From NCBI RefSeq assembly GCF_024298845.1, contig NZ_CP101156.1:2480001-2544000 (forward strand): 64,000 nt of DNA, in the 5' to 3' direction. Shown in pieces: positions 1 to 64,000 of the stretch (positions are counted from its first letter, which is position 1; each line of letters opens with the position of its first letter). Made by a program: the position numbers and the translations under genes. Under the pieces are notes generated by a model, which saw nothing but the letters and a program-made list of their open reading frames with translations, did no database searches and was not told where the DNA came from. Origin of the DNA: Natronosalvus amylolyticus. Lineage in GTDB: Archaea > Halobacteriota > Halobacteria > Halobacteriales > Natrialbaceae.

Positions 1-1
1 C

Positions 2-583
2 ACCGATTTCGTCTCCGGAGAGCCTCGCGTTGTTCTCACTACGGGGACTGGCTGGCTCGGAATGGCTCCCCTCGTCGCCATCGCGCTCGCGGTCGTGGGT
101 GCCGGGGTTTACGGAGTCTGGTGGTACAGTCGACGCGACCGGAGCGTTGATCCCAGTGAGGTGCCTGGAACGGACTCAGGCACGCAATCTGCGTCCGATC
201 CGTCACGAGCAGATACCGAGGCGGAGCCATCAGTGGATCACGCCGAGAAACCGACAAGTGAATCCGAAGCCGGTACAGATCGGTCAGAACCACCCAACGC
301 TGCAGCAGTTGATACGACCCTGCTCAGTAACGAAGAGCAAGTTATCCGGTTGCTCGAGGAACGCGGTGGACGGCTGAAACAACAGACTGTGGTCGAAGAA
401 CTCGGCTGGACCGACGCCAAAACGAGCAAGGTGGTTACTGGGCTCCGTGAGTCTGGAGAACTCGAGTCGTTCCGCCTCGGTCGAGAAAACGTTCTGTCGC
501 TGCCGGAGTCAGACGAGGCGAGTGGATCGTCCGAGGATGTCGACGTCGGCGGCGAGGGCGGCGAGGGCGGCGAGCAGGAGTAG
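2..583 (+). CDS. Membrane-anchored winged-helix protein (5' end outside window)
   Basis: The reading frame is open from the first complete codon, so the true start lies before the window. The visible part has a hydrophobic segment at about residues 18-37 (positions 59-115) followed by the charged stop WWYSRRD, a Ser/Glu-rich linker, and a C-terminal winged helix (about residues 95-160; EEQVIRLLEERGGRLKQQT then WTDAKTSKVVTGLRESGE). The end is Gly/Glu-rich. This is the architecture of a common haloarchaeal family with an extracytoplasmic N-domain, one TM helix and a cytoplasmic HTH (I recall it as DUF7345/DUF7343). A role as a membrane-tethered transcription regulator is inference. It lies 118 bp before a secreted coiled-coil protein on the same strand. 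Confidence 0.75.
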   Translation, partial: TDFVSGEPRVVLTTGTGWLGMAPLVAIALAVVGAGVYGVWWYSRRDRSVDPSEVPGTDSGTQSASDPSRADTEAEPSVDHAEKPTSESEAGTDRSEPPNAAAVDTTLLSNEEQVIRLLEERGGRLKQQTVVEELGWTDAKTSKVVTGLRESGELESFRLGRENVLSLPESDEASGSSEDVDVGGEGGEGGEQE

Positions 584-701
584 CACCGTAAAATCGACAG
601 ACTGAGCGGTGATTGAAAACAGCGTTGAACCGCGTTGATGATCGTTGAATCGGTCACAACGTCTCGAAGGTATATCACCGATCGTGTACAATGGGGAACT
701 A

Positions 702-1349
702 ATGAACCGATATGCTTCCTCGATCACGCTGATGATCGCGGTGCTCGTGGTGGCGGTGGCGGTTCCGCTCGCTGCCGCGAGTGTTATTTCTGATGACTCC
801 GTGGAGTCTGAATCCGATGTCGCGGCTGAATCGGTCGCGCCGGGTGAACAGCTCGCAGCAACTATCGGCGCGCAGAACGCCGAAATCGAGGGCGAAGTCA
901 GCCAACGAGCGTTTGGTCTCACTGTCGCCAATGCCGAAACCGACGAGGCCAAAGCCACGCTCATCGCTGAACGGGTTGCAACGGACGAGACTCGTCTCGA
1001 AGAACTCGAAACCCGCCTCGAAGAGCTACAGGACGACAGAGACGAGGGGACAATCAGCGAGGGTCGCTACCGCGCCGAGGTCGCAACGGTCGTCGCTGAG
1101 ATGGGATCGATCGAGCGACGGGCCGAAATTGCCGACACTGTGGCTGGGGGAGTTCCAGCGGATGTCCTGTCCGAAGCGGGTGTCGATACTGATGCTATCG
1201 AATCGCTTCGAGAGCGGGCTGGAGAACGCGGCGGCTCAGATATCGCAGACACCGCCCAGGAGATCGTCGGTGACGGGGTCGGCGAGTCGATGAGCGACGA
1301 TCGACGGAGCGACCGCGGAAACGAGAGTACAGCGCCGACTGACAGCTGA
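702..1349 (+). CDS. Secreted coiled-coil hypothetical protein
   Basis: A 215-aa protein with an N-terminal signal sequence or anchor (residues 5-26, a Leu/Val/Ala run ending near AAASV) followed by an acidic, Ala/Glu-rich, largely helical region with heptad-like spacing (TRLEELETRLEELQDDRDEG). No Cys, no metal motif. A TTG at 645 is possible, but ATG 702 is preferred because the signal peptide starts there and a TATA-like tatatc at about 670-675 lies 27-32 nt upstream, typical of a leaderless haloarchaeal transcript. It follows the membrane HTH protein and may be its extracytoplasmic partner (inference from neighbourhood). Function unknown. Confidence 0.7.
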   Translation: MNRYASSITLMIAVLVVAVAVPLAAASVISDDSVESESDVAAESVAPGEQLAATIGAQNAEIEGEVSQRAFGLTVANAETDEAKATLIAERVATDETRLEELETRLEELQDDRDEGTISEGRYRAEVATVVAEMGSIERRAEIADTVAGGVPADVLSEAGVDTDAIESLRERAGERGGSDIADTAQEIVGDGVGESMSDDRRSDRGNESTAPTDS

Positions 1350-1427
1350 TACTTCCCCATAGATTCCGTATTCCCTGACGCGTCGAAGTTCGAACCGCTC
1401 AAGTAACCCACGCTGTTATCCACGCCC

Positions 1428-3488
1428 GTGTCAAAGCAGGTCCCCGAGGTCGAGACGCTCTTTTGCCACGAAACTGGGAGTGACTACCTCGTCGTCGTCA
1501 CTCGAGATGGCAAACGACTCTTTCGCGCCAAACTCGGCCTCTCGGAGACCTCAGCGGGCCCGCGACCGGCCAAATTCCGCGTCAAACGCGGCTCGAGCGA
1601 GGAACCACGCCAACCCGACGAGTTCGTCGACCTGGCTCGTCGCGCCTCCCGGATCCGTATCTCCGAACAGACCTCAAAAAGCGGGCGAGAGGCTCTCCTG
1701 GAAATGTTCGCGGGATACCAACTCGATGACAAAGCAAAAGCCGTCCGGACCTGCCGCTACTGTGCGTCCTCGGGCCGGTACTCACCGATCACGACCGAGA
1801 CGGCGATCAAGAGCGACGACGACTGGATCTGTACCGACTGTGCTTCTCGCGAACTCGAGCGTGAACTCTCCTACGTCGGCAACGTCACCGGTGCCGCCAA
1901 GGATCGACTCGAGGAACTCATGCTCGAGGTACAAGACCTCGAGCGAATCACAAATCTACTCAAGGGCCGCCTCGATCCCGATCTTACCAAGTTCGACACT
2001 ATCTCGGCGACCACCGACGAGGTGGACCCGGTCGGCGTCGACACCCTGAACCTGCATCCCGGTCTCCAGAACCTCCTCGAGGATCGATTCGATACCTTGC
2101 TTCCGGTTCAGAGCCTGTCGGTCGAAAACGGATTGTTTGACGGGGACGACCAACTCGTCGTGAGTGCAACGGCGACCGGGAAAACGCTCGTGGGGGAACT
2201 CGCCGGACTCAATCGCGTCCTCAACGGGAAGGGGAAACTCCTCTTTCTCGTCCCGCTCGTCGCGCTGGCCAACCAGAAATACGACGACTTTCAGGACGAA
2301 TACGGCCACCTCGTCAATGTCTCGATTCGCGTAGGGGCGAGTCGGATTGCCGACTCCGGTAACCAGTTTGACCCTAACGCGGACGTCATCGTGGGCACCT
2401 ACGAGGGAATCGACCACGCCCTCCGGACCGGAAAGGACCTTGGTGACATCGGCACCGTCGTCATCGACGAAGTCCACACCTTGAAAGAACCCGAGCGAGG
2501 CCACCGGCTCGATGGACTCATCTCGAGGCTTAAATACACCTGCGAGAAACGCCAGCAAGCGCGGGATAGCTACGGTGGAGCGCAGTGGATCTATCTCTCG
2601 GCGACCGTCGGAAACGCCGAACAGCTGGGAGCCGCACTCGAGGCGACGCTCATCGAGTTCGAAGAGCGTCCGGTCCCCATCGAACGCCACGTCACGTTTG
2701 CTGACGGCCGGGAGAAGGTGAACGTCGAGAACAAACTCGTCAGGCGTGCGTTCGATACGGAATCTTCCAAGGGATATCGCGGACAGACGATTATCTTCAC
2801 TAACTCTCGACGACGCTGTCACGAGATTTCGCGCAAACTCGAGTATAACGCGGCTCCGTATCACGCGGGGCTCGATTACAAGCGGCGCAAACGGGTCGAA
2901 CAGATGTTTGCCGACCAGGAACTGGCGGCAGTCGTCACCACGGCAGCGCTCGCTGCGGGGGTGGACTTCCCGGCCTCACAGGTCATTTTCGACTCACTGG
3001 CGATGGGTATCGAGTGGCTTTCGGTCCAGGAGTTCCATCAAATGCTCGGCCGAGCCGGGCGACCTGACTACCACGACAAAGGAACCGTGTACGTCCTGGT
3101 CGAACCCGACTGTAGCTATCACAACTCGATGGAGATGACCGAAGACGAGGTCGCGTTCAAACTCCTCAAAGGGGAGATGGAACCGGTGATGACTCAGTAC
3201 GACGAAGCGGGTGCCATCGAGGAAACCCTGGCCAACATCACTGTCAGCGGCAAAGCTGCCAAATCCCTCAACGATCGAATGCTCGGCGAGGTGCCGACGA
3301 CCCACGCTATCGGTAAACTCCTCGAGTACGAGTTCATCGACGGATTCACCCCGACGCCGCTCGGGCGCGTGGTGACCGAACACTTCCTCTCGCCCGGCCA
3401 GGCGTTCGCTATCATCGACGGAATTCGAAAAGGCGCTCATCCGTACGATTTGGTTGCCGACATCGAACTGCGTGACCAACGTCTCTAG
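1428..3488 (+). CDS. Ski2-family DEAD/DEAH-box helicase with N-terminal zinc motif
   Basis: A 686-aa superfamily-2 ATP-dependent helicase. An N-terminal haloarchaeal module (recalled as DUF5814) contains two CxxC pairs at C109/C112 and C135/C138, likely a zinc finger. The helicase core follows: Q-motif-like LLPVQ near residue 225, Walker A SATATGKT near 246-253, DEVH at 347-350, motif III LSAT, and motif VI QMLGRAGRPD near 535. This resembles Hel308/Ski2 helicases but with a short C-terminal domain. The start is GTG at 1428, since the upstream frame is short and the protein opens with a normal globular N-terminus. It probably acts in RNA or DNA processing in the cytoplasm; the substrate cannot be told from sequence. 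Confidence 0.85.
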   Translation: MSKQVPEVETLFCHETGSDYLVVVTRDGKRLFRAKLGLSETSAGPRPAKFRVKRGSSEEPRQPDEFVDLARRASRIRISEQTSKSGREALLEMFAGYQLDDKAKAVRTCRYCASSGRYSPITTETAIKSDDDWICTDCASRELERELSYVGNVTGAAKDRLEELMLEVQDLERITNLLKGRLDPDLTKFDTISATTDEVDPVGVDTLNLHPGLQNLLEDRFDTLLPVQSLSVENGLFDGDDQLVVSATATGKTLVGELAGLNRVLNGKGKLLFLVPLVALANQKYDDFQDEYGHLVNVSIRVGASRIADSGNQFDPNADVIVGTYEGIDHALRTGKDLGDIGTVVIDEVHTLKEPERGHRLDGLISRLKYTCEKRQQARDSYGGAQWIYLSATVGNAEQLGAALEATLIEFEERPVPIERHVTFADGREKVNVENKLVRRAFDTESSKGYRGQTIIFTNSRRRCHEISRKLEYNAAPYHAGLDYKRRKRVEQMFADQELAAVVTTAALAAGVDFPASQVIFDSLAMGIEWLSVQEFHQMLGRAGRPDYHDKGTVYVLVEPDCSYHNSMEMTEDEVAFKLLKGEMEPVMTQYDEAGAIEETLANITVSGKAAKSLNDRMLGEVPTTHAIGKLLEYEFIDGFTPTPLGRVVTEHFLSPGQAFAIIDGIRKGAHPYDLVADIELRDQRL

Positions 3489-3517
3489 TGGCGAAAAGGG
3501 CCAGAACAGTAAAGAAA

Positions 3518-3547
3518 CGTGACCGTGTTATTTCACGTAGCGTCACG
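3518..3547 (+). promoter_or_regulatory. Nested palindrome around a TATA-like element
   Basis: CGTGAC (3518-3523) pairs with GTCACG (3542-3547), and inside it CGTG (3524-3527) pairs with CACG (3534-3537) around the loop TTATTT. The loop is the only TATA-like stretch before the gene at 3562, about 30 nt from its ATG, so the palindrome may be an operator overlapping the promoter. Inference from position only. Confidence 0.35.
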
Positions 3548-3561
3548 CGACGCACGTGTGT

Positions 3562-4287
3562 ATGGACCAAAGTATCCCCGAGTCAGTTTCGCCACCGTCG
3601 AACGTGTTGCTCGTCCATCGATCGAGCACTACTGCAGACGCCTGTCAGACTCTCTGTCACCACGAAAAAGGCTCTCAGACGGCAGCACTCAGGGTGACGT
3701 TTTCGAGTGATACACTCGAGAACTCACCACACGGAACCGCCAACCCGACAAAAATAGGTGCTATTTCGGTTGGCGATGTCCTTCGTGGTGCAACGACTGC
3801 ACGGTCAACGGGTGGGACACACGGAGAACCGGATTTCACCGGCGATGTCGTCTTCGATGCGATCACTGATCCGACCGATCTCTCCGCGATTGGCGTCTCT
3901 GTCAGTCGATTTTGCGAACAGTGGGGAAGTGAATACCAACTAACAGTCTGTTTTCAATCACTGGATGCGCTCTTGAACCACGCACCGCCAAAGACGGTGT
4001 TTCAATTCATCCACGTACTCACGAACCGACTCTCGAGTGTCGACGCACTCGCGCACTTCCACCTCGACCCAGGTGCACACGAAGATCGCATTGTCTCCAC
4101 GTTCGGGTCGATTTTCGACGAGGTGGTCGTCGACGACAGCGTCCACAGCGACGTCCCGCAAGCAACGGATGAAGATATCGCTGCACTACTTGGCGAGTGG
4201 GATGACCCAACCGAGTGGGCAACTATTGAGCCAACCGTGGGTCAGGAGGCCACCGACGATGACGTCGCCCGCGTTCTCGAGGATTGA
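3562..4287 (+). CDS. DUF7504-like RecA-fold protein without Walker A
   Basis: A 241-aa acidic protein. It opens with a nucleotide-binding-like strand (VLLVHRSSTTADACQTL) but has no GxxxxGK(S/T); the middle and end (FQFIHVLTNRLSS, HFHLDPGAHEDRIV, FGSIFDEVV) match a haloarchaeal family of degenerate KaiC/RadA-like proteins that I recall as DUF7504. Such proteins often accompany signalling genes; their biochemical role is unknown. The ATG at 3562 is preferred to the GTG two codons earlier. It ends 127 bp before tRNA-Pro. Confidence 0.65.
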   Translation: MDQSIPESVSPPSNVLLVHRSSTTADACQTLCHHEKGSQTAALRVTFSSDTLENSPHGTANPTKIGAISVGDVLRGATTARSTGGTHGEPDFTGDVVFDAITDPTDLSAIGVSVSRFCEQWGSEYQLTVCFQSLDALLNHAPPKTVFQFIHVLTNRLSSVDALAHFHLDPGAHEDRIVSTFGSIFDEVVVDDSVHSDVPQATDEDIAALLGEWDDPTEWATIEPTVGQEATDDDVARVLED

Positions 4288-4414
4288 TCGTTTGGTCCAC
4301 TGTGGCTTCGATTCCGACTAGAACCCTACCCTGTGAGCGACTGGCTCGGTGGCGTTGCACATAGCAAACGACAAACGAAACCCTTTATCCGCTCCACACG
4401 AAAGGAGTGTTTGC

Positions 4415-4487
4415 GGGACCGTGGGTTAGCCTGGTATACTTCGGGCCTTGGGTGCCCGTGACCCCGGTTCAAATCCGGGCGGTCCCA
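4415..4487 (+). tRNA. tRNA-Pro(UGG)
   Basis: A 73-nt cloverleaf. Acceptor stem GGGACCG (4415-4421) pairs with CGGTCCC (4480-4486), discriminator A. The anticodon stem CGGGC/GCCCG encloses loop CTTGGGT, giving anticodon TGG. The T arm CCCGG-TTCAAAT-CCGGG is canonical. No intron and no encoded CCA. Confidence 0.95.
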
Positions 4488-4639
4488 CTTATTGTCGTCA
4501 CATCTTAAGTGACGAACAGATGTCCAGAGCGCTGTTCGTGGAAATCTCTCGTGGCGATCGTGAACTCGAGAGGTTGTCGGCTTCACTTTCGGGCCAGTTT
4601 GCTACCATTTATACCCCATGACGACCGTATACCAGTGCA

Positions 4640-7600
4640 ATGGCGCAAGCGGGCAATTCCGAACTCGTCGACGCGTTCGAGCAGTTCTTCCGCAACTACT
4701 ACGATAACGAAATCAAACAGCTCGCCCAGCGCTACCCTAACGAACAGCGCTCGCTGTACATCGACTGGCAGGATCTCTATCGATTCGACCCGAACCTCGC
4801 TGATGACTACCTGAGCCAGCCTGAACAGCTCCAGCGATATGCCGAGGAAGCGCTCCGGCTGTATGATTTACCGATCGACGTCAGCCTCGGGCAGGCACAC
4901 GTCCGAATTCAGAACCTGCCGGATACCGAATCGCCGGAGATCCGAGAAATCCGCGCACGACACATGAACACGCTCGTGCAGGTGCGCGGCATCGTCCGGA
5001 AGGCAACCGACGTTCGGCCCAAAATCGAGGAAGCTGCCTTCGAGTGCCAGCTCTGTGGGACACTCAACCGAATCCCCCAATCGACTGGTGACTTTCAGGA
5101 ACCACATGAGTGCCAGGGCTGTGAACGACAGGGTCCATTCCGGGTCAACTTCGACCAGTCCGAATTCGTGGACGCCCAGAAACTGCGCATTCAGGAGAGC
5201 CCCGAAGGCCTGCGTGGCGGGGAAACGCCACAGGCAATCGACGTCAACATCGAAGACGACATTACCGGGGAAGTGACCCCCGGGGACCACGTTTCGGCGG
5301 TGGGTGTGCTTCGCCTCGAGCAACAGGGCAACCAGCAAGAAAAGTCACCGATCTTTGACTTCTACATGGAGGGAATGTCCGTTCAGGTCGACGAAGAGCA
5401 GTTCGAGGACATGGACATCACCGACGAGGACAAAAAGAAAATCTACGAAATCTCCCAACAGCCCGACGTCTACGAGCAGATGATCGGCTCGATCGCGCCC
5501 GCCATCTACGGCTACGAGGAGGAGAAACTCGCGATGATGTTACAGCTGTTCTCAGGGGTGACAAAGCACCTTCCGGACGGCTCGAGGATCCGTGGTGACC
5601 TGCATATGCTGCTGATCGGGGATCCGGGTACGGGTAAATGTGTAGCGGGCAACACTCGAGTATTACTCGGAGACGGGTGTGAAGTTCCTATCAAGGACCT
5701 CGTCGAGTCAAACCTTGATGAGCCAAAACCGATCGATGACGGCTGGTGGGACCATGTCGATTTCGAGGTCCCCTCACTGCAACAGGACGGTACCATCTCG
5801 AATCAACAAGCTACCAAGGTTTGGAAACGCGAAGCACCCGACCAACTGTATCGAATTCGAACCTCGAGCGGTCGCGAACTCGAGGTGACGCCGTCGCATC
5901 CGTTGTTCGTCCCGTCTACAAACGGATTTTCTCCACGTCGAGCCGAGGAACTGAAACCTGGTCAAACGATCGTAACCGCCCCGAACCCTCGACCGGACAC
6001 GAACGGAAAACGAGTCGAAGCAACGGTTCCGGACGGCGGTGTGCGATACACCACAACTGCCCAGATCGAATCGATCGATTCCGTAACACCTGACGATGAC
6101 TGGGTCTACGATCTGGAAATCGAAGGTACGCACAATTACGTTTCGAACGGAGTCATCTCCCACAATTCCCAGATGCTGGGGTATATCCAGAACATCGCCC
6201 CCCGCTCCGTATACACGTCCGGGAAGGGTTCGTCCTCGGCCGGTCTCTGTGTCACTGGTGATACACTCGTCCACACATCGGAGGGCTTTCGACGGATTCG
6301 AGACGTCGCAACCGAATCCCATCCCGAGCCAGTTACGGACGAAACTAGTGCCGAACGAGCGATCGACCTCTATACCTTCGACCGTGATTCGGGTTCGCTC
6401 GAGATGCGACCCTCCTCGCACGTCTGGCGGATGCCGAAAAAGCCGTGTCGTCGGATCGAAACGATGCGGGGCAAAGAACTCGAGGCATCTAGGAACACGC
6501 CGGTACTGACCTGTGGTGACGACGGCATCGAATGGATACGAATTGCTGACATTGAGCCGGGAGATCACGTGGCGATGCCGGCGTACAACGAGAACACCGT
6601 TGGAGACGAAACCGGCAACACCACGATCGAGCGAGACACACTCTCCATCGCGGATTTCCTCGAGTTCACCAACGAAAAGCTCAAACTGACTCCGGAATCC
6701 ATCGCTCACATACGAAAACGCCTCTGTGAGGAGTTCGGAACGCTTCGAGAGGCAGCTGCCACACTCGAGTTGCCAGAGGATTTCGTGTACGACACGATCC
6801 GAAACCGGCACGTTCCGCTGGAGCGACTCGAGCGGATTTTGGAGGTGATCGATACCGATCTGGCCGATCTCTCGATCGATCGAGCGATGCTTCGCCACGG
6901 AGATAGCATTCGGATTCCGGACGAATTTGACGAGGATCTCTGTTACCTCTTTGGTTTCGTGGTTGGCGATGGCGATATTAGTGTCTCACGACGTGGTGGC
7001 AATCGAGGACTCGTCCGGATTTCGAACAGCGACGAGTTGCTCCTAGAGCGAGCCGCCGACATCATCGATGCCAAATTTGACAAGCAGGTGGAAGTCGAAT
7101 ACCATGACGACCGCGTCCCCTGTATTCGACTCAACAGCGCCACGGTCGCCCGTCTGTTCGCGAACCTCGGGATGGAATGTCCGAAGAACGACCTCGAAAT
7201 CGATTCACGATTGACTACGTGCGAGCACGCCGACGCATTCTTACGTGGGCTCTTAGATGCGGACGGATCCGTTTCGAACCGCTCCAATGGTGGGTCAAGC
7301 ATCCACTTTTCGACGATAAGCGAGCCGTTAGCAAAACAGGTTCAGCTAATGCTCGAGACCTACGGCGTCAACGCACGGGTTCGAGAACGGGACCGGCGCG
7401 GTGTATCGGTCCTCGAAAACGGGTACGAAATCGAGTCCAAACACGTGCAGTACCACCTCGAGTGTTACGGGAAAGACATCGATCGATTCGCAGCGATGGT
7501 TGGCTTTGGTTGTCCGCGAAAGCAGGCTGCTCTCGAGGAAATCACCGAGGATGCAGCGCGGCGTGACGCCTCGATCCCAATCGGCGGCGCACTTGCCGCC

Positions 7601-10600
7601 GTCGAAGGAGCGACTGGTGAGTACTATATGAACTGCCACCGCGGCGATCATCCAGGGCGAGGTCGTGCAAAGCGGATAGTCGATGATCTTGATCTCGGGC
7701 CACTCGAACCGCTCGTCGAGGAAGCCGCTACCGCCCAGCTTTATTGGGACGAGGTTGCCGCTGCCGTCGACACGGGTGAGAAGGAAGTATTCGACCTTAC
7801 TGTCCCGGAGACGCACAACTTCGTCGCAAACGGTATCGTGACTCACAATACTGCTGCCGCGGTGAGAGATGACTTCGGCGACGGCCAGCAGTGGACGCTC
7901 GAGGCTGGAGCGCTCGTTCTCGCTGACCAGGGAATCGCGGCAGTTGACGAACTCGATAAAATGCGGTGTGTGACCGGTGATACGTTAGTACAGGCTGGGG
8001 ACGGAATCAAGCCGATACGGGAGATTGCTCATGAAGCAGCCCTAAATGGGGCGGTAGAGCACCTCGAGAACGGCCGGACAATCAGGGATGTTGATACGAA
8101 TGTCTGGACGATGACCGACGACGGTTCTCTCGTCAAACGGGACGTGCTTGCCGTTCACGAGTACGAGGCACCGGATGAACTCTGGCAGGTCGAATTAGAG
8201 AGTGGCGAGCAAATTATGACAACTGCTGATCACCCCTTCTTTGTTTTGGAGAAGGGATCACGGACGGAGGTCAGTGCAGAGAATCTTACGACGGGTGACT
8301 GGGTCTACGTCCCGAATTCGATCCCCACAGAGATAACAGACGGGGGAGTGACGACGCTACCAGTACAAAATTCGTCACCTCGATCATCAGTGTCCCCTCT
8401 TGAGCCTGCATTCGGCGCGATCCTCGGATATCTCGCTGGCGACGGAAACATCTTCTATAACCGACAAGAAGGGTGCTACGGTTTCAGGTTTACCAATAAA
8501 GAAGAACAGCTACTCGGCCATTTTGAAGAAGTATGTGTTGAAGCTCTCGGTAAATCCCCTGTAAGGCATCCAAGTGAACAGCGTGCTGATGGGGTCAAAA
8601 CGGTTCGATTACACGGAAAACCGTATGTTGACAAACTCCTCAATTCAGGGGCAAATCTCGAGACTTACGACGGTAAGCGATTACCCGATGCGGTAAGCGC
8701 ATCATCGAAAGAGACGAAAGCTGCTTTTATCCGGGCACTTGCAGATTCTGAAGCTACCGTTGGTAAACGCGCGGTGAAAATCTACTCGTCAAGTTATGAG
8801 TTGTTACTCGGGACGAAGATGCTTCTCCTCGAATTCGGCGTGTCGAGTCAGATTCAGACAAGGGAACGGCCTCGAGGTCGCGATCTGTACGTCCTCGCAA
8901 TCACATCCAAAATATCACTCAAGGCCTTCAACAGAGATATCGGATTCACACTCCACCGAAAACAGAAGGCACTCGAAGAGGCGTGCGACCGAACGGCTGG
9001 AACGAGAACGATACTCGATGTGCTGCCAGAATGCGGTCCGCTATTCGAGCAAGCACGAGGTGGCCTTCGACTCTATCAATCGGAGTGTGGTCTCAGGAAT
9101 AGTGCGACGTACTGTAATTTTGAGAATGGGGACGCCAACACGTCGCTCCGTCTTGCAAAGACGATCATCGAGACATTCAAACGGCGCAAACGAAACGCAC
9201 AGTCCGATTTTGACGAACTGAAAACGGAGACGAGCTGGGACCGACTCGAGGAACTACGGAACCGATACCACATTTCGCAGTCCGAACTTGCTGCAGAAAT
9301 GGCAATATCACAACAGCAACTGTCTGCTCGTTGGGGAACTCAGATCGAACTTCGCGAACGTGTTCGAAATCGTCTCCGTTCCCTGCTCAAGATACCATCT
9401 ACTGTCGACCTCACTCCGCTCGAAGAGTTGATCGAGGGTGATGTCAAGTGGCGGCGTGTCGCTTCCGTGACACCAGTCGAATCTCAAGAACACGTTGACG
9501 GTCGTATTTCGGTTCTCAAAGAACGACTTGCTGAGGTTACTGGAACGGCTGACCCAGATTGCGCACTCGAAGCTGCAAGCTCGCTTCTCAACGAGCGCGA
9601 TGAGTCTATCGAGAATTGGTGCAAACTCCGACAGGAAATAGATCGATACGGAATCACGTTTCAAGATATCGCAACAGAATTAGCCGTCGATAGCTCCACT
9701 ATTTCTCGATGGTTCTCGGGGAAAGTCGACATCGGTAACTTCGACTCGGTCCACGCCGTTTGTGACGACCTTATCGAAGAGAAGTGTACTCAAATTCAAC
9801 TGCTCTATAGTGAGATTGAGCGTCGTAGCGAACCGAAGGTGTATGACCTCACGGTCGAGGGCACGCACAATTTCATCGCGAACGGGATGGTCGTCCACAA
9901 CTCAGAGGACCGCAGTGCTATGCACGAAGCCCTCGAGCAACAGAAAATCTCGGTTTCCAAGGCGGGAATCAACGCGACGCTCAAGTCCCGATGTTCGCTG
10001 CTCGGCGCGGCGAACCCCAAGTACGGTCGGTTCGACCAGTACGAACCGATCGGCGAGCAGATCGAACTCGAGCCGGCGCTGATTTCGCGATTCGACCTCA
10101 TCTTTACGGTGACCGACCAACCGGACGAGGAGAAAGACCGCAATCTGGCCGAGCACATCCTGAATACGAACTACGCGGGGGAGTTGACGACCCAACGGCA
10201 GCAGATGTCGTCGGTCGAGGTTTCGACGGATGAAATCGAGGCGATGACCGAGAAGGTCGATCCGGTGATCGACGCCGACCTGTTACGCAAGTACATCGCC
10301 TACTCCAAACAGAACTGTCATCCACGGATGACCGAGGAAGCCCGCGAGGCGATTCGGGATTTCTACGTGGACTTGCGATCGAAGGGGGCCGACGAGGACG
10401 CCCCGGTGCCGGTGACGGCCCGGAAACTCGAGGGACTGGTCCGGTTGTCGGAGGCGAGCGCCCGCGTTCGGATTTCCGATACGGTCGAAATCGAAGACGC
10501 AGAGCGGGTGATCGATATCGTCCGGTCCTGTCTGCAGGATATCGGTGTCGATCCCGAGACGGGTGAGTTCGACGCGGATATCGTCGAAGCGGGGACGTCA

Positions 10601-10807
10601 AAGTCCCAGCGTGACCGGATCAAGAACATCAAACAACTCATCAGTGACGTCGAAGAGGAGTACGACGACGGTGCCCCAATCGACGTGGTGTTAGAGCGGG
10701 CCGAGGAGATCGGGATGGACGAGTCGAAGGCCGAACACGAAATCGAGAAACTCAAACAGAAGGGTGAGGTGTACGAGCCGAGTACGAACAATCTGCGGAC
10801 GACGTGA
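4640..10807 (+). CDS. mcm: Replicative DNA helicase MCM precursor with three inteins
   Basis: The open frame encodes 2055 aa. Removing three inteins (residues 334-509, 537-1070, 1110-1754) leaves a 700-aa extein, the normal length of a haloarchaeal MCM. MCM forms the hexameric 3'-5' helicase at the replication fork. The extein has the N-terminal OB-fold with a zinc motif (C136/C139 and C158/C161), Walker A GDPGTGK (327-333) split directly after the Lys, the SSAGL/TAAAVRD region, Walker B with DELDKM, an arginine-finger-type SRFDL and a C-terminal winged helix. A TATA-like atttata at about 4607-4613 lies about 30 nt before the ATG. All three insertions sit in the most conserved ATPase motifs, so the protein should be inactive until spliced. 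Confidence 0.95.
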   Translation: MAQAGNSELVDAFEQFFRNYYDNEIKQLAQRYPNEQRSLYIDWQDLYRFDPNLADDYLSQPEQLQRYAEEALRLYDLPIDVSLGQAHVRIQNLPDTESPEIREIRARHMNTLVQVRGIVRKATDVRPKIEEAAFECQLCGTLNRIPQSTGDFQEPHECQGCERQGPFRVNFDQSEFVDAQKLRIQESPEGLRGGETPQAIDVNIEDDITGEVTPGDHVSAVGVLRLEQQGNQQEKSPIFDFYMEGMSVQVDEEQFEDMDITDEDKKKIYEISQQPDVYEQMIGSIAPAIYGYEEEKLAMMLQLFSGVTKHLPDGSRIRGDLHMLLIGDPGTGKCVAGNTRVLLGDGCEVPIKDLVESNLDEPKPIDDGWWDHVDFEVPSLQQDGTISNQQATKVWKREAPDQLYRIRTSSGRELEVTPSHPLFVPSTNGFSPRRAEELKPGQTIVTAPNPRPDTNGKRVEATVPDGGVRYTTTAQIESIDSVTPDDDWVYDLEIEGTHNYVSNGVISHNSQMLGYIQNIAPRSVYTSGKGSSSAGLCVTGDTLVHTSEGFRRIRDVATESHPEPVTDETSAERAIDLYTFDRDSGSLEMRPSSHVWRMPKKPCRRIETMRGKELEASRNTPVLTCGDDGIEWIRIADIEPGDHVAMPAYNENTVGDETGNTTIERDTLSIADFLEFTNEKLKLTPESIAHIRKRLCEEFGTLREAAATLELPEDFVYDTIRNRHVPLERLERILEVIDTDLADLSIDRAMLRHGDSIRIPDEFDEDLCYLFGFVVGDGDISVSRRGGNRGLVRISNSDELLLERAADIIDAKFDKQVEVEYHDDRVPCIRLNSATVARLFANLGMECPKNDLEIDSRLTTCEHADAFLRGLLDADGSVSNRSNGGSSIHFSTISEPLAKQVQLMLETYGVNARVRERDRRGVSVLENGYEIESKHVQYHLECYGKDIDRFAAMVGFGCPRKQAALEEITEDAARRDASIPIGGALAAVEGATGEYYMNCHRGDHPGRGRAKRIVDDLDLGPLEPLVEEAATAQLYWDEVAAAVDTGEKEVFDLTVPETHNFVANGIVTHNTAAAVRDDFGDGQQWTLEAGALVLADQGIAAVDELDKMRCVTGDTLVQAGDGIKPIREIAHEAALNGAVEHLENGRTIRDVDTNVWTMTDDGSLVKRDVLAVHEYEAPDELWQVELESGEQIMTTADHPFFVLEKGSRTEVSAENLTTGDWVYVPNSIPTEITDGGVTTLPVQNSSPRSSVSPLEPAFGAILGYLAGDGNIFYNRQEGCYGFRFTNKEEQLLGHFEEVCVEALGKSPVRHPSEQRADGVKTVRLHGKPYVDKLLNSGANLETYDGKRLPDAVSASSKETKAAFIRALADSEATVGKRAVKIYSSSYELLLGTKMLLLEFGVSSQIQTRERPRGRDLYVLAITSKISLKAFNRDIGFTLHRKQKALEEACDRTAGTRTILDVLPECGPLFEQARGGLRLYQSECGLRNSATYCNFENGDANTSLRLAKTIIETFKRRKRNAQSDFDELKTETSWDRLEELRNRYHISQSELAAEMAISQQQLSARWGTQIELRERVRNRLRSLLKIPSTVDLTPLEELIEGDVKWRRVASVTPVESQEHVDGRISVLKERLAEVTGTADPDCALEAASSLLNERDESIENWCKLRQEIDRYGITFQDIATELAVDSSTISRWFSGKVDIGNFDSVHAVCDDLIEEKCTQIQLLYSEIERRSEPKVYDLTVEGTHNFIANGMVVHNSEDRSAMHEALEQQKISVSKAGINATLKSRCSLLGAANPKYGRFDQYEPIGEQIELEPALISRFDLIFTVTDQPDEEKDRNLAEHILNTNYAGELTTQRQQMSSVEVSTDEIEAMTEKVDPVIDADLLRKYIAYSKQNCHPRMTEEAREAIRDFYVDLRSKGADEDAPVPVTARKLEGLVRLSEASARVRISDTVEIEDAERVIDIVRSCLQDIGVDPETGEFDADIVEAGTSKSQRDRIKNIKQLISDVEEEYDDGAPIDVVLERAEEIGMDESKAEHEIEKLKQKGEVYEPSTNNLRTT
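5639..6166 (+). mobile_element. Intein 1 of MCM (mini-intein, Walker A site)
   Basis: 176 aa, from Cys334 to Asn509. It inserts after GDPGTGK, with Ser510 as +1 residue. Block A is CVAGNTRVLLGDG, block B has the canonical T-x-x-H (EVTPSHPLF), block F is DWVYDLEIEGTHNYVSNG and block G ends VISHN. The sequence joins blocks B and F with only a short linker and no LAGLIDADG motif, so the homing endonuclease has been lost. All residues needed for class 1 splicing are present. Confidence 0.93.
6248..7849 (+). mobile_element. Intein 2 of MCM with LAGLIDADG endonuclease
   Basis: 534 aa, Cys537 to Asn1070, inserted after SSSAGL with Thr1071 as +1. Block A is CVTGDTLVHTSEGF; block G is VANGIVTHN. A LAGLIDADG endonuclease is present with both motifs: YLFGFVVGDGDIS (about residues 768-780) and FLRGLLDADGSVS (about 867-879). 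Between block B and the endonuclease lies a small helical segment that may be DNA-binding. Block B reads ELEASRNTPVLT, so the usual Thr-x-x-His is replaced by Ser-x-x-Thr. Confidence 0.93.
7967..9901 (+). mobile_element. Intein 3 of MCM with endonuclease and two HTH segments
   Basis: 645 aa, Cys1110 to Asn1754, inserted after DELDKMR with Ser1755 as +1. Block A is CVTGDTLVQAGDG, block B has TTADHPFF (T-x-x-H present), block G is ANGMVVHN. A LAGLIDADG domain has ILGYLAGDGNIF (about 1262-1274) and a degenerate second motif FIRALADSEATVG (about 1366-1378). After it come two helix-turn-helix-like segments, SQSELAAEMAISQQQLSARW (about 1547-1566) and FQDIATELAVDSSTISRWF (about 1674-1692). The second lies in about 117 residues inserted between VASVTPVES and KVYDLTVEG, that is, inside the block F hairpin. 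Its DNA is visibly A+T-richer than the extein, suggesting recent acquisition. Confidence 0.92.
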
Positions 10808-10888
10808 AGAGGGCGTATTTTCAGCGGCCGTCGTCTTCGAAGCGTATCCTTCATACTTACTCGAGTGATCTGTTGGGTATATTGCAGT

Positions 10889-11785
10889 TCACTTCATCGA
10901 ACACTCGCCAAGCAGTTCGACGGTCGATCGAACGGTAGCTGGCGTGACGTCTGCGACGCTGGCAGCCTCAGCCTGCGTGATCGAAACCGAACTCTCGAGA
11001 TGCTGGGCGGCTGCGTACAGGCAGCCTGCGGCGACGCCACAGGGGTTTCGGCCGCCGATGAGCCGGTTCTCGAGCAGGCTTTGGACCGACTGTTTGGCGT
11101 GTCGTTCGATACTCGTATCGAGGTCGAGTTTGGAGGCAAATCGCGGGAGATACTGGCTCGGGTCTATTGGACCCACAGGGAGACCGAGCTCCCTGTTGAG
11201 GGCGTCGTAGGCGGCTTTGAGTTCGTCCGTCGTCGCTTTCGCCTCACTGACAATCTCTTCGACTGTTCGTGGAATCGAGAGAATTCGACAGACTGCATAG
11301 ATGGCTGCGGCGGCAAAGCCCTCGAGTGAGCGGCCCTGAAAGAGATTTTCTTTCTGCGCGGATGTATATAATGAGCACGCCTGCTCCTGAACCGAACGGG
11401 GTAACGAGAGGTGCCCGATGAGCGACCGAATCTCGGTGAACCCGTATACGCGGTTTCGATCGGCTTTCGTCGGGATTCGAGCCCGGTTGTGTTCTCGGCG
11501 GAGTCGATGCATTTGTCGACGTTTTCGCCCGGTGAGTCGACTGCTCGAGCCGTACCCGATTTCGGTGGAGAGTCCACGGTCGTGCCGAGAACGGGTGAGC
11601 GGGGCACCGGTACGACGTTGTGATCCGTTCGAGTCGTCGAACGAACGCCATTCGGGTCCGGGATCGATTCGGTCTTCGCTACAGATGAGTCCGCATTGTT
11701 CACAGAGTCGCTCGGCGTTCTTCTCGCGAATACGGCCAGCACATTCGGGACAGCGTTCGGGATCGGGAACGTCGCTTCGCTCCAT
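10889..11785 (-). CDS. tfb: Transcription initiation factor IIB (TFB)
   Basis: A 298-aa general transcription factor that bridges TBP-DNA and RNA polymerase. The N-terminal zinc ribbon has C12/C15 and C28/C31 (CPEC, CEQC). A linker of about 60 residues with the B-reader-type basic stretch (RLTGRKRRQMHRLRREH) leads to two cyclin-like repeats (about 110-195 and 205-295). Start: ATG at 11785 is preferred over GTG 11800 because an A/T-rich TATA element (11805-11817, minus strand) is centred 26-27 nt upstream, giving a leaderless mRNA. Haloarchaea carry several tfb paralogues; which one this is cannot be told. It is convergent with mcm. Confidence 0.92.
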   Translation of the reverse strand: MERSDVPDPERCPECAGRIREKNAERLCEQCGLICSEDRIDPGPEWRSFDDSNGSQRRTGAPLTRSRHDRGLSTEIGYGSSSRLTGRKRRQMHRLRREHNRARIPTKADRNRVYGFTEIRSLIGHLSLPRSVQEQACSLYTSAQKENLFQGRSLEGFAAAAIYAVCRILSIPRTVEEIVSEAKATTDELKAAYDALNRELGLPVGPIDPSQYLPRFASKLDLDTSIERHAKQSVQSLLENRLIGGRNPCGVAAGCLYAAAQHLESSVSITQAEAASVADVTPATVRSTVELLGECSMK

Positions 11786-11802
11786 TGGTAGTTGTTTCAC
11801 TC

Positions 11803-11838
11803 GGTATTTTATTTAAACTAAAGGATATGGACCATATC
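11803..11838 (-). promoter_or_regulatory. tfb promoter with adjacent perfect palindrome
   Basis: On the minus strand, TTTAAATAAAATA (11817-11805) lies 26-27 nt before the tfb ATG. Directly upstream of this TATA/BRE region is the perfect inverted repeat GATATGGACCATATC (11824-11838; 7-bp arms, one central base). A repressor or activator site is inferred from its position. Confidence 0.55.
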
Positions 11839-11918
11839 AAAGGGGTGAAAATAGGTTAACATCTCGATATAGTCTCGAGTGCGTCCGTATCCCGTCGATT
11901 GGTGGCAAAAACCAACTC

Positions 11919-12578
11919 TCACTCGCCTCGAGCCAGTCGTGTCCCGATTCGTTCTGGTAATCCGGCGGTCGTGACGGCGGTCTGTACGCGGTCGATGTCG
12001 TATTCGACACGGTTGGTTGTCACGTCCCGTTCCGCGAGATCGAGCACGGCATATGCGGCACGCGAATCGCCGTCGCGGGGTTGGCCGACGCTGCCTGGGT
12101 TGACGACGACGCCACCCCCGTAGCGTTCGACGTGCTGTACGTGGGTGTGGCCGAGCACCAGTACCGATTCGTCCTCGAGGAGTCGCGGCGAGAAATCCTT
12201 CGGATAGGTGTAGCGGTCGGGGTCGTCCGGATGACCGTGGACCAGTTTGATCCGCTCGTCGAAACACGTCCGTTCGTCCGGCAGCGCGGCCAGCCACTCC
12301 CGCTGGGGCGTCTCGAGGTGCTCGAGCGCGTACTCGACGCCGGCCTGCGCCATCCGATTGAACCGGAAGCCGGTTTCGCGGACGACGGCTCTGTCGTGAT
12401 TGCCCATTACTGTCGGTACGTCGAGTTCCCGGAGCGTATCCACGCACTCGCCCGGCCAGGGATTGTAGCCGACGACGTCGCCCGCACAGACGATTGCATC
12501 GACCGCTGGACAGTCCTCGAGGACGGCCTCGAGGGCGGGAAGGTTCCCGTGGATGTCCGAAATGAGTCCGACCTGCAT
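11919..12578 (-). CDS. Calcineurin-like metallophosphoesterase (YfcE type)
   Basis: A 219-aa binuclear-metal phosphoesterase. Motifs appear in order: D-x-H in LISDIHGN (D8, H10), GDxxG in CAGDVVGYNPWPGEC, GNHD near residue 60, HGHP near 112 and GHTH near 140. The C-terminus NPGSVGQPRDGD is typical of the YfcE/MJ0936 group. These enzymes hydrolyse phosphodiesters; the physiological substrate is not predictable. ATG 12578 is chosen over an upstream in-frame start because the first strand MQVGLISDIHG begins there. It lies between tfb and purO on the same strand. Confidence 0.88.
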   Translation of the reverse strand: MQVGLISDIHGNLPALEAVLEDCPAVDAIVCAGDVVGYNPWPGECVDTLRELDVPTVMGNHDRAVVRETGFRFNRMAQAGVEYALEHLETPQREWLAALPDERTCFDERIKLVHGHPDDPDRYTYPKDFSPRLLEDESVLVLGHTHVQHVERYGGGVVVNPGSVGQPRDGDSRAAYAVLDLAERDVTTNRVEYDIDRVQTAVTTAGLPERIGTRLARGE

Positions 12579-12674
12579 GGCTCGAGGTGACGGCTGCAAG
12601 ATGTTTGTAACTGACGGCGCTGATGAATTGGATCTAGCGGTGAGCGAAATCTCGCGGGGCGAAAGCAGTGTCGA

Positions 12675-13268
12675 CTACTGACCGCCGTTGTCGATAGCGG
12701 TCTCGAAGCCGTCCTCGGTTCGAACGACCCCAGCAGCACAGACCGCGTGTTCGAACTCGCTCTCGAGAGCTTCGCTGGCGGCGACGTCGGCACTCGGGGC
12801 GTCGAAGTCGAACGCCTCTGGGGTGTCTTTCTCGTAGGTCGCAACGAGGGTCGGTTCGTCGACGGTCTCGACCAGCAGAGCGTCGCGGCGGACGGTGGCG
12901 ATCAGGGCCTCGCCGTCGGCGTCGATGGTGGCGGCAATTCGGGGGGTGTCGTAGTCGTCCTTCTCGAAATCGAGCGCGAGAAGCGCAGTTGCCAGGGCGT
13001 CTCGAGCCGGGTAGCCCATCTCGAGTTTTTCGGCGATGGGGTCAACGTGTGAGCCGTTACCGAAGGCGACCGTCTCGCTCGTCGGCGTGTCGACGACGCG
13101 CAGACAGTTGTAGGCGACGTAGGGGTTGTCCGTCTCGGGGGCGTCTTCGGTCGGGCCGACGGTGAGGGCGTCTTCACGGGCGGTAATCCGGCGGTTGGGG
13201 AACGATCTCGAGGAAACGCGGTAGGCACCGACGTCCGGGCCGACGACGACGAAGCGTCCGATGTACAT
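12675..13268 (-). CDS. purO: Archaeal IMP cyclohydrolase PurO
   Basis: A 197-aa enzyme for the last step of de novo purine synthesis, closing FAICAR to IMP. The archaeal PurO signature is clear: N-terminus [20 protein letters not shown], then [16 protein letters not shown], and a mid-section [13 protein letters not shown] with [20 protein letters not shown]. Length matches the family (about 190-200 aa). It is unrelated to bacterial PurH. It is transcribed leftward and ends 97 bp before the metallophosphoesterase start. Confidence 0.93.
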
Positions 13269-13398
13269 ACGCGTTCGTGCGTATCTCGAGGGAAAATAGG
13301 TATCGATCTATGCATGTCTGTCCCTTGTGGCGCTGGCTTCCGATGGAGCGGGCCGAAGGCATCATGGGATTTATAGCGTCTAGTTGTCATTACTTGCC

Positions 13399-13974
13399 AT
13401 GAAAACGGTCAGGGCCGGCGATCCGGAATCGCTCGAGTTCGGGGACGGCAGCCAACGCCACACTCTCACAGGGATCCTTGGGGCGACGGACGTGGCGATC
13501 AACCGGTACCGAATCGCTCCGGGGGACGGCCTCCCCGGGGGGCTCCACACCCACATGGACCAGGAAGAGGTGTTCTACGTCCTCGCGGGGACGGTTACCT
13601 TCGAAACAATGGGGGGAACGGTCACGCTCGAGGAAGGCGAGGCCATCCGATTCGGCCGTGGCGAGTACCAGTCCGGGAAAAACGAGGGGGATCGTGACCT
13701 CCTCGTCCTGGCGATCGGTGCCCCTCGTGAGACGGACGATATCCGGATTCCGGTCGACTGTCCCGCCTGTGGGCACGGCAATCTCCAGTTACGAATCGGT
13801 GGACAGGAGGTGGACTTTCGCTGTGCCGAGTGTGACGGGGAGTTCATTCCGGATGACTGCCCCCAGTGTGGACACGACGAACTTCGCGTCACTCGAGGTG
13901 GGGACGGAGCGACCGTCGTCAGGTGTGAAAGCTGTGAGAGTGAGTTCGAACACCCGCCGATTCGGATGGAATAG
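13399..13974 (+). CDS. Cupin protein with C-terminal zinc ribbons
   Basis: A 191-aa two-part protein. Residues 15-110 form a cupin barrel with metal-ligand motif GGLHTHMDQEE and the second motif GEAIRFGRGEYQSGKN. The C-terminal 80 residues hold four CxxC knuckles (CPAC, CAEC, CPQC, CESC), likely two zinc ribbons. The start at 13399 is supported by a TATA-like tttata at about 13370-13375, giving a leaderless transcript. A regulatory or metal-sensing role is possible; no substrate is evident. It is divergent from purO and upstream of tRNA-Gln. Confidence 0.8.
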   Translation: MKTVRAGDPESLEFGDGSQRHTLTGILGATDVAINRYRIAPGDGLPGGLHTHMDQEEVFYVLAGTVTFETMGGTVTLEEGEAIRFGRGEYQSGKNEGDRDLLVLAIGAPRETDDIRIPVDCPACGHGNLQLRIGGQEVDFRCAECDGEFIPDDCPQCGHDELRVTRGGDGATVVRCESCESEFEHPPIRME

Positions 13975-14094
13975 CAGCGAACGGGTAGCTATGGCGGGGA
14001 CTGGCCAACGAGCACGAGCGTTTCGCTCTCCGGCGGAGCAGTGGTCCGAACCCGACAATCATAAATACACCCCGAACAAACTCACGCTGCACGC

Positions 14095-14167
14095 AGACCC
14101 ATGGGGTAGCGGCCAATCCTGAAGCCTTCTGGGGGCTTCGACCCAGGTTCGAATCCTGGTGGGTCTA
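14095..14167 (+). tRNA. tRNA-Gln(CUG)
   Basis: A 73-nt cloverleaf. Acceptor AGACCCA (14095-14101) pairs with TGGGTCT (14160-14166), discriminator A. The anticodon stem AAGCC/GGCTT holds loop TTCTGGG, anticodon CTG. The T arm is CCAGG-TTCGAAT-CCTGG. A TATA-like cataaatac lies at about 14060-14068, some 30 nt upstream. Confidence 0.95.
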
Positions 14168-14310
14168 CTTCTTACATTTCAACTCGAACGAATCCAGACC
14201 TACGTCTCCTGATCTCCAGTGGAAATGAAGGGGTTTGTGGTACACTCGTCCCATTCTCACAGCACTTGCCACACCAGAAACTTTAGACGCTCGAGGCCCG
14301 TGTCATCGGT

Positions 14311-15021
14311 ATGAACCGGCGCGAACTGGTGGCTGTGGCTGGCTCGCTGTCGCTCGGGAGTCTCGCCGGGTGTCTGGGTACACTCGGTGACGACGAGTCG
14401 TCGAACTACTGGCCCTCGAGTTACGACACGATGGACTACGAGGACGTAACCGTCCCGCTGGTTCCCCTCGAGGACGCGTTCGAGTGGTACGAAGCCGACG
14501 ACACCCGGTACGTGGACACTCGAGGACCTGGCCAGTACGCCAGTGCCCACATTTCTGGGGCGGTGTTGAGTTCGGCTCCTGACGGCGAGGAAGACGACCC
14601 GACTGAGGATTGGGATCTTGACACGCGAATCGTTACCTATTGTGACTGTCCACACTCACTTGCAGCGATGCGAGCGAGTCGCCTGCGACAGGCGGGCTTC
14701 GAGAACGTCTACGCCCTCGATGATGGGTTTCCAGCGTGGCGGGACGCCGGCCATTCCGTCGTGACTGAGGAGGGGACCGATTCGATCGATGCCTACGAAA
14801 TCGTCGGCCGCTCGAGTCCCGACTACGCCGACGAGTACGTCTGGCTGTCGACGGTCGACGGTGCCCAGCGTGAGATCACCCAGGTGCAAGCCGATGGCTC
14901 CTACGAACTCACCGTCCGGTTTTCCGGAATCGACCGCGATACCGTGTTAGCCCTCGAGGCACCGGAGTACGAACTCGAGGCGACTCTCGAAGAACTGACG
15001 GCTGGCGTGGTCACTGCGTGA
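14311..15021 (+). CDS. Tat-exported rhodanese-like lipoprotein
   Basis: A 236-aa protein. The N-terminus MNRRELVAVAGSLSLGSLAG followed by Cys is a twin-arginine signal with an archaeal lipobox, so the protein is likely anchored outside the cytoplasmic membrane. A rhodanese domain follows (about residues 45-160): VDTRGPGQYASAHISGAV, then VTYCDCPHSLAAMRA with the candidate catalytic Cys, and a closing FPAWRDAGH. The C-terminal 75 residues form an extra beta-rich extension. Likely role: sulfur or persulfide transfer outside the cell. The last 30 bp before the stop are duplicated just downstream. Confidence 0.85.
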   Translation: MNRRELVAVAGSLSLGSLAGCLGTLGDDESSNYWPSSYDTMDYEDVTVPLVPLEDAFEWYEADDTRYVDTRGPGQYASAHISGAVLSSAPDGEEDDPTEDWDLDTRIVTYCDCPHSLAAMRASRLRQAGFENVYALDDGFPAWRDAGHSVVTEEGTDSIDAYEIVGRSSPDYADEYVWLSTVDGAQREITQVQADGSYELTVRFSGIDRDTVLALEAPEYELEATLEELTAGVVTA

Positions 15022-15051
15022 TCGAAGAACTGACGGCTGGCGTGGTCACTG
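14987..15051 (+). repeat. Tandem duplication of the rhodanese gene 3' end
   Basis: A 30-bp sequence at 14987-15016 is repeated exactly at 15022-15051 with a 5-bp spacer carrying the stop codon. The first copy encodes the last residues of the lipoprotein; the second is non-coding. Confidence 0.9.
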
Positions 15052-15203
15052 TCTGCTACTGGTCGTCGTGACTCCCTGACACCGCTTGTCACCAGCGTTT
15101 CGTATCACTTCTCGTTCTGATCGGCGAGCCCCTTAGGGTTCTCGAGGCCCTATTTTCCGTTACTCACTGCAGGCCATCCGACCCATACCATTCGACCACG
15201 ACC

Positions 15204-15863
15204 ATGCACACCATCGCCTCCCCGAAAACCTCGCTTTCGCTGCCTGCTGGCCCCTCGCTTCCGGACCGGTCCCGGCGCGCTCGAGTCGAACCCATGTCCG
15301 TCCTCGCACTCGGCGGCGGCCTCTACGAGGTCGAAACCGACGACGAGACGACGTATCTGGTCGACCTCGAGGCTGGCCGCTGTACGTGTCCGGATCACGC
15401 GTTCCGGGACGCACGTTGTAAACACGTTCGACGGGTTGCCATCGAGATTACCGAGGGTCGAACCCCGCCACCGGGGCAGGTTGCAGTCCCCTGTTTCGAC
15501 TGTGGGGAGCCGGCTTTTATCGACGAAACTCGAGCGCCGACCGAGGAACCAGCGTACTGTCCGGGCCACCGGCTTCGACCGGGTGATCGGGTTCGCGACC
15601 GAGAAACCGACGATGAACTCGTCGTCGTCGGGCAGTCGCGGCGGCCGGCCGAGACGGTTCGGATCGACGCGGCTGATACGACGGTCGCAGGGTACCCCAC
15701 GAACCGGCGCTACAGTCCAACCGTTCCCGTCGTGGGAGCGATCTATCCCCACGCCACAATCGATGCCACGGGACCGACTCCCGAGTCGCTGCGAGTGTAC
15801 GTCTTCCCGCGGACGCGCCTCGAGAAACTTCGAAATCCGCTGGGGGAGTCGAACGTCTCGTGA
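15204..15863 (+). CDS. SWIM zinc-finger protein
   Basis: A 219-aa protein with a SWIM zinc finger at about residues 52-76 (CTC then CKH; C-x-C-x(n)-C-x-H), preceded by a beta-hairpin (LYEVETDDETTYLVDL). A second cysteine group (CFDC and YCPGH, about 98-118) suggests another zinc site. A halophile-specific beta-rich region (about 120-215) ends the protein. SWIM domains bind DNA or proteins; the partner is unknown. ATG 15204 is kept because the RSRRARVEPMSV segment before the SWIM domain looks family-typical. Confidence 0.8.
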   Translation: MHTIASPKTSLSLPAGPSLPDRSRRARVEPMSVLALGGGLYEVETDDETTYLVDLEAGRCTCPDHAFRDARCKHVRRVAIEITEGRTPPPGQVAVPCFDCGEPAFIDETRAPTEEPAYCPGHRLRPGDRVRDRETDDELVVVGQSRRPAETVRIDAADTTVAGYPTNRRYSPTVPVVGAIYPHATIDATGPTPESLRVYVFPRTRLEKLRNPLGESNVS

Positions 15864-15958
15864 TCGGTGTCGATCCACTCCGATAGCCGTCGATGTCCCC
15901 TCGAGGAGCCACCCCCACGACCAAACGGTTTTGCCGCCATCGAACGTACGTGCTATCG

Positions 15959-16843
15959 ATGCGCATTCTGGTGGTCGGTGCGACGGGATTCGTCGGGACT
16001 CGGTTGGTGCACGCGCTCGTGGAGCGAGGCCACGAGGTCGTCGCCTTCTCCCGAAGCGCGAGTACCGCGTCGTTTCCGGATGGCGTCGAACCGTTCGACG
16101 GGAACCTCGACGACCCCGAAACGCTCACGGATCTGTGTACGGACGTCGATGTGGCCTACTACCTGATTCACTCGCTGACGGCGGCTGATTTCGCCGAGCG
16201 CGACCGGCGATACGCAACCCGGTTTCGTGATATGGCCACCGAGGCCGGTGTCGACCGCGTAATCTACCTCAGCGGGATTAGCGGTGATGGACGCGACCTT
16301 TCGCCACACCTCGCCTCTCGCCGGGAGGTCGAGGAGATTCTGGGGAACGGGTCGTACGATTTGACTGTTCTTCGGGCGGCCGTGATTATCGGGGCCGAAA
16401 GCGCCAGTTTTCGAATTCTCAACGACCTGACCGAACGGCTGCCGGTGATGGTGGTTCCACAGTGGGTCCGAACGCCGTGTCAACCGATCGCGATTCGGGA
16501 CACCATCACCTATCTGGTCGAACTCCTGGGCGCTGAGGAAACGCGAAGTCGAACGTACGACATCGGCGGCCCAACGGTCTGGTCGTACGAATCACTGCTT
16601 CGACTGACAGCGAACCAGAAGGGCAAACGCATCTACATCATCGCGGTCCCCGTGATGACGCCGGAACTGTCCTCACACTGGCTCCGGCTGACGACCGAAG
16701 TAGAGTATGCAGTCGCTCGAGCGCTCGCCGAAAGCATGCGAAATCCGGTGACCGTTAGCGAAGCGGACGATTTACAACGCGTTATCCCGATCGAACGGAC
16801 GCCCATCGAGTCGGCCGTACGGACGGCGCTCGAGGAAGTCTGA
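15959..16843 (+). CDS. NAD(P)-binding atypical SDR/epimerase-like protein
   Basis: A 294-aa Rossmann-fold protein. The glycine motif GATGFVG (residues 7-13) marks NAD(P) binding. The order VAYYLIHSL, VIYLSGISGDG, LTVLRAAVIIGAESASF and TYDIGGPTVWSYESLL matches the NmrA/NDUFA9-like atypical SDR family, which often lacks the catalytic YxxxK. Redox sensing, quinone or lipid-linked roles are possible; none is shown by the sequence. ATG 15959 is chosen because MRILVVGATG is the natural start of the fold. Confidence 0.85.
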   Translation: MRILVVGATGFVGTRLVHALVERGHEVVAFSRSASTASFPDGVEPFDGNLDDPETLTDLCTDVDVAYYLIHSLTAADFAERDRRYATRFRDMATEAGVDRVIYLSGISGDGRDLSPHLASRREVEEILGNGSYDLTVLRAAVIIGAESASFRILNDLTERLPVMVVPQWVRTPCQPIAIRDTITYLVELLGAEETRSRTYDIGGPTVWSYESLLRLTANQKGKRIYIIAVPVMTPELSSHWLRLTTEVEYAVARALAESMRNPVTVSEADDLQRVIPIERTPIESAVRTALEEV

Positions 16844-16860
16844 AGCCGGTTCTGATACCA

Positions 16861-17280
16861 TCATTTTTCACAATCCGCGTCGGATTTCTCCGCTCGAACC
16901 GCCTCGAGATGTTCCCGGGCACCCGGCTCGAGTGCGTAGGTGCCATGAATGTCGGCGGGTGCTTCTCCGTGTACGACTTTCCCGAACGGGTCGCCGATGG
17001 TGGCGTACAGTCGCTCGAACGCACTGGCGGCCGGTCGGCCGATGCCGCGGGCGGTTAGCGCCCGTTTGACGGCCGCTTCCCCCGCGTGCACGGTGTCGTC
17101 TTCGATGAGCAAGAACACGAACGGGCGGCCGCCGAACTGGGCCTCGAGAAACGCCTGTATCGGTGCTGACTCCCAGGGAACGGCGACGAGGTCGTCCATT
17201 CCGTAGGTAAAGGCGTCGACCGCCGTGTGAAACACCTGTTTCCGGCCATCGTAGACGAGCACCGACGGGGGACTACTCAC
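16861..17280 (-). CDS. DCC/thioredoxin-fold-like protein without its cysteine pair
   Basis: A 139-aa protein if started at GTG 17280; an in-frame TTG start at 17331 would be longer. The opening SVLVYDGRKQVFH aligns by eye with the DCC1/DUF393 thiol-disulfide oxidoreductase motif YDGxCxFC, but both cysteines are replaced. VPWESAPIQAFLEAQFGG, FVFLLIEDDTVHAGEAAVKRAL and the following helices also fit that family. A non-redox relative is therefore inferred. It is convergent with the SDR-like gene and divergent from the acyl-CoA dehydrogenase. Confidence 0.6.
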   Translation of the reverse strand: MSSPPSVLVYDGRKQVFHTAVDAFTYGMDDLVAVPWESAPIQAFLEAQFGGRPFVFLLIEDDTVHAGEAAVKRALTARGIGRPAASAFERLYATIGDPFGKVVHGEAPADIHGTYALEPGAREHLEAVRAEKSDADCEK

Positions 17281-17415
17281 GACGGACAATATGTGATCGA
17301 CGGGCCTGATTCTTTCGAAGCCGGGTATCAAAACCAGGCTCGAAGAAACTCGAGGGAACCGACTACGTGTTGCTCTCGCGCCATTTTAAGCCGCTCCGAA
17401 TCCGACTAGGCGATC

Positions 17416-19299
17416 ATGAGCGATGGATTCGATTACGGCGATCTCGAGGAGGGTCGTCACGTCAACTACTGGTCGTTCGACCGGACGCTCCAGCGAAATG
17501 TGCGGCGCATCTACGCCCCCGACGAATGTAGGTGGGCGGCCCCGATTCTCGAGGAGTTCGGCGACGTAATCGGCCACACAATCGCCGACAACGCCGACGT
17601 CATCGACGACCACGGCCCGGAACTCGAGACCTACGACAAAGACGGCGAGGTGGTCAACCGCGTTCGCTATCCCGCCGAACAACTCGAGAACGAGCGACTG
17701 GTCTACGAGCGGGGTATCGTCGCGGATTCCTTCGAAGCGCCACCGGGCCGGGACCGGCCGATGCCGCTCAGCCACAATCTCGTGATGCAATACCTGCTCT
17801 CGTACGCCGACGTGGGCTTTGACTGTCCCGTCGCGATGACGGCGGGGGCTGCACTCGTCCTCGAGAAGTTCGGCGACGAAGACCTCGAGGCCTACTACGA
17901 GGGGCTCACCAGCCGTGAGTACGGCGACCTCATCGAGGGAGCGATGTTTCTCACCGAAAAGCAAGGTGGGAGTGACGTCGGGGCAACCGAAACGATTGCC
18001 AGGTGGGACGACGACGCCGATTGTTATCGCCTCGAGGGCGAGAAGTGGTTCTGTTCGAACATCGACGCACAGGGCACGCTTGCACTGGCCCGAACGCCTG
18101 ACGCACCCGAGGGTACGAAGGGACTCTCGATGTTTCTGGTGCCTCACGAACTCGAGGACGGGGTGAACGACCAACTGTACCGACGGCTCAAGGACAAACT
18201 CGGGACGATTGCGGTGCCGACGGGCGAGGTCGAACTGCAGGGGGCGAAGGCGTTTCTCGTCGGGGAGGAAGAAGCCGGCTTCAAGCAGATGGCCGAGATG
18301 CTCAACCTCGAGCGCCTGTCGAACGCCGCGGCTTCGTGTGGCCTCATCGGTCGGGCACTCCTCGAGAGCAAGGTCAAAGCCGCGAACCGGGAGGCGTTCG
18401 GGGACACCATCGACCGGTACCCGCTCATGCGCCGGGACCTGGTTGATATGGCGGTCGACCACGAGGCTGCGACCGCCTTCACGATGGAAGCCGCCCGGCT
18501 GTTTTCGGTTCGCGAGCGGGCCGAACGCGTTGCCCGTGGGGACATTTCGCTCGAAGACGGAGTTGATCGAAACCTTCTCGAGGTCGGGGCCGACGGGGCG
18601 ACCCTCGAGAGCGGGACGGATAGGGAGACCCTCGAGGACGAGGCCGAAGACGCGTACCGGCTCATGCGATTGCTCATTCCCATCTCGAAGGCGCGAACGG
18701 GGCGGATGGCCGTCGAAACTGCCTCCTACGCGATGGAGATTCAGGGTGGCAACGGCTACGTCAACGACTTCGTCACCAACCGACTGCTTCGGGACGCACA
18801 GGTGTTACCGATCTGGGAAGGCACCGAGAACATCCTCTCGCTCGACGTCTTGCGCGCCCTCGAGCGCGAAGCTGCCCACGAGCCGTTCATCGAGGCCGTC
18901 CAGACACGTCTCGAGAGGATTTCCCATCCGCTGCTCGAGGGGCCTGCCGAAACGGTCGAAGCCGAGTTCCACGAGTTGACGGACGCGCTCGCGACGCTCG
19001 CGACCGAAGACACCGAGTACGCTCAGTTGCAGGCCAAGGAGCTAACCCACTACATCTTCGACGTGTTTACCGCTGCGGTGTTGCTCGAGGACGCCCAGCG
19101 GGCGCTCGAGGGTGACACGGGGCAACCGGATGCACGACTCGCGCTCGTCGCGCGTCGGTTTATCGACCGGCAGTTCGACCACCGGCCCGCTCGCGGGATT
19201 ACGAGTGGCGACCGCTTCGCCATCGAGTATTTCGATCCGATCGTTCGCTACGCCCGAGTCGAACCATCTTCGCTCGAGTTCGAGCCCGCTTCGTCGTAG
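17416..19299 (+). CDS. Acyl-CoA dehydrogenase family protein (AidB-like)
   Basis: A 627-aa flavoprotein. Domain order is helical N-domain, beta middle domain (GAMFLTEKQGGSDVGA, then LEGEKWFCSNIDA), helical C-domain with LNLERLSNAAAS, GGNGYVNDF and the catalytic-Glu motif PIWEGTENI (near residue 472). The extra C-terminal helical region and total length fit the AidB/long acyl-CoA dehydrogenase subgroup rather than the usual 380-aa enzymes. It would bind FAD and oxidise an acyl-CoA; chain length is not predictable. An unusual acidic stretch (about 380-410) lies inside the C-domain. Confidence 0.88.
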   Translation: MSDGFDYGDLEEGRHVNYWSFDRTLQRNVRRIYAPDECRWAAPILEEFGDVIGHTIADNADVIDDHGPELETYDKDGEVVNRVRYPAEQLENERLVYERGIVADSFEAPPGRDRPMPLSHNLVMQYLLSYADVGFDCPVAMTAGAALVLEKFGDEDLEAYYEGLTSREYGDLIEGAMFLTEKQGGSDVGATETIARWDDDADCYRLEGEKWFCSNIDAQGTLALARTPDAPEGTKGLSMFLVPHELEDGVNDQLYRRLKDKLGTIAVPTGEVELQGAKAFLVGEEEAGFKQMAEMLNLERLSNAAASCGLIGRALLESKVKAANREAFGDTIDRYPLMRRDLVDMAVDHEAATAFTMEAARLFSVRERAERVARGDISLEDGVDRNLLEVGADGATLESGTDRETLEDEAEDAYRLMRLLIPISKARTGRMAVETASYAMEIQGGNGYVNDFVTNRLLRDAQVLPIWEGTENILSLDVLRALEREAAHEPFIEAVQTRLERISHPLLEGPAETVEAEFHELTDALATLATEDTEYAQLQAKELTHYIFDVFTAAVLLEDAQRALEGDTGQPDARLALVARRFIDRQFDHRPARGITSGDRFAIEYFDPIVRYARVEPSSLEFEPASS

Positions 19300-19337
19300 G
19301 CGTACCGCGCTCGAGTTTCAGCTCCCTTGTCGTCGGC

Positions 19338-20663
19338 TCACCGACGCTCGAGTCGCATTTCCATCCCGTCTTCGGGATGGGCCGTCAGCGAACCGCGGAG
19401 GTCGATGGGGCCGTCGTCGACCCGGCGGAGACGATACTGTTGTGCAACCGTGGCGGCGATGATCGGTGCCTCGAGCATCGTGAACCCCTTGCCGATGCAA
19501 CTGCGGGGGCCCGCACCGAACGGGAAGTACGCGTAGGTGGGATGGGTTGGCTCGAGCCAGCGGTCCGGATCGAAGGTATCCGGGTTCTCGAAGTAGCGGG
19601 GGTCGCGGTGTGTCGCCCACTGAGAACACATGATAAGCGAGTCTGCTGGGACGTCGTAGCCGCCCATCGTGACGTCTCGGTCGGCCTGTCTGAACATCAC
19701 GTACACCGGCGGATACAGTCGCATCGACTCCTGCAAGACGTTTCGCAGCGTGGTGAGCCGTCTGGCGTCGGCAGCCGTTGGCGGTGCACCCTCGAGGACG
19801 GTGTCGACTTCTTCGTGAACGCGCTGTTCGATAGCGCGGTGTGCTGAAAGGAGGGCAAAGGTGTAGGTGAGTACGAGCGCCGTCGTGTCGTGTCCAGCGA
19901 GCAACATCGTCATGAGTTCGTCTCGGATTCCCTGTTGATCGATCTTGGCCTCGGCCTTCGCTTCCAGGAGCAACGCGAGCAGGTCATCGTCCTCGTCGTC
20001 GATTCCTGTTCGTTTCCGCATCTCGACGAGGTCGTCGACGACCCCCTCGAGTTTCTCGACGGAACGTTCGAACGTCCGGTTTTCCGGTGTCGGCACCCAC
20101 TCCGGCATCACGGCACGAACCGGGTCCGGTTCGAAACGGCGACCGACTGGCTCGAGCAGGTGGGCGGTCTTCTTTGCCGTCGCCACCGGCAGGTCGACGC
20201 CGAACATCGCTTCGACGATAATCTCGAGGGTGGTTCGGGTCATTTCCCACTCGATGTTTCGCGTGGCCCCGTCGCTCCAGCGGTCGACCATCGCCTGTGC
20301 TCGCTGTGCCATCATGGGTGCCATACTGGCGATTCTTCCAGGTGCAAACGCTGGCGTCGCTAGCTCTCGTCGGTCGCGCCAGTGGTCGCCCTCGCTGGTA
20401 AGGAGTCCCTCGCCGAGCAGTTGTCCGAGTGCGTCAGCCTGGAAGTCGGGTTTCGAGAAGTGAGCCGCGTCGCTGACGAGTACTTGCTCGATCAACGCCG
20501 GTGTCGTGACGAAATAGGTCCGGTTCGGACCGAGGTCGAAGGCCGCAATCTCGCCGTAGGCTTCACGAACCTCACGCACGAACGCGAACGGATCGCGAGC
20601 ATAGCGGGGGAGGACACCGACCATCGGCGGGCCGTCCGGTCCGGGAACGACGTAGTTTCCCAT
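19338..20663 (-). CDS. Cytochrome P450
   Basis: A 441-aa soluble P450. It has the I-helix oxygen-activation motif AGHDTT (near 250), ExxR in ESMR (near 300), the PERF-like DPDRW, and the heme-binding loop FPFGAGPRSCIGKGF with the Cys ligand near 393. The N-terminus has no membrane anchor. Haloarchaeal P450s of this type (CYP174-like from memory) resemble bacterial CYP102-type heme domains. The redox partner is not encoded nearby. ATG 20663 (MGNYVVPGPDGPP) begins at the usual proline-rich start. Convergent with the acyl-CoA dehydrogenase. Confidence 0.9.
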   Translation of the reverse strand: MGNYVVPGPDGPPMVGVLPRYARDPFAFVREVREAYGEIAAFDLGPNRTYFVTTPALIEQVLVSDAAHFSKPDFQADALGQLLGEGLLTSEGDHWRDRRELATPAFAPGRIASMAPMMAQRAQAMVDRWSDGATRNIEWEMTRTTLEIIVEAMFGVDLPVATAKKTAHLLEPVGRRFEPDPVRAVMPEWVPTPENRTFERSVEKLEGVVDDLVEMRKRTGIDDEDDDLLALLLEAKAEAKIDQQGIRDELMTMLLAGHDTTALVLTYTFALLSAHRAIEQRVHEEVDTVLEGAPPTAADARRLTTLRNVLQESMRLYPPVYVMFRQADRDVTMGGYDVPADSLIMCSQWATHRDPRYFENPDTFDPDRWLEPTHPTYAYFPFGAGPRSCIGKGFTMLEAPIIAATVAQQYRLRRVDDGPIDLRGSLTAHPEDGMEMRLERR

Positions 20664-20738
20664 ACGTGTTGTTCGACACCAAGGCAAAAGACGTTGGCCC
20701 GAACTGTGCATTCGGGGGCACGAGGGGGGAGCAACTCG

Positions 20739-21257
20739 CTACTCGAGCATTTCGGCGGCTTCCTCGACGTCCATCACGCCCTGCTCGACGGCCTGCAGAA
20801 TCCGCACGATTTCGGGGTCCGGACCCGGGTCCTCGTCGCCGATTTCCTCGAGGGTGACTTTTTTCGAAATACCGACGAACTCTTCGAAGTCGGTTCCCTC
20901 GGCGATTGCCGTTTCCTTTTTGACGCGGTAGTTCCCGCCGTCGGTCACGTGGAGGTCGCCGGGATGGAAAAAGTACCAGTCCTCGCGGTCGAACCGGACC
21001 CCGATTCGGGGTTTCGCGCCGAAGTTCTGGGCGAAGTAGATGAGCGCTTCGACCTCTTCGCCGGTGAGATAGATCGGGTTCCCAGCGCTGGATTTGGCTT
21101 CGATCGCATAGAACGTCTCGCCGTCGCCGGCGAGCACGTCGGGCAGTTCGCGTTCGGTCGCCGACCCGCTGGCGGGCGCTCGCATGACGGCAAATCCGGC
21201 TTCGTCGAGCGCGTTGACGAGTTCGCGCTCCCGACGGTCACCCTTCGCCTGAGACAT
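20739..21257 (-). CDS. hjc: Archaeal Holliday junction resolvase Hjc
   Basis: A 172-aa structure-specific nuclease that cuts four-way DNA junctions in recombinational repair. Restriction-enzyme-like active site: [17 protein letters not shown] with the N-terminal Glu, then [20 protein letters not shown] with the D-(x)n-E-x-K triad. The C-terminal 40 residues are an acidic haloarchaeal extension. The PINA ATPase, known in Sulfolobus to interact with Hjc, is encoded at 51920-53791. Divergent from the DJ-1 gene. Confidence 0.92.
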
Positions 21258-21419
21258 ACCCGACGTTCACGCCCGAGTGGTAATAAACGGGACGACTGGC
21301 TTGCGCTTCGGGCGGCGTGTCTCCCGTCGCTCGAGGTGCCCGGTCGTGCCTCGCCACCGCTCACCTGGGTCCCGATCTTCCGTCGAAACAGGTTTGGCCG
21401 CTCCGGCGAAGGCTCGTGC

Positions 21420-22019
21420 ATGGACACGACGGTCGCAGAAATCGTACTGTTCGACGGCTTCGACGAACTCGACGCGATCGGCCCGTTCGAGGTCTTCAAA
21501 AACGGCGCTCGAGCGGGGGCTGACCTCGAAACCCGGTTGGTAACCCTCGAGCCGACCGAGACGGTGACGGCGAGTCACGGCCTGCGAGTCGAACCGGACG
21601 GCGTGCTCGACGAACCGGACCTGCTGGTCGTTCCCGGCGGCGGCTGGACGAGCGCGGACGGCGGCGTTCGACGGGTCGTCAACGAGGGTCGACTGGCCGA
21701 CGCCGTCGCTGCCCACCACGAACGCGGTGGGACGCTCGCGGCGGTCTGTACGGGGGCGATGGTGCTCGCTACTGCGGGCGTGCTCGAGGGACGGCCGGCG
21801 ATCACCCATCAGGTCGCCCTGGAGGACCTGGCCGATTACGCCGACGTGACCGACGCGCGGGTCGTCGATGACGGAGACATCCTCACTGCGGGCGGGGTCA
21901 CCTCGGGGATCGACCTGGCGCTGTGGTACCTCGAGCGAGCGTTCGGCGAGTCGGTGGCGACCGCGGTGGCGACGGAGATCGAACACGAGCGACACGAATC
22001 GATCGTTCGACCGTCGTGA
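21420..22019 (+). CDS. DJ-1/PfpI family protein (AraC-N-like glutamine amidotransferase fold)
   Basis: A 199-aa protein. IVLFDGFDELDAIGPFEVF is the family N-terminus, LLVVPGGG follows, and AAVCTGAMVLATAGVLEGRPAITH contains the nucleophile Cys (near 105) in a nucleophile-elbow context. The C-terminal TAGGVTSGIDLALWYLER is like the amidotransferase domain of GlxA-type regulators but without an HTH. Likely a stand-alone thiol hydratase, deglycase or isonitrile-hydratase-like enzyme; the substrate is not known. ATG 21420 is chosen since upstream in-frame sequence is antisense to hjc. Confidence 0.87.
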   Translation: MDTTVAEIVLFDGFDELDAIGPFEVFKNGARAGADLETRLVTLEPTETVTASHGLRVEPDGVLDEPDLLVVPGGGWTSADGGVRRVVNEGRLADAVAAHHERGGTLAAVCTGAMVLATAGVLEGRPAITHQVALEDLADYADVTDARVVDDGDILTAGGVTSGIDLALWYLERAFGESVATAVATEIEHERHESIVRPS

Positions 22020-22105
22020 TCGATAGCTGATCGGGGTTGGCTAGGGGCGACATCTTGCCCACTTTTGCGAACGGATGGTGCGGCGATTTCCAGTTCTCGA
22101 GGCCG

Positions 22106-23503
22106 TCAATCGGCACTCGAGGTCGCCACCTCGACGGCCCGGCGATTCATGCCTGAACCGGTTTCCTGCCGGTAGTACGCCCCGAGTCCGATGGCCACCG
22201 CGACGTTCGAGAGGGTGATCGCCCAGAAGACGGCCTCGGGCCCCATCCTGAGTGCGTAGACGCCGAGGATCGCGATTGGGAGCCTGACGGCCCAGTACTG
22301 ACAGACGGTGGCGACGAAACTGGTGCGGGTCCGACGAGCGCCGTTGAAGCCGGCCATCAACAGGTAGCTCGCGCCGATAGCCCAGTAGCCGTAGGCCAGA
22401 ATTTCGAGGTAGGCCACCGTGTACTCGAGTTCGAGTGCGGTCACGTCGGGGACGAACAGTGTCGTCAGGGTTTCCGGGATGAGCCACTGTATCGCCCCGA
22501 TGAGGGTGAGTGCGCCGGCGGCGATGGCGACGCCGACCCAGGTCGTTCGGGTCGCTCGAGCGGGGTTTTCGGCACCGAGGTTTTGCCCGATGACGCTCTG
22601 GGCGGCCTGTTGAAGCCCCTGTGCAGGGATGAACGCGACGGAGGCAACTCGAGCGCCGATGGTGTAGGCGGCGACTGCTGCGGCCCCACCGGCGACGGCG
22701 ACGATCCCGACGATGGCGACGCGAACGGACTGACTCGCCACGAACTGGCCGGCGTTGGGCCAGCCGACGTCGACGATTTCGCGTGCGTCCTCCCGGCTCA
22801 CCTCGAGGTGCTCGAGACCGAGGCGACAGTCCCCTCGTCCGCGAACGGCGAGCCCGACAGCGAGCAGGAAGCCGGCGGTGTAGCCCAGAATCGTCGCGTA
22901 GGCGGCACCCTCGACACCCAGTGCCGGGAAGTGCCACCAGCCGAAGATGAGAAACGGGTCGAGCGCGATGTTCGTCAGCACCGTCGCGAGATTGATGTAC
23001 AGCGCGCCACGGGCGTCCCCCCAGCCGACGAAGCCGGCCTCGAGGGAATCGCTCGCGGTCGCCAGCGGGAGGCCGATGGCGATGACGGCGAGGTACGCGC
23101 CCGCCAGCGTCGTCACCTGTGGATCGGTCGCGAACAGGCCCATGACATCTCGAGCGAACACGAAGGTTATGAGGCCGAGTACCGTGCCACCCAGGAGACC
23201 CAGGCCGACGCCAGTGACGATGGTTCGACGGGCACCCTCGAGGTTCTCCGCGCCGACGCGCTGGGAGACGAGCACCTGGGTTCCGACGGAGAGGCCGATT
23301 GCGACGGTGAACAGCAGGCCGATAATCGGGAAATTCAGGCCGACGGCTGCGACTTCGGTGCCGCCGAGGCGGCCGAGCCAGAAGACGTCGATCAACTGGT
23401 TGGCGACGTGGACGAGGTTCTGGGCAACGAGCGGCGCGGCCAGCAAGAGCAAGGCCTTCGGGATCGATCCGGCCGTCATCTGTTCGCGAGACACGTCAAC
23501 CAT
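22106..23503 (-). CDS. MATE family efflux transporter
   Basis: A 465-aa polytopic membrane protein with about 12 hydrophobic segments in two homologous halves. The N-terminal half begins IPKALLLLAAPLVAQNLVHVANQLIDVFWLGRLGG, and GLSVGTQVLVSQRVGAE is the MATE hallmark. The second half repeats it with QGLQQAAQSVIGQNLGAENP. It would export organic cations or toxins using Na+ or H+. ATG 23503 (MVDVSREQMTAG) is chosen; the upstream in-frame extension is unlike membrane protein. Convergent with the DJ-1 gene. Confidence 0.9.
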   Translation of the reverse strand: MVDVSREQMTAGSIPKALLLLAAPLVAQNLVHVANQLIDVFWLGRLGGTEVAAVGLNFPIIGLLFTVAIGLSVGTQVLVSQRVGAENLEGARRTIVTGVGLGLLGGTVLGLITFVFARDVMGLFATDPQVTTLAGAYLAVIAIGLPLATASDSLEAGFVGWGDARGALYINLATVLTNIALDPFLIFGWWHFPALGVEGAAYATILGYTAGFLLAVGLAVRGRGDCRLGLEHLEVSREDAREIVDVGWPNAGQFVASQSVRVAIVGIVAVAGGAAAVAAYTIGARVASVAFIPAQGLQQAAQSVIGQNLGAENPARATRTTWVGVAIAAGALTLIGAIQWLIPETLTTLFVPDVTALELEYTVAYLEILAYGYWAIGASYLLMAGFNGARRTRTSFVATVCQYWAVRLPIAILGVYALRMGPEAVFWAITLSNVAVAIGLGAYYRQETGSGMNRRAVEVATSSAD

Positions 23504-23696
23504 TGTGAGTGAGTTACTCCCATAGCTATCCGGGGTCGTTATAATTGTTTGTGCTCCGAATCCAACCTTTGAACCGATCGCGTCCGCCGTTGGCCACTCG
23601 CTCGAGCCGTGGTGGTGTTGGGCCACTCGCTCGAGCGAGTGAGTCTTCACGCCTGAACTGATGGATGCTATCGGACGGTGTGCCAGGGGACACTGC

Positions 23697-23780
23697 TATA
23701 GTAGCCAGTGAAACGATTTACACACCTACCGCGATGCAGTCTTGCGATAGGGTGTGCAATGACTTTCACTGGCTACTATA
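23697..23780. mobile_element. 84-bp MITE-like palindromic element
   Basis: Perfect 17-bp inverted repeats at 23697-23713 and 23764-23780 (outer end TATAGTAGCCAGTGAAA) enclose an interior that is itself an imperfect palindrome. It carries no gene. TA at both ends would suit an IS630/mariner-like TA target. It sits between the MATE and lipA genes, 53 bp before the lipA start. Confidence 0.6.
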
Positions 23781-23833
23781 CGGGCCCGCCGAAACCACCA
23801 CGATTTTTCACCTCGCCGGCCCTCGATACAGGT

Positions 23834-24766
23834 ATGAGCCGCTCGCGCAAGCCCGACTGGTTGAAGATGCGGCCACCGTCGGGTCGGGAGTTTACGGGAA
23901 TCAAGGAGACGCTTCGCGGCTACGACCTCAACACCGTCTGTGAGGAGGCTAACTGCCCGAACCTGGGCGAGTGCTGGAGCGGCCGCGGCGCCGACGGTGG
24001 CGGCACGGCCACGTTCATGTTGATGGGCCATCGCTGCTCGAGGGGCTGTAACTTCTGTGACGTCGAAACGGGTGGAATGGAGCCGCTTGACCCCGAGGAA
24101 CCGGAAAACGTCGGCCGTGCCATCGCGGAGATCGGTCTCGATTACGTGGTCCTGACGAGCGTCGACCGGGACGACCTCCCCGACCAGGGGGCAGGACACT
24201 TCGCCCAGACGATTCGAGAGATCAAGCGCCGCCATCCCGGAATTCTGGTCGAAGTCCTCATCCCCGACTTCCAGGGCGAACCCGACCTCGTGCGCAAGAT
24301 TATCGACGCGGGCCCGGACGTCATCGCCCACAACATCGAGACGGTCGAACGCCTCCAGTTCCCCGTCCGTGACCGTCGAGCGGGCTACGAACAGAGTCTG
24401 AGCGTACTCGAGCAGGTCGACCGGGAGTCGGACATTTACACGAAATCGTCGATCATGCTGGGACACGGCGAGTACGACCACGAAATCTACCAGACGCTGG
24501 CCGACCTCCGCGAGCGTGGCGTCGATATCGTCACGCTCGGCCAGTACCTCCAGCCATCGTTGAGCCACCTCGACGTGAAACGCTACGACCACCCCGACAA
24601 GTACGACACCTGGCGTCGCGTGGCCGAAGAGGAACTCGAGTTCCTGTACTGTGCGAGCGGTCCGATGGTTCGTTCTTCCTACAAAGCCGGCGAACTGTTC
24701 GTCGACGCACTCCTTCGGGAGGGTAAGAGCCCGGAGGAAGCCCGGACAGCGGCTCGAGCCGGGTAG
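23834..24766 (+). CDS. lipA: Lipoyl synthase
   Basis: A 310-aa radical-SAM enzyme that inserts two sulfurs into protein-bound octanoyl groups. Both clusters are visible: auxiliary cluster CEEANCPNLGEC (C-x4-C-x5-C, near 36-47) and radical-SAM CSRGCNFC (C-x3-C-x2-C, near 68-75). The C-terminal SSYKAGELF carries the R/S-SY motif. ATG 23834 (MSRSRKPDWLKMR) is the natural start. It would serve the E2 lipoyl domain of the 2-oxoacid dehydrogenase encoded at 28.7-33.7 kb. A palindromic element lies in its upstream region. Confidence 0.95.
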   Translation: MSRSRKPDWLKMRPPSGREFTGIKETLRGYDLNTVCEEANCPNLGECWSGRGADGGGTATFMLMGHRCSRGCNFCDVETGGMEPLDPEEPENVGRAIAEIGLDYVVLTSVDRDDLPDQGAGHFAQTIREIKRRHPGILVEVLIPDFQGEPDLVRKIIDAGPDVIAHNIETVERLQFPVRDRRAGYEQSLSVLEQVDRESDIYTKSSIMLGHGEYDHEIYQTLADLRERGVDIVTLGQYLQPSLSHLDVKRYDHPDKYDTWRRVAEEELEFLYCASGPMVRSSYKAGELFVDALLREGKSPEEARTAARAG

Positions 24767-24922
24767 CCTTCCGTCACTCGAGGCGATTGGATACCTGGTC
24801 GGAATCGATACGGTCCGTGCCGAACCGCATTACTTTGCTTTTCATAGCATATGCTATAGAAATGGGACCTATTTGACAGGGGCCGTTGAAGCGAAAGCAG
24901 CCGGTCCGGGGTTCGCTCGAGC

Positions 24923-25018
24923 GGTGTCGTCACGTTTCCCGTTACTCGAGTGGTGTCGTCACGTTTCCCGTTACTCGAGTGGTGTCGTCACGTTTCCCGT
25001 TACTCGAGTGGTGTCGTC
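24923..25018 (+). repeat. 29-bp tandem repeat, three units plus a partial fourth
   Basis: Units at 24923-24951, 24952-24980 and 24981-25009 are identical, with 9 bp of a fourth at 25010-25018. The repeat covers the stop codon and last codons of the leftward regulator ending at 25000, so each unit restates the codons for its C-terminal residues and stop. Confidence 0.92.
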
Positions 25019-26121
25019 CGGTCTAGCGTCACTGTCGCGACCGTACCCTGCGGACGGTTCTCCTCGAGGGTGAGATCACCGCCGATTTCGTCGAGGACGG
25101 TGGTAACCAGGTAGAGGCCGACGCCCATCCCGATTCGGTCCTCGGGCGAGCGCTCGGGATCGGCGAGCGTGTCTCGCTGGGAGGCAGAGAGGCCAACACC
25201 TTCGTCGGCGATGGTCACGGAGACGGTTTCGGGGCGTTCTTCGAGGCCCACGGCAATCCGCGGGGGGTCCCGGTCGGTGTGGGTTGCGGCGTTCGTGAGC
25301 AGATGGCGGAACACGGAGTCGAGCATCTGGGTTCCCGAGACGAGGACTGCCTCGTCGGTGTCGACGCCGTCGCGAGACAGCTCGAGTTGGCCGTCGAACT
25401 CGGTTTCGACTCGATCGAGTTCGCGCTCGAGAACTGACGTGACGTCACAGGGGGAACTGGCGACGCCGTCCTCGCCATCGATGGCGTCCATGAGCTCCCC
25501 CGCAGTGTCGGTCAACTCGAGCCCGTGGTGAGCTGCCTGGAGGATGGCGTCGACGATTGGCTCCTCGTCATCCCCGACGCGTCCTTTGAGCTGGTCGCCC
25601 CAGCCGACGATCATGTTGACGTCGGTTCGGATGTCGGTTCTGATGAGGCGGTTGAGCAGCGCGAGCCGATCGTTTCGGTCTCGGAGCTGTCGGTAGGTTT
25701 CCGCCCGCTCGATGGCGTAGCGAACCGCACGGTGGATCAACTCGCCCGTAATCGATCCTTTGACCAGATAGTCCTGTGCACCCCGCCGAATCGCTTCGAC
25801 GCCGACGTTGCCATCGTTCTGTCCGGTGAGAACGACGACCGGCGTGGCAGGCGCGACCTCGACCATCGCGTCGACGGTCTCGAGGCCGGTGCTGTCGGGG
25901 AGCATTAGATCGAGCAAAATAACGTCCACGTCGCCCGTGCGACTTTCCTCGAGAGCCGCGGTCAGCCGGTCGACGTGGACGACGTCCTCGATATCGAGCA
26001 GTGGCTCGGTATCTTCCAATCCGACGTCTGCCTGGTACTCGTGGAGCAACCGCCTGACGTATCTGGCGTCGTCCGGGTTGTCTTCGACGAGCAAAAGCGA
26101 CACACCGGCCGGGGTATCCAT
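25000..26121 (-). CDS. Response-regulator receiver fused to histidine kinase-like ATPase
   Basis: A 373-aa cytoplasmic hybrid. An N-terminal receiver (residues 8-130) has the acidic pair in LLLVEDNPDD, the phospho-acceptor Asp in VILLDLMLP (near 71), a conserved Thr in VVVLTGQND and Lys in YLVKGSI. A helical segment (150-215) stands where the DHp domain would be, with no clear H-box His. A HATPase_c domain follows with the N box (LLTNAATHT), G1 IADEGVGL and G2 GMGVGLYLV. TATA-like aaatata lies about 20 nt upstream. Divergent from an HxlR-receiver-HalX gene; the two may form one circuit (inference). Confidence 0.87.
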   Translation of the reverse strand: MDTPAGVSLLLVEDNPDDARYVRRLLHEYQADVGLEDTEPLLDIEDVVHVDRLTAALEESRTGDVDVILLDLMLPDSTGLETVDAMVEVAPATPVVVLTGQNDGNVGVEAIRRGAQDYLVKGSITGELIHRAVRYAIERAETYRQLRDRNDRLALLNRLIRTDIRTDVNMIVGWGDQLKGRVGDDEEPIVDAILQAAHHGLELTDTAGELMDAIDGEDGVASSPCDVTSVLERELDRVETEFDGQLELSRDGVDTDEAVLVSGTQMLDSVFRHLLTNAATHTDRDPPRIAVGLEERPETVSVTIADEGVGLSASQRDTLADPERSPEDRIGMGVGLYLVTTVLDEIGGDLTLEENRPQGTVATVTLDRTTPLE

Positions 26122-26233
26122 ATCGGTATATTTTGGTAACTCACACTATGTGTTTCGGTTTCTTTCACTCGCGACGAGGTGACTGTTTCCGTCGCCTGAA
26201 AACGGCATTCATACGGTCTGCTGTAACTGTTTA

Positions 26234-26268
26234 CCGGTGATTGCCGACCCGGTATGGGAAATCACCGG
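26234..26268. promoter_or_regulatory. Hairpin in the 342-bp intergenic region between divergent regulators
   Basis: CCGGTGATT (26234-26242) pairs perfectly with AATCACCGG (26260-26268). It lies roughly midway between the two divergent starts at 26121 and 26464. No other gene is seen in 26122-26463. A TATA-like gctatagg near 26430-26437 is about 27 nt before the rightward start. Confidence 0.4.
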
Positions 26269-26463
26269 GAAGAGACGACAGTAAACCGTATCAGAGGAGA
26301 GGGACGAACTGGACCGTCCCACCGAATTCCGCTCGAGTTATAGCGATTTGTGGAAGCCTTGAGCCACTCGAATTGAGACGGTACCGCCCGAACCCCTCGA
26401 TAGTTCCACTCCCAGTCGGCGACTGGACCGAACAGCTATAGGAGCGTCTTCCCAACGGGTGGT

Positions 26464-27321
26464 ATGGCCCACGATGGTGTCGATCTTTCCACGTCGACAC
26501 GGACGGCGCTCGATGCGCTGGCAGTTCTTTCGAACAAGTGGCATCCGGTGGTCCTCGCCGTCTTACACGACCGGGGACCGATGGGTTTTAACGAGCTGTT
26601 GAACTCGATTCCCGACATCTCCGGAAAGGTGTTGACCGACACGCTGGGGAAGCTACAGGACGCCGGCCTCGTCGAGCGAACCGTATTGAACGAGTCGCCG
26701 CTTCGTGTACGATACGAACTGACGACGGCGGGAACGGAGTTCGAGGCCGTCTTCGATGCGCTTTCGGGCTGGGGTGAGGCTCACCTCGAGACGGCTATTC
26801 CGAGCGTGCTGCTCGCCGATGGCGACCGGCGGATCACCGATATGTACCGCCAGTGGCTCGACGGCCAGTACACACTCACCCGAGCTCACACCGGCGAGGA
26901 ACTCGTCGAAATCCTTGAGGAAGAACGAATCGACGTCATGGTGATCGATGCCGACCTGCCGGGACTTGCCGACGTTGACCGCTCACAGCTCTCGGGATCG
27001 ACGTGGCGCACCATCCTCCTCGTCGAGAGTCGACCAGGGTTCGACGTCCTCGAGATACCGTGTGATGACGTTCGTCGAAAACCGATCGTGCAAGAGACTG
27101 CGTCCAAAGCGATCGATCTCCAGCTCGAGCGACAGGGCGAGCCCCCAGCGTATCGGGAACTGGCCGCACTGCAGTCGAAACGCTCGCTGTTTCAGTCGGT
27201 GTACGCGACGGAGCGCCTCGAGTCGAACGATCGGTATTTGGCGATGGGTACCCAGATCGAGACGCTCGAAGAGCAACTCGAGACGCCGGCGGAACTCCAG
27301 GATACCATAGAACGCTCGTAG
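26464..27321 (+). CDS. HxlR winged-helix fused to receiver and HalX domain
   Basis: A 285-aa three-part regulator. Residues 12-100 form an HxlR-type winged helix (LAVLSNKWHPVVLAVLHD, GFNELLNSIPDISGKVLTDT, LQDAGLVERTV). Residues 112-210 are a receiver: VLLADGDRR, phospho-acceptor Asp in VMVIDADLPGL, and Lys in RKPIV; the usual Thr/Ser is replaced (LLVES). The C-terminal 55 residues are a HalX domain (ELAALQSKRSLFQSVYA, ERLESNDRYL). HalX normally follows haloarchaeal receivers, but a DNA-binding HxlR head is unusual. Probably a transcription factor answering to a histidine kinase. Confidence 0.85.
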   Translation: MAHDGVDLSTSTRTALDALAVLSNKWHPVVLAVLHDRGPMGFNELLNSIPDISGKVLTDTLGKLQDAGLVERTVLNESPLRVRYELTTAGTEFEAVFDALSGWGEAHLETAIPSVLLADGDRRITDMYRQWLDGQYTLTRAHTGEELVEILEEERIDVMVIDADLPGLADVDRSQLSGSTWRTILLVESRPGFDVLEIPCDDVRRKPIVQETASKAIDLQLERQGEPPAYRELAALQSKRSLFQSVYATERLESNDRYLAMGTQIETLEEQLETPAELQDTIERS

Positions 27322-27425
27322 CTGGTTGGCGGTGTCCCGGTGGTGTGAAGACTTACTTTTGGGTAACCTATGCGAATACCTCAACCTTAGCGTGCACTCA
27401 AGATGGTGTGTGACGTCAGCAATGC

Positions 27426-28199
27426 ATGCAGCGGCAAACGAACCGTCGCCAGCTACTCGGGCTGTGTGGCTTGGCTGTCGGAAGTATGGTGGCAGGCTGT
27501 CTGGGTGGTGACGACGATACGGAGTCGAGTGAGGTTCCGAGTGACGATGGGGGCGACAGTGGTGGTGTCGAATCGGAAATCGACGGTGAGGACTCGTCTG
27601 AACGTGGCTCTATGGGGGGAGACGACAGTACTGATTCGGTCACACCGTCGGAACCGATGTCCTACGCGTTCGAAGCCGAATCGACCCACCAGAGCGACGA
27701 CGGGATGAACTACTCGTTCTCGATGCACGGCTTCGTGACCGAATCCGGCGACGCCTACTACGCCGTCTCCGAGACGAGTGGGGAGTCCTCGAGCGAGATA
27801 GAACTGTTCTACATCGGCGACACGACCTACGTTCGCAGCGACGGGCAGTGTTCGTCGGTGACCGGCCAGCAACGCACCCATTCACCGTACGGCGCGTTCC
27901 AATCCTACGACGAGTACCAGGCACGAATGGCTGGCTCTAACGCTGACGGCCGAACGACGATCAACGGTTACGACGCCTACGTCTACGAGTTCGACTACAC
28001 CGAGGATATGGCCTGGAGTGACTTCGCCGAGGCCGATGACGACGTCGAACTCGAGACGAAGGTGTACATCGCCGTCGATACCGGGTTTTTGCTCGGTTCC
28101 GATTATCGGGCCGCAGAGGATGGGATGACGATCGAATCGACCTCGAGACTCCACTCCTTTGGCGAGTCGTTCACCGTCGAACCGCCCGAAGAATGTTAG
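27426..28199 (+). CDS. Tat-type lipoprotein of unknown function
   Basis: A 257-aa protein. NRRQLLGLCGLAVGSMVAG then Cys is a twin-arginine/lipobox signal. An acidic Ser/Gly/Asp linker (28-75) leads to a beta-rich domain (75-257) with repeated Y/F-x-strand patterns, such as YAFEAESTHQ, ELFYIGDTTYVRS and YDAYVYEFDYTED, reminiscent of the LolA/LppX or haloarchaeal DUF7537 fold. One internal Cys (GQCSSVTG) and a terminal Cys occur. Likely exposed outside the cell; role unknown. Confidence 0.75.
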   Translation: MQRQTNRRQLLGLCGLAVGSMVAGCLGGDDDTESSEVPSDDGGDSGGVESEIDGEDSSERGSMGGDDSTDSVTPSEPMSYAFEAESTHQSDDGMNYSFSMHGFVTESGDAYYAVSETSGESSSEIELFYIGDTTYVRSDGQCSSVTGQQRTHSPYGAFQSYDEYQARMAGSNADGRTTINGYDAYVYEFDYTEDMAWSDFAEADDDVELETKVYIAVDTGFLLGSDYRAAEDGMTIESTSRLHSFGESFTVEPPEEC

Positions 28200-28296
28200 T
28201 CGCTGCTCGAGTCCGGTCGTGGGTCTGCTCACGGCTGGTCGATCGTCTGCCGGTCGATCACGTTCGTATCCGAGAGTACACGCCCTTCGCTCGAGT

Positions 28297-28379
28297 CACT
28301 CAGTACTCCGTCACACGTTGCCGTGTAAACCGAACCCATCGGTTCGGCTTCCATGCGCAGGCTTGACGAACCACTCAGA
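28297..28379 (+). repeat. 83-bp structured repeat, copy 1
   Basis: It matches 34385-34467 at 79 of 83 positions in the same orientation. It contains the hairpin CCGAACC-CATC-GGTTCGG. It lies in the 458-bp gap between the lipoprotein (ends 28199) and the E1alpha gene (28658); the rest of the gap shows no gene, only A/T-rich promoter-like DNA from about 28470. Confidence 0.85.
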
Positions 28380-28657
28380 GCGTCCAATCGAGTTTTCCTT
28401 CTGACACACTTCTCGACGGTTTGCAACGGACACGTCGTTTCGGCACGACCGTCCGTCCAGTAACCTTCACATAATTCGTGATGATTGCAACCCTTCTCGC
28501 ACATCCTCGAGTTTATTCGGACATTTGGTCACATTTTGCCGAAATCATCCGTTCTCTTTGCTACTGCATGGCAAGAATCATGCTGATAGTAACGTATTTA
28601 CGAAACTCCTTTAACGTGAGCGATAGACCATTAGGATATGCCAAGGTGGGTATATCC

Positions 28658-29767
28658 GTGAGTACGCTACAACACGACCCAAGAGAGCGAGTACAGGTAC
28701 TCGACGACGACGGTCGGGTCCTCGAGGGCGCGACGGTCCCGGACCTGTCCGAAGCCGAGTTCGTCGAAATATACGAACAGATGAAACTCGCTCGCCACTT
28801 CGATCAGCGAGCGGTTAGCCTCCAGCGCCAGGGTCGGATGGGGACGTACCCGCCACTCTCGGGCCAGGAGGCAGCCCAGATCGGGAGTGCCCACGCCCTC
28901 GCCGACGACGACTGGCTGTTCCCGAGTTACCGCGAACACGGGGCGGCACTCGTTCGCGGCCTCTCGCTAAAACGGACGCTACTGTACTGGATGGGCCACG
29001 AATCGGGTAACGCCATCCCCGAGGACGCGAACATCTTCACCGTCGCGGTGCCGATCGCGACCCAGGTTCCACACGCTACGGGAGCCGCGTGGGCGTCGAA
29101 ACTCAAAGGCGAGAACAGGGCGTTCCTCTGTTACTTCGGCGACGGTGCGACCAGCGAGGGAGACTTCCACGAGGGGCTCAACTTCGCCGGCGTCTTCGAC
29201 GTCCCCGCGATCTTCTTCTGTAACAACAACCAGTGGGCGATTTCGGTGCCGCGAGAGCGCCAGACCGCGAGTGACACCATCGCCCAGAAGGCGACTGCCT
29301 ACGGCTTCGAAGGCGTACAGGTCGACGGGATGGACCCGCTTGCCGTGTATCAGGTCACTCGAGACGCACTCGATAAGGCGAAAAACCCCGGCGAGGACGA
29401 ATTACGACCGACGCTCATCGAGGCGGTTCAGTATCGTTTCGGCGCACACACGACGGCTGACGACCCCTCGGTGTACCGGGAGGACGACGAAGTCGAACGC
29501 TGGAAACAGAAGGACCCGATTCCACGCATGGAGACGTTCTTGCGCAACAACGGCATGCTCGACGACGAGCGCGTCGATGCGATCGAAGACCGGATCTCCG
29601 AACAGGTCGCAGACGCTATCGATGCCGCAGAACAGGTCACGCGTCCGGACCCCGAGGAAATCTTCGCACACGTCTACGACGGGATGCCCCGACGGCTCGA
29701 AGAGCAACTCGAGTGGTTCGAACGGATTCGCGAACAACACGGCGACGACGCACTACTGGAGCACTAA
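28658..29767 (+). CDS. pdhA: 2-oxoacid (pyruvate) dehydrogenase E1 alpha subunit
   Basis: A 369-aa thiamine-diphosphate enzyme subunit that decarboxylates a 2-oxoacid and passes the acyl group to E2. The ThDP motif [20 protein letters not shown] then [11 protein letters not shown] is complete; the phosphorylation-loop-like [13 protein letters not shown] is present. GTG 28658 is preferred: the protein then begins [18 protein letters not shown], family-typical, and an in-frame upstream ATG would add a Cys/Ile-rich unrelated segment. First gene of a four-gene operon, with 2 bp to the next. Pyruvate versus branched-chain specificity cannot be settled from sequence. Confidence 0.92.
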
Positions 29768-29769
29768 CT

Positions 29770-30756
29770 ATGGCAGCAGAATCTGAAAACCTCACGCTCG
29801 TACAGGCAGTCCGTGACGGACTGCATCAGGAGATGGAACGCGACGAAGACGTCATCGTCATGGGCGAAGACGTCGGGAAAAACGGCGGTGTCTTCCGCGC
29901 CACGGAAGGACTCTACGAGGAGTTCGGCGAGGATCGCGTCATCGACACACCGCTGGCCGAATCGGGTATCGTCGGCACGGCCGTCGGAATGGCTGCCTAC
30001 GGCCTTCGCCCGGTCCCGGAGATGCAGTTCCTGGGATTCATCTATCCCGCCTACGATCAGATCGTCTCACACGTCGCCCGCCTTCGGACGCGCTCGCGCG
30101 GCCGGTTCACCTGCCCGATGGTGATCCGTGCCCCCTACGGTGGCGGTATCCGCGCCCCCGAACACCACTCCGAATCGAGCGAGGCGATGTTCGTCCACCA
30201 ACCCGGCCTCAACGTCGTCATCCCTTCGACGCCGTATGAGACCAAGGGACTGCTCACCAGCGCGATTCGCAGTCCCGACCCGGTCATCTTCCTCGAGCCG
30301 AAACTCATCTACCGGGCGTTCCGCGAAGAAGTACCCAACGAACCCTACGAGATCCCGCTCGGTGAAGCGGCGGTCCGTCGCGAAGGGTCCGATATCTCGG
30401 TCTATACGTACGGCGCGATGACCCGGCCAACGCTCGAGGCCGCGGAGAACCTCGCGGGCGAAATCGACGTCGAGGTCGTCGACCTGCGAACCCTGTCGCC
30501 GCTCGACATCGACACGATCGTCGAATCGTTCAAAAAGACCGGCCGCGGTGCGGTCGTCCACGAGGCCCCGAAGACGGGCGGGATGGGGGCTGAAATCGCC
30601 AGCACCATCCAGGAGGAGGCGCTGATGTACCAGGAAGCCCCGATCAACCGAATCAGTGGCTTCGATACCCCGTTCCCCCTGTACGCCCTCGAGGACTACT
30701 ACCTGCCAGAACCGGCTCGCATCGAGACGGGAATCCGAGAGACGATGGAGTTCTAA
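29770..30756 (+). CDS. pdhB: 2-oxoacid dehydrogenase E1 beta subunit
   Basis: A 328-aa partner of E1 alpha, giving the alpha2beta2 heterotetramer. Typical blocks: LTLVQAVRDGLHQEMERDEDVIVMGEDVG, FRATEGLYEEFG, DTPLAESGIVGTAVGMA, and C-terminal VEVVDLRTLSPLD and VVHEAPKTGGMGAEI. ATG 29770 follows the E1 alpha stop by 2 bp, so the two are probably translationally coupled. It ends 1 bp before the E2 start. Confidence 0.94.
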   Translation: MAAESENLTLVQAVRDGLHQEMERDEDVIVMGEDVGKNGGVFRATEGLYEEFGEDRVIDTPLAESGIVGTAVGMAAYGLRPVPEMQFLGFIYPAYDQIVSHVARLRTRSRGRFTCPMVIRAPYGGGIRAPEHHSESSEAMFVHQPGLNVVIPSTPYETKGLLTSAIRSPDPVIFLEPKLIYRAFREEVPNEPYEIPLGEAAVRREGSDISVYTYGAMTRPTLEAAENLAGEIDVEVVDLRTLSPLDIDTIVESFKKTGRGAVVHEAPKTGGMGAEIASTIQEEALMYQEAPINRISGFDTPFPLYALEDYYLPEPARIETGIRETMEF

Positions 30757-30757
30757 C

Positions 30758-32275
30758 ATGGTCGAGGAATTCAAACTACCCGACGTCGGTGAAGGAGTCG
30801 CCGAAGGTGAACTGGTTTCGTGGCTCGTCGAACCCGGTGACACCGTCACGGAAGACCAGCCAGTCGCCGAGGTCGAGACGGACAAGGCACTCGTCGAGGT
30901 CCCCTCGCCGTACAACGGCACGGTTGCCGAACTGCTCGCCGAGGAAGGCGAAATGGTGCCCGTCGGGGACGTCATCATCACGTTCAACGTGGACGGTGAG
31001 ACGGATGACGGGGGAACCGACGCCTCGAGTTCGGCCGACCAGACGGGCGAGGCGGCAGCCTCGGGTGAGGAAACCGAGACACCCGACTCCGAGGCGGTCG
31101 AGACGCCCGAAGGACGTGTCTTTGCGCCCCCACGCGTGCGCAGGCTCGCACGCGAGAAGGGTGTCGACATTGCGACCGTCGAGGGCAGCGGTCCCGGCGG
31201 CCGAATCACCGAAGGCGACGTAACGGCGGCCGCAGGTGCGGGCGAAGCGGTAACCGAGTCGACGACGGAGTCGGCCGAGGCAACCGAGACGGCCCCGGCC
31301 GAAGACGCTGGATCGTCGGCCTCGAGCCCGTCAGGTCAGGCACCCGCGCCCGTCGAGTCCGCCGACCGTGACCGAACCCTCGCTGCCCCGGCCACCCGAA
31401 AGCTCGCCGAAGAGCAAGGTGTCGACCTGAACGCCGTTCCTGCTACCGAACAACGAGAGGGCGAAGCGTTCGTGACGCCCGAAGCCGTGATGGAGTACGC
31501 CGAAGCCCAGAAACGCGCCCAGGAAGCCGACGCTGCGGCGCTCGCGAGCGGAGAAACCGGCCCCCGGGAAACGCGCGAACCGTTCAAGGGCGTCCGTCGG
31601 ACGATCGCGAAGGCGATGGAGCGCTCGAAGTACACGGCCCCACACGTCACCCACCACGACGAAGTGGACGTCACCCGGCTGGTGGAGACGCGCGAACGGC
31701 TCAAGCCGATGGCCGAAGAACAGGGCATCCGGCTGACGTACATGCCGTTCATCATGAAGGCCGTCGTCGCCGCGCTGAAGGAGTTCCCCGAGATGAACGC
31801 GATGATCGACGACGAGAACGAAGAGATCGTCCATCGCAACTACTACAACATCGGCGTCGCGGCCGCAACCGACGCCGGGCTCATGGTTCCCGTCGTCGAA
31901 GACGCCGATCACAAGGGTATGCTTCAGCTCTCCTCGGAGACGGACGAACTGGTGACGAAAGCTCGAGAGCGCACGATTTCGCCCGACGAACTGCGCGGCT
32001 CGACGTTCACGATTACGAACATCGGCGGTATTGGCGGCGAGTACGCCACGCCGATCTTGAACTATCCGGAGGCGGGTATTCTCGCTGTCGGTGAGATCAA
32101 ACGCAAGCCGCGCGTCGTCACAGACGAGAACGGGAACGAGTCGATCGAACCGCGCTCGGTCATGACCCTCTCGCTGTCGTTCGACCACCGACTGATCGAC
32201 GGCGCCGAGGGCGCACGATTTACGAACAAGGTGATGGAGTACCTGGAAAACCCCGAACTGCTGTTACTGGAGTAA
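30758..32275 (+). CDS. pdhC: Dihydrolipoamide acyltransferase E2
   Basis: A 505-aa core subunit. One lipoyl domain (residues 1-80) carries the lipoylated Lys in ETDKALVEVPSP. An acidic linker follows, then two peripheral-subunit-binding motifs: APPRVRRLAREKGVDI (near 130) and APATRKLAEEQGVDLNAVP (near 210), separated by another acidic linker. The catalytic domain (from about 270) ends with the active-site SFDHRLIDGAEGA (H-x3-D-G). The lipoyl group depends on LipA, encoded upstream at 23.8 kb. ATG lies 1 bp after the E1 beta stop. Confidence 0.94.
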   Translation: MVEEFKLPDVGEGVAEGELVSWLVEPGDTVTEDQPVAEVETDKALVEVPSPYNGTVAELLAEEGEMVPVGDVIITFNVDGETDDGGTDASSSADQTGEAAASGEETETPDSEAVETPEGRVFAPPRVRRLAREKGVDIATVEGSGPGGRITEGDVTAAAGAGEAVTESTTESAEATETAPAEDAGSSASSPSGQAPAPVESADRDRTLAAPATRKLAEEQGVDLNAVPATEQREGEAFVTPEAVMEYAEAQKRAQEADAAALASGETGPRETREPFKGVRRTIAKAMERSKYTAPHVTHHDEVDVTRLVETRERLKPMAEEQGIRLTYMPFIMKAVVAALKEFPEMNAMIDDENEEIVHRNYYNIGVAAATDAGLMVPVVEDADHKGMLQLSSETDELVTKARERTISPDELRGSTFTITNIGGIGGEYATPILNYPEAGILAVGEIKRKPRVVTDENGNESIEPRSVMTLSLSFDHRLIDGAEGARFTNKVMEYLENPELLLLE

Positions 32276-32284
32276 GACACTACA

Positions 32285-33742
32285 ATGGTCGTTGGAGATA
32301 TTTCAACCGGAACTGACGTGCTCGTGATCGGTGCCGGACCCGCAGGCTACGTGGCCGCGATCCGGGCCGGACAGCTCGATCTGGACGTAACGCTCGTCGA
32401 AAAGGAAGCCTACGGAGGCACCTGCCTCAACCATGGCTGTATCCCCTCGAAGGCCCTGCTCACCGCGAGCGACGTCGCCCACCAGGCGGGCAACGCCGAG
32501 GAGATGGGCATCTACGCCGATCCTGCGGTCGACCTCGAGGGAATGGTCGGCTGGAAAGACGACATCGTCTCCCAGCTTACCGGGGGTGTCGAAAAGCTGT
32601 GTAAGGCAAACGGCGTCAACCTCATCGAGGGAACTGCGACCTTCGACGGCGAAAACACCGTCCGCGTCTCCCACGGTGGCGAAGGCCAGGGGAGTGAATC
32701 CATCGACTTCGAACACGCGATCATCGCAACGGGCTCTCGACCCATCGAAATCCCGAACTTCGCCTACAGCGACGACCCCGTACTCGACTCTCGTCAGGCG
32801 CTCGCCCTCGATTCCGTCCCCGACTCGCTGGTCATCGTCGGCGCGGGCTACATCGGCATGGAGCTCGCGACGGTGTTCGCCAAACTCGGCACCGACGTGC
32901 AGGTTATCGAGATGCTCGATGACGCACTCCCCGGCTTCGACCGTGACCTCGCTCGGCCCGTAAAAAAGCGGGCGAAATCGCTGGGCATCGAGTTCCACTT
33001 TGGCTACGGGGCCTCGAACTGGGAACCCCACGGCGACGGCATTCGTGTCGAAGCCGAACCAGCTGGTGACGCGGCAGCAGACGGCGGGCAGGCCGTCGAG
33101 GAAGAAGCGCTCGAACTCGACGCCGAGAAGGTTCTGGTGGCCGTCGGCCGCGAACCCGTTTCTGACACACTCGACCTCGAGGCAGCAGGTATCGAGACGG
33201 ACGACCGGGGTTTCATCACGGCTGACGACCGGGCGCGAACGAACGTCGAACACATCTTCGCCGTCGGTGACGTTGCCGGCGAACCGATGCTCGCCCACGC
33301 GGGGAGCAACGAGGGCCAGGTCGCTGCCGAAGTGATCGCGGGTGAACCCGCTGCCCTCGATTACCAGGCGATGCCCGCCGCGGTGTTCACCGATCCCGAG
33401 ATCGGTACGGTCGGGATGACCGAAAGCGAGGCTGAAGACGCCGGTTTCGAAACGGTCGTCGGCAAGTTCCCCTTCCAGGCAAGCGGGCGCGCACTGACGA
33501 CGGGGCACACCGATGGCTTCGTCAAAATCGTTGCCGACGCGGAGGCCGGCTTCGTTCTCGGCGGCCACGTCGTTGGCCCCGAAGCCTCGGAACTGATCGC
33601 CGAACTCGGACTCGCCATCGAACTCGGGGCCACCCTCGAGGACGTTGCCTCGACGGTCCACGCACACCCGACGCTCGCCGAATCCGTGATGGAAGCCGCC
33701 GAAAACGCGCTCGGGCAGGCGATCCACACGCTGAACCGGTAG
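32285..33742 (+). CDS. lpdA: Dihydrolipoyl dehydrogenase E3
   Basis: A 485-aa FAD disulfide oxidoreductase that reoxidises the E2 dihydrolipoyl group with NAD+. FAD site VLVIGAGPAGYVAAIRAGQL, redox disulfide GGTCLNHGCIPSK, NAD site VIVGAGYIGMELATVFAKLG, second FAD motif EHIFAVGDVAGEPMLAH, and the C-terminal catalytic His-Glu in HAHPTLAESVMEA are all visible. It lies 9 bp after the E2 stop and closes the operon. Confidence 0.95.
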   Translation: MVVGDISTGTDVLVIGAGPAGYVAAIRAGQLDLDVTLVEKEAYGGTCLNHGCIPSKALLTASDVAHQAGNAEEMGIYADPAVDLEGMVGWKDDIVSQLTGGVEKLCKANGVNLIEGTATFDGENTVRVSHGGEGQGSESIDFEHAIIATGSRPIEIPNFAYSDDPVLDSRQALALDSVPDSLVIVGAGYIGMELATVFAKLGTDVQVIEMLDDALPGFDRDLARPVKKRAKSLGIEFHFGYGASNWEPHGDGIRVEAEPAGDAAADGGQAVEEEALELDAEKVLVAVGREPVSDTLDLEAAGIETDDRGFITADDRARTNVEHIFAVGDVAGEPMLAHAGSNEGQVAAEVIAGEPAALDYQAMPAAVFTDPEIGTVGMTESEAEDAGFETVVGKFPFQASGRALTTGHTDGFVKIVADAEAGFVLGGHVVGPEASELIAELGLAIELGATLEDVASTVHAHPTLAESVMEAAENALGQAIHTLNR

Positions 33743-33838
33743 TCTCCGCTTTCCTTTCAAAAGACTCTGTGCACGTCCTGAGACACTCGAGCGGTACCGT
33801 TTTTCACTCGAATATCTCGATACTTTCGCGAACCAGTA

Positions 33839-34327
33839 TCAGTCACCGACGACCTCGAGGGCCCCTTTCATCGCTCGATGGCGATGGGGCGTACAGTAGT
33901 ACGTGTAGATGCCCGGTTCGTCGAACGTAAACTCGAAGGTTGCGCCTTCCTCGTGTAACTCGCCGCTGTCGAACGCGCCGTCAGTGTCGACGACGTCGTG
34001 TCTGCCGCCGTCACCGGTCCACTCCCAGGTGACCGTGGAACCGACCGTCACGCGGGCAGCACGGGGCGCATACCCCATTCCCTCGAGTCCTGTACCGACG
34101 TAGACGATCTTCTCGTCGTCGCTCGCTTCGGTCCAGTCGACGGTTCCAGGGTGGTCGATTCCCTCGAGATGGCCGTCGAAATCTGGCTCGTCGTCGACGA
34201 ACGCCTCGCCGTCGTAGTAGTCGTCCTCTCCGTCACCGAACAGACAGCCGGCGAAGGCACTCACTGCCGCGACGCTCGCCGCGTTGAGCAACGTTCGTCT
34301 GGTGTGTCCTCCTGGCCTCGAGGTCAT
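33839..34327 (-). CDS. Halocyanin-type blue copper lipoprotein
   Basis: A 162-aa small electron carrier. Tat-style signal TRRTLLNAASVAAVSAFAG then Cys (lipobox) anchors it outside the membrane. The plastocyanin-like domain has the type 1 copper ligands: His in GGRHDVVD, then Cys in YTYYCTPHRHRAMKG with the following His and Met. The linker is acidic (YYDGEAFVDDEPDFDG). It likely shuttles electrons to a respiratory oxidase. ATG 34327 is chosen over an upstream GTG because the signal peptide starts there. Convergent with the E3 gene. Confidence 0.92.
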   Translation of the reverse strand: MTSRPGGHTRRTLLNAASVAAVSAFAGCLFGDGEDDYYDGEAFVDDEPDFDGHLEGIDHPGTVDWTEASDDEKIVYVGTGLEGMGYAPRAARVTVGSTVTWEWTGDGGRHDVVDTDGAFDSGELHEEGATFEFTFDEPGIYTYYCTPHRHRAMKGALEVVGD

Positions 34328-34384
34328 ACTAGATCGTTCGTCGGCGACACAATAGGTCTCTCGCTCTCGGTGTTTCGGGAGCTC

Positions 34385-34467
34385 CACTCAGTACTCCGTC
34401 ACGCGTTGCCGTGTAAATCGAACCCATCGGTTCGGCTTCCATACGCAGGCGTGACGAACCACTCAGA
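34385..34467 (+). repeat. 83-bp structured repeat, copy 2
   Basis: The second copy of the element at 28297-28379 (four mismatches). Here CGTCACGC near the 5' side pairs with GCGTGACG near the 3' side, and the inner CGAACC-CATC-GGTTCG hairpin is kept. It lies between the halocyanin start and the rRNA leader. Confidence 0.85.
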
Positions 34468-34615
34468 CCATCTCAACATATTCATACGCGTGTACGCACG
34501 ACCGTCTACGTACGCGGGTACCACTCGATTCGACCAACCCTGCCAGGGAGGAATGACCGATCGACCTCCGCCCGCGGGACATTTTGCCCACGAGCCACTG
34601 CCAGGCCGAGGATAG

Positions 34616-35075
34616 ATTTATAAGTAAATTGACCTCGAGAAACACCCACATGTTTGGTGGAAAACCATGGCATGGTAGCGAGTTCCCACGGAGAAGTTGG
34701 TTCGACGGCCTTATATACTAACCCTCTCCTCGTTTAGAATGCGAACGACGTGGCGCACGCCGCCACGTCCCCTCTGGCCGTATCCCGGCACGGAGGTAGG
34801 CACTACATCCATACCTTACATCGGCGTCGGTCTGATCCGACGGCCTTAAGTGTGTAAGTCAACTCGGATTGGATGCAAACGTGGTCGGCTTCGGCCGGAC
34901 ACACTGATCCGATGCCCTTATATACATAGGCCAATTCGGATTAGAACGCGAACGCCTTGCCGGATGCGACTTCCGGCGGGCAACGATCCGATGCCCTTAA
35001 GTGTGTAAGGCCACTCGGATTGGATGTACTCGAGGTCGGCTTCGCCGGCTTCGGTCCGATCCGACGCCCTTAAGT
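34616..35075 (+). promoter_or_regulatory. rRNA operon multi-promoter leader
   Basis: Five tandem promoter-like repeats share a (C/T)CGA(C/T)GCC or CGACGGCC lead-in before a TATA-type box: TTATATA at 34711-34717, CTTAAGT at 34845-34851, TTATATA near 34918-34924, CTTAAGT at 34996-35002 and 35069-35075. The last four are spaced about 73-79 bp apart. A separate TATA box, ATTTATAAG, at 34615-34623 lies ahead of them. This matches known halobacterial rRNA promoter arrays. No protein gene is credible in 34468-35370, apart from a 23-codon ORF (34650-34721) noted separately. Confidence 0.85.
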
Positions 35076-35248
35076 AAACAAGGGCATTTGGATGTAAACG
35101 CAAAGAACGCGTGATTGATGGGGCGTTCAACTCGCTCCATCGTCTCGGACTCGGTTCGAAGGGGTTAAGTACCCCGGAAGACCTAAGATATAGTCCGAAG
35201 GAAATGAGGATTTCACCCCTGCGGTCCGCCGTACAGATGAAATCTGAT

Positions 35249-35308
35249 GTTAGCCTTGATAGTTCGGTGACGCTCGATCGGTCGACGATCGCGGTCACCG
35301 AACGGACC
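35249..35308 (+). other. 16S rRNA processing stem, 5' arm
   Basis: 35249-35265 is the exact reverse complement of 36922-36938, and GAACGGACC at 35300-35308 pairs with GGTCCGTTC at 36881-36889. The long stem brackets the 16S gene and should form the bulge-helix-bulge processing site. Confidence 0.88.
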
Positions 35309-35370
35309 CATTTAGTGTGAGTGTGTACCTACATTCACCGCCAAATGCCCCAGCTTCGCTGGGGGATAGC

Positions 35371-36844
<1,474 letters not shown>

Positions 36845-36880
36845 ACAGAACGGGACTGGGGCGACGCCCCAGCCCACCAC

Positions 36881-36938
36881 GGTCCGTTCGCGACCGCCCG
36901 CTCGGCCGACCGAGCACCTTTGAACTATCAAGGCTAAC
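36881..36938 (+). other. 16S rRNA processing stem, 3' arm
   Basis: Reverse complement of the 5' arm (36881-36889 with 35300-35308; 36922-36938 with 35249-35265). It lies between 16S and tRNA-Ala. Confidence 0.88.
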
Positions 36939-36959
36939 GTTGTGCCCCCGAGAGGGGGT

Positions 36960-37031
36960 GGGCCCATAGCTCAGTGGTAGAGTGCCTCCTTTGCAAGGAG
37001 GATGCCCAGGGTTCGAATCCCTGTGGGTCCA
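36960..37031 (+). tRNA. tRNA-Ala(UGC) in the 16S-23S spacer
   Basis: 72 nt. Acceptor GGGCCCA (36960-36966) pairs with TGGGTCC (37024-37030), discriminator A. Anticodon stem CCTCC/GGAGG, loop TTTGCAA, anticodon TGC. T arm CAGGG-TTCGAAT-CCCTG. Its place in the spacer is standard for euryarchaea. Confidence 0.97.
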
Positions 37032-37166
37032 TCTCTCGGGTGATGATCGATACACTCTTCGTGAGTGTTCCTCATCTGATCCCGAATTAACCGATGCACC
37101 TCCCCGCGTAAGCGAGGTAGGGAAGGGTGAATGCACGCCAGCCGTCTACTGGCTGTGCAGATGACA

Positions 37167-37187
37167 CCGTATGTACGTGTAGTCCAG
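37167..37187 (+). other. 23S rRNA processing stem, 5' arm
   Basis: Pairs with 40216-40236 over 21 positions with a single mismatch; flanking sequence (to about 37215) can extend the helix with internal bulges, as expected for a bulge-helix-bulge site. Confidence 0.85.
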
Positions 37188-37256
37188 GCGTCCACTGGAC
37201 CCGTTCCCGGGTCACATCGCTGCTCATTACGAGCAGCACCCAAGATCCGAAAGAAC

Positions 37257-40165
<2,909 letters not shown>

Positions 40166-40215
40166 TTCATTTCACATGGATCTGCACTGGACCCGTGAAC
40201 GGGTCCAGGCGTTAA

Positions 40216-40236
40216 CTGGACTACACGGACATACGG
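40216..40236 (+). other. 23S rRNA processing stem, 3' arm
   Basis: Reverse complement (one mismatch) of 37167-37187. Confidence 0.85.
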
Positions 40237-40239
40237 TTT

Positions 40240-40307
40240 ACCGATTACAGGTTGACTCACACGGCTTCAGGGTCGTGTGAGAGACGGTTCGAGTCCGTCT
40301 ATCGGCA
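40240..40307 (+). other. tRNA-like cloverleaf lacking a D arm, 23S-5S spacer
   Basis: CCGAT (40241-40245) pairs with ATCGG (40301-40305); CTCACACG (40256-40263) pairs perfectly with CGTGTGAG (40274-40281) around a 10-nt loop; AGACGG-TTCGAGT-CCGTCT (40282-40300) is a perfect T arm with the B-box consensus GGTTCGAGTCC. Only about 10 nt stand where a D arm should be, and the acceptor is 5 bp. A degenerate tRNA or tRNA-like processing signal; no normal tRNA can be folded. Confidence 0.5.
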
Positions 40308-40429
40308 TTACGGCGGCCAGAGCGGCGGGGTTCCTCCCGTACCCATCCCGAACACGGAAGATAAGCCCGTCTGCGTATTGGTGAGTACTGGAGTGGGAGA
40401 CCCTCTGGGAAATCTGATTCGCCGCCGAC
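40308..40429 (+). rRNA. 5S ribosomal RNA
   Basis: About 122 nt. The 5' GGCGGC and 3' GCCGCC (40421-40426) form the terminal helix, and the core CCCGTACCCATCCCGAACAC is the universal 5S signature. Ends are inferred from family length. Confidence 0.95.
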
Positions 40430-40450
40430 CACTCATAACACATTTATTAT

Positions 40451-40482
40451 CCTCACAGAGCAGCTGCTCTGTGGGGATTTTT
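40451..40482 (+). terminator. rRNA operon terminator hairpin
   Basis: CCTCACAGAGCAG (40451-40463) pairs with CTGCTCTGTGGGG (40464-40476) with one G-T pair and no obvious loop, followed by a T run (40478-40482). It sits 22 bp after 5S and before tRNA-Cys. Confidence 0.7.
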
Positions 40483-40541
40483 GCATTTCACTCGCGTCGG
40501 ACCGCTATGCTTAAACAAGCGCAACTGGTACATTCGGACGC

Positions 40542-40617
40542 GCCAAGGTGGCAGAGTCCGGCCGAACGCAGCTGCCTGCAGAGCAGCCCACCGCCGGTTC
40601 AAATCCGGCCCTTGGCT
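40542..40617 (+). tRNA. tRNA-Cys(GCA)
   Basis: 76 nt. Acceptor GCCAAGG (40542-40548) pairs with CCTTGGC (40610-40616), discriminator T. Anticodon stem GCTGC/GCAGC, loop CTGCAGA, anticodon GCA. T arm GCCGG-TTCAAAT-CCGGC. A TATA-like gcttaaac near 40509-40516 may give it its own promoter; position after 5S is typical of haloarchaeal rRNA operons. Confidence 0.95.
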
Positions 40618-40823
40618 TTTTGATTACTGGCTTCACGGCGGTATTCCCTGTCTCGTTGAGGAGCCGGTAGAACGGTTCCTTTCATTTTGGTTGATGGCGC
40701 GGGTGCAACTGCCGGTATGTGTTATTCGAATGATTGTTCACCTCGTCATTTTCACAGTAATACCGTGGGTGCTGATTCGCGAACTTAGTAACCGTTATAC
40801 GACGGGCGAACAAGCCCTCACAC

Positions 40824-41708
40824 ATGCAATTACGCGCAGGGATCGTCTATATCGTCCTGTTCCTGGTGATCACTGCGGGCGCATACGCTGTTATTGCGAC
40901 CGCGGAGGCACCTGAAGTGGCGATTGACGAAGCCGATGCGGACTACCAAATCGAGCAGGGAGATGACTTTACGGCCGGGGACTTGACCTACAACGTGTCC
41001 GAACTCGACGGGAATGCGGGGACGGCAACCCTCGAGCACGTGAACACGGAGGCAGTGTTTGATGTCACCTGGTCCGGAGCGAGTGCGGCCGACGGTGATA
41101 GTTGGGACGCTGGCGATAGCGTGCAACTCGAGGAAGAAGGTGTGGAGTACTACGTGTACCTCTATGCCCCGCCGGAGGCGGATGAGGATGAGGAAGAAGA
41201 ACCGGTCCCAGAGACGATATTGTTCGTCGAGGAGTTCGACGAGGATGAGTTCACGCCGATCGAGCGTGCGGACGGCGTCTACGTGACTGTGGATGACGAT
41301 GGCGACGAAACCGTTGTGCACGTCAACGAAGTCGAGGAAATCGATACCTTCGAACTCGAGTTGGGTGACGAGTTGACGTACTTCGAGCCAGACCAAGACG
41401 GACAGGTCGACGGTGAGATCGTCGAGATTGACGCGGAGTCGGTGACTCTCGAGTACGTGGGTGAAGACGTGTCGACGGTGTCGCTCGAGCAAAACGAAGT
41501 CGTGTTGATCAACGGTGAGGAATTCGGTGTGCACTTCCCGCATCCAAGCTACGCCTACCTGACTGAGGATGTCGAGAGCTTCGAGGCCCAGCACGCGGCT
41601 GTCGAGGAACACCACGAGCGGGTACACGGTCTCTGGTGGGTCATTGGTCTGTCGATCGTGACGGTAATCTTGCTGACGGGGCTGGCGTTTATGCCGGTTC
41701 GCGGCTGA
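40824..41708 (+). CDS. Acidic membrane-anchored hypothetical protein
   Basis: A 294-aa protein with an N-terminal TM helix or signal (residues 5-27, GIVYIVLFLVITAGAYAVIA) and a C-terminal TM helix (about 270-290, LWWVIGLSIVTVILLTGLAF). Between them lies a very acidic beta-rich domain with several short repeats of the kind VTVDDDGDE and EIVEIDAESVTLEYVG. A TATA-like ttata at 40795-40799 suits a leaderless start at 40824. I recall similar conserved haloarchaeal proteins of unknown function; a loop exposed outside the membrane is inferred from the acidity. Confidence 0.75.
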   Translation: MQLRAGIVYIVLFLVITAGAYAVIATAEAPEVAIDEADADYQIEQGDDFTAGDLTYNVSELDGNAGTATLEHVNTEAVFDVTWSGASAADGDSWDAGDSVQLEEEGVEYYVYLYAPPEADEDEEEEPVPETILFVEEFDEDEFTPIERADGVYVTVDDDGDETVVHVNEVEEIDTFELELGDELTYFEPDQDGQVDGEIVEIDAESVTLEYVGEDVSTVSLEQNEVVLINGEEFGVHFPHPSYAYLTEDVESFEAQHAAVEEHHERVHGLWWVIGLSIVTVILLTGLAFMPVRG

Positions 41709-41969
41709 GACGGTTTTTGTAGCATGTCCCGGGGCTTGACCCCGAGGCGATTCACGCAATTTTGCTGTTGGGTTTCGCTTTGTAGTGGCGATGCTCGCGT
41801 GTCGCTTGGAGTGGTCGAAAGCGTGGGGGCTATCTCGAGGCGTTGGCGATGAAATGGGTCGGGAACGATTGTGAACGACGCCCAGAAATGCTCGGTTCGC
41901 TGCGCCTTTCTAGTCTCCTTCAAATTGCTCTGGCTGCTTTGCTCCTCCAGAAATTGTTCGTCGCAAAAG

Positions 41970-41992
41970 CGGGCCGGGCGCGATTTGAACAC
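41970..41992 (-). repeat. Duplicated tRNA-Lys 3' end (attachment-site scar)
   Basis: These 23 bp are identical to 42076-42098, the 3' end of tRNA-Lys including its T arm, in the same orientation and 106 bp away. This is the signature left by integration of an element at a tRNA 3' end. The 41709-42075 gap holds no credible gene; 42035-42060 contains the inverted repeat ACCGAT...ATCGGT. Confidence 0.75.
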
Positions 41993-42075
41993 ACGGTCGG
42001 AGCAAGCTCCTCCCTGCGTTCAAATCGTGCCTGCCGGTTCACTCACCGATTCGCTACGCTCATCGGTTCGTTGCA

Positions 42076-42149
<74 letters not shown>

Positions 42150-42274
42150 TGTAGTAACTCGTTTACGGGACGCGGGGTTAAACGTTTCTTTCTCCGGTGA
42201 CTGTTTGCCCGTGGTTTGTGCCACAAAAGAGACGACCGGGCGGCTATTTATCGGCCCCGTTCGTTCGCCCTCAC

Positions 42275-43522
42275 ATGGAAGATGGGTCCCTCGAGACGAC
42301 GGTTCGTGAGATTGCAGCGACGCTGTGTTCGTTCGAGACGACGGGCGGTAACGAGGCATCGGCCCAGAAGTGGTTGCAAGGGACGCTCGAGTCGGCCGGA
42401 TTCGACGTGTATACCTGGGAAGGCGATGCAGAGCGCCTCGCTTCCCACCCATCGTTTCCGGATGATCCGGCACTGATCGACACGGATGGACGGCCGAGTG
42501 TCGGGGGCGTCCTCGAGTTCGGTGACCCGGAAGCGGGCAAAACCCTCGTGTTGAACGGACACGTCGACGTGGTTCCGGCGGGCCGTGGCTGGGAGGGTGA
42601 TCCGTTCGAGCCGCGCTGGAAGGACGGGCGGTTGACGGCACGCGGTGCGGCGGATATGAAGTCGGGGCTGGCGGCGTGTGTTGGGGCGGCGAAGGCGCTC
42701 GAGTCATCGTCGACCGAATTCGATGGCCGAATTGTTGTCGAGAGCGTCGTCGGTGAGGAAGAGGGCGGTATCGGGGCAGCAGCGGCGGCCATCGAGAACC
42801 CATATCCGTTCGACCGCGACGCGGCTATCGTGGCCGAACCGACGGAGTTGCGGCCGGTGACGGCTACGGAGGGGAGTTTGATGGTGAAAATCGGCCTCGA
42901 AGGTCGGTCGGCACACGCGGCAACGCGCTGGCGGGGCGCGTCGGTTCTCGAGGCGTTCGAGGACCTTCGGGCTGGACTCGAGGCGTTCGAACGCGAGCGA
43001 AGCGAGCGTGTCGTCCACCCGTTGTACGAGTCGTACCCGATTCCATGGCCGGTGTGTATCGGGCGTCTCGAGGCAGGGGAGTGGGCGTCCTCGGTTGCTG
43101 ATGAGTTGACGGCGTCAGTTCGGGTTGGCGTTGCCCCCGGTGAGACGGTGGCTTCGGTCGAGCGGGAGCTACGGGCTCATCTCGAGGGGGTTGCGCGTGA
43201 AGCTGACTGGGATGGGATTGCGGGGCCGACGATGGAGCGATTCTCGATCCAGTTCGAGCCTGGAGTGACCGAGAGCGACGAACCGGTGGTTCGAGCGTTA
43301 CAGACTGGGATGGAGCGAACGGGGCTGTCGGAAACGTCGCCTCGAGGGGTGACCTACGGTGCGGACAGTCGCCACTACGTCGCGGCGGGGATTCCGACGG
43401 TCGTCTTCGGTCCAGGAAGTATCGAACAGGCACACTTTCCAGAGGAAACAATCGAGTGGGAGTCGGTCGAACGAGCGACGTCGGCGATAACGGAGGCGGC
43501 GCACGTCTTTCTGTCGTCGTAG
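42275..43522 (+). CDS. M20-family metallopeptidase (ArgE/DapE/ACY1-like)
   Basis: A 415-aa di-zinc amidohydrolase. Zinc ligands in [10 protein letters not shown] and [10 protein letters not shown], the catalytic Glu pair in GEEEGGIG, a ligand Glu in AEPTEL, and a C-terminal His in [14 protein letters not shown]. The dimerisation domain starts near residue 190 ([15 protein letters not shown]). Likely removes an acyl group from an amino acid or cleaves a dipeptide. ATG 42275 is supported by a TATA-like ctattta near 42243-42249. It starts 125 bp after tRNA-Lys on the other strand. Confidence 0.88.
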
Positions 43523-43551
43523 ATGGTTCTCGGTGCGGTCCTGGTCGTCGA

Positions 43552-44259
43552 TTACTCGAGGTACTCCTCGAGTGCAGCGGCGACGACGGCTCCGGGATTG
43601 AGGCCTTCGAGGCTGGCGTGTCGACGGAGGTCCCGGTAGGCTGCGGCTGGAAGCGTGAGCTCGAGGTGGCCAAGGGTCACGCCGTGGTCGGCCAGTGCGT
43701 GCTCGATGGGGACACCGTCGTTGATTTCACTGGCGACGGTACGCACGTCGCGAACGGTGAGGTTGCCGTCGAGAGTGGCCCAGGCGAGCAGCAGTCGGGC
43801 TTCGCCACCGACACGGGCGATGTGTTTGGCGGCCGAGGGCGCAATGGCTCCCATGGCGACCTGCCGGCGGACGGCTCTCGGCAGGTCGTGGACGCGAGCC
43901 CATTTCCGGATGAACGAGACGGAGACTGAGCTACCGTCCTCGAGTGTGGCGGTTGCCCGTTCTGCGGCGGCTTTATACGAGCCTTCGCCGCGAACGAGGG
44001 CGGCACAGGCGGCTGCTCCGCGCAGCATGTACAGGTGATCTTCGTCGGCCGCTCCGGTAGCGAACTCCGCGACGGTTTCGGCGGCGAGGGCGAGGCTTTC
44101 CGGATCGGTGGGGTCGAACTGGACGGCCTGGCGGGCGTGGCTGCCGGTAACCGATTCGTCGCCGCGGATGACCGGGGCACCGACGGGCGACTCGCGATCA
44201 GTCGGCACTCGTGCTGGAGGGCTCGAGCGTGGGTTATCGTCGTCGCGATCAGCGGTCAT
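43552..44259 (-). CDS. ParB/KorB-HTH-like haloarchaeal protein
   Basis: A 235-aa protein. The N-terminal 50 residues are disordered and polar. The middle (65-185) holds helical HTH-like elements: SYKAAAERATATLEDGSSVS, FIRKWARVHDLPRAVRRQV, then APSAAKHIARVGGEARLLLA and LTVRDVRTVASE, a layout like the HTH part of ParB/KorB. The C-terminus LELTLPAAAYRDLRRHASLE with a terminal helix looks like a ribbon-helix-helix. I recall the family as DUF7119. DNA binding is inferred; no parA neighbour is present. Confidence 0.72.
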   Translation of the reverse strand: MTADRDDDNPRSSPPARVPTDRESPVGAPVIRGDESVTGSHARQAVQFDPTDPESLALAAETVAEFATGAADEDHLYMLRGAAACAALVRGEGSYKAAAERATATLEDGSSVSVSFIRKWARVHDLPRAVRRQVAMGAIAPSAAKHIARVGGEARLLLAWATLDGNLTVRDVRTVASEINDGVPIEHALADHGVTLGHLELTLPAAAYRDLRRHASLEGLNPGAVVAAALEEYLE

Positions 44260-44382
44260 TGGGTGGGGTTGGTGGCGGGTAGGGAAAAAGGGTTGTTCCC
44301 TGGTGAATATCTCTCAGTGTTCGTACGGACTGTAACTGATCTCCAATATGATACCATCTTCGAGAGTCGAGAGGAGACTGTC

Positions 44383-44559
44383 TCACTCCTCGCGTTTTTC
44401 AGCGAGGTGCTCCCAGATTTCCGTACAGCCGGCACCGGGTTCGACGTCGTCGAGGTGACTGGTATCCGTTTCGTCGCTCGTATCGTCCGAGTCGGTGGGT
44501 TCCGCTCGAGCGGCCTGCTCGTCTTCGGGCTGTAGATCGTTCGTTGCGAGGTGGGTCAT
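44383..44559 (-). CDS. 58-aa acidic micro-protein ending GAGCTEIWEHLAEKREE
   Basis: Starts at ATG 44559 and stops at TGA 44383. The first half is acidic and disordered (PEDEQAARAEPTDSDD); the end DVEPGAGCTEIWEHLAEKRE has a single Cys and looks like a folded, conserved tail. Its start codon overlaps the stop codon of the preceding 41-aa ORF (ATGA), which indicates coupled translation. Function unknown. Downstream 44260-44382 holds no gene. Confidence 0.6.
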   Translation of the reverse strand: MTHLATNDLQPEDEQAARAEPTDSDDTSDETDTSHLDDVEPGAGCTEIWEHLAEKREE

Positions 44560-44681
44560 CGCGTCTCCTCCGTGGTCGCGGGTGTGGTTTCGAGATCGGA
44601 TTCCGAACGGGTATCGAACAGTTCCGGGGCGACGTCTGCGGGGGCGTGTTGTCGGCTTCGTGTCGACAGGTCGGCTGTCAT
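44556..44681 (-). CDS. 41-aa micro-protein, first gene of a two-gene micro-operon
   Basis: ATG 44681 to TGA 44556. A TATA-like TTAAAC (44710-44705, minus strand) is centred about 26 nt upstream, the standard spacing for a leaderless haloarchaeal mRNA. The product is polar (TRSRQHAPADVAPELFDTRS) without Cys. Its stop overlaps the start of the 58-aa ORF. Divergent from the zinc-ribbon gene at 44897. No function can be assigned. Confidence 0.5.
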   Translation of the reverse strand: MTADLSTRSRQHAPADVAPELFDTRSESDLETTPATTEETR

Positions 44682-44896
44682 ACCCTGCTGTATGGAGGTC
44701 ACCCGTTTAACACCGACTTCGCAAGCAAGCGATACCCGCACTCTCGTACGGCGGTAACGATTGCCCGTATCTCGGTCGCCGATGTGTGGGGGTATCTCGC
44801 CCCTTGCTGTCGGTTTTTCCCACGGGGTCTGTCATGGGCGATGATAAGGATTGTGCCGGTCGATGGATGCAGGGTGGATTGGGCCGAGGTTTCGGT

Positions 44897-45217
44897 ATGG
44901 CAATCGCCCTTCGTACGCTGGACGACGGTGCGTGGATCAGCGTCAACGACTCCCGGGAAGTCGGCGTGAGCGACGTCTGGATACTCGAGTGCGAGGACTG
45001 CTGTTCGTGTCCGCTCTCGTATATCCTCCTCGAGGGATTCACTGATGTCCGCGTCGATGGCACCCACGTCGTCGCCGGAACCGTGGGACGGTGTCTCGAG
45101 TGTGGACAGCGGGTCTCTATCGATCGGCTGCCGGTCGGCCGGGTGATCGACGGCGAGTTCGAGCGCTACGACCCGGCGAGCGTCTCGAGGGTTCGGGGGG
45201 CGGTCGAGTCGCTGTAA
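44897..45217 (+). CDS. Small zinc-ribbon protein
   Basis: 106 aa from ATG 44897. Two cysteine clusters, CEDCCSC (about 35-41) and CLEC (about 70-73), suggest a zinc ribbon; between them is a hydrophobic strand YILLEGFTDVRVDGTHVVAG. The acidic, well-behaved C-terminus (RVIDGEFERYDPASVSRVRG) supports coding on this strand rather than the opposing 207-codon frame. It lies 111 bp before the nitrite reductase and may be cotranscribed. No known function. Confidence 0.65.
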   Translation: MAIALRTLDDGAWISVNDSREVGVSDVWILECEDCCSCPLSYILLEGFTDVRVDGTHVVAGTVGRCLECGQRVSIDRLPVGRVIDGEFERYDPASVSRVRGAVESL

Positions 45218-45328
45218 CGGGGTGTCCAGGGGTTCAAGGTCCTGGCAAATACGGCCTCGAGCGCCGAGTAACGGGGAGAACTGACGCGACGCTCGGGGCC
45301 TTGTACCCCCTGGACGTACCATGGTTCA

Positions 45329-47104
45329 ATGCCGAGCGACGTCGAGAACTGGAAGGACGAACTGTACGGGACGGATATTCGGGCCGAAATCGATCGATTC
45401 GCCGAGTCAGGCTGGGAGACGATTCCCGAAGACGAGAAAGATGCCTGGTTCGAGCGGTTCAAATGGTACGGGTTGTACCACCAGCGCGCGGGCCAGGAGT
45501 CGTATTTCATGCTTCGAATCGGCCCACCGGCCGGTGTGCTCGAGCCGGGACAGTTTCGCGTGCTCGCCGAACTCGCGAAGGAGTATTCGACGGGGCCGAT
45601 CGAAAACCCCGAGTTCGGCAACGGCTGGCTCGACGTGACGACGCGCCAGGCCATCCAGTTGCACTGGATCAACCTCGAGGACGTTCCCGAGATTTTCGAC
45701 CGACTCGACGAGGTAGGGCTGTCTGCGGTGCAGGCCTGTGGTGACTCCTGGCGAAACATCGTCGGATGTCCGGTTGCCGGCAAGGACAAACACGAGCACG
45801 TCGACGCCCATCAACTGGCCCACGACCTCCACGACACGTTTAAAGAAAACGAGGCGCACTCGAACCTGCCACGAAAGTGGAAGGTATCGGTGACGGGCTG
45901 TGACGAGGGCTGTGGACAGGGCGACATCAACGACCTCGCGTTCGAACCGGCCAGAAAGGAGATCGGTGGCGAAACAGTCACCGGGTACAACGTTCGCGTC
46001 GGGGGCGGCCTCGCCCGGAACGAACCTCGATTCGCCCGGAACATCGACGTCTTCGCCACGCCCGAACAGGCCGTCGAGGTCGCGGGCGGCATCTCCGCGC
46101 TCTTTCGTGACCACGGAAACCGCGAAAACCGCTACGCTGCACGCATCAAATTCCTCGTCGACGAGTGGGGTCCCGAGAAGGTTCGTACGGTGCTTCAAGA
46201 GGAGTACATCGACTGGGAACTCGAGACCGCTGGCGAGGACCTGCGTTCGGAGTATTCGTACAACGCTGGAGAGGCCGACGGGAAACACGACCACGTCGGC
46301 GTCCACGAACAGGACGACGGAAACTACTACGTCGGCTTGAACGTCCTCGTGGGTCGAATCGGGGCCGACGATGCCCTCGAATTGGCCGACATCGCCGACG
46401 AACACGGTTCGGGCGAGGTTCGACTCACCCAGCGACAGAACATCGTCCTGACTGACGTTCCAGCGGGGAACCTCGAAGCGTTGCAATCGGAGGCTCAACT
46501 CGAGCGTTACAGTCCGGACCCACATCCGTTCCAACGTGGCTCTATCGCGTGTACTGGCACGGAGTTCTGTTCGCTCTCGATCGTCGAGACGAAAAATCGA
46601 CAGGTGCGGTTTTCGCGCTGGCTGGTCGACAACGTCGAGTTGCCCGAGGGCGTCGAGAACTTCCACATTCACCTGTCGGGGTGTACCGCCTCGTGTGCCC
46701 AGCCCCAGATCGCCGACGTCTCGCTTCGCGGGATGAAGACCCGCAAGAACGGCGAACCGGTCGAGGCGCTCGACATCGGGTTGGGGGGTGGCCTGGGCGG
46801 GAACCCGCAGTTTGCCTCCTGGGTCACAGAGCGAGTCCCCGTCGACGAGGTTCCTGGAGCAATCGCGAACTTGCTTGCGAACTTCGAGGCCGAACGCGAG
46901 ACGGGCCAGTCGTTCAGGGAGTTCGTCCTCGAGCGTGACGACGAGCAACTGGCCGAACTAATCGAGCCCGAGGAGACGAGTTACGAGGATCCGTTCATGC
47001 ACAACACGAAACGAACGTGGTATCCGTACGCGGATCAGGACGGGCTGGACGAGAGCCCGGCCCCGGCTCGTCCCGACGGATCACCGATCAGTGCCGACGA
47101 CTGA
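45329..47104 (+). CDS. nirA: Ferredoxin-dependent nitrite (or sulfite) reductase
   Basis: A 591-aa siroheme-[4Fe-4S] reductase with two repeated halves (NIR_SIR ferredoxin-like and catalytic domains). The cluster/siroheme ligands are C408 and C414 (CTGTEFC) and C452 and C456 (CTASC). GWLDVTTRQAIQLHWI is the substrate-side Arg motif of the N-half and RLTQRQNIVLTDV its counterpart. The reaction is six-electron reduction of nitrite to ammonium for assimilation. Nitrite is preferred over sulfite by overall similarity, but this is not proven. No nitrate reductase or transporter is in the window. Confidence 0.85.
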   Translation: MPSDVENWKDELYGTDIRAEIDRFAESGWETIPEDEKDAWFERFKWYGLYHQRAGQESYFMLRIGPPAGVLEPGQFRVLAELAKEYSTGPIENPEFGNGWLDVTTRQAIQLHWINLEDVPEIFDRLDEVGLSAVQACGDSWRNIVGCPVAGKDKHEHVDAHQLAHDLHDTFKENEAHSNLPRKWKVSVTGCDEGCGQGDINDLAFEPARKEIGGETVTGYNVRVGGGLARNEPRFARNIDVFATPEQAVEVAGGISALFRDHGNRENRYAARIKFLVDEWGPEKVRTVLQEEYIDWELETAGEDLRSEYSYNAGEADGKHDHVGVHEQDDGNYYVGLNVLVGRIGADDALELADIADEHGSGEVRLTQRQNIVLTDVPAGNLEALQSEAQLERYSPDPHPFQRGSIACTGTEFCSLSIVETKNRQVRFSRWLVDNVELPEGVENFHIHLSGCTASCAQPQIADVSLRGMKTRKNGEPVEALDIGLGGGLGGNPQFASWVTERVPVDEVPGAIANLLANFEAERETGQSFREFVLERDDEQLAELIEPEETSYEDPFMHNTKRTWYPYADQDGLDESPAPARPDGSPISADD

Positions 47105-47106
47105 CC

Positions 47107-47400
47107 ATGGCTGACCGACTGATGCGCGTTACCGCGTATACGACACTCGAGCTGGCCGACGTCCTCGTGAAAGGCCACGATTTCGAGACCGAACAGTACG
47201 CGGTGGTTGACGCGACCGCTGATCGAAAATCACCAGAACACGTCAAACTCCAGTTCGAAGCTGACAACATGACCGAAACCCACCTCCCTGCGCACATGGA
47301 AGAACTCAGGTTCACGCCCGAGCAAGCACGAGCGCTGGCGGCCGACCTCGAGGAACACGCGGCTCGAGTGGAAACGGCCCTCGGCGAGTCGTCGGCGTAA
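47107..47400 (+). CDS. Small conserved protein linked to nitrite reductase (DUF6360-like)
   Basis: A 97-aa acidic protein starting 2 bp after the nitrite reductase stop, so clearly cotranscribed. It has an alpha/beta pattern: MRVTAYTTLELADVLVKGHDF, YAVVDATADRKSPEHVKLQF, and a helical end (FTPEQARALAADLEEHAARVE). No Cys or metal motif. I recall a haloarchaeal family DUF6360 of this form. A role in assembly or regulation of the reductase is inference from the operon. Confidence 0.75.
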   Translation: MADRLMRVTAYTTLELADVLVKGHDFETEQYAVVDATADRKSPEHVKLQFEADNMTETHLPAHMEELRFTPEQARALAADLEEHAARVETALGESSA

Positions 47401-47463
47401 CCTCACCTCGAGTGCCGTGAAACGGTCGGAGAGGCTTTGACCGTTCAGCGAGTACAGACGTCC

Positions 47464-47943
47464 GTGACCACCCCGAGTTCGCCGGCGGTGACTCGAGATG
47501 GCGTGACGATTCGGCAGGCGGAACGGGCGGATTTGCTCGCTATCGTCCGTATCGAAAACACGTCGTTTCCCCAGCCGTGGCCATACGATGCCTTCGAGGG
47601 GTTTCTCGGCGAACCGGGCTTTCTCGTCGCTGAGACCTCAGACGGCCAGGTTGCAGGCTACGTCGTTTCTGACGTGATGCCCAACTACGGTCGTGACATC
47701 GGCCACGTCAAAGACATTGCCGTCCACCCGGAGTGTCGGGGTAACGGTATCGGCTCGGCACTGCTTGGCCGGTCGCTGGCCGTGCTTGCGGGCGCGGGTG
47801 CGTACTCGGTCAAACTCGAGGTGCGCGACTCCAACGAGGGGGCCAAACGGCTCTACAGGGGGTTTGGCTTCGACTCGCTGCGACGGATCCCGCGGTACTA
47901 CGAGGACGGCGAGGACGCCATCGTTATGGTTCGGGAACTGTAG
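47464..47943 (+). CDS. rimI: RimI-type GNAT N-acetyltransferase
   Basis: 159 aa from GTG 47464. GNAT fold with the acetyl-CoA loop in VHPECRGNGIGSALL (R/Q-x-x-G-x-G/A), the beta-bulge strand IGHVKDIAV and C-terminal SNEGAKRLYRGFGFDSLRRIPRYY, the RimI/Ard1 hallmark. Archaeal members acetylate protein N-termini. A TTG nine codons upstream is an alternative start. It ends before a 248-bp gap. Confidence 0.88.
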   Translation: MTTPSSPAVTRDGVTIRQAERADLLAIVRIENTSFPQPWPYDAFEGFLGEPGFLVAETSDGQVAGYVVSDVMPNYGRDIGHVKDIAVHPECRGNGIGSALLGRSLAVLAGAGAYSVKLEVRDSNEGAKRLYRGFGFDSLRRIPRYYEDGEDAIVMVREL

Positions 47944-48191
47944 CTATACTGTCTGAATGTACTATCAAAATAATTCGTGGATGGTAGTATAGTGGTAACA
48001 CTCGAGCGGCCGCGTTTCGATCACCACGTCGGTGCGGTCGGTGAATTGCCTCGGGGCGTGACTCCGAGGCACTCGCCTTGCTTCTCTGTAGCGTCGGATG
48101 AAGGCGCTCGAGTTCGGTCGACCGCCTCGGGTGTAATGGAGTCGTGGTGGTTCCTCGAGTCCGATTCCCCGTCCCACTGGAGGTGAGGTGA
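47944..48191. other. Intergenic region with nested inverted repeats
   Basis: CTATACT (47944-47950) pairs with AGTATAG (47986-47992), and inside it TACTATC (47960-47966) pairs with GATGGTA (47980-47986) with one G-T. This may be a 3' structure of the rimI transcript. It also contains a tRNA-like A-box (47985-47997), but no tRNA folds. The remainder to 48191 shows no gene. Confidence 0.4.
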
Positions 48192-49784
48192 TTATTTGTC
48201 CGTCAGCAGGCGGCGCAGGATGTCACCGTAGGCGGGTCGGGTGATGAGTACGCCGATGAGCACCCCGAGGATGGTGATGATGGCGAACCCGCGCAGGTCG
48301 CCCAGGCTCAAGATGGCCAGCGGCGACATCGCGATGATGGTCGTGGCTGCGGCAGCCCCGATAATCCAGAACGCCTTCCGGAACCGGGATTCGAACACGC
48401 GTCTCGAGTTGACGTCACCCTCGTCTAACACCTCGTCGGCGATGATGATGAGGTCGTCCACCCCCGTTCCGACGACGGCGATAAATCCGGCGACGTGGGA
48501 GAGGTCCAGTGGCATCCGCAGGAGGGCGGCGATGCCGAGCAGGATGACAACCTCCGAGAGCGCCGTCACGATCATCGGGAGTGCAACCCGGCGGTCGCCA
48601 TACCGCAGGTAGACGACGCCGCTGACGGTGAGCACCGAGAGGATCCCGATCAGCAGCGAGTAGTTTTTGAACTGGTCGGCCAGCGCGGGGCTGACGGTGA
48701 GCGTCTGGGCCTCGTTGAAGTTCAACGGTGCGCGCAGTTCTCCGGCACGGAGGTTGACCGACAGCGCCTGGGCCTCCTGCTGGCTCGAGGTAATCATCTC
48801 GAAGTTCCCGCTGGCTGCCCACTCGCCGCGTTCCATATTGTTGGCCAGGCGCGGTGCGACGCTGTGTGCCTGAACGACTTCGCCGTCGACCACGGTGAGC
48901 AGACAGTAGTTTTGTCCTTCCTGTGATGGTTCGCCGTACGAACAGGACTGTGGGTTCTGGGTGAAGCCGTTCTCGACCATCATACGCTGGTACTCCTCTG
49001 CCGATCCGGGATTGACCGCGACTGGGACGTAGTGATAGTCTTGTTCGGGGTTGTACGAGGCAGTGCCGATCGTGCCGAAATCCGCCTGGACGAGCGCGGT
49101 TTCGTTCTGTTGTCCACCCTCGCCGTCGGGATAGTGCATTACGATTTCGACGACACCACGGTCCTCGAGCAGCGCCCGCAGTTCGTCGTCGGTCATGTCG
49201 GGTGCTTCCGTTACGATGTAAAACGTCCCATCCATCTCGGCCTGGGAGACGCGACTCCCGGAGAGGCCGGCCTCGTTGATACGGGACTGAATCGTCGTCT
49301 CGATGTCGTTTCGCGTGTCGCGGGTGACGCCCTGTCTGACGTCGTCCTCGGTGACGTCGAGGCCCGCTTCTTGCAGGGCCGCGGCGAACTCGCCTTCGGT
49401 GACGTTGTCGGTGAACACCTCCGCGCTCATCTGGCGACTCTCGTAATCGGTTCGGACGAGTGCGTCGCCCGTCTCGAGTTCGAGTTCGTCGGACATCGTC
49501 TGCTGGATCTCCGGGCCGCGTTGTTCGAACTCGTCGGGGTCATCGATATCGACCTCGATCTCTTCGACGGTCATGCCGACGACGGGGGCACTGATTTTGG
49601 TCCCGCCGTCGAGTCCGAGTCCGAACTCGAGGTTGTGGAGCGATTGATCTTCGGTTTCGTTCCCGATGTAGGTCTCACCGCCCATCACGCCGCCAGGGTA
49701 AAACAGGAACACCAGCGAGAGCGAGAGAAACAGGGTTAACAGCAGGACTCGCCAGTTCGATTTGGCGAACGCAATCGGCTTCAT
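48192..49784 (-). CDS. secD: Protein-export membrane protein SecD
   Basis: A 530-aa, six-TM protein that assists Sec-dependent export with SecF. N-terminal TM (RVLLLTLFLSLSLVFLFYPG), then the D1-type motif LEFGLGLDGGTKI, a large extracytoplasmic domain (70-330), and the C-terminal TM bundle with GFIAVVGTGVDDLIIIADEV and the family signature near it. The start ATG overlaps the secF stop by four bases (ATGA). Translation is therefore coupled, and the order secF-secD is the archaeal arrangement. Confidence 0.94.
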   Translation of the reverse strand: MKPIAFAKSNWRVLLLTLFLSLSLVFLFYPGGVMGGETYIGNETEDQSLHNLEFGLGLDGGTKISAPVVGMTVEEIEVDIDDPDEFEQRGPEIQQTMSDELELETGDALVRTDYESRQMSAEVFTDNVTEGEFAAALQEAGLDVTEDDVRQGVTRDTRNDIETTIQSRINEAGLSGSRVSQAEMDGTFYIVTEAPDMTDDELRALLEDRGVVEIVMHYPDGEGGQQNETALVQADFGTIGTASYNPEQDYHYVPVAVNPGSAEEYQRMMVENGFTQNPQSCSYGEPSQEGQNYCLLTVVDGEVVQAHSVAPRLANNMERGEWAASGNFEMITSSQQEAQALSVNLRAGELRAPLNFNEAQTLTVSPALADQFKNYSLLIGILSVLTVSGVVYLRYGDRRVALPMIVTALSEVVILLGIAALLRMPLDLSHVAGFIAVVGTGVDDLIIIADEVLDEGDVNSRRVFESRFRKAFWIIGAAAATTIIAMSPLAILSLGDLRGFAIITILGVLIGVLITRPAYGDILRRLLTDK

Positions 49785-50659
49785 CGTGCGATCCCCTCGA
49801 ATTTGTACCAGCGAAGCAGGCTGAAGTTCAACAGATAGGTGTTCATCAGGTCAGCCGCCAGGCCGACGAAGAGGATCAGCCCGATCGACATCAGGAGCTC
49901 GACGCCGAGTGCCCAGGCGGCGATGGCCATCACGAGCATCGCCGACATCGACGTGACGGTCATCGTTACACCAGTTCGGATTGCTCGGTGGGAACTTTCA
50001 TAGAAGTCACCACCGCGTCTCAGGATGTGGTTGTTGAGCAGGATATCGGAGTCGACTGAGTAACCGATAATCAAAAGCAAGCCAGCAACGGTACCGAGTG
50101 AGAGTGGAATGTTGGCGATGTTCATAAACGCGAGCGGGATGACGAGGTCCGAAAACGCCGAGGCCACGATTGCGACCGAGGGCACGAACGACCGAAAGAG
50201 AATGAAGGCGAGAATGCTCATGCCGACGAACGCCGCACCGAGGCCGAGCAGAGCCGTCTGTTGTGCTCCGGCCCCGAAGCTTGCAGACGTAGTCGCCGAG
50301 AGCTGGACCACTCCACGGTCTTCGGAGACTGGTTCGAGGTTTGCCTCGGCTTCATCTGACACGTCCGCGTCAGTGGGTGCGAACTGCACGATATACTGGT
50401 TGTCCGCGGCCTGAATCGCCTGCACCGACTCGGGCTCGACGCTGAACGCAGACTCGACCTCGCTTTCCGATGCCGTCGTTTCGATCGTCAACTCGGTTCC
50501 ACCGGCGAAATCCATCCCGAGCGCAACCGGCGAGCCATAGACCAGATAGCCGCCCGCCAGAATCAACAGCGCAAAGGCAAGGACTGCAAGCGGAACCGCC
50601 GCCAACTGGCGGTTCGTGTACCGGGTGTAATCGATCTCCGGTACCTCGAGTTTCCCCAT
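49781..50659 (-). CDS. secF: Protein-export membrane protein SecF
   Basis: A 292-aa protein with N-terminal TM (AVPLAVLAFALLILAGGYLV), the SecF signature GMDFAGGTELTIET, a soluble loop, and five C-terminal TM helices including LLIIGYSVDSDILLNN. ATG 50659 (MGKLEVPEIDY) is preferred over a GTG two codons earlier. First gene of the secFD operon. Confidence 0.94.
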   Translation of the reverse strand: MGKLEVPEIDYTRYTNRQLAAVPLAVLAFALLILAGGYLVYGSPVALGMDFAGGTELTIETTASESEVESAFSVEPESVQAIQAADNQYIVQFAPTDADVSDEAEANLEPVSEDRGVVQLSATTSASFGAGAQQTALLGLGAAFVGMSILAFILFRSFVPSVAIVASAFSDLVIPLAFMNIANIPLSLGTVAGLLLIIGYSVDSDILLNNHILRRGGDFYESSHRAIRTGVTMTVTSMSAMLVMAIAAWALGVELLMSIGLILFVGLAADLMNTYLLNFSLLRWYKFEGIAR

Positions 50660-50818
50660 ATACACCGGATGTGGGAGTCGTCGTAAGTAAGCCTTCTTAA
50701 TTTCTGTAGTTCGTCATCCAGAGAGGCCAACTTCGGCACACCCCGTCAGAGGTCCCCGACGGACGTGATGAATTCCCATCGCAGAAACCGCTTTTGCGCT
50801 CGAGCGCGTACCAACCGT

Positions 50819-51172
50819 ATGGCTCCAGAGACCCAGACGGATGCCGCTGGCGATGCCTCAGGTTCCGCAACACGCCTCGTGGTGTCGTACCCGGCCGACC
50901 TCTCGAACTGGGGACGGTTTCAGGTCGAAAAGCCCTCGTTTCAGGCCTATCTGCGCAAAACGCGAGATGCGGCCGAACCCGGAGACATCTGGGAGGAGTT
51001 CGTCGGCGTCGGCTGCTGTGGCAGCACACTCGACGTTCCCCTGCGCGTCGAATCACTCGAGGGTGGTGTGCACATCGGCGAGGAAACCGAAATCGAGTAC
51101 ACCGTTCGGGAGGCCTGTGGCCTCGAGGGAAGCTGGCGAGTGCAGAGCCAGGGCGGCCCCAGTCGTTCCTAA
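50819..51172 (+). CDS. Conserved haloarchaeal protein with GCCG motif
   Basis: A 117-aa acidic protein. The core has LVVSYPADLSNWGRFQVEKP, then DIWEEFVGVGCCGSTLDVPL and a third Cys in REACGLEGSW. The Cys-Cys plus distant Cys could bind metal. Divergent from secF and convergent with the glyoxalase-like gene. Function unknown. Confidence 0.7.
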   Translation: MAPETQTDAAGDASGSATRLVVSYPADLSNWGRFQVEKPSFQAYLRKTRDAAEPGDIWEEFVGVGCCGSTLDVPLRVESLEGGVHIGEETEIEYTVREACGLEGSWRVQSQGGPSRS

Positions 51173-51177
51173 GGAAC

Positions 51178-51585
51178 CTATCCTTCCGGTGGTGCCTGCA
51201 CGCAAAACCCGTTTCCCTCGGGGTCGCGCATAACCGTCCAGGTTTCAGTGTACGGGCCAGTGGTTTCGGTCTTGGTTTCCACAATCGATGCACCGAGTGC
51301 CGCGAGTCGCTCGACCTCTTTCTCACGGTCAGCAGCGTTGAGGTCGAGGTGGATCGGAATATGTTCGGGTGACGACCGGGGCATTTTTTTGAAAAACAGT
51401 CTGGGACCGTCCCCTTCCGGATCGACTGCTGCCGCGGCTGCGTTCGGATCGCCACCCGCATCCTCTATTGCCTCGAGAACCCCTGGTGGGGGCTCCTGTA
51501 ACTCGTAATCGATTGCTGCGATCCAAAACGCGGCGAGACCGTCGGGGTCCTCGCATGCAAATGTGATGTTGCCGATACGCGCCAT
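51178..51585 (-). CDS. VOC (glyoxalase/bleomycin-resistance fold) protein
   Basis: 135 aa from ATG 51585. Two beta-alpha-beta modules: RIGNITFACEDPDGLAAFW and, after PIHLDLNAADREKEVERLAA, the closing VMRDPEGNGFCVQ, which is the standard VOC ending. His in PIHLDL and the second-half acidic residues may bind a metal. Substrate unknown. An upstream in-frame extension to 51744 is rejected: its first residues come from a duplicated fragment of the PINA gene tail. Confidence 0.85.
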   Translation of the reverse strand: MARIGNITFACEDPDGLAAFWIAAIDYELQEPPPGVLEAIEDAGGDPNAAAAAVDPEGDGPRLFFKKMPRSSPEHIPIHLDLNAADREKEVERLAALGASIVETKTETTGPYTETWTVMRDPEGNGFCVQAPPEG

Positions 51586-51683
51586 GGAAGTAAGACGGTG
51601 TGCTACCCGATAACTGCTCACATTGGTTGACACCAGAGAATCGCTGGTAAAAATACACCATTTTCGCCCTGTTTCGAACACGG

Positions 51684-51753
51684 CCGTCACCGGCCGTTTC
51701 CGGTCGATTGCTGCCTCGAGGTCGGCAGTGATTTCCTCCCTCAAGGGACCTGT
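51684..51753 (-). pseudogene. Non-functional duplicated fragment of the PINA gene 3' end
   Basis: About 70 bp closely matching 51934-52004, the last codons of the PINA gene, in the same orientation and 250 bp downstream of it. Reading minus strand it still gives ADLEAAIDRKRPVT, as in the PINA C-terminus. The rest of 51586-51919 holds no gene. Confidence 0.8.
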
Positions 51754-51919
51754 CTCTCACTCACTGACCCCTTTTCCGCTCGGTTTCACTCACTTCCTTC
51801 AGGCCCCCAGCGCTCACATCGCGGGTTCCGACCGTAATATTTCACTCTGAACCGCGACGCTCACCGTTCAGAAAAATCCACTAAAACGCCACTCGCTGCT
51901 CCCTGCGGAAAGAAACGGC

Positions 51920-53791
51920 CTACGACGGCACGACCGTCACCGGCCGTTTCCGGTCGATGGCCGCCTCGAGGTCGTCTGCGATTGCGCTCCCTCGAGAGAC
52001 CTGTATTTCGCCGCCGCGACTCACCGTCGCGGTAAAGAGGTACTCGCCGCCGGCTTGCACTTCGACCGTCTCACCCTGATTGCCGTCGACGGGGATGATG
52101 ATGTGTCTCGAGGTGATTTCCGGGGTGACGATCTGGCCCTGTGGCTCGGTCGACCGCTGGCCCTGCTGTGCCTGACTCGCCCCACCGTTTCCACTCGAGC
52201 CGTGATGTGGGTTCTCGTCGTGGGTCCGGACGTCGATATCGATACCCAGTCGGTTTTCGACGTCGGTGATTCGGCCGCCACCTTTGCCGATGACCGTCGA
52301 GATATCGGATTCGTCGACGTAGACGACAGCACGGTCCTGACTTTTGAGCTGGACGTCCACGTAGCCGCGGGCGATTGCTCGAATCTCGCGTTCGATCTCG
52401 GCTTTGGCGATCCGATCGACGCCGCTTTCTTTCTCCTCGACGCCGTCCTCGAGCGGGACGGTGACGACCTGCCGGTTGAAGGTGTAGATTTCGTAGGCGG
52501 GTTTGCCGGTCTGGAAGTCCGTGATGAGGATGACGGGGCGAGCCAGGTCCTCTTCGGTGAGTCCGGCGGGCACTTTGACCTCGGTTTTCACGTCGTAGAC
52601 GGTCGAAATCTCGCCGGCGTCGACGTAGACGACGGTGTCGACGACCTGTGGAATCATCCCCAGTTCGACGCGACCAACGAGTCGCTGGAGGGCGTCTATC
52701 GGACGGGTGGCGTGGACGACGCCGATCATCCCGACGCCGGCCAGTCGCATGTCGGCGAACACCTCGAAGTCGTCGGTCTTTCTGACTTCGTCGTAGATGG
52801 TGTAGTCCGGGCGCACCATCAACAACGCGTCGGCGGTCTTTTCCATCTTGCCGCCGAGTTCGGTGTACTGGGTGATCTCCGGACCGACCTGCAGGTCTCG
52901 CGGTTTCTCCATCGTCTTCACCGCGTAATCGTTGTCGTTCAGGAAGCGGGCGACCGACTGGGCAAAGGTCGATTTGCCGGCCCCCGGTGCACCCGAAATC
53001 AGGACGCCGCGCTGGTGCTCGAGCAGTCGCCCTTTCAACTCGTCGGCGTGCTCGTAGTCGTCGATATCGGTCTGGACGATCGGCCGAACCGCCGTGATCT
53101 CGATGCCGTCCGAAAACGGAGGGCGGGCGATGGCGATACGGTAATCGCGGAACTGGACGATTTTCATGCCCGGTTCGGAGAGTTCGATGAAGCCGCCGGT
53201 CGCCTCGCGAGCCCCGTCGACGATCTCGCGGGCGTACTCGTCCATCGTCGCCTCGTCCAGTGGTTCGTCGGCGACGGCCTCGTAGTGCATCTCGCCGATC
53301 GCCCCGCGTTTGGCCTTCGGCAGGGTGTCCGTCTTCAGGTGGACGCTCATCGTCTGGTCGTCGAAGTACTCCTCGATAGCGAGGGTGCCGACGCGGCGAA
53401 CCTCCGGCGAGAGGTAGTCCGTCTCGAGTCCCTTCGCCTGAGCCACTTCGGCCTGGACGATGTCGCTCGTGACGAACGTCGCTTCGAGGTCCTCTGCGAT
53501 GTCGCGAATAACGGCGTCGATTTCTCCCTCGGCGGCGTGGCCACGCTCGATGGCGGATGGGCGCTCGCCGACGTACTCGAGTTCGATGATACCTTCGTCG
53601 GCGAGTTCGGCCAGGCGTTTGAGTTCGCCCAGGCCGTCCCAGCCGCTGTCGAGGCCGTCGTTGGCCTGTGCCTCGAGTTCGGCGACGACGGCTTCGGGGA
53701 CCGACACGGTCGCGCCGTGGAACTGCCCGTCGTCGATCGAAGCCGATACCCGGCCGTCGATGACGACGCTCGTATCCGGTACGACGTTCAT
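51920..53791 (-). CDS. PINA-type ATPase (PIN domain, VirB11-like ATPase, KH-like domain)
   Basis: A 623-aa hexameric-type ATPase. An N-terminal PIN domain (residues 1-130) has the acidic residues of VVPDTSVVIDG and EGEIDAVIRD with FVTSD. The ATPase core has Walker A SGAPGAGKST (near 273-282), Walker B-like ADALLMVRPDYTIYDE, and the His-box GVVHATRP. A KH-like domain (VYVDESDISTVIGKGGGRIT, near 505) and a TRAM-like tail follow. In Sulfolobus this family (PINA) promotes Holliday-junction migration and interacts with Hjc, whose gene is at 20.7 kb. A Gln/Gly/Ser-rich insert interrupts the tail (about 540-570). Confidence 0.9.
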   Translation of the reverse strand: MNVVPDTSVVIDGRVSASIDDGQFHGATVSVPEAVVAELEAQANDGLDSGWDGLGELKRLAELADEGIIELEYVGERPSAIERGHAAEGEIDAVIRDIAEDLEATFVTSDIVQAEVAQAKGLETDYLSPEVRRVGTLAIEEYFDDQTMSVHLKTDTLPKAKRGAIGEMHYEAVADEPLDEATMDEYAREIVDGAREATGGFIELSEPGMKIVQFRDYRIAIARPPFSDGIEITAVRPIVQTDIDDYEHADELKGRLLEHQRGVLISGAPGAGKSTFAQSVARFLNDNDYAVKTMEKPRDLQVGPEITQYTELGGKMEKTADALLMVRPDYTIYDEVRKTDDFEVFADMRLAGVGMIGVVHATRPIDALQRLVGRVELGMIPQVVDTVVYVDAGEISTVYDVKTEVKVPAGLTEEDLARPVILITDFQTGKPAYEIYTFNRQVVTVPLEDGVEEKESGVDRIAKAEIEREIRAIARGYVDVQLKSQDRAVVYVDESDISTVIGKGGGRITDVENRLGIDIDVRTHDENPHHGSSGNGGASQAQQGQRSTEPQGQIVTPEITSRHIIIPVDGNQGETVEVQAGGEYLFTATVSRGGEIQVSRGSAIADDLEAAIDRKRPVTVVPS

Positions 53792-53932
53792 GGGCGTCGC
53801 TTGGGTACCTGCAGGTATAAGGCTGCGGGACCGGTGTGGCTCGTGTTATCGCCGTTCCCTTGCGGTGATTCTACGATAGTGGGAATAACCGATGGGTGCT
53901 TATTTTCAAATTCGACTACCTCGAGACACGAT

Positions 53933-55561
53933 ATGAATCCGGAGACGCAGTTCGGGCGTGGAAAACTCAATACGCTCGTCGACACCGACGACCTGGTCGA
54001 CCGAATCGGCCTCGATAACGAGGAAATCGCCTGGCGAAAATCGTTCATCGGCTTCGATAGTGAGGACGAACGCCGACTGCAGGACCTCGAATCACTGCTC
54101 CAGCGCAACCGTGAGACGATCGCCGACGACTTCTACGACAATTTGCTCGCCCACGAGCAGACGATGGACGTCATCGACCGCTCGCCGAAAGGCGTCGACG
54201 CGCTGAAGATGACCCAGCAGGCGTATCTGGTTTCGCTCGCTGATGGTGAATACGACGAGGCGTATTTCAAAAACCGCGCCCGAATCGGGAAACTGCACGA
54301 ACTGCTCGAGATGCCGCTGAAACACTACGTGGGCCAGTACGGCGTCTACTACGACCTGTTGTTCGACGAGGTCAACGACCGGGTACAGGAACAGGTCATC
54401 GACGCCATCGAAACCTGGGCCGACGAGCAAGAAGCCGACGGGGGCAGTTTTGGCCGGTTCGTCGAAGCGTTCGGATTCGGTGAGACGGGAGACGAGGACG
54501 GCCTCGAGGAGTCGTTCGAGCGGGTCGTCCGTGAGGCTATCGACGACGGAATGGCCGACGTCCTCGCGTTGCTCAAAATCATCAATCTCGATTTGCAGGT
54601 CGCGACCGACACGTACGTCGACTCCTACGCTCAGCGCCTCGAAGAGCAGATCGAGCGCCGCAAACGGCTTGCTGCGGCCGTCGAAGCCGACGTTCAGACG
54701 CCGATCGACGAACTCCAGACGACGAGCGAGGCTGTCGCCGATCAGGCTGTCCAGATCACCGAACTGACCGACACCCAGCAGGGGAACCTGGAGACCGCGG
54801 CCGAAGAAATCACTGACGTGAGTGCTGCCGTCGAAGAAATCGCGGCCACCGCAGACGAGGTTCGAAAACAGAGCGTGCAAACCGAAGCACGCGTCGAACG
54901 GGCCCGAGAATCGGCGGACGATGCGAGCGACGCCCTCGAAACCATCGAGACGGCGACCGAAAGCGTTGCCACGGCTGCCAGCACGCTCGAACAACGGGTC
55001 GAAGAGATCGATTCTATCGTCCGACGCATCGATTCGCTCGCCGAACGCACGTCGATGCTCGCGACCAATGCCGGGGTCGAGGCTCGTCGAAGCGGGAGCG
55101 GGAGTGGTGCGATGGAAGTCATCGCCGAAGAGGTGTCGTCGTTTGCCCGGCAGTCACGACGCGATCTCGAGGCCATCGAAGCGAGTCTCGAGGATATCCG
55201 TGAACAGACCGAGCGAACGCTCGAGACGACCGACGAGACCGTCGGGGCGGTCGACCGTGGTACGACGCAGGTCCGTGACACCGTAACGCAGCTCGAGGGT
55301 ATACACGACTCGGCCAGGGGAACGGTTGCCGGGATGGACGACGTGGCCGTGGCGACGAACCAGCAGGCGACGAACGTCGAACGGGCGGCGGATACCGTGA
55401 GCGAGGCAGCCGAGGCAGCCGATCAAATCGCCGACTCGGCGAGTTCGGTGGCTGCTGCAACCGAAGAACAGACCGCGAGCGTCGGCGAAATCTCGGCAGC
55501 CGTCGACCGACTCGTTACCGAGGAGGAAACGGACCAGCCCTCCATGTCCGATCGACACTGA
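53933..55561 (+). CDS. Globin-coupled soluble transducer (HemAT-like)
   Basis: A 542-aa cytoplasmic protein. Residues 30-190 are a protoglobin/HemAT sensor with the proximal-His segment IGKLHELLEMPLKHYVGQYG. After a linker, a long MCP coiled coil (260-535) follows. The signalling tip reads IDSLAERTSMLATNAGVEAR then SGSGSGAMEVIAEEV, differing from the usual QTNLLALNAAIEAARAGE-GFAVVAxEV. No TM segments or HAMP. ATG 53933 begins the globin; upstream in-frame codons are antisense to PINA. It would sense O2 or CO. No che genes are nearby. Confidence 0.88.
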   Translation: MNPETQFGRGKLNTLVDTDDLVDRIGLDNEEIAWRKSFIGFDSEDERRLQDLESLLQRNRETIADDFYDNLLAHEQTMDVIDRSPKGVDALKMTQQAYLVSLADGEYDEAYFKNRARIGKLHELLEMPLKHYVGQYGVYYDLLFDEVNDRVQEQVIDAIETWADEQEADGGSFGRFVEAFGFGETGDEDGLEESFERVVREAIDDGMADVLALLKIINLDLQVATDTYVDSYAQRLEEQIERRKRLAAAVEADVQTPIDELQTTSEAVADQAVQITELTDTQQGNLETAAEEITDVSAAVEEIAATADEVRKQSVQTEARVERARESADDASDALETIETATESVATAASTLEQRVEEIDSIVRRIDSLAERTSMLATNAGVEARRSGSGSGAMEVIAEEVSSFARQSRRDLEAIEASLEDIREQTERTLETTDETVGAVDRGTTQVRDTVTQLEGIHDSARGTVAGMDDVAVATNQQATNVERAADTVSEAAEAADQIADSASSVAAATEEQTASVGEISAAVDRLVTEEETDQPSMSDRH

Positions 55562-55730
55562 TTGGGAGTATCGGAGGAGTGCATCGTTTTCCGCCTGCAG
55601 TGTGTTTTCACGCCTGAAAGCGTAGGCAAACGCGATCGCGTTCCCTCGAGGAACGGAAGCTGCCGGTCGTTCTTATCGGACGGGAGGGGGCAATCGGATT
55701 TAACTGCTCTCGGTCCGAAATCGGGTACAG

Positions 55731-56834
55731 ATGGACGATACCGGATTCTCCGAGGGCGACGAACTCACCATCCTCTCGAGGGAGGAACTCGCCGAACGCG
55801 TCCGTCAGCGGACGGCCGACCTCGAGAACGTGATGAACACGATGGTCGACGTCCTCCTCAAAATCGGGCCTGATGGTCGGATTCTGCTGGCCAATGCGGC
55901 CGTTTCCGACGTGCTCGGCTACGAACCCGCATCGCTCGAGGGACAGCCGATCGATTACATTCTCGCAAGCGAGGGAGTCGACGGCGCGGGACCGAACGGT
56001 GGCGGACTCGTCGAGCAGTTGCTCGCCCACGGGCGGGTGACAGAGTTCGAGACGGTTCTCGAGACAGCTTCGGGTGAGCCGGTCCGGACGAGTTTATCAG
56101 CGTCAGTCCTCCAGAGTGACGATGGCGCGATCGACGGCATCGTCTGTGTCGCAACGGACATCTCACAACGAACCGAGGCCGAAGAGCGTGCGGCGTTCCT
56201 TCACTCGCTGTTGCGCCACGACCTCGGAAACAAACTCACCGTGACCGACGGCTATCTCGAGTTACTCGGCGAGACGTCGCTGACCGACCAGCAGCGTGAG
56301 TACCTCTCGTATGCGACCGGGGGTGTGGACGAAGCCATCGACCTGGTGCGGAAGGTTCGGACGCTCAACCGAGTGGAAGCCGAGGAGGCGGTCGAGCCGA
56401 TCGATCTCGAGGGGGTCCTCAGCGAGAGCGTCAATCGTCACGTCGACCTGGCTGAAAAACACGACATTGCCGTCACCGTCGACGTCGCCCCCAACTGTCG
56501 GATCCGTGGTGGTGCGCTCCTGCCGGAACTGTTCTCGAATTTACTCGAGAACGCGCTGGTCCATTCGGACGGCTCGCAGGTTCGACTTGGGACCGACGAG
56601 GACGCCGGGGAAGGATGGGTCGACGTCACTGTTGACGACGACGGGGTCGGCATCGATTCAGCGGTCAAAGAGACGATCCTCGAGCGTGGTGAAACTGCGG
56701 GTGAGGCGGCTGGGACCGGTCTCGGCACCTACCTCGCGACACGGATTGCGGACACGTACGGCGGTGAAATCGCCGTCGAATCCTCTCCACTTGGTGGGGC
56801 TCGGTTCCGGGTCAGCCTCGAGTCGGCGACGTAG
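55731..56834 (+). CDS. PAS-domain sensor histidine kinase
   Basis: A 367-aa cytoplasmic kinase. A short coiled coil (EELAERVRQRTADLENVMNT) leads to a PAS domain (40-155; GPDGRILLANAAVSDVLGYE). The H-box is FLHSLLRHDLGNKL with the phospho-His near 163. The HATPase domain has N box LFSNLLENALVHSD, G1 VDDDGVGID and G2 GTGLGTYLATRI. No receiver partner is adjacent; it follows the HemAT-like transducer by 169 bp on the same strand. Confidence 0.9.
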   Translation: MDDTGFSEGDELTILSREELAERVRQRTADLENVMNTMVDVLLKIGPDGRILLANAAVSDVLGYEPASLEGQPIDYILASEGVDGAGPNGGGLVEQLLAHGRVTEFETVLETASGEPVRTSLSASVLQSDDGAIDGIVCVATDISQRTEAEERAAFLHSLLRHDLGNKLTVTDGYLELLGETSLTDQQREYLSYATGGVDEAIDLVRKVRTLNRVEAEEAVEPIDLEGVLSESVNRHVDLAEKHDIAVTVDVAPNCRIRGGALLPELFSNLLENALVHSDGSQVRLGTDEDAGEGWVDVTVDDDGVGIDSAVKETILERGETAGEAAGTGLGTYLATRIADTYGGEIAVESSPLGGARFRVSLESAT

Positions 56835-56864
56835 CCGCCGCCGGAGCGGCCGTTGCCCGATCGG

Positions 56865-59800
56865 TTACTCGCGCACTCGGTAGTTCGCCTCGAGTGCTTC
56901 GAACTGCTCGTAATAGTGGCCGAACCCGGTTTCTCGAGCGAGCGTCCGCCCTGCTTCGAGGTGGGCGTGTGCGGCCCTGAACCGTTCGTTCTCGAACGCG
57001 AGGGCTGTGAGTTCACGTCGCGCTTTCAGTGTCGCTTCGTTCGAGGCGCCTTGGGCTCGCTCGAGGACGCTCTCGAGGTGTTCGCGTGCCTGTTCGTGAC
57101 CAGCGTGCCGGTAGGCTACGCCGAGAGCGGTATCAGTTTTCAGAGCGAGCAACCGGTATCCGTCCGGGAGTTCGTCGACGGCTGTCTCGGCCATTTCCAG
57201 CGCTTCCTCAGGCTGATCGGCCGCACACAGCGTTTCGACCAGTTCGATCCGTTGACTCGTGATAGCGAGCTGTGTGGCGACCTCGAGTGCTCGCTCCAGC
57301 GATGAGCGATGACAGGCGAGTGCTGTCTCCGCTTCACCCTGTGTGCGGGCGATGGTCCCCTCGAGTTTTTCCAGTTCGGCCAGCGAAGCGGAAAACTCGT
57401 GTTCGGTGGCGAACGTTCGGCCCGACTCGAGGTACTCCGCCGCCTGCTCGAGGTTCCCGGCCAGGAGGGCGAAGCCGCCGAGCACCTGGTTCCGATGGAC
57501 GACCTGGTGGGTGCGTCCAAGCTTCTCGATCAACTCGAGACTGCGTTCGACCATGTCGATGGCGGCCTGGAGCGACCCGCGTTCGGCTTCGATTCCGGCT
57601 TTGTTCACCAGCGCCAGTGAACGGTACTCGTCGTGGTCGAGTCGGTCGGCGAGTTCGAGGAGTTCGTCGTAGTACTCGTCTGCATCGTCCCAGCGAAGGT
57701 CGTACTGGGCGAAAACGCCGAGGTTGTTGAGCGCGAGCAACTGGACGCGAAAGTTGTCGGTGCGTTTGGCGATCCGTTCACCCCGCCTGAGCGTTCGTTC
57801 GGCCTGCTGTTGGCGACCCGCGTCGTCGTAGACAATTGCGAGATCGTTGAGGCTCCGGGCGAGCTCACGCTCGTCACCGGCTGCTTCCAGCAGAGCGACG
57901 CCTCGCTCGAGCGACGTGACGCCGGCTTCGATCTCGCCGGTTTGGGCGTAGCAAGAGCCGAGGTTCTGGTAGGCGCGCCCCAACAGCACGTCCGCATCGA
58001 TTTGGGCGGCGAGGTCGCGCTGGGTTTCGAACCCCTCGATAGCCGTCTCGTATTCGCCTCGTTTCATGTACGACCCGGCCAGGTAATCGTGTAGCCAGCA
58101 GACCTCGATGGTCACCGGCTCGCCGTCGATATCGAGGCCTGCGCGGGCGGCTTCGGCGGTTTCGTCGTACGCACCTTGTTCAAAACGCATTCGCGCCTGA
58201 TACCGGTAGGTTCGACGCAGCCGTTCGGGGTCGTCCGTCCGGGCCCGGATGTACCGGAAATGCTTGTCGGCCTGGTCGTATTCGCCCTGGGTGTAATAGA
58301 TGTCGCCGAGCGATTCGAGGACGTCGAGCACGACGTCCTCGAGCGACTGGCCGTGGGCGATCTGTAGCGCCCGTTCGTACCGCTCGATTGCGTCGTCGTG
58401 GGCGTACACCGTCCTCGCCTCGTCACCGGCTGCAATCCAGTGGTCCACGGCTCGTCTGGGGCATCCACCGTGGTAGTAGTGAGCTGCTATCGTCGCATCA
58501 TCGCCGTCTTCGGACGCCAGAATTTCCCCTGCGCGACGACTGAATCGGCGGCGTCGGTCGTCGTCGAGTTCCTCGAGCACGACGCTCCGGATGACGTCGC
58601 TGTGATACCGCACGGTTTCGTTGCCGATTCGTTGCCAGAGCCCCATCTCGACCAGTCGGTCGACGACGGTGTCGGGGACCTCATCAGCGTCGAGCACCGA
58701 GCCGAGCGTATCGAGTGAGAGAGTGTCCCCAATGACGGCTCCTGCCTCGAGGATGGCCCGTGGTTCCTCGTCGAGGCGCTCGAGGCGGTCTCTGATGGTC
58801 GTCTGGACCGCGTCGGCGACGCCGATCTGGTCGGCCGTGGGAAACGTTCCCCGTTGCAGGTCGATCGCACCGCGCTCTCGAAGCGCTTGCACCGTTTCGA
58901 CGACGAACAGGGGGTTCCCACCCGTCCGTTCGTGAACCGTTTCGACGAACCCCGATGGGACGCCGCGCTGGCCGAGTTGTCGTTCGATGAGGTCGCCGAC
59001 TTCGTCTCGCTCCAGCGGGCCGAGTTCGAGCAAGTGGGCCTTGTCGTCCATCTCGATAGCAGTTACAATCGCTTCGAGGGCAGCGTCTTCGGTATGGGCA
59101 CTCGCTCGAGACGTTGCCACCAGTACCAGGCCTGGAATTTCCGTGTCCTCGAGCAGGTATTCGAACAGGTTGATGGTGGCTGCATCGGCCCATTGCAGGT
59201 CCTCGAGGACGAGCAAGAGTGGCTGGCTGTCGACCCGGTCTGTGAGCCACTCGCTCACCCGCGTGTACAGGGCGGTCTGTTGTGTATCGTACATGCCTTC
59301 CTGTGTGTTCTCGAGGCGTTCCTCGTCATCGAGCGGGAACGAGTCGGTGGTGATCGGTGCGGCTTCGAGCGCGCTTCGAAACGGCTGATACGGTTTTCCC
59401 CCGGTTCGTCGTGCGCGACCCACGGCGGTTTGGAAACCCTGCTCGTCGGCAGTCTGTGCCAGCCACTCCACCAGTGTCGTCCGCCCGGTGCCAGCCTCGC
59501 CCGTAATGAGGGCGACCTGCGGACGCTCTTCGGTCGCCCCGAGCATCGACTCGAGCGTTTCACGTTCGGTCGTCCGCCCGACCAGCCCCGTCTCGAGGTC
59601 GGTCTCGAGGTATATGTCGCCGTCCGGCGACCGCGCTGCAAGCGCCTCGACGAGCGAGATGTCGTAGGTTGCGGGCACGTCCCCGAGCGGGAGTTCTCGC
59701 CGTTTGCCGTCACTGTGGACGACGACGAATGTCTCCACCAACCGGTCACGGAACTCGCGTGCGTACTCGAGCCCGTGGTCTGTGAGTTGATATCGACGTT

Positions 59801-60011
59801 TTCCCGTCACGCTCGTTGCCTCCGAGGTAACCAGGCCGTCGCGCTCGAGGCGGGAGAGTGCCGATGCGAGCGAAATGCGTCCGGAGAGCGTGTTTCCGAG
59901 ACCGGTGACGGTGGCGAGGCTACGCGTTGTGGCGTCGGCGCTGTGGGTGTCCGCCGGCGACTGAGAGAGCAGGTGGATGAGGACGAGGTCGCCGAGTGAG
60001 CACTCGGTCAT
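56865..60011 (-). CDS. STAND-type regulator: winged helix, AAA/NACHT-like ATPase, TPR
   Basis: A 1048-aa MalT/AfsR-like protein. N-terminal winged helix (1-100; SLASALSRLERDGLVTSEA, KRRYQLTDHGLEYAREF), then an ATPase (170-330) with GLVGRTTERETLESML, a Walker A of the form GEAGTGRTT (Arg in place of Lys), Walker B LLLVLEDLQWADAATINLF, and GNPLFVVET. The C-terminal 500 residues are TPR repeats (such as YTQGEYDQADKHFRY, YMKRGEYETAIEGF, LGSCYAQTGEIEAG). ATG 60011 is used; an ATG at 60038 is equally possible. Ligand unknown. Divergent from an M20 peptidase. Confidence 0.88.
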   Translation of the reverse strand: MTECSLGDLVLIHLLSQSPADTHSADATTRSLATVTGLGNTLSGRISLASALSRLERDGLVTSEATSVTGKRRYQLTDHGLEYAREFRDRLVETFVVVHSDGKRRELPLGDVPATYDISLVEALAARSPDGDIYLETDLETGLVGRTTERETLESMLGATEERPQVALITGEAGTGRTTLVEWLAQTADEQGFQTAVGRARRTGGKPYQPFRSALEAAPITTDSFPLDDEERLENTQEGMYDTQQTALYTRVSEWLTDRVDSQPLLLVLEDLQWADAATINLFEYLLEDTEIPGLVLVATSRASAHTEDAALEAIVTAIEMDDKAHLLELGPLERDEVGDLIERQLGQRGVPSGFVETVHERTGGNPLFVVETVQALRERGAIDLQRGTFPTADQIGVADAVQTTIRDRLERLDEEPRAILEAGAVIGDTLSLDTLGSVLDADEVPDTVVDRLVEMGLWQRIGNETVRYHSDVIRSVVLEELDDDRRRRFSRRAGEILASEDGDDATIAAHYYHGGCPRRAVDHWIAAGDEARTVYAHDDAIERYERALQIAHGQSLEDVVLDVLESLGDIYYTQGEYDQADKHFRYIRARTDDPERLRRTYRYQARMRFEQGAYDETAEAARAGLDIDGEPVTIEVCWLHDYLAGSYMKRGEYETAIEGFETQRDLAAQIDADVLLGRAYQNLGSCYAQTGEIEAGVTSLERGVALLEAAGDERELARSLNDLAIVYDDAGRQQQAERTLRRGERIAKRTDNFRVQLLALNNLGVFAQYDLRWDDADEYYDELLELADRLDHDEYRSLALVNKAGIEAERGSLQAAIDMVERSLELIEKLGRTHQVVHRNQVLGGFALLAGNLEQAAEYLESGRTFATEHEFSASLAELEKLEGTIARTQGEAETALACHRSSLERALEVATQLAITSQRIELVETLCAADQPEEALEMAETAVDELPDGYRLLALKTDTALGVAYRHAGHEQAREHLESVLERAQGASNEATLKARRELTALAFENERFRAAHAHLEAGRTLARETGFGHYYEQFEALEANYRVRE

Positions 60012-60051
60012 CGACCGAGCGTACACACGCAATGACATAAACCTTAGTGGC

Positions 60052-60062
60052 AGATTTATTCC
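60052..60062. promoter_or_regulatory. Shared divergent TATA element
   Basis: The A/T block GATTTATT reads as a TATA-type box on both strands. It lies about 27 nt before the M20 ATG (60084) and about 20-25 nt before the alternative ATG of the STAND regulator (60038), so the two genes may compete for one promoter region. Confidence 0.4.
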
Positions 60063-60083
60063 TCGAGCGACGAAGCCATCACC

Positions 60084-61307
60084 ATGGAGCTTCGCGAACT
60101 CACCCGCGACCTGGTCTCGATACCGAGTCACGAGGACGAAACCGCGGTCGGCGACTTTCTCGAGTCGTGGCTCAGGCGCGAAACCGACGCCGTCGTCCAC
60201 CGGGATGCGGCCGGGAACGTTCTCGCCCGTCGTGGCGGGCCGGATTCGATTCGCCTGGACGAGACGAATGCGAGCACCGACGACGGCACCGATTCGGGCC
60301 GCTCGCTGGCGCTCGTCGGCCACCACGATGTCGTTCCACCGGACGAAACACAGGTCACTCGGGATGGCGAGTACGTGCTCACCGAACGCGACGGGCGGCT
60401 GTTCGGTCGGGGAGCGGCGGATATGAAAGGGGCAGTCGCTGCCGCGGCCATCGCGTTTCGAGACTGCGACCTCGAGACTGGAGATGGGGCCGCTGACGGA
60501 CGAACGGGCTCTACCGGCGCAGGCGACACGGGGTCGCCCGAGTTGTGGTTCGCGAGTTTCGTCGGCGAGGAGAGCGGTGGGCGAGGTGCTCGACACGCCA
60601 TCGAAAACGGGTTCATCCCCGACTGCGCTATCGTCGGCGAGGGATCGACCAACTACTCGGGCCCGGACGTGACCGACGTGGCCGTCGCCCACCGCGGTCG
60701 TCGCGGGAGTACCATTACGGCTCGCGGCACTGCGGCACACGCCAGCGAACCCGAAGCCGGTGAGAACGCCATTTACCGCGCTGGCGAAGCCATCGACGTC
60801 CTCCGGGATCTCGAGGTCCCGACCGTCGAGGTGGCTGGGGAGTCCCTCGCGGGCAGCGTGGTCGCGACGGAAATCGAGGGGGGCTCGGGAATCAACGTCA
60901 TCCCCGCGTCGTGTTCGATCACGGTGGACGAACGCACCGTGCCGGGCGAACGGGCCGCACTCGAGACCGTGGCCGCTCTCGAGGGGGTCGAGTGGACGGT
61001 CGATCAGGACCTGCCGCCCATGCAGTGTGCTGACGAATCGTTCGCCCGGAGAGTGCTCGAAGCAGCCGACGCCGCCCAGTCCGGGTCACCCGAACTCGTC
61101 ACCAAACCACACGCTACGGACGCCGGGTGGCTCGCGAAAGCGGGCACTGCCTGTGTGGTCTGTGGTCCTGCCGAACCGGGCGAGGCACACACAAAAAATG
61201 AAAGTGTCTCGATGGCCGTCCTCGAGCGCTGTCTCGAGACGTATCGACGACTCGTGACCGAGTGGCTGGCGAGGGGAAGGGACGACCATGGCGCTTGCTC
61301 ACCGTGA
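60084..61307 (+). CDS. M20-family metallopeptidase/deacylase
   Basis: A 407-aa di-zinc enzyme. Ligand motifs LVGHHDVVPP, GRGAADMKGA, catalytic GEESGGRG, VGEGS and terminal EAHTKNE. Two low-complexity Asp/Gly/Thr-rich insertions (about 62-75 and 135-155) are halophile-specific. It is distant from the M20 gene at 42275. Possible DapE- or LysK-like deacylase; not resolvable. Divergent from the STAND regulator, which might control it (inference from shared promoter). Confidence 0.88.
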   Translation: MELRELTRDLVSIPSHEDETAVGDFLESWLRRETDAVVHRDAAGNVLARRGGPDSIRLDETNASTDDGTDSGRSLALVGHHDVVPPDETQVTRDGEYVLTERDGRLFGRGAADMKGAVAAAAIAFRDCDLETGDGAADGRTGSTGAGDTGSPELWFASFVGEESGGRGARHAIENGFIPDCAIVGEGSTNYSGPDVTDVAVAHRGRRGSTITARGTAAHASEPEAGENAIYRAGEAIDVLRDLEVPTVEVAGESLAGSVVATEIEGGSGINVIPASCSITVDERTVPGERAALETVAALEGVEWTVDQDLPPMQCADESFARRVLEAADAAQSGSPELVTKPHATDAGWLAKAGTACVVCGPAEPGEAHTKNESVSMAVLERCLETYRRLVTEWLARGRDDHGACSP

Positions 61308-61440
61308 TGGCAACCATCGTGCTCGCCGAGGCGGTGCGCAGCGACGGGCCGTTTTCGACGACGTCGATTCACTCGAGCCGTCGATCGTCCTCCAGTTGTG
61401 GCTGCACAAGCAGCGTAAACAACCTCGGGCGCGGTGTTGA

Positions 61441-61484
61441 CGCAAATCGAAGATTTGCGAAAGCCGAAAACCGCAGGTTTTCGG
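61441..61484. repeat. Twin adjacent hairpins in convergent intergenic DNA
   Basis: CGCAAATC-GAA-GATTTGCG (61441-61459) and CCGAAAACC-GCA-GGTTTTCGG (61464-61484) are two perfect hairpins with 3-nt loops, 4 bp apart. They lie between the M20 gene end (61307) and the Mrp gene end (61514), where they could terminate both transcripts or be REP-like elements. Nothing else is seen in this gap. Confidence 0.7.
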
Positions 61485-61513
61485 AAGGGCAGGGAACTCG
61501 CGCTGCCTTTCGT

Positions 61514-62569
61514 TTAGAGGCCACGACTGTGAGCGTGTCGACGGTGCCGACCGACCGCATCCAGCACATCATCAGCCAGTGACCGAAAAATGGCAGCCGT
61601 CTCGGTGTCGTCGAAGACGATCGGCTCACCGGTTTCACAGCTCTCGCCGATCGCCGGGTCGAGCGGAATGCGACCGAGTAAGGGCACCTCGAACTCCTCG
61701 GCTAACTGCGTGGCACCGCTGGCGACGAACACCTCGTGGTGGTCACCACAGCTCGGACAGGCGAACCCGCTCATGTTCTCGACGATGCCAAACACTTCAG
61801 CCTCGTGAGGGTCGAACTGTGAGATGCCCTTGCGAGCGTTATCGAGGGCGACGTCCTGGGGTGTCGTGACGACAACCGATCCAACGACCGGCATCTGCTG
61901 GAGCATCGTCAACTGGGCATCACCGGTCCCCGGTGGGAGATCGATCACGAGATAATCGACATCGCCCCAGTCGACGTCGTGCCAGAGATCGGTCAGCATT
62001 CGATCGACGACCGGGCCACGCCAGGCGATTGGATTCGAGTCGTCGACCATGAAGCCGACACTCAAAACCCGTATGCCGTGTGTTTCGACCGGTAAGATCG
62101 TATTTTCGCCTCCGGGTTGGACCATCTCGTCAGTGACACCGAGCATACGCGGAATGTTCGGGCCGTAGACGTCAGCGTCGAACAGCCCAACCGCCGCCCC
62201 CCGGTCGGCAATGCCCGCGGCTAGATTCGTCGAGATGGTGCTTTTTCCAACGCCACCCTTGCCGGAGGAGACGGCGATCACGATCGGCCCCTCGGACGCG
62301 GGGGTTTTATCATCGATGTCGACCGTCACTGTCGGCTCGTAGCCTGCGTCCGCGATCACTTCGCGGACCGACTCGACGAGTTCGGTCTCGGCTGGCGAGT
62401 GAGGCGCCCCCAGAGCGAGTTCGATATGTGCGGTGACGTCGGTAACCGTGATGTCGCCAACGAGTCCCTGTGACACGATGTTGTCTGCCAGTTCGGTTCC
62501 ATCAGGCCGTGTCGTGAGTGGGGTGGGTGCCGAAACCGTGCGTAGCTCCTCGCGAAGTGTTTCAGTCAT
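61514..62569 (-). CDS. apbC: Mrp/NBP35/ApbC-family Fe-S cluster carrier ATPase
   Basis: A 351-aa P-loop protein for Fe-S cluster delivery. An N-terminal MIP18/DUF59-like domain (1-85) precedes the deviant Walker A SSGKGGVGKST (near 101-111), then VGLFDADVYGPNIPRMLG, DYLVIDLPPGTGDAQLT, and the cluster-binding CxxC in FACPSCGD. The C-terminus PLLGRIPLDPAIGESCETG is family-typical. Length fits archaeal Mrp with fused DUF59. Confidence 0.92.
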   Translation of the reverse strand: MTETLREELRTVSAPTPLTTRPDGTELADNIVSQGLVGDITVTDVTAHIELALGAPHSPAETELVESVREVIADAGYEPTVTVDIDDKTPASEGPIVIAVSSGKGGVGKSTISTNLAAGIADRGAAVGLFDADVYGPNIPRMLGVTDEMVQPGGENTILPVETHGIRVLSVGFMVDDSNPIAWRGPVVDRMLTDLWHDVDWGDVDYLVIDLPPGTGDAQLTMLQQMPVVGSVVVTTPQDVALDNARKGISQFDPHEAEVFGIVENMSGFACPSCGDHHEVFVASGATQLAEEFEVPLLGRIPLDPAIGESCETGEPIVFDDTETAAIFRSLADDVLDAVGRHRRHAHSRGL

Positions 62570-62702
62570 GAGCGGTTGCGTGAGCGGATGGCTGGGACGC
62601 TGATAATGATGGTGTTTCCATCTCCGTCAACTGCGTCATCGATGAACCTGCGGGTTCGTCTCGTCTGTACACAGCCGAAACACCGCGCACCCACGGATTC
62701 CT

Positions 62703-63074
62703 TCACTGATCGACAGCGGTTGTCGACTGTTCACCATCGCCGTCGACAGCTGCGAGCTCAAACAGCGAGGCAATTCGTTCGCATTGCTCCCCGTCTGGGT
62801 GTTCGAACGGACCGCTGTCGAGTTCGCCACTGACCGCCAACCGAACCCGTTCCGTAATCAACTCGGCCGCGATTGCGTCGGCCAGTGCTCTGATAACGAT
62901 AGCCTCCTCCTCTGTCAGCGTCGACTGTGCGGCCAACGTTTGCTCTGCAGTTGCGACCTCTCGGGCAACGATCTCGTCGACGTACCGCTGTACGTGGGCC
63001 TGCAACTCGAGTGCAGACCCCTCGTCTGCTGCTGGTGCAACCGTCATCTTCGGGTTAGCTGAGTGTCGAGCCAT
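62703..63074 (-). CDS. Small helical protein in an NrfD operon, HemA C-terminus-like
   Basis: 123 aa from ATG 63074 (GTG 63107 and an internal ATG at 63047 are alternatives). It is all-helical: ALELQAHVQRYVDEIVAREV, then LTEEEAIVIRALADAIAAEL followed by ITERVRLAV. By eye this resembles the C-terminal dimerisation domain of glutamyl-tRNA reductase, without the catalytic part. It is the last gene of the leftward operon with the NrfD subunit. A chaperone or assembly role is inference. The 62570-62702 gap holds no gene. Confidence 0.55.
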   Translation of the reverse strand: MARHSANPKMTVAPAADEGSALELQAHVQRYVDEIVAREVATAEQTLAAQSTLTEEEAIVIRALADAIAAELITERVRLAVSGELDSGPFEHPDGEQCERIASLFELAAVDGDGEQSTTAVDQ

Positions 63075-63128
63075 GCGATGGTGAGCGACGCTGAACCGAG
63101 ACGGCACGGACGATACGGGGGGTGTTGG

Positions 63129-63332
63129 TCAAAACGGTGTGATACGGCCGAAGACGACCCCCATCATCGCGGTCGAGGCGATCATGAAGATCGCCATCGC
63201 CAGCATCACGCCGAGGCCGATGCCTGCGGTTCTGAAATCCCGCGGCTCGCCGAGCAGAAAGCCGGCGACGACGGTGTAGATCGGCAACAGCAGGATTCCA
63301 AGCAGAATGGGGATCCCGATTGCGGTTGTCAT
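63129..63332 (-). CDS. Small two-TM membrane protein of the NrfD operon
   Basis: 67 aa with two hydrophobic segments, IGIPILLGILLLPIYTVVAG and AGIGLGVMLAMAIFMIASTA, joined by a short loop EPRDFRT. Its ATG overlaps the NrfD stop codon (ATGA), so it is translationally coupled to NrfD. Probably a small subunit or assembly factor of the membrane oxidoreductase. Confidence 0.7.
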   Translation of the reverse strand: MTTAIGIPILLGILLLPIYTVVAGFLLGEPRDFRTAGIGLGVMLAMAIFMIASTAMMGVVFGRITPF

Positions 63333-64000
63333 TGTTCGTTCACCTCCGTTGTCGACTGTTGGCCACCTGTTGGGCCACCCATCGGCAAGATCTTTGTTGC
63401 GATCACGAACAACAGGATTGCGATCAGGATCGCCCCAATCGTGATCACCCACTCGACGAGCGTGGGGACGTAGCTGCCGACCTCGTACGGGAGCCCCGAG
63501 GGGTACATGAGCGGTTCAATGACCGTCAGCTGCTTTTTGACGAACACCCCCCAGAGCATGATGACGCTTGCGACTGCTAGCCCGGTTCCGCTGATGAGCA
63601 TCCGCTCGCGGAACACCGCTAGCGCGACGACCGGAATCGCAATGGCCGCCATTGCGAGCCAGAAGTCGGCCGCAAAGTGGCCGTATAACATTGCCTCCCC
63701 GACACGCGATTCCGCAAGCGGGGCCATCGGGAAGATGCTCGGGAGGAGCTCGTTGAACAGGATCACGAGGTAGACGAACCCGAACAGTGTGAGTGCCTTT
63801 CCGAGCCCGATGAGGACGTCGGTCGGCAGCACTGTTTCCCAATCGTAGACGTAGCGCATGACACCGGCGATGAGGGCGATGACCGCAACGCCGCTCAACA
63901 GCCCGCCGGCGAGGAACGACACCCCAGCGATGCCGCCGTACCAGCCAGCCTGCGCGCCGACGACGCCAAGCAGCCAGCCGGGCACCATCCCGCCTGTGAA
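63329..64000 (-). CDS. NrfD/PsrC-type membrane subunit (N-terminus outside window)
   Basis: 224 residues of an open frame that continues past the window end. It has about six TM helices; the segment GWLLGVVGAQAGWYGGIAGVSFLAGG and YGHFAADFWLAMAAIAIPVV are typical of NrfD/DmsC-type quinone-interacting subunits. NrfD proteins are usually 300-420 aa, so roughly half is missing. They pass electrons between quinol and a molybdopterin or Fe-S partner, expected just beyond the window. Confidence 0.85.
   Translation of the reverse strand, partial: FTGGMVPGWLLGVVGAQAGWYGGIAGVSFLAGGLLSGVAVIALIAGVMRYVYDWETVLPTDVLIGLGKALTLFGFVYLVILFNELLPSIFPMAPLAESRVGEAMLYGHFAADFWLAMAAIAIPVVALAVFRERMLISGTGLAVASVIMLWGVFVKKQLTVIEPLMYPSGLPYEVGSYVPTLVEWVITIGAILIAILLFVIATKILPMGGPTGGQQSTTEVNEQ

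Follow-up and report, generated by a model that had tools for sequence, protein, structure and literature searches.

Two overlapping microprotein genes that follow NirA-type siroheme reductases across haloarchaea

Small proteins that work alongside siroheme reductases are known from other systems, the DsrC/TusE sulfur carriers and the small subunit NirD being partners of other siroheme reductases. The locus described here, in which genes for microproteins of 41 and 58 residues (p41 and p58) lie near a gene for a NirA-type enzyme, resembles these in idea only, with a small protein encoded beside a siroheme reductase and a conserved Cys in p58; p41 and p58 are, in contrast, much shorter, without a recognizable fold and without a Pfam match at E ≤ 1. 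The adjacent enzyme belongs to the same family as the ferredoxin-dependent nitrite reductase NirA/NasD of haloarchaea; the enzyme purified from Haloferax mediterranei, however, is described as a 66 kDa monomer (PMC2483277), and this makes a tight stoichiometric subunit less likely. A rhodanese domain is fused to 19 of 529 haloarchaeal NirA proteins (PMC11237513), and these fusions suggest a sulfur role for some NirA. With regard to gene arrangement, experiments on 14 overlapping pairs from Haloferax volcanii and E. coli showed 13 to be coupled in translation (PMC6728339), and genes whose products are subunits of one heteromeric complex are enriched in short overlaps (PMC10666635). The p41–p58 pair shares with such coupled pairs (TeRe) a conserved 4-nt ATGA overlap and the same class of organisms, but differs in that both products are microproteins and in that coupling is predicted from sequence. 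The haloarchaeal microproteins with two C(P)XCG zinc-finger motifs (e.g., HVO_0758; PMC10716476) are alike in origin and in being under 70 aa, whereas the p41 and p58 alignments contain no C(P)XCG motif. The strings ADVAPEL, APADVAPEL and GCTEIWEHL were absent as text from the literature searched, which left most subscription journals outside its scope.

Features of the locus are listed in Table 1; the window is the whole stretch of DNA that was analyzed, 64,000 nt from Natronosalvus amylolyticus. Among the named loci fetched, that of Natronosalvus hydrolyticus (L051) is the nearest relative of the region.

Table 1. Features of the p41–p58 locus and its neighbors, in positions of the window.
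Feature	Position	Strand	Basis
p41, 41-aa ORF from ATG to TGA, first of the two micro-operon genes	44556..44681	-	ORF list, family alignment, class search, selection
p58, 58-aa ORF, second gene of the micro-operon	44383..44559	-	ORF list, family and class searches
ATGA common to p41 stop and p58 start	44559-44556	-	
p41 conserved motif RQHAPADVAPELF, residues 10-22	44616..44654	-	alignments
p58 conserved core HLDDVEPGAGCTEIWEHLAEKR, residues 35-56	44392..44457	-	alignments
Conserved putative promoter region, GGGTATCGCTTGC element and TATA-like box	44705..44737	-	ATG at fixed 56-nt offset
DUF7119 (PF23433), predicted ParB/Noc-like DNA-binding fold, 123 nt downstream of p58	43552..44259	-	
106-aa predicted all-beta four-Cys protein, divergent neighbor, upstream of nirA	44897..45217	+	invariant CxC, CxxCG
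nirA, NirA-type siroheme/4Fe-4S reductase (NIR_SIR)	45329..47104	+	domain scan
DUF6360 protein, downstream of nirA	47110..47400	+	

On the minus strand, p41 opens with the ATG at 44681 and runs for 41 codons to end in CGA-TGA (stop at 44558–44556), while p58 extends from an ATG at 44559–44557 to a stop at 44385–44383. An earlier note, made from the sequence alone, had claimed that the two ORFs overlap by ATGA, and the sequence bears this out. The TATA-like box that it placed 26 nt before the first ATG is also there: GTTAAAC occupies 44711–44705, and within it TTAAAC (44710–44705) spans the positions 29–24 nt ahead of the p41 ATG. The GAGCTEIWEHL motif that it assigned to the tail of p58 does lie near the end, at residues 42–52 of 58, but is not terminal. 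As for the nitrite reductase said to adjoin the pair, no long gene on that side is closer than nirA, with the 106-aa four-Cys ORF in between, and the adjacency looks like a functional link beyond mere position.

The product of nirA in the window has the domains NIR_SIR (5e-47) and NIR_SIR_ferr (4.6e-41). Its nearest solved structure is 3b0l, which is named a nitrite reductase (3e-87), and it is also near 1zj8 (5e-65), which we take to be the NirA that a reference title calls a sulfite reductase. The four-Cys family of 106 aa that precedes nirA has invariant CxC and CxxCG and an all-beta predicted model (pLDDT 85.5), for which a comparison with the PDB gave no match (best E 0.57). On the other side, an rRNA operon with 16S and 5S signatures lies at 35371–40336 (+), convergent to p41-p58-DUF7119, with the 5S signature ~4 kb past p58. 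Of the 80 named loci, 19, from several genera, have such signatures on the p58 side, a count to be read with the fact that many contigs end earlier; this proximity was considered as a clue and set down to synteny.

Of 68 distinct sequences, 59 have the p41 stop overlapping the p58 start by 4 nt (51 ATGA, 8 GTGA). The remaining junctions comprise an 8-nt overlap in six sequences, an in-frame fusion in one and other arrangements in two; the fusion is from Haloparvum sedimenti (L127), and L149 holds the same fused protein. Upstream, a scan of 111 loci (the window, L001–L030 and L051–L130) showed the element GGGTATCGCTTGC or a close variant of it (44737–44725 in the window) ahead of p58 in 65, with 56 distinct sequences. 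In 65 of the 65 loci that have the element, an ATG lies exactly 56 nt from its start. In the window the ATG so placed belongs to p41, in Natrinema-type relatives without p41 to p58; the simplest reading would be a leaderless promoter whose start is fixed, the Natrinema-type relatives having lost p41. Together, the conserved promoter, the conserved 4-nt overlap, the conservation of the proteins and the selection on them agree with the proposal of the earlier note that this two-gene micro-operon looks expressed, and p41 and p58 are almost certainly protein genes of one operon.

Conservation in close relatives, on which that proposal depended, is clear: a search of 125 genomes of the family returned p58 homologs in 119 (E ≤ 1). 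In the class as a whole p58 was detected in 365 of 391 genomes at E ≤ 0.01, often in more than one copy (best 15 candidates scored per genome). The family is conserved mainly toward the C-terminus, as H-L-x-x-[VIL]-x-x-G-x-G-C-[TA]-E-[IV]-W-E, with a core of HLDDxExGxGCTEIWEHLSExR. Further loci have K, R, E or T in place of His51 and D or S in place of Glu50, so these two residues are not invariant. The window protein contains one Cys. None of 17 members matched any Pfam family at E ≤ 1, the window protein had no match in NCBIfam, and solved structures gave no match (best E 1.1). Genes of p58 type are also found in two Natrinema plasmids, and both plasmid records annotate p58 as a hypothetical protein, which runs against the statement in the earlier note that such microproteins are usually missed in annotation. 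Some p58 paralogs lie in unrelated neighborhoods. A virus origin was considered and rejected, as the p58 profile found no relative in viral_contigs.

p41 represents another, new family. A first search with the single sequence gave weak matches, the best of them directly 5′ of p58 matches, and reading the loci 5′ of p58 showed the motif RQHxSADVAPEL[FY] in the variant form RQH[ATV][SP]AD[VA]APEL[YF]. The p41 profile was found in 178 of 391 class genomes at E ≤ 1e-3 (hand tally; best 20 candidates scored per genome), and when up to 150 candidates were scored in a re-run the best value was unchanged in all 21 genomes. In all 30 of the best class matches, which include the window's own locus and one fused gene, p58 follows directly 3′. 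Among the 80 named loci (the best 80 of 193 named p58 loci), 20 score at least 36 bits with the profile and the remaining 60 nowhere exceed 10.9 bits. The window protein contains no Cys and has no match in NCBIfam; none of 15 members matched a Pfam family at E ≤ 1, solved structures gave nothing at E ≤ 10, and no p41 was found on plasmids at E ≤ 1.

Both families follow NirA-type siroheme reductases, a relation newly found here. NirA-type proteins occur in 342 of 391 genomes (E ≤ 1e-20; best three candidates scored per genome). At E ≤ 1e-3, p41 is present in 178 of the 342 NirA-positive genomes vs. none of the 49 NirA-negative ones, and p58 (E ≤ 0.01) is absent from three of 342 vs. 23 of 49; such two-by-two counts overstate significance because related genomes are not independent. 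The 23 genomes that lack both p58 and NirA belong to 14 genera and include one that is 82% complete (G414); this co-loss may partly reflect single deletions, as p58 and nirA often adjoin. When all candidates were scored, 26 of 26 p58-negative genomes were still negative (E > 0.1, with weak values of 0.13 or more in eight), and of the 23 double negatives 19 were re-run in this way for NirA, none of which gave a match at E ≤ 1e-5.

Genomic position points the same way. Of the 20 named loci that carry p41, 19 have a nirA gene immediately upstream on the opposite strand, vs. 19 of 60 without p41, one of the latter (L061) having a more distant NirA with 42% identity. Second copies of p41 found away from p58 lie directly behind a paralogous nirA (nirA2), which encodes ~588 aa. 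Of 119 genomes searched for nirA2, 53 had a match; among the 30 best loci, a p41-type gene starts between -8 and +7 nt from the nirA2 stop in 18 and is absent in 12, or is present in 14 of 26 if the four loci that prompted the search are left out. This arrangement is also seen in L203, L204, L242, L248, L249, L255, L262, L263 and L264, and it spans four families (f1, f4, f7 and f8). In two of the NirA2 proteins (L202, 2177–3940; L203, 2179–3939), the N-terminal half-repeat has no Cys where others read TGCxxGCAQ, the replacement segments being SGTPEGGAQ and TGSKDGSAQ, respectively.

The link has exceptions. p41 is absent (E ≤ 1e-3) from 164 of the 342 NirA-positive genomes, and the named loci that have nirA alongside p58 without p41 include those of Natrialba, Haloarcula, Halosimplex and others. 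A p58-family gene is kept in 26 of the 49 NirA-negative genomes. One locus (L062) has p41 and p58 with no adjacent nirA; in another (L028, genome G021), nirA is near p58 and the first ORF is a decayed p41 that has lost the motif.

p41 and p58 are likely tied in function to NirA-type enzymes, and we regard them as probably unrecognized NirA helpers because both tend to come and go with the NirA-family enzyme. Our preferred reading, which we hold at about even odds, is of a translationally coupled microprotein pair that serves NirA-type siroheme reductases by direct action on the enzyme, a helper split into a docking part, p41, and an active part, p58. In such a scheme, the p41–p58 mRNA would be leaderless, beginning at or beside the p41 ATG, and a shared promoter with its TATA-like box ~27 nt ahead of that ATG would drive both genes. 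Ribosomes ending p41 would re-initiate on p58 and so yield matched amounts of the two proteins. The p41 segment RQHxSADVAPEL[FY] would then be the peptide that docks onto NirA, and the work itself would fall to the C-terminal segment of p58 with its Cys, whether by inserting a cofactor, by handling sulfur or redox chemistry, or by gating. Taken more broadly, the service to NirA could lie in docking, maturation, regulation, electron handling or turnover, with contact to NirA presumed. It is distinctly unlikely, though conceivable, that the two are halves of a new class-wide microprotein cofactor and a minimal counterpart of DsrC, in which a portable ADVAPEL segment docks and the p58 Cys (GxGCTEIWE) serves as thiol carrier or redox gate; the segment may be called portable in that its gene is attached to two NirA paralogs and is once fused to p58.

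The neighboring DUF7119 gene offers another partner. Its product was found at 73 of the 80 p58 loci, and its predicted model (pLDDT 80) resembles ParB/Noc in Foldseek (probability 1.00, best E 0.054). HTH_ParB was matched in six of six DUF7119 members (E ≤ 0.1, best 2.3e-6), with the window copy under the cut-off, and the literature search returned no paper on DUF7119. With this ParB/Noc-like fold, and with a divergent layout that leaves 215 nt between the ATGs of p41 and the four-Cys gene, p41 and p58 could be co-regulators of a ParB-type protein that controls the divergent nirA promoter, which we consider unlikely. DUF7119, present in 378 of 391 genomes, persists in 19 of the 23 that lack p58 and NirA, and it was found at none of 43 nirA2 loci read (with flanks of 1.5–4 kb, and with four of the places represented twice); both observations weaken a partnership with DUF7119 alone. 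Measured against DUF7119 as a control, p58 tracks NirA more closely, but the control is not clean, since DUF7119 itself is missing from nine of 49 NirA-negative vs. four of 342 NirA-positive genomes.

A further question is whether the p41 peptide matters at all, or whether p41 is a cis-acting leader that only brings ribosomes to p58, its peptide sequence having no role. The p41 ATG does occupy the promoter-proximal place that the p58 ATG holds elsewhere, and at loci without an adjacent nirA a first ORF running into the p58 start is kept while the motif has decayed (L071, L121 and L068, and partly L020). We nevertheless find this reading very doubtful, as the amino-acid motif is conserved in spite of free synonymous change. 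Pooled over 12 pairs of related loci, which include one identical pair and use two loci twice, pN/pS is 0.27 for p41 and 0.26 for p58, which places both genes under purifying selection; within the 13-aa p41 motif, pN is 0.014 and pS 0.248. The p41 motif is thus under protein-level selection. Across 60 distinct sequences in which the motif is followed by p58, third positions vary and the residues stay fixed, the four codons for Ala9 being used 16, 14, 13 and 17 times. The search pattern itself fixed residues 6, 7 and 9–12 and allowed V or A at residue 8; at the free positions (1–5 and 13) the counts out of 60 were R 53, Q 48, H 56, A 37, S 48 and Y 36.

Arrangements in which the motif stands apart from p58 also argue against a leader without a peptide role. 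The gene with the p41 motif behind nirA2 has no p58 motif in the fetched stretch, the fusion in Haloparvum joins p41 and p58 in frame, and Haloarcula-type genomes carry a lone p41-like gene. This last gene reads CRQxAPADVAPEL in L251, L254, L256, L257 and L258, with a Cys-containing tail in L251 and L257. In genus g36, which has the p58 of Haloarcula, it lies between ftsY and an aldolase gene (names read off translations, neighbors read in L256 and L257), and no nirA was found within 1.5 kb of it. At five loci (L071, L121, L068, L020 and L028), the first ORF is losing or has lost the p41 motif and still runs into the p58 start. These ORFs possibly form a decay series that separates a role in coupling from a role of the peptide.

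As short acidic chains, each conserved mainly in one segment, p41 and p58 could also be targeting or degradation adaptors, carrying short linear motifs that tag NirA (or perhaps a NirA-bound state) for shared machinery such as a protease, and the p58 paralogs away from nirA could point to machinery of that shared kind. We rate this reading as highly improbable. That the two are spurious ORFs is practically impossible: chance ORFs do abound in GC-rich haloarchaeal DNA (83 of at least 30 aa overlap 7.5 kb here), but conservation, selection, the fixed overlap and the fixed promoter spacing refute this.

If p41 and p58 do serve NirA, then the assembly, regulation or substrate choice of this enzyme has a missing part, which would concern the many sampled genomes with NirA-type proteins and a class in which the sole purified haloarchaeal nitrite reductase that we found described is the monomer cited above. 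A natural pair that occurs both split and fused, with a likely partner, would in addition be a tractable model for how microproteins act. The result also provides a functional lead for p58, which is encoded in 365 of 391 genomes and is a hypothetical protein where its annotation was seen. Genome G404 has two tandem p58 genes behind p41 (L197, 3760–4023), and in genome G400 the p41–p58 region occurs twice, on two contigs (L193 and L194) whose printed protein stretches are identical.
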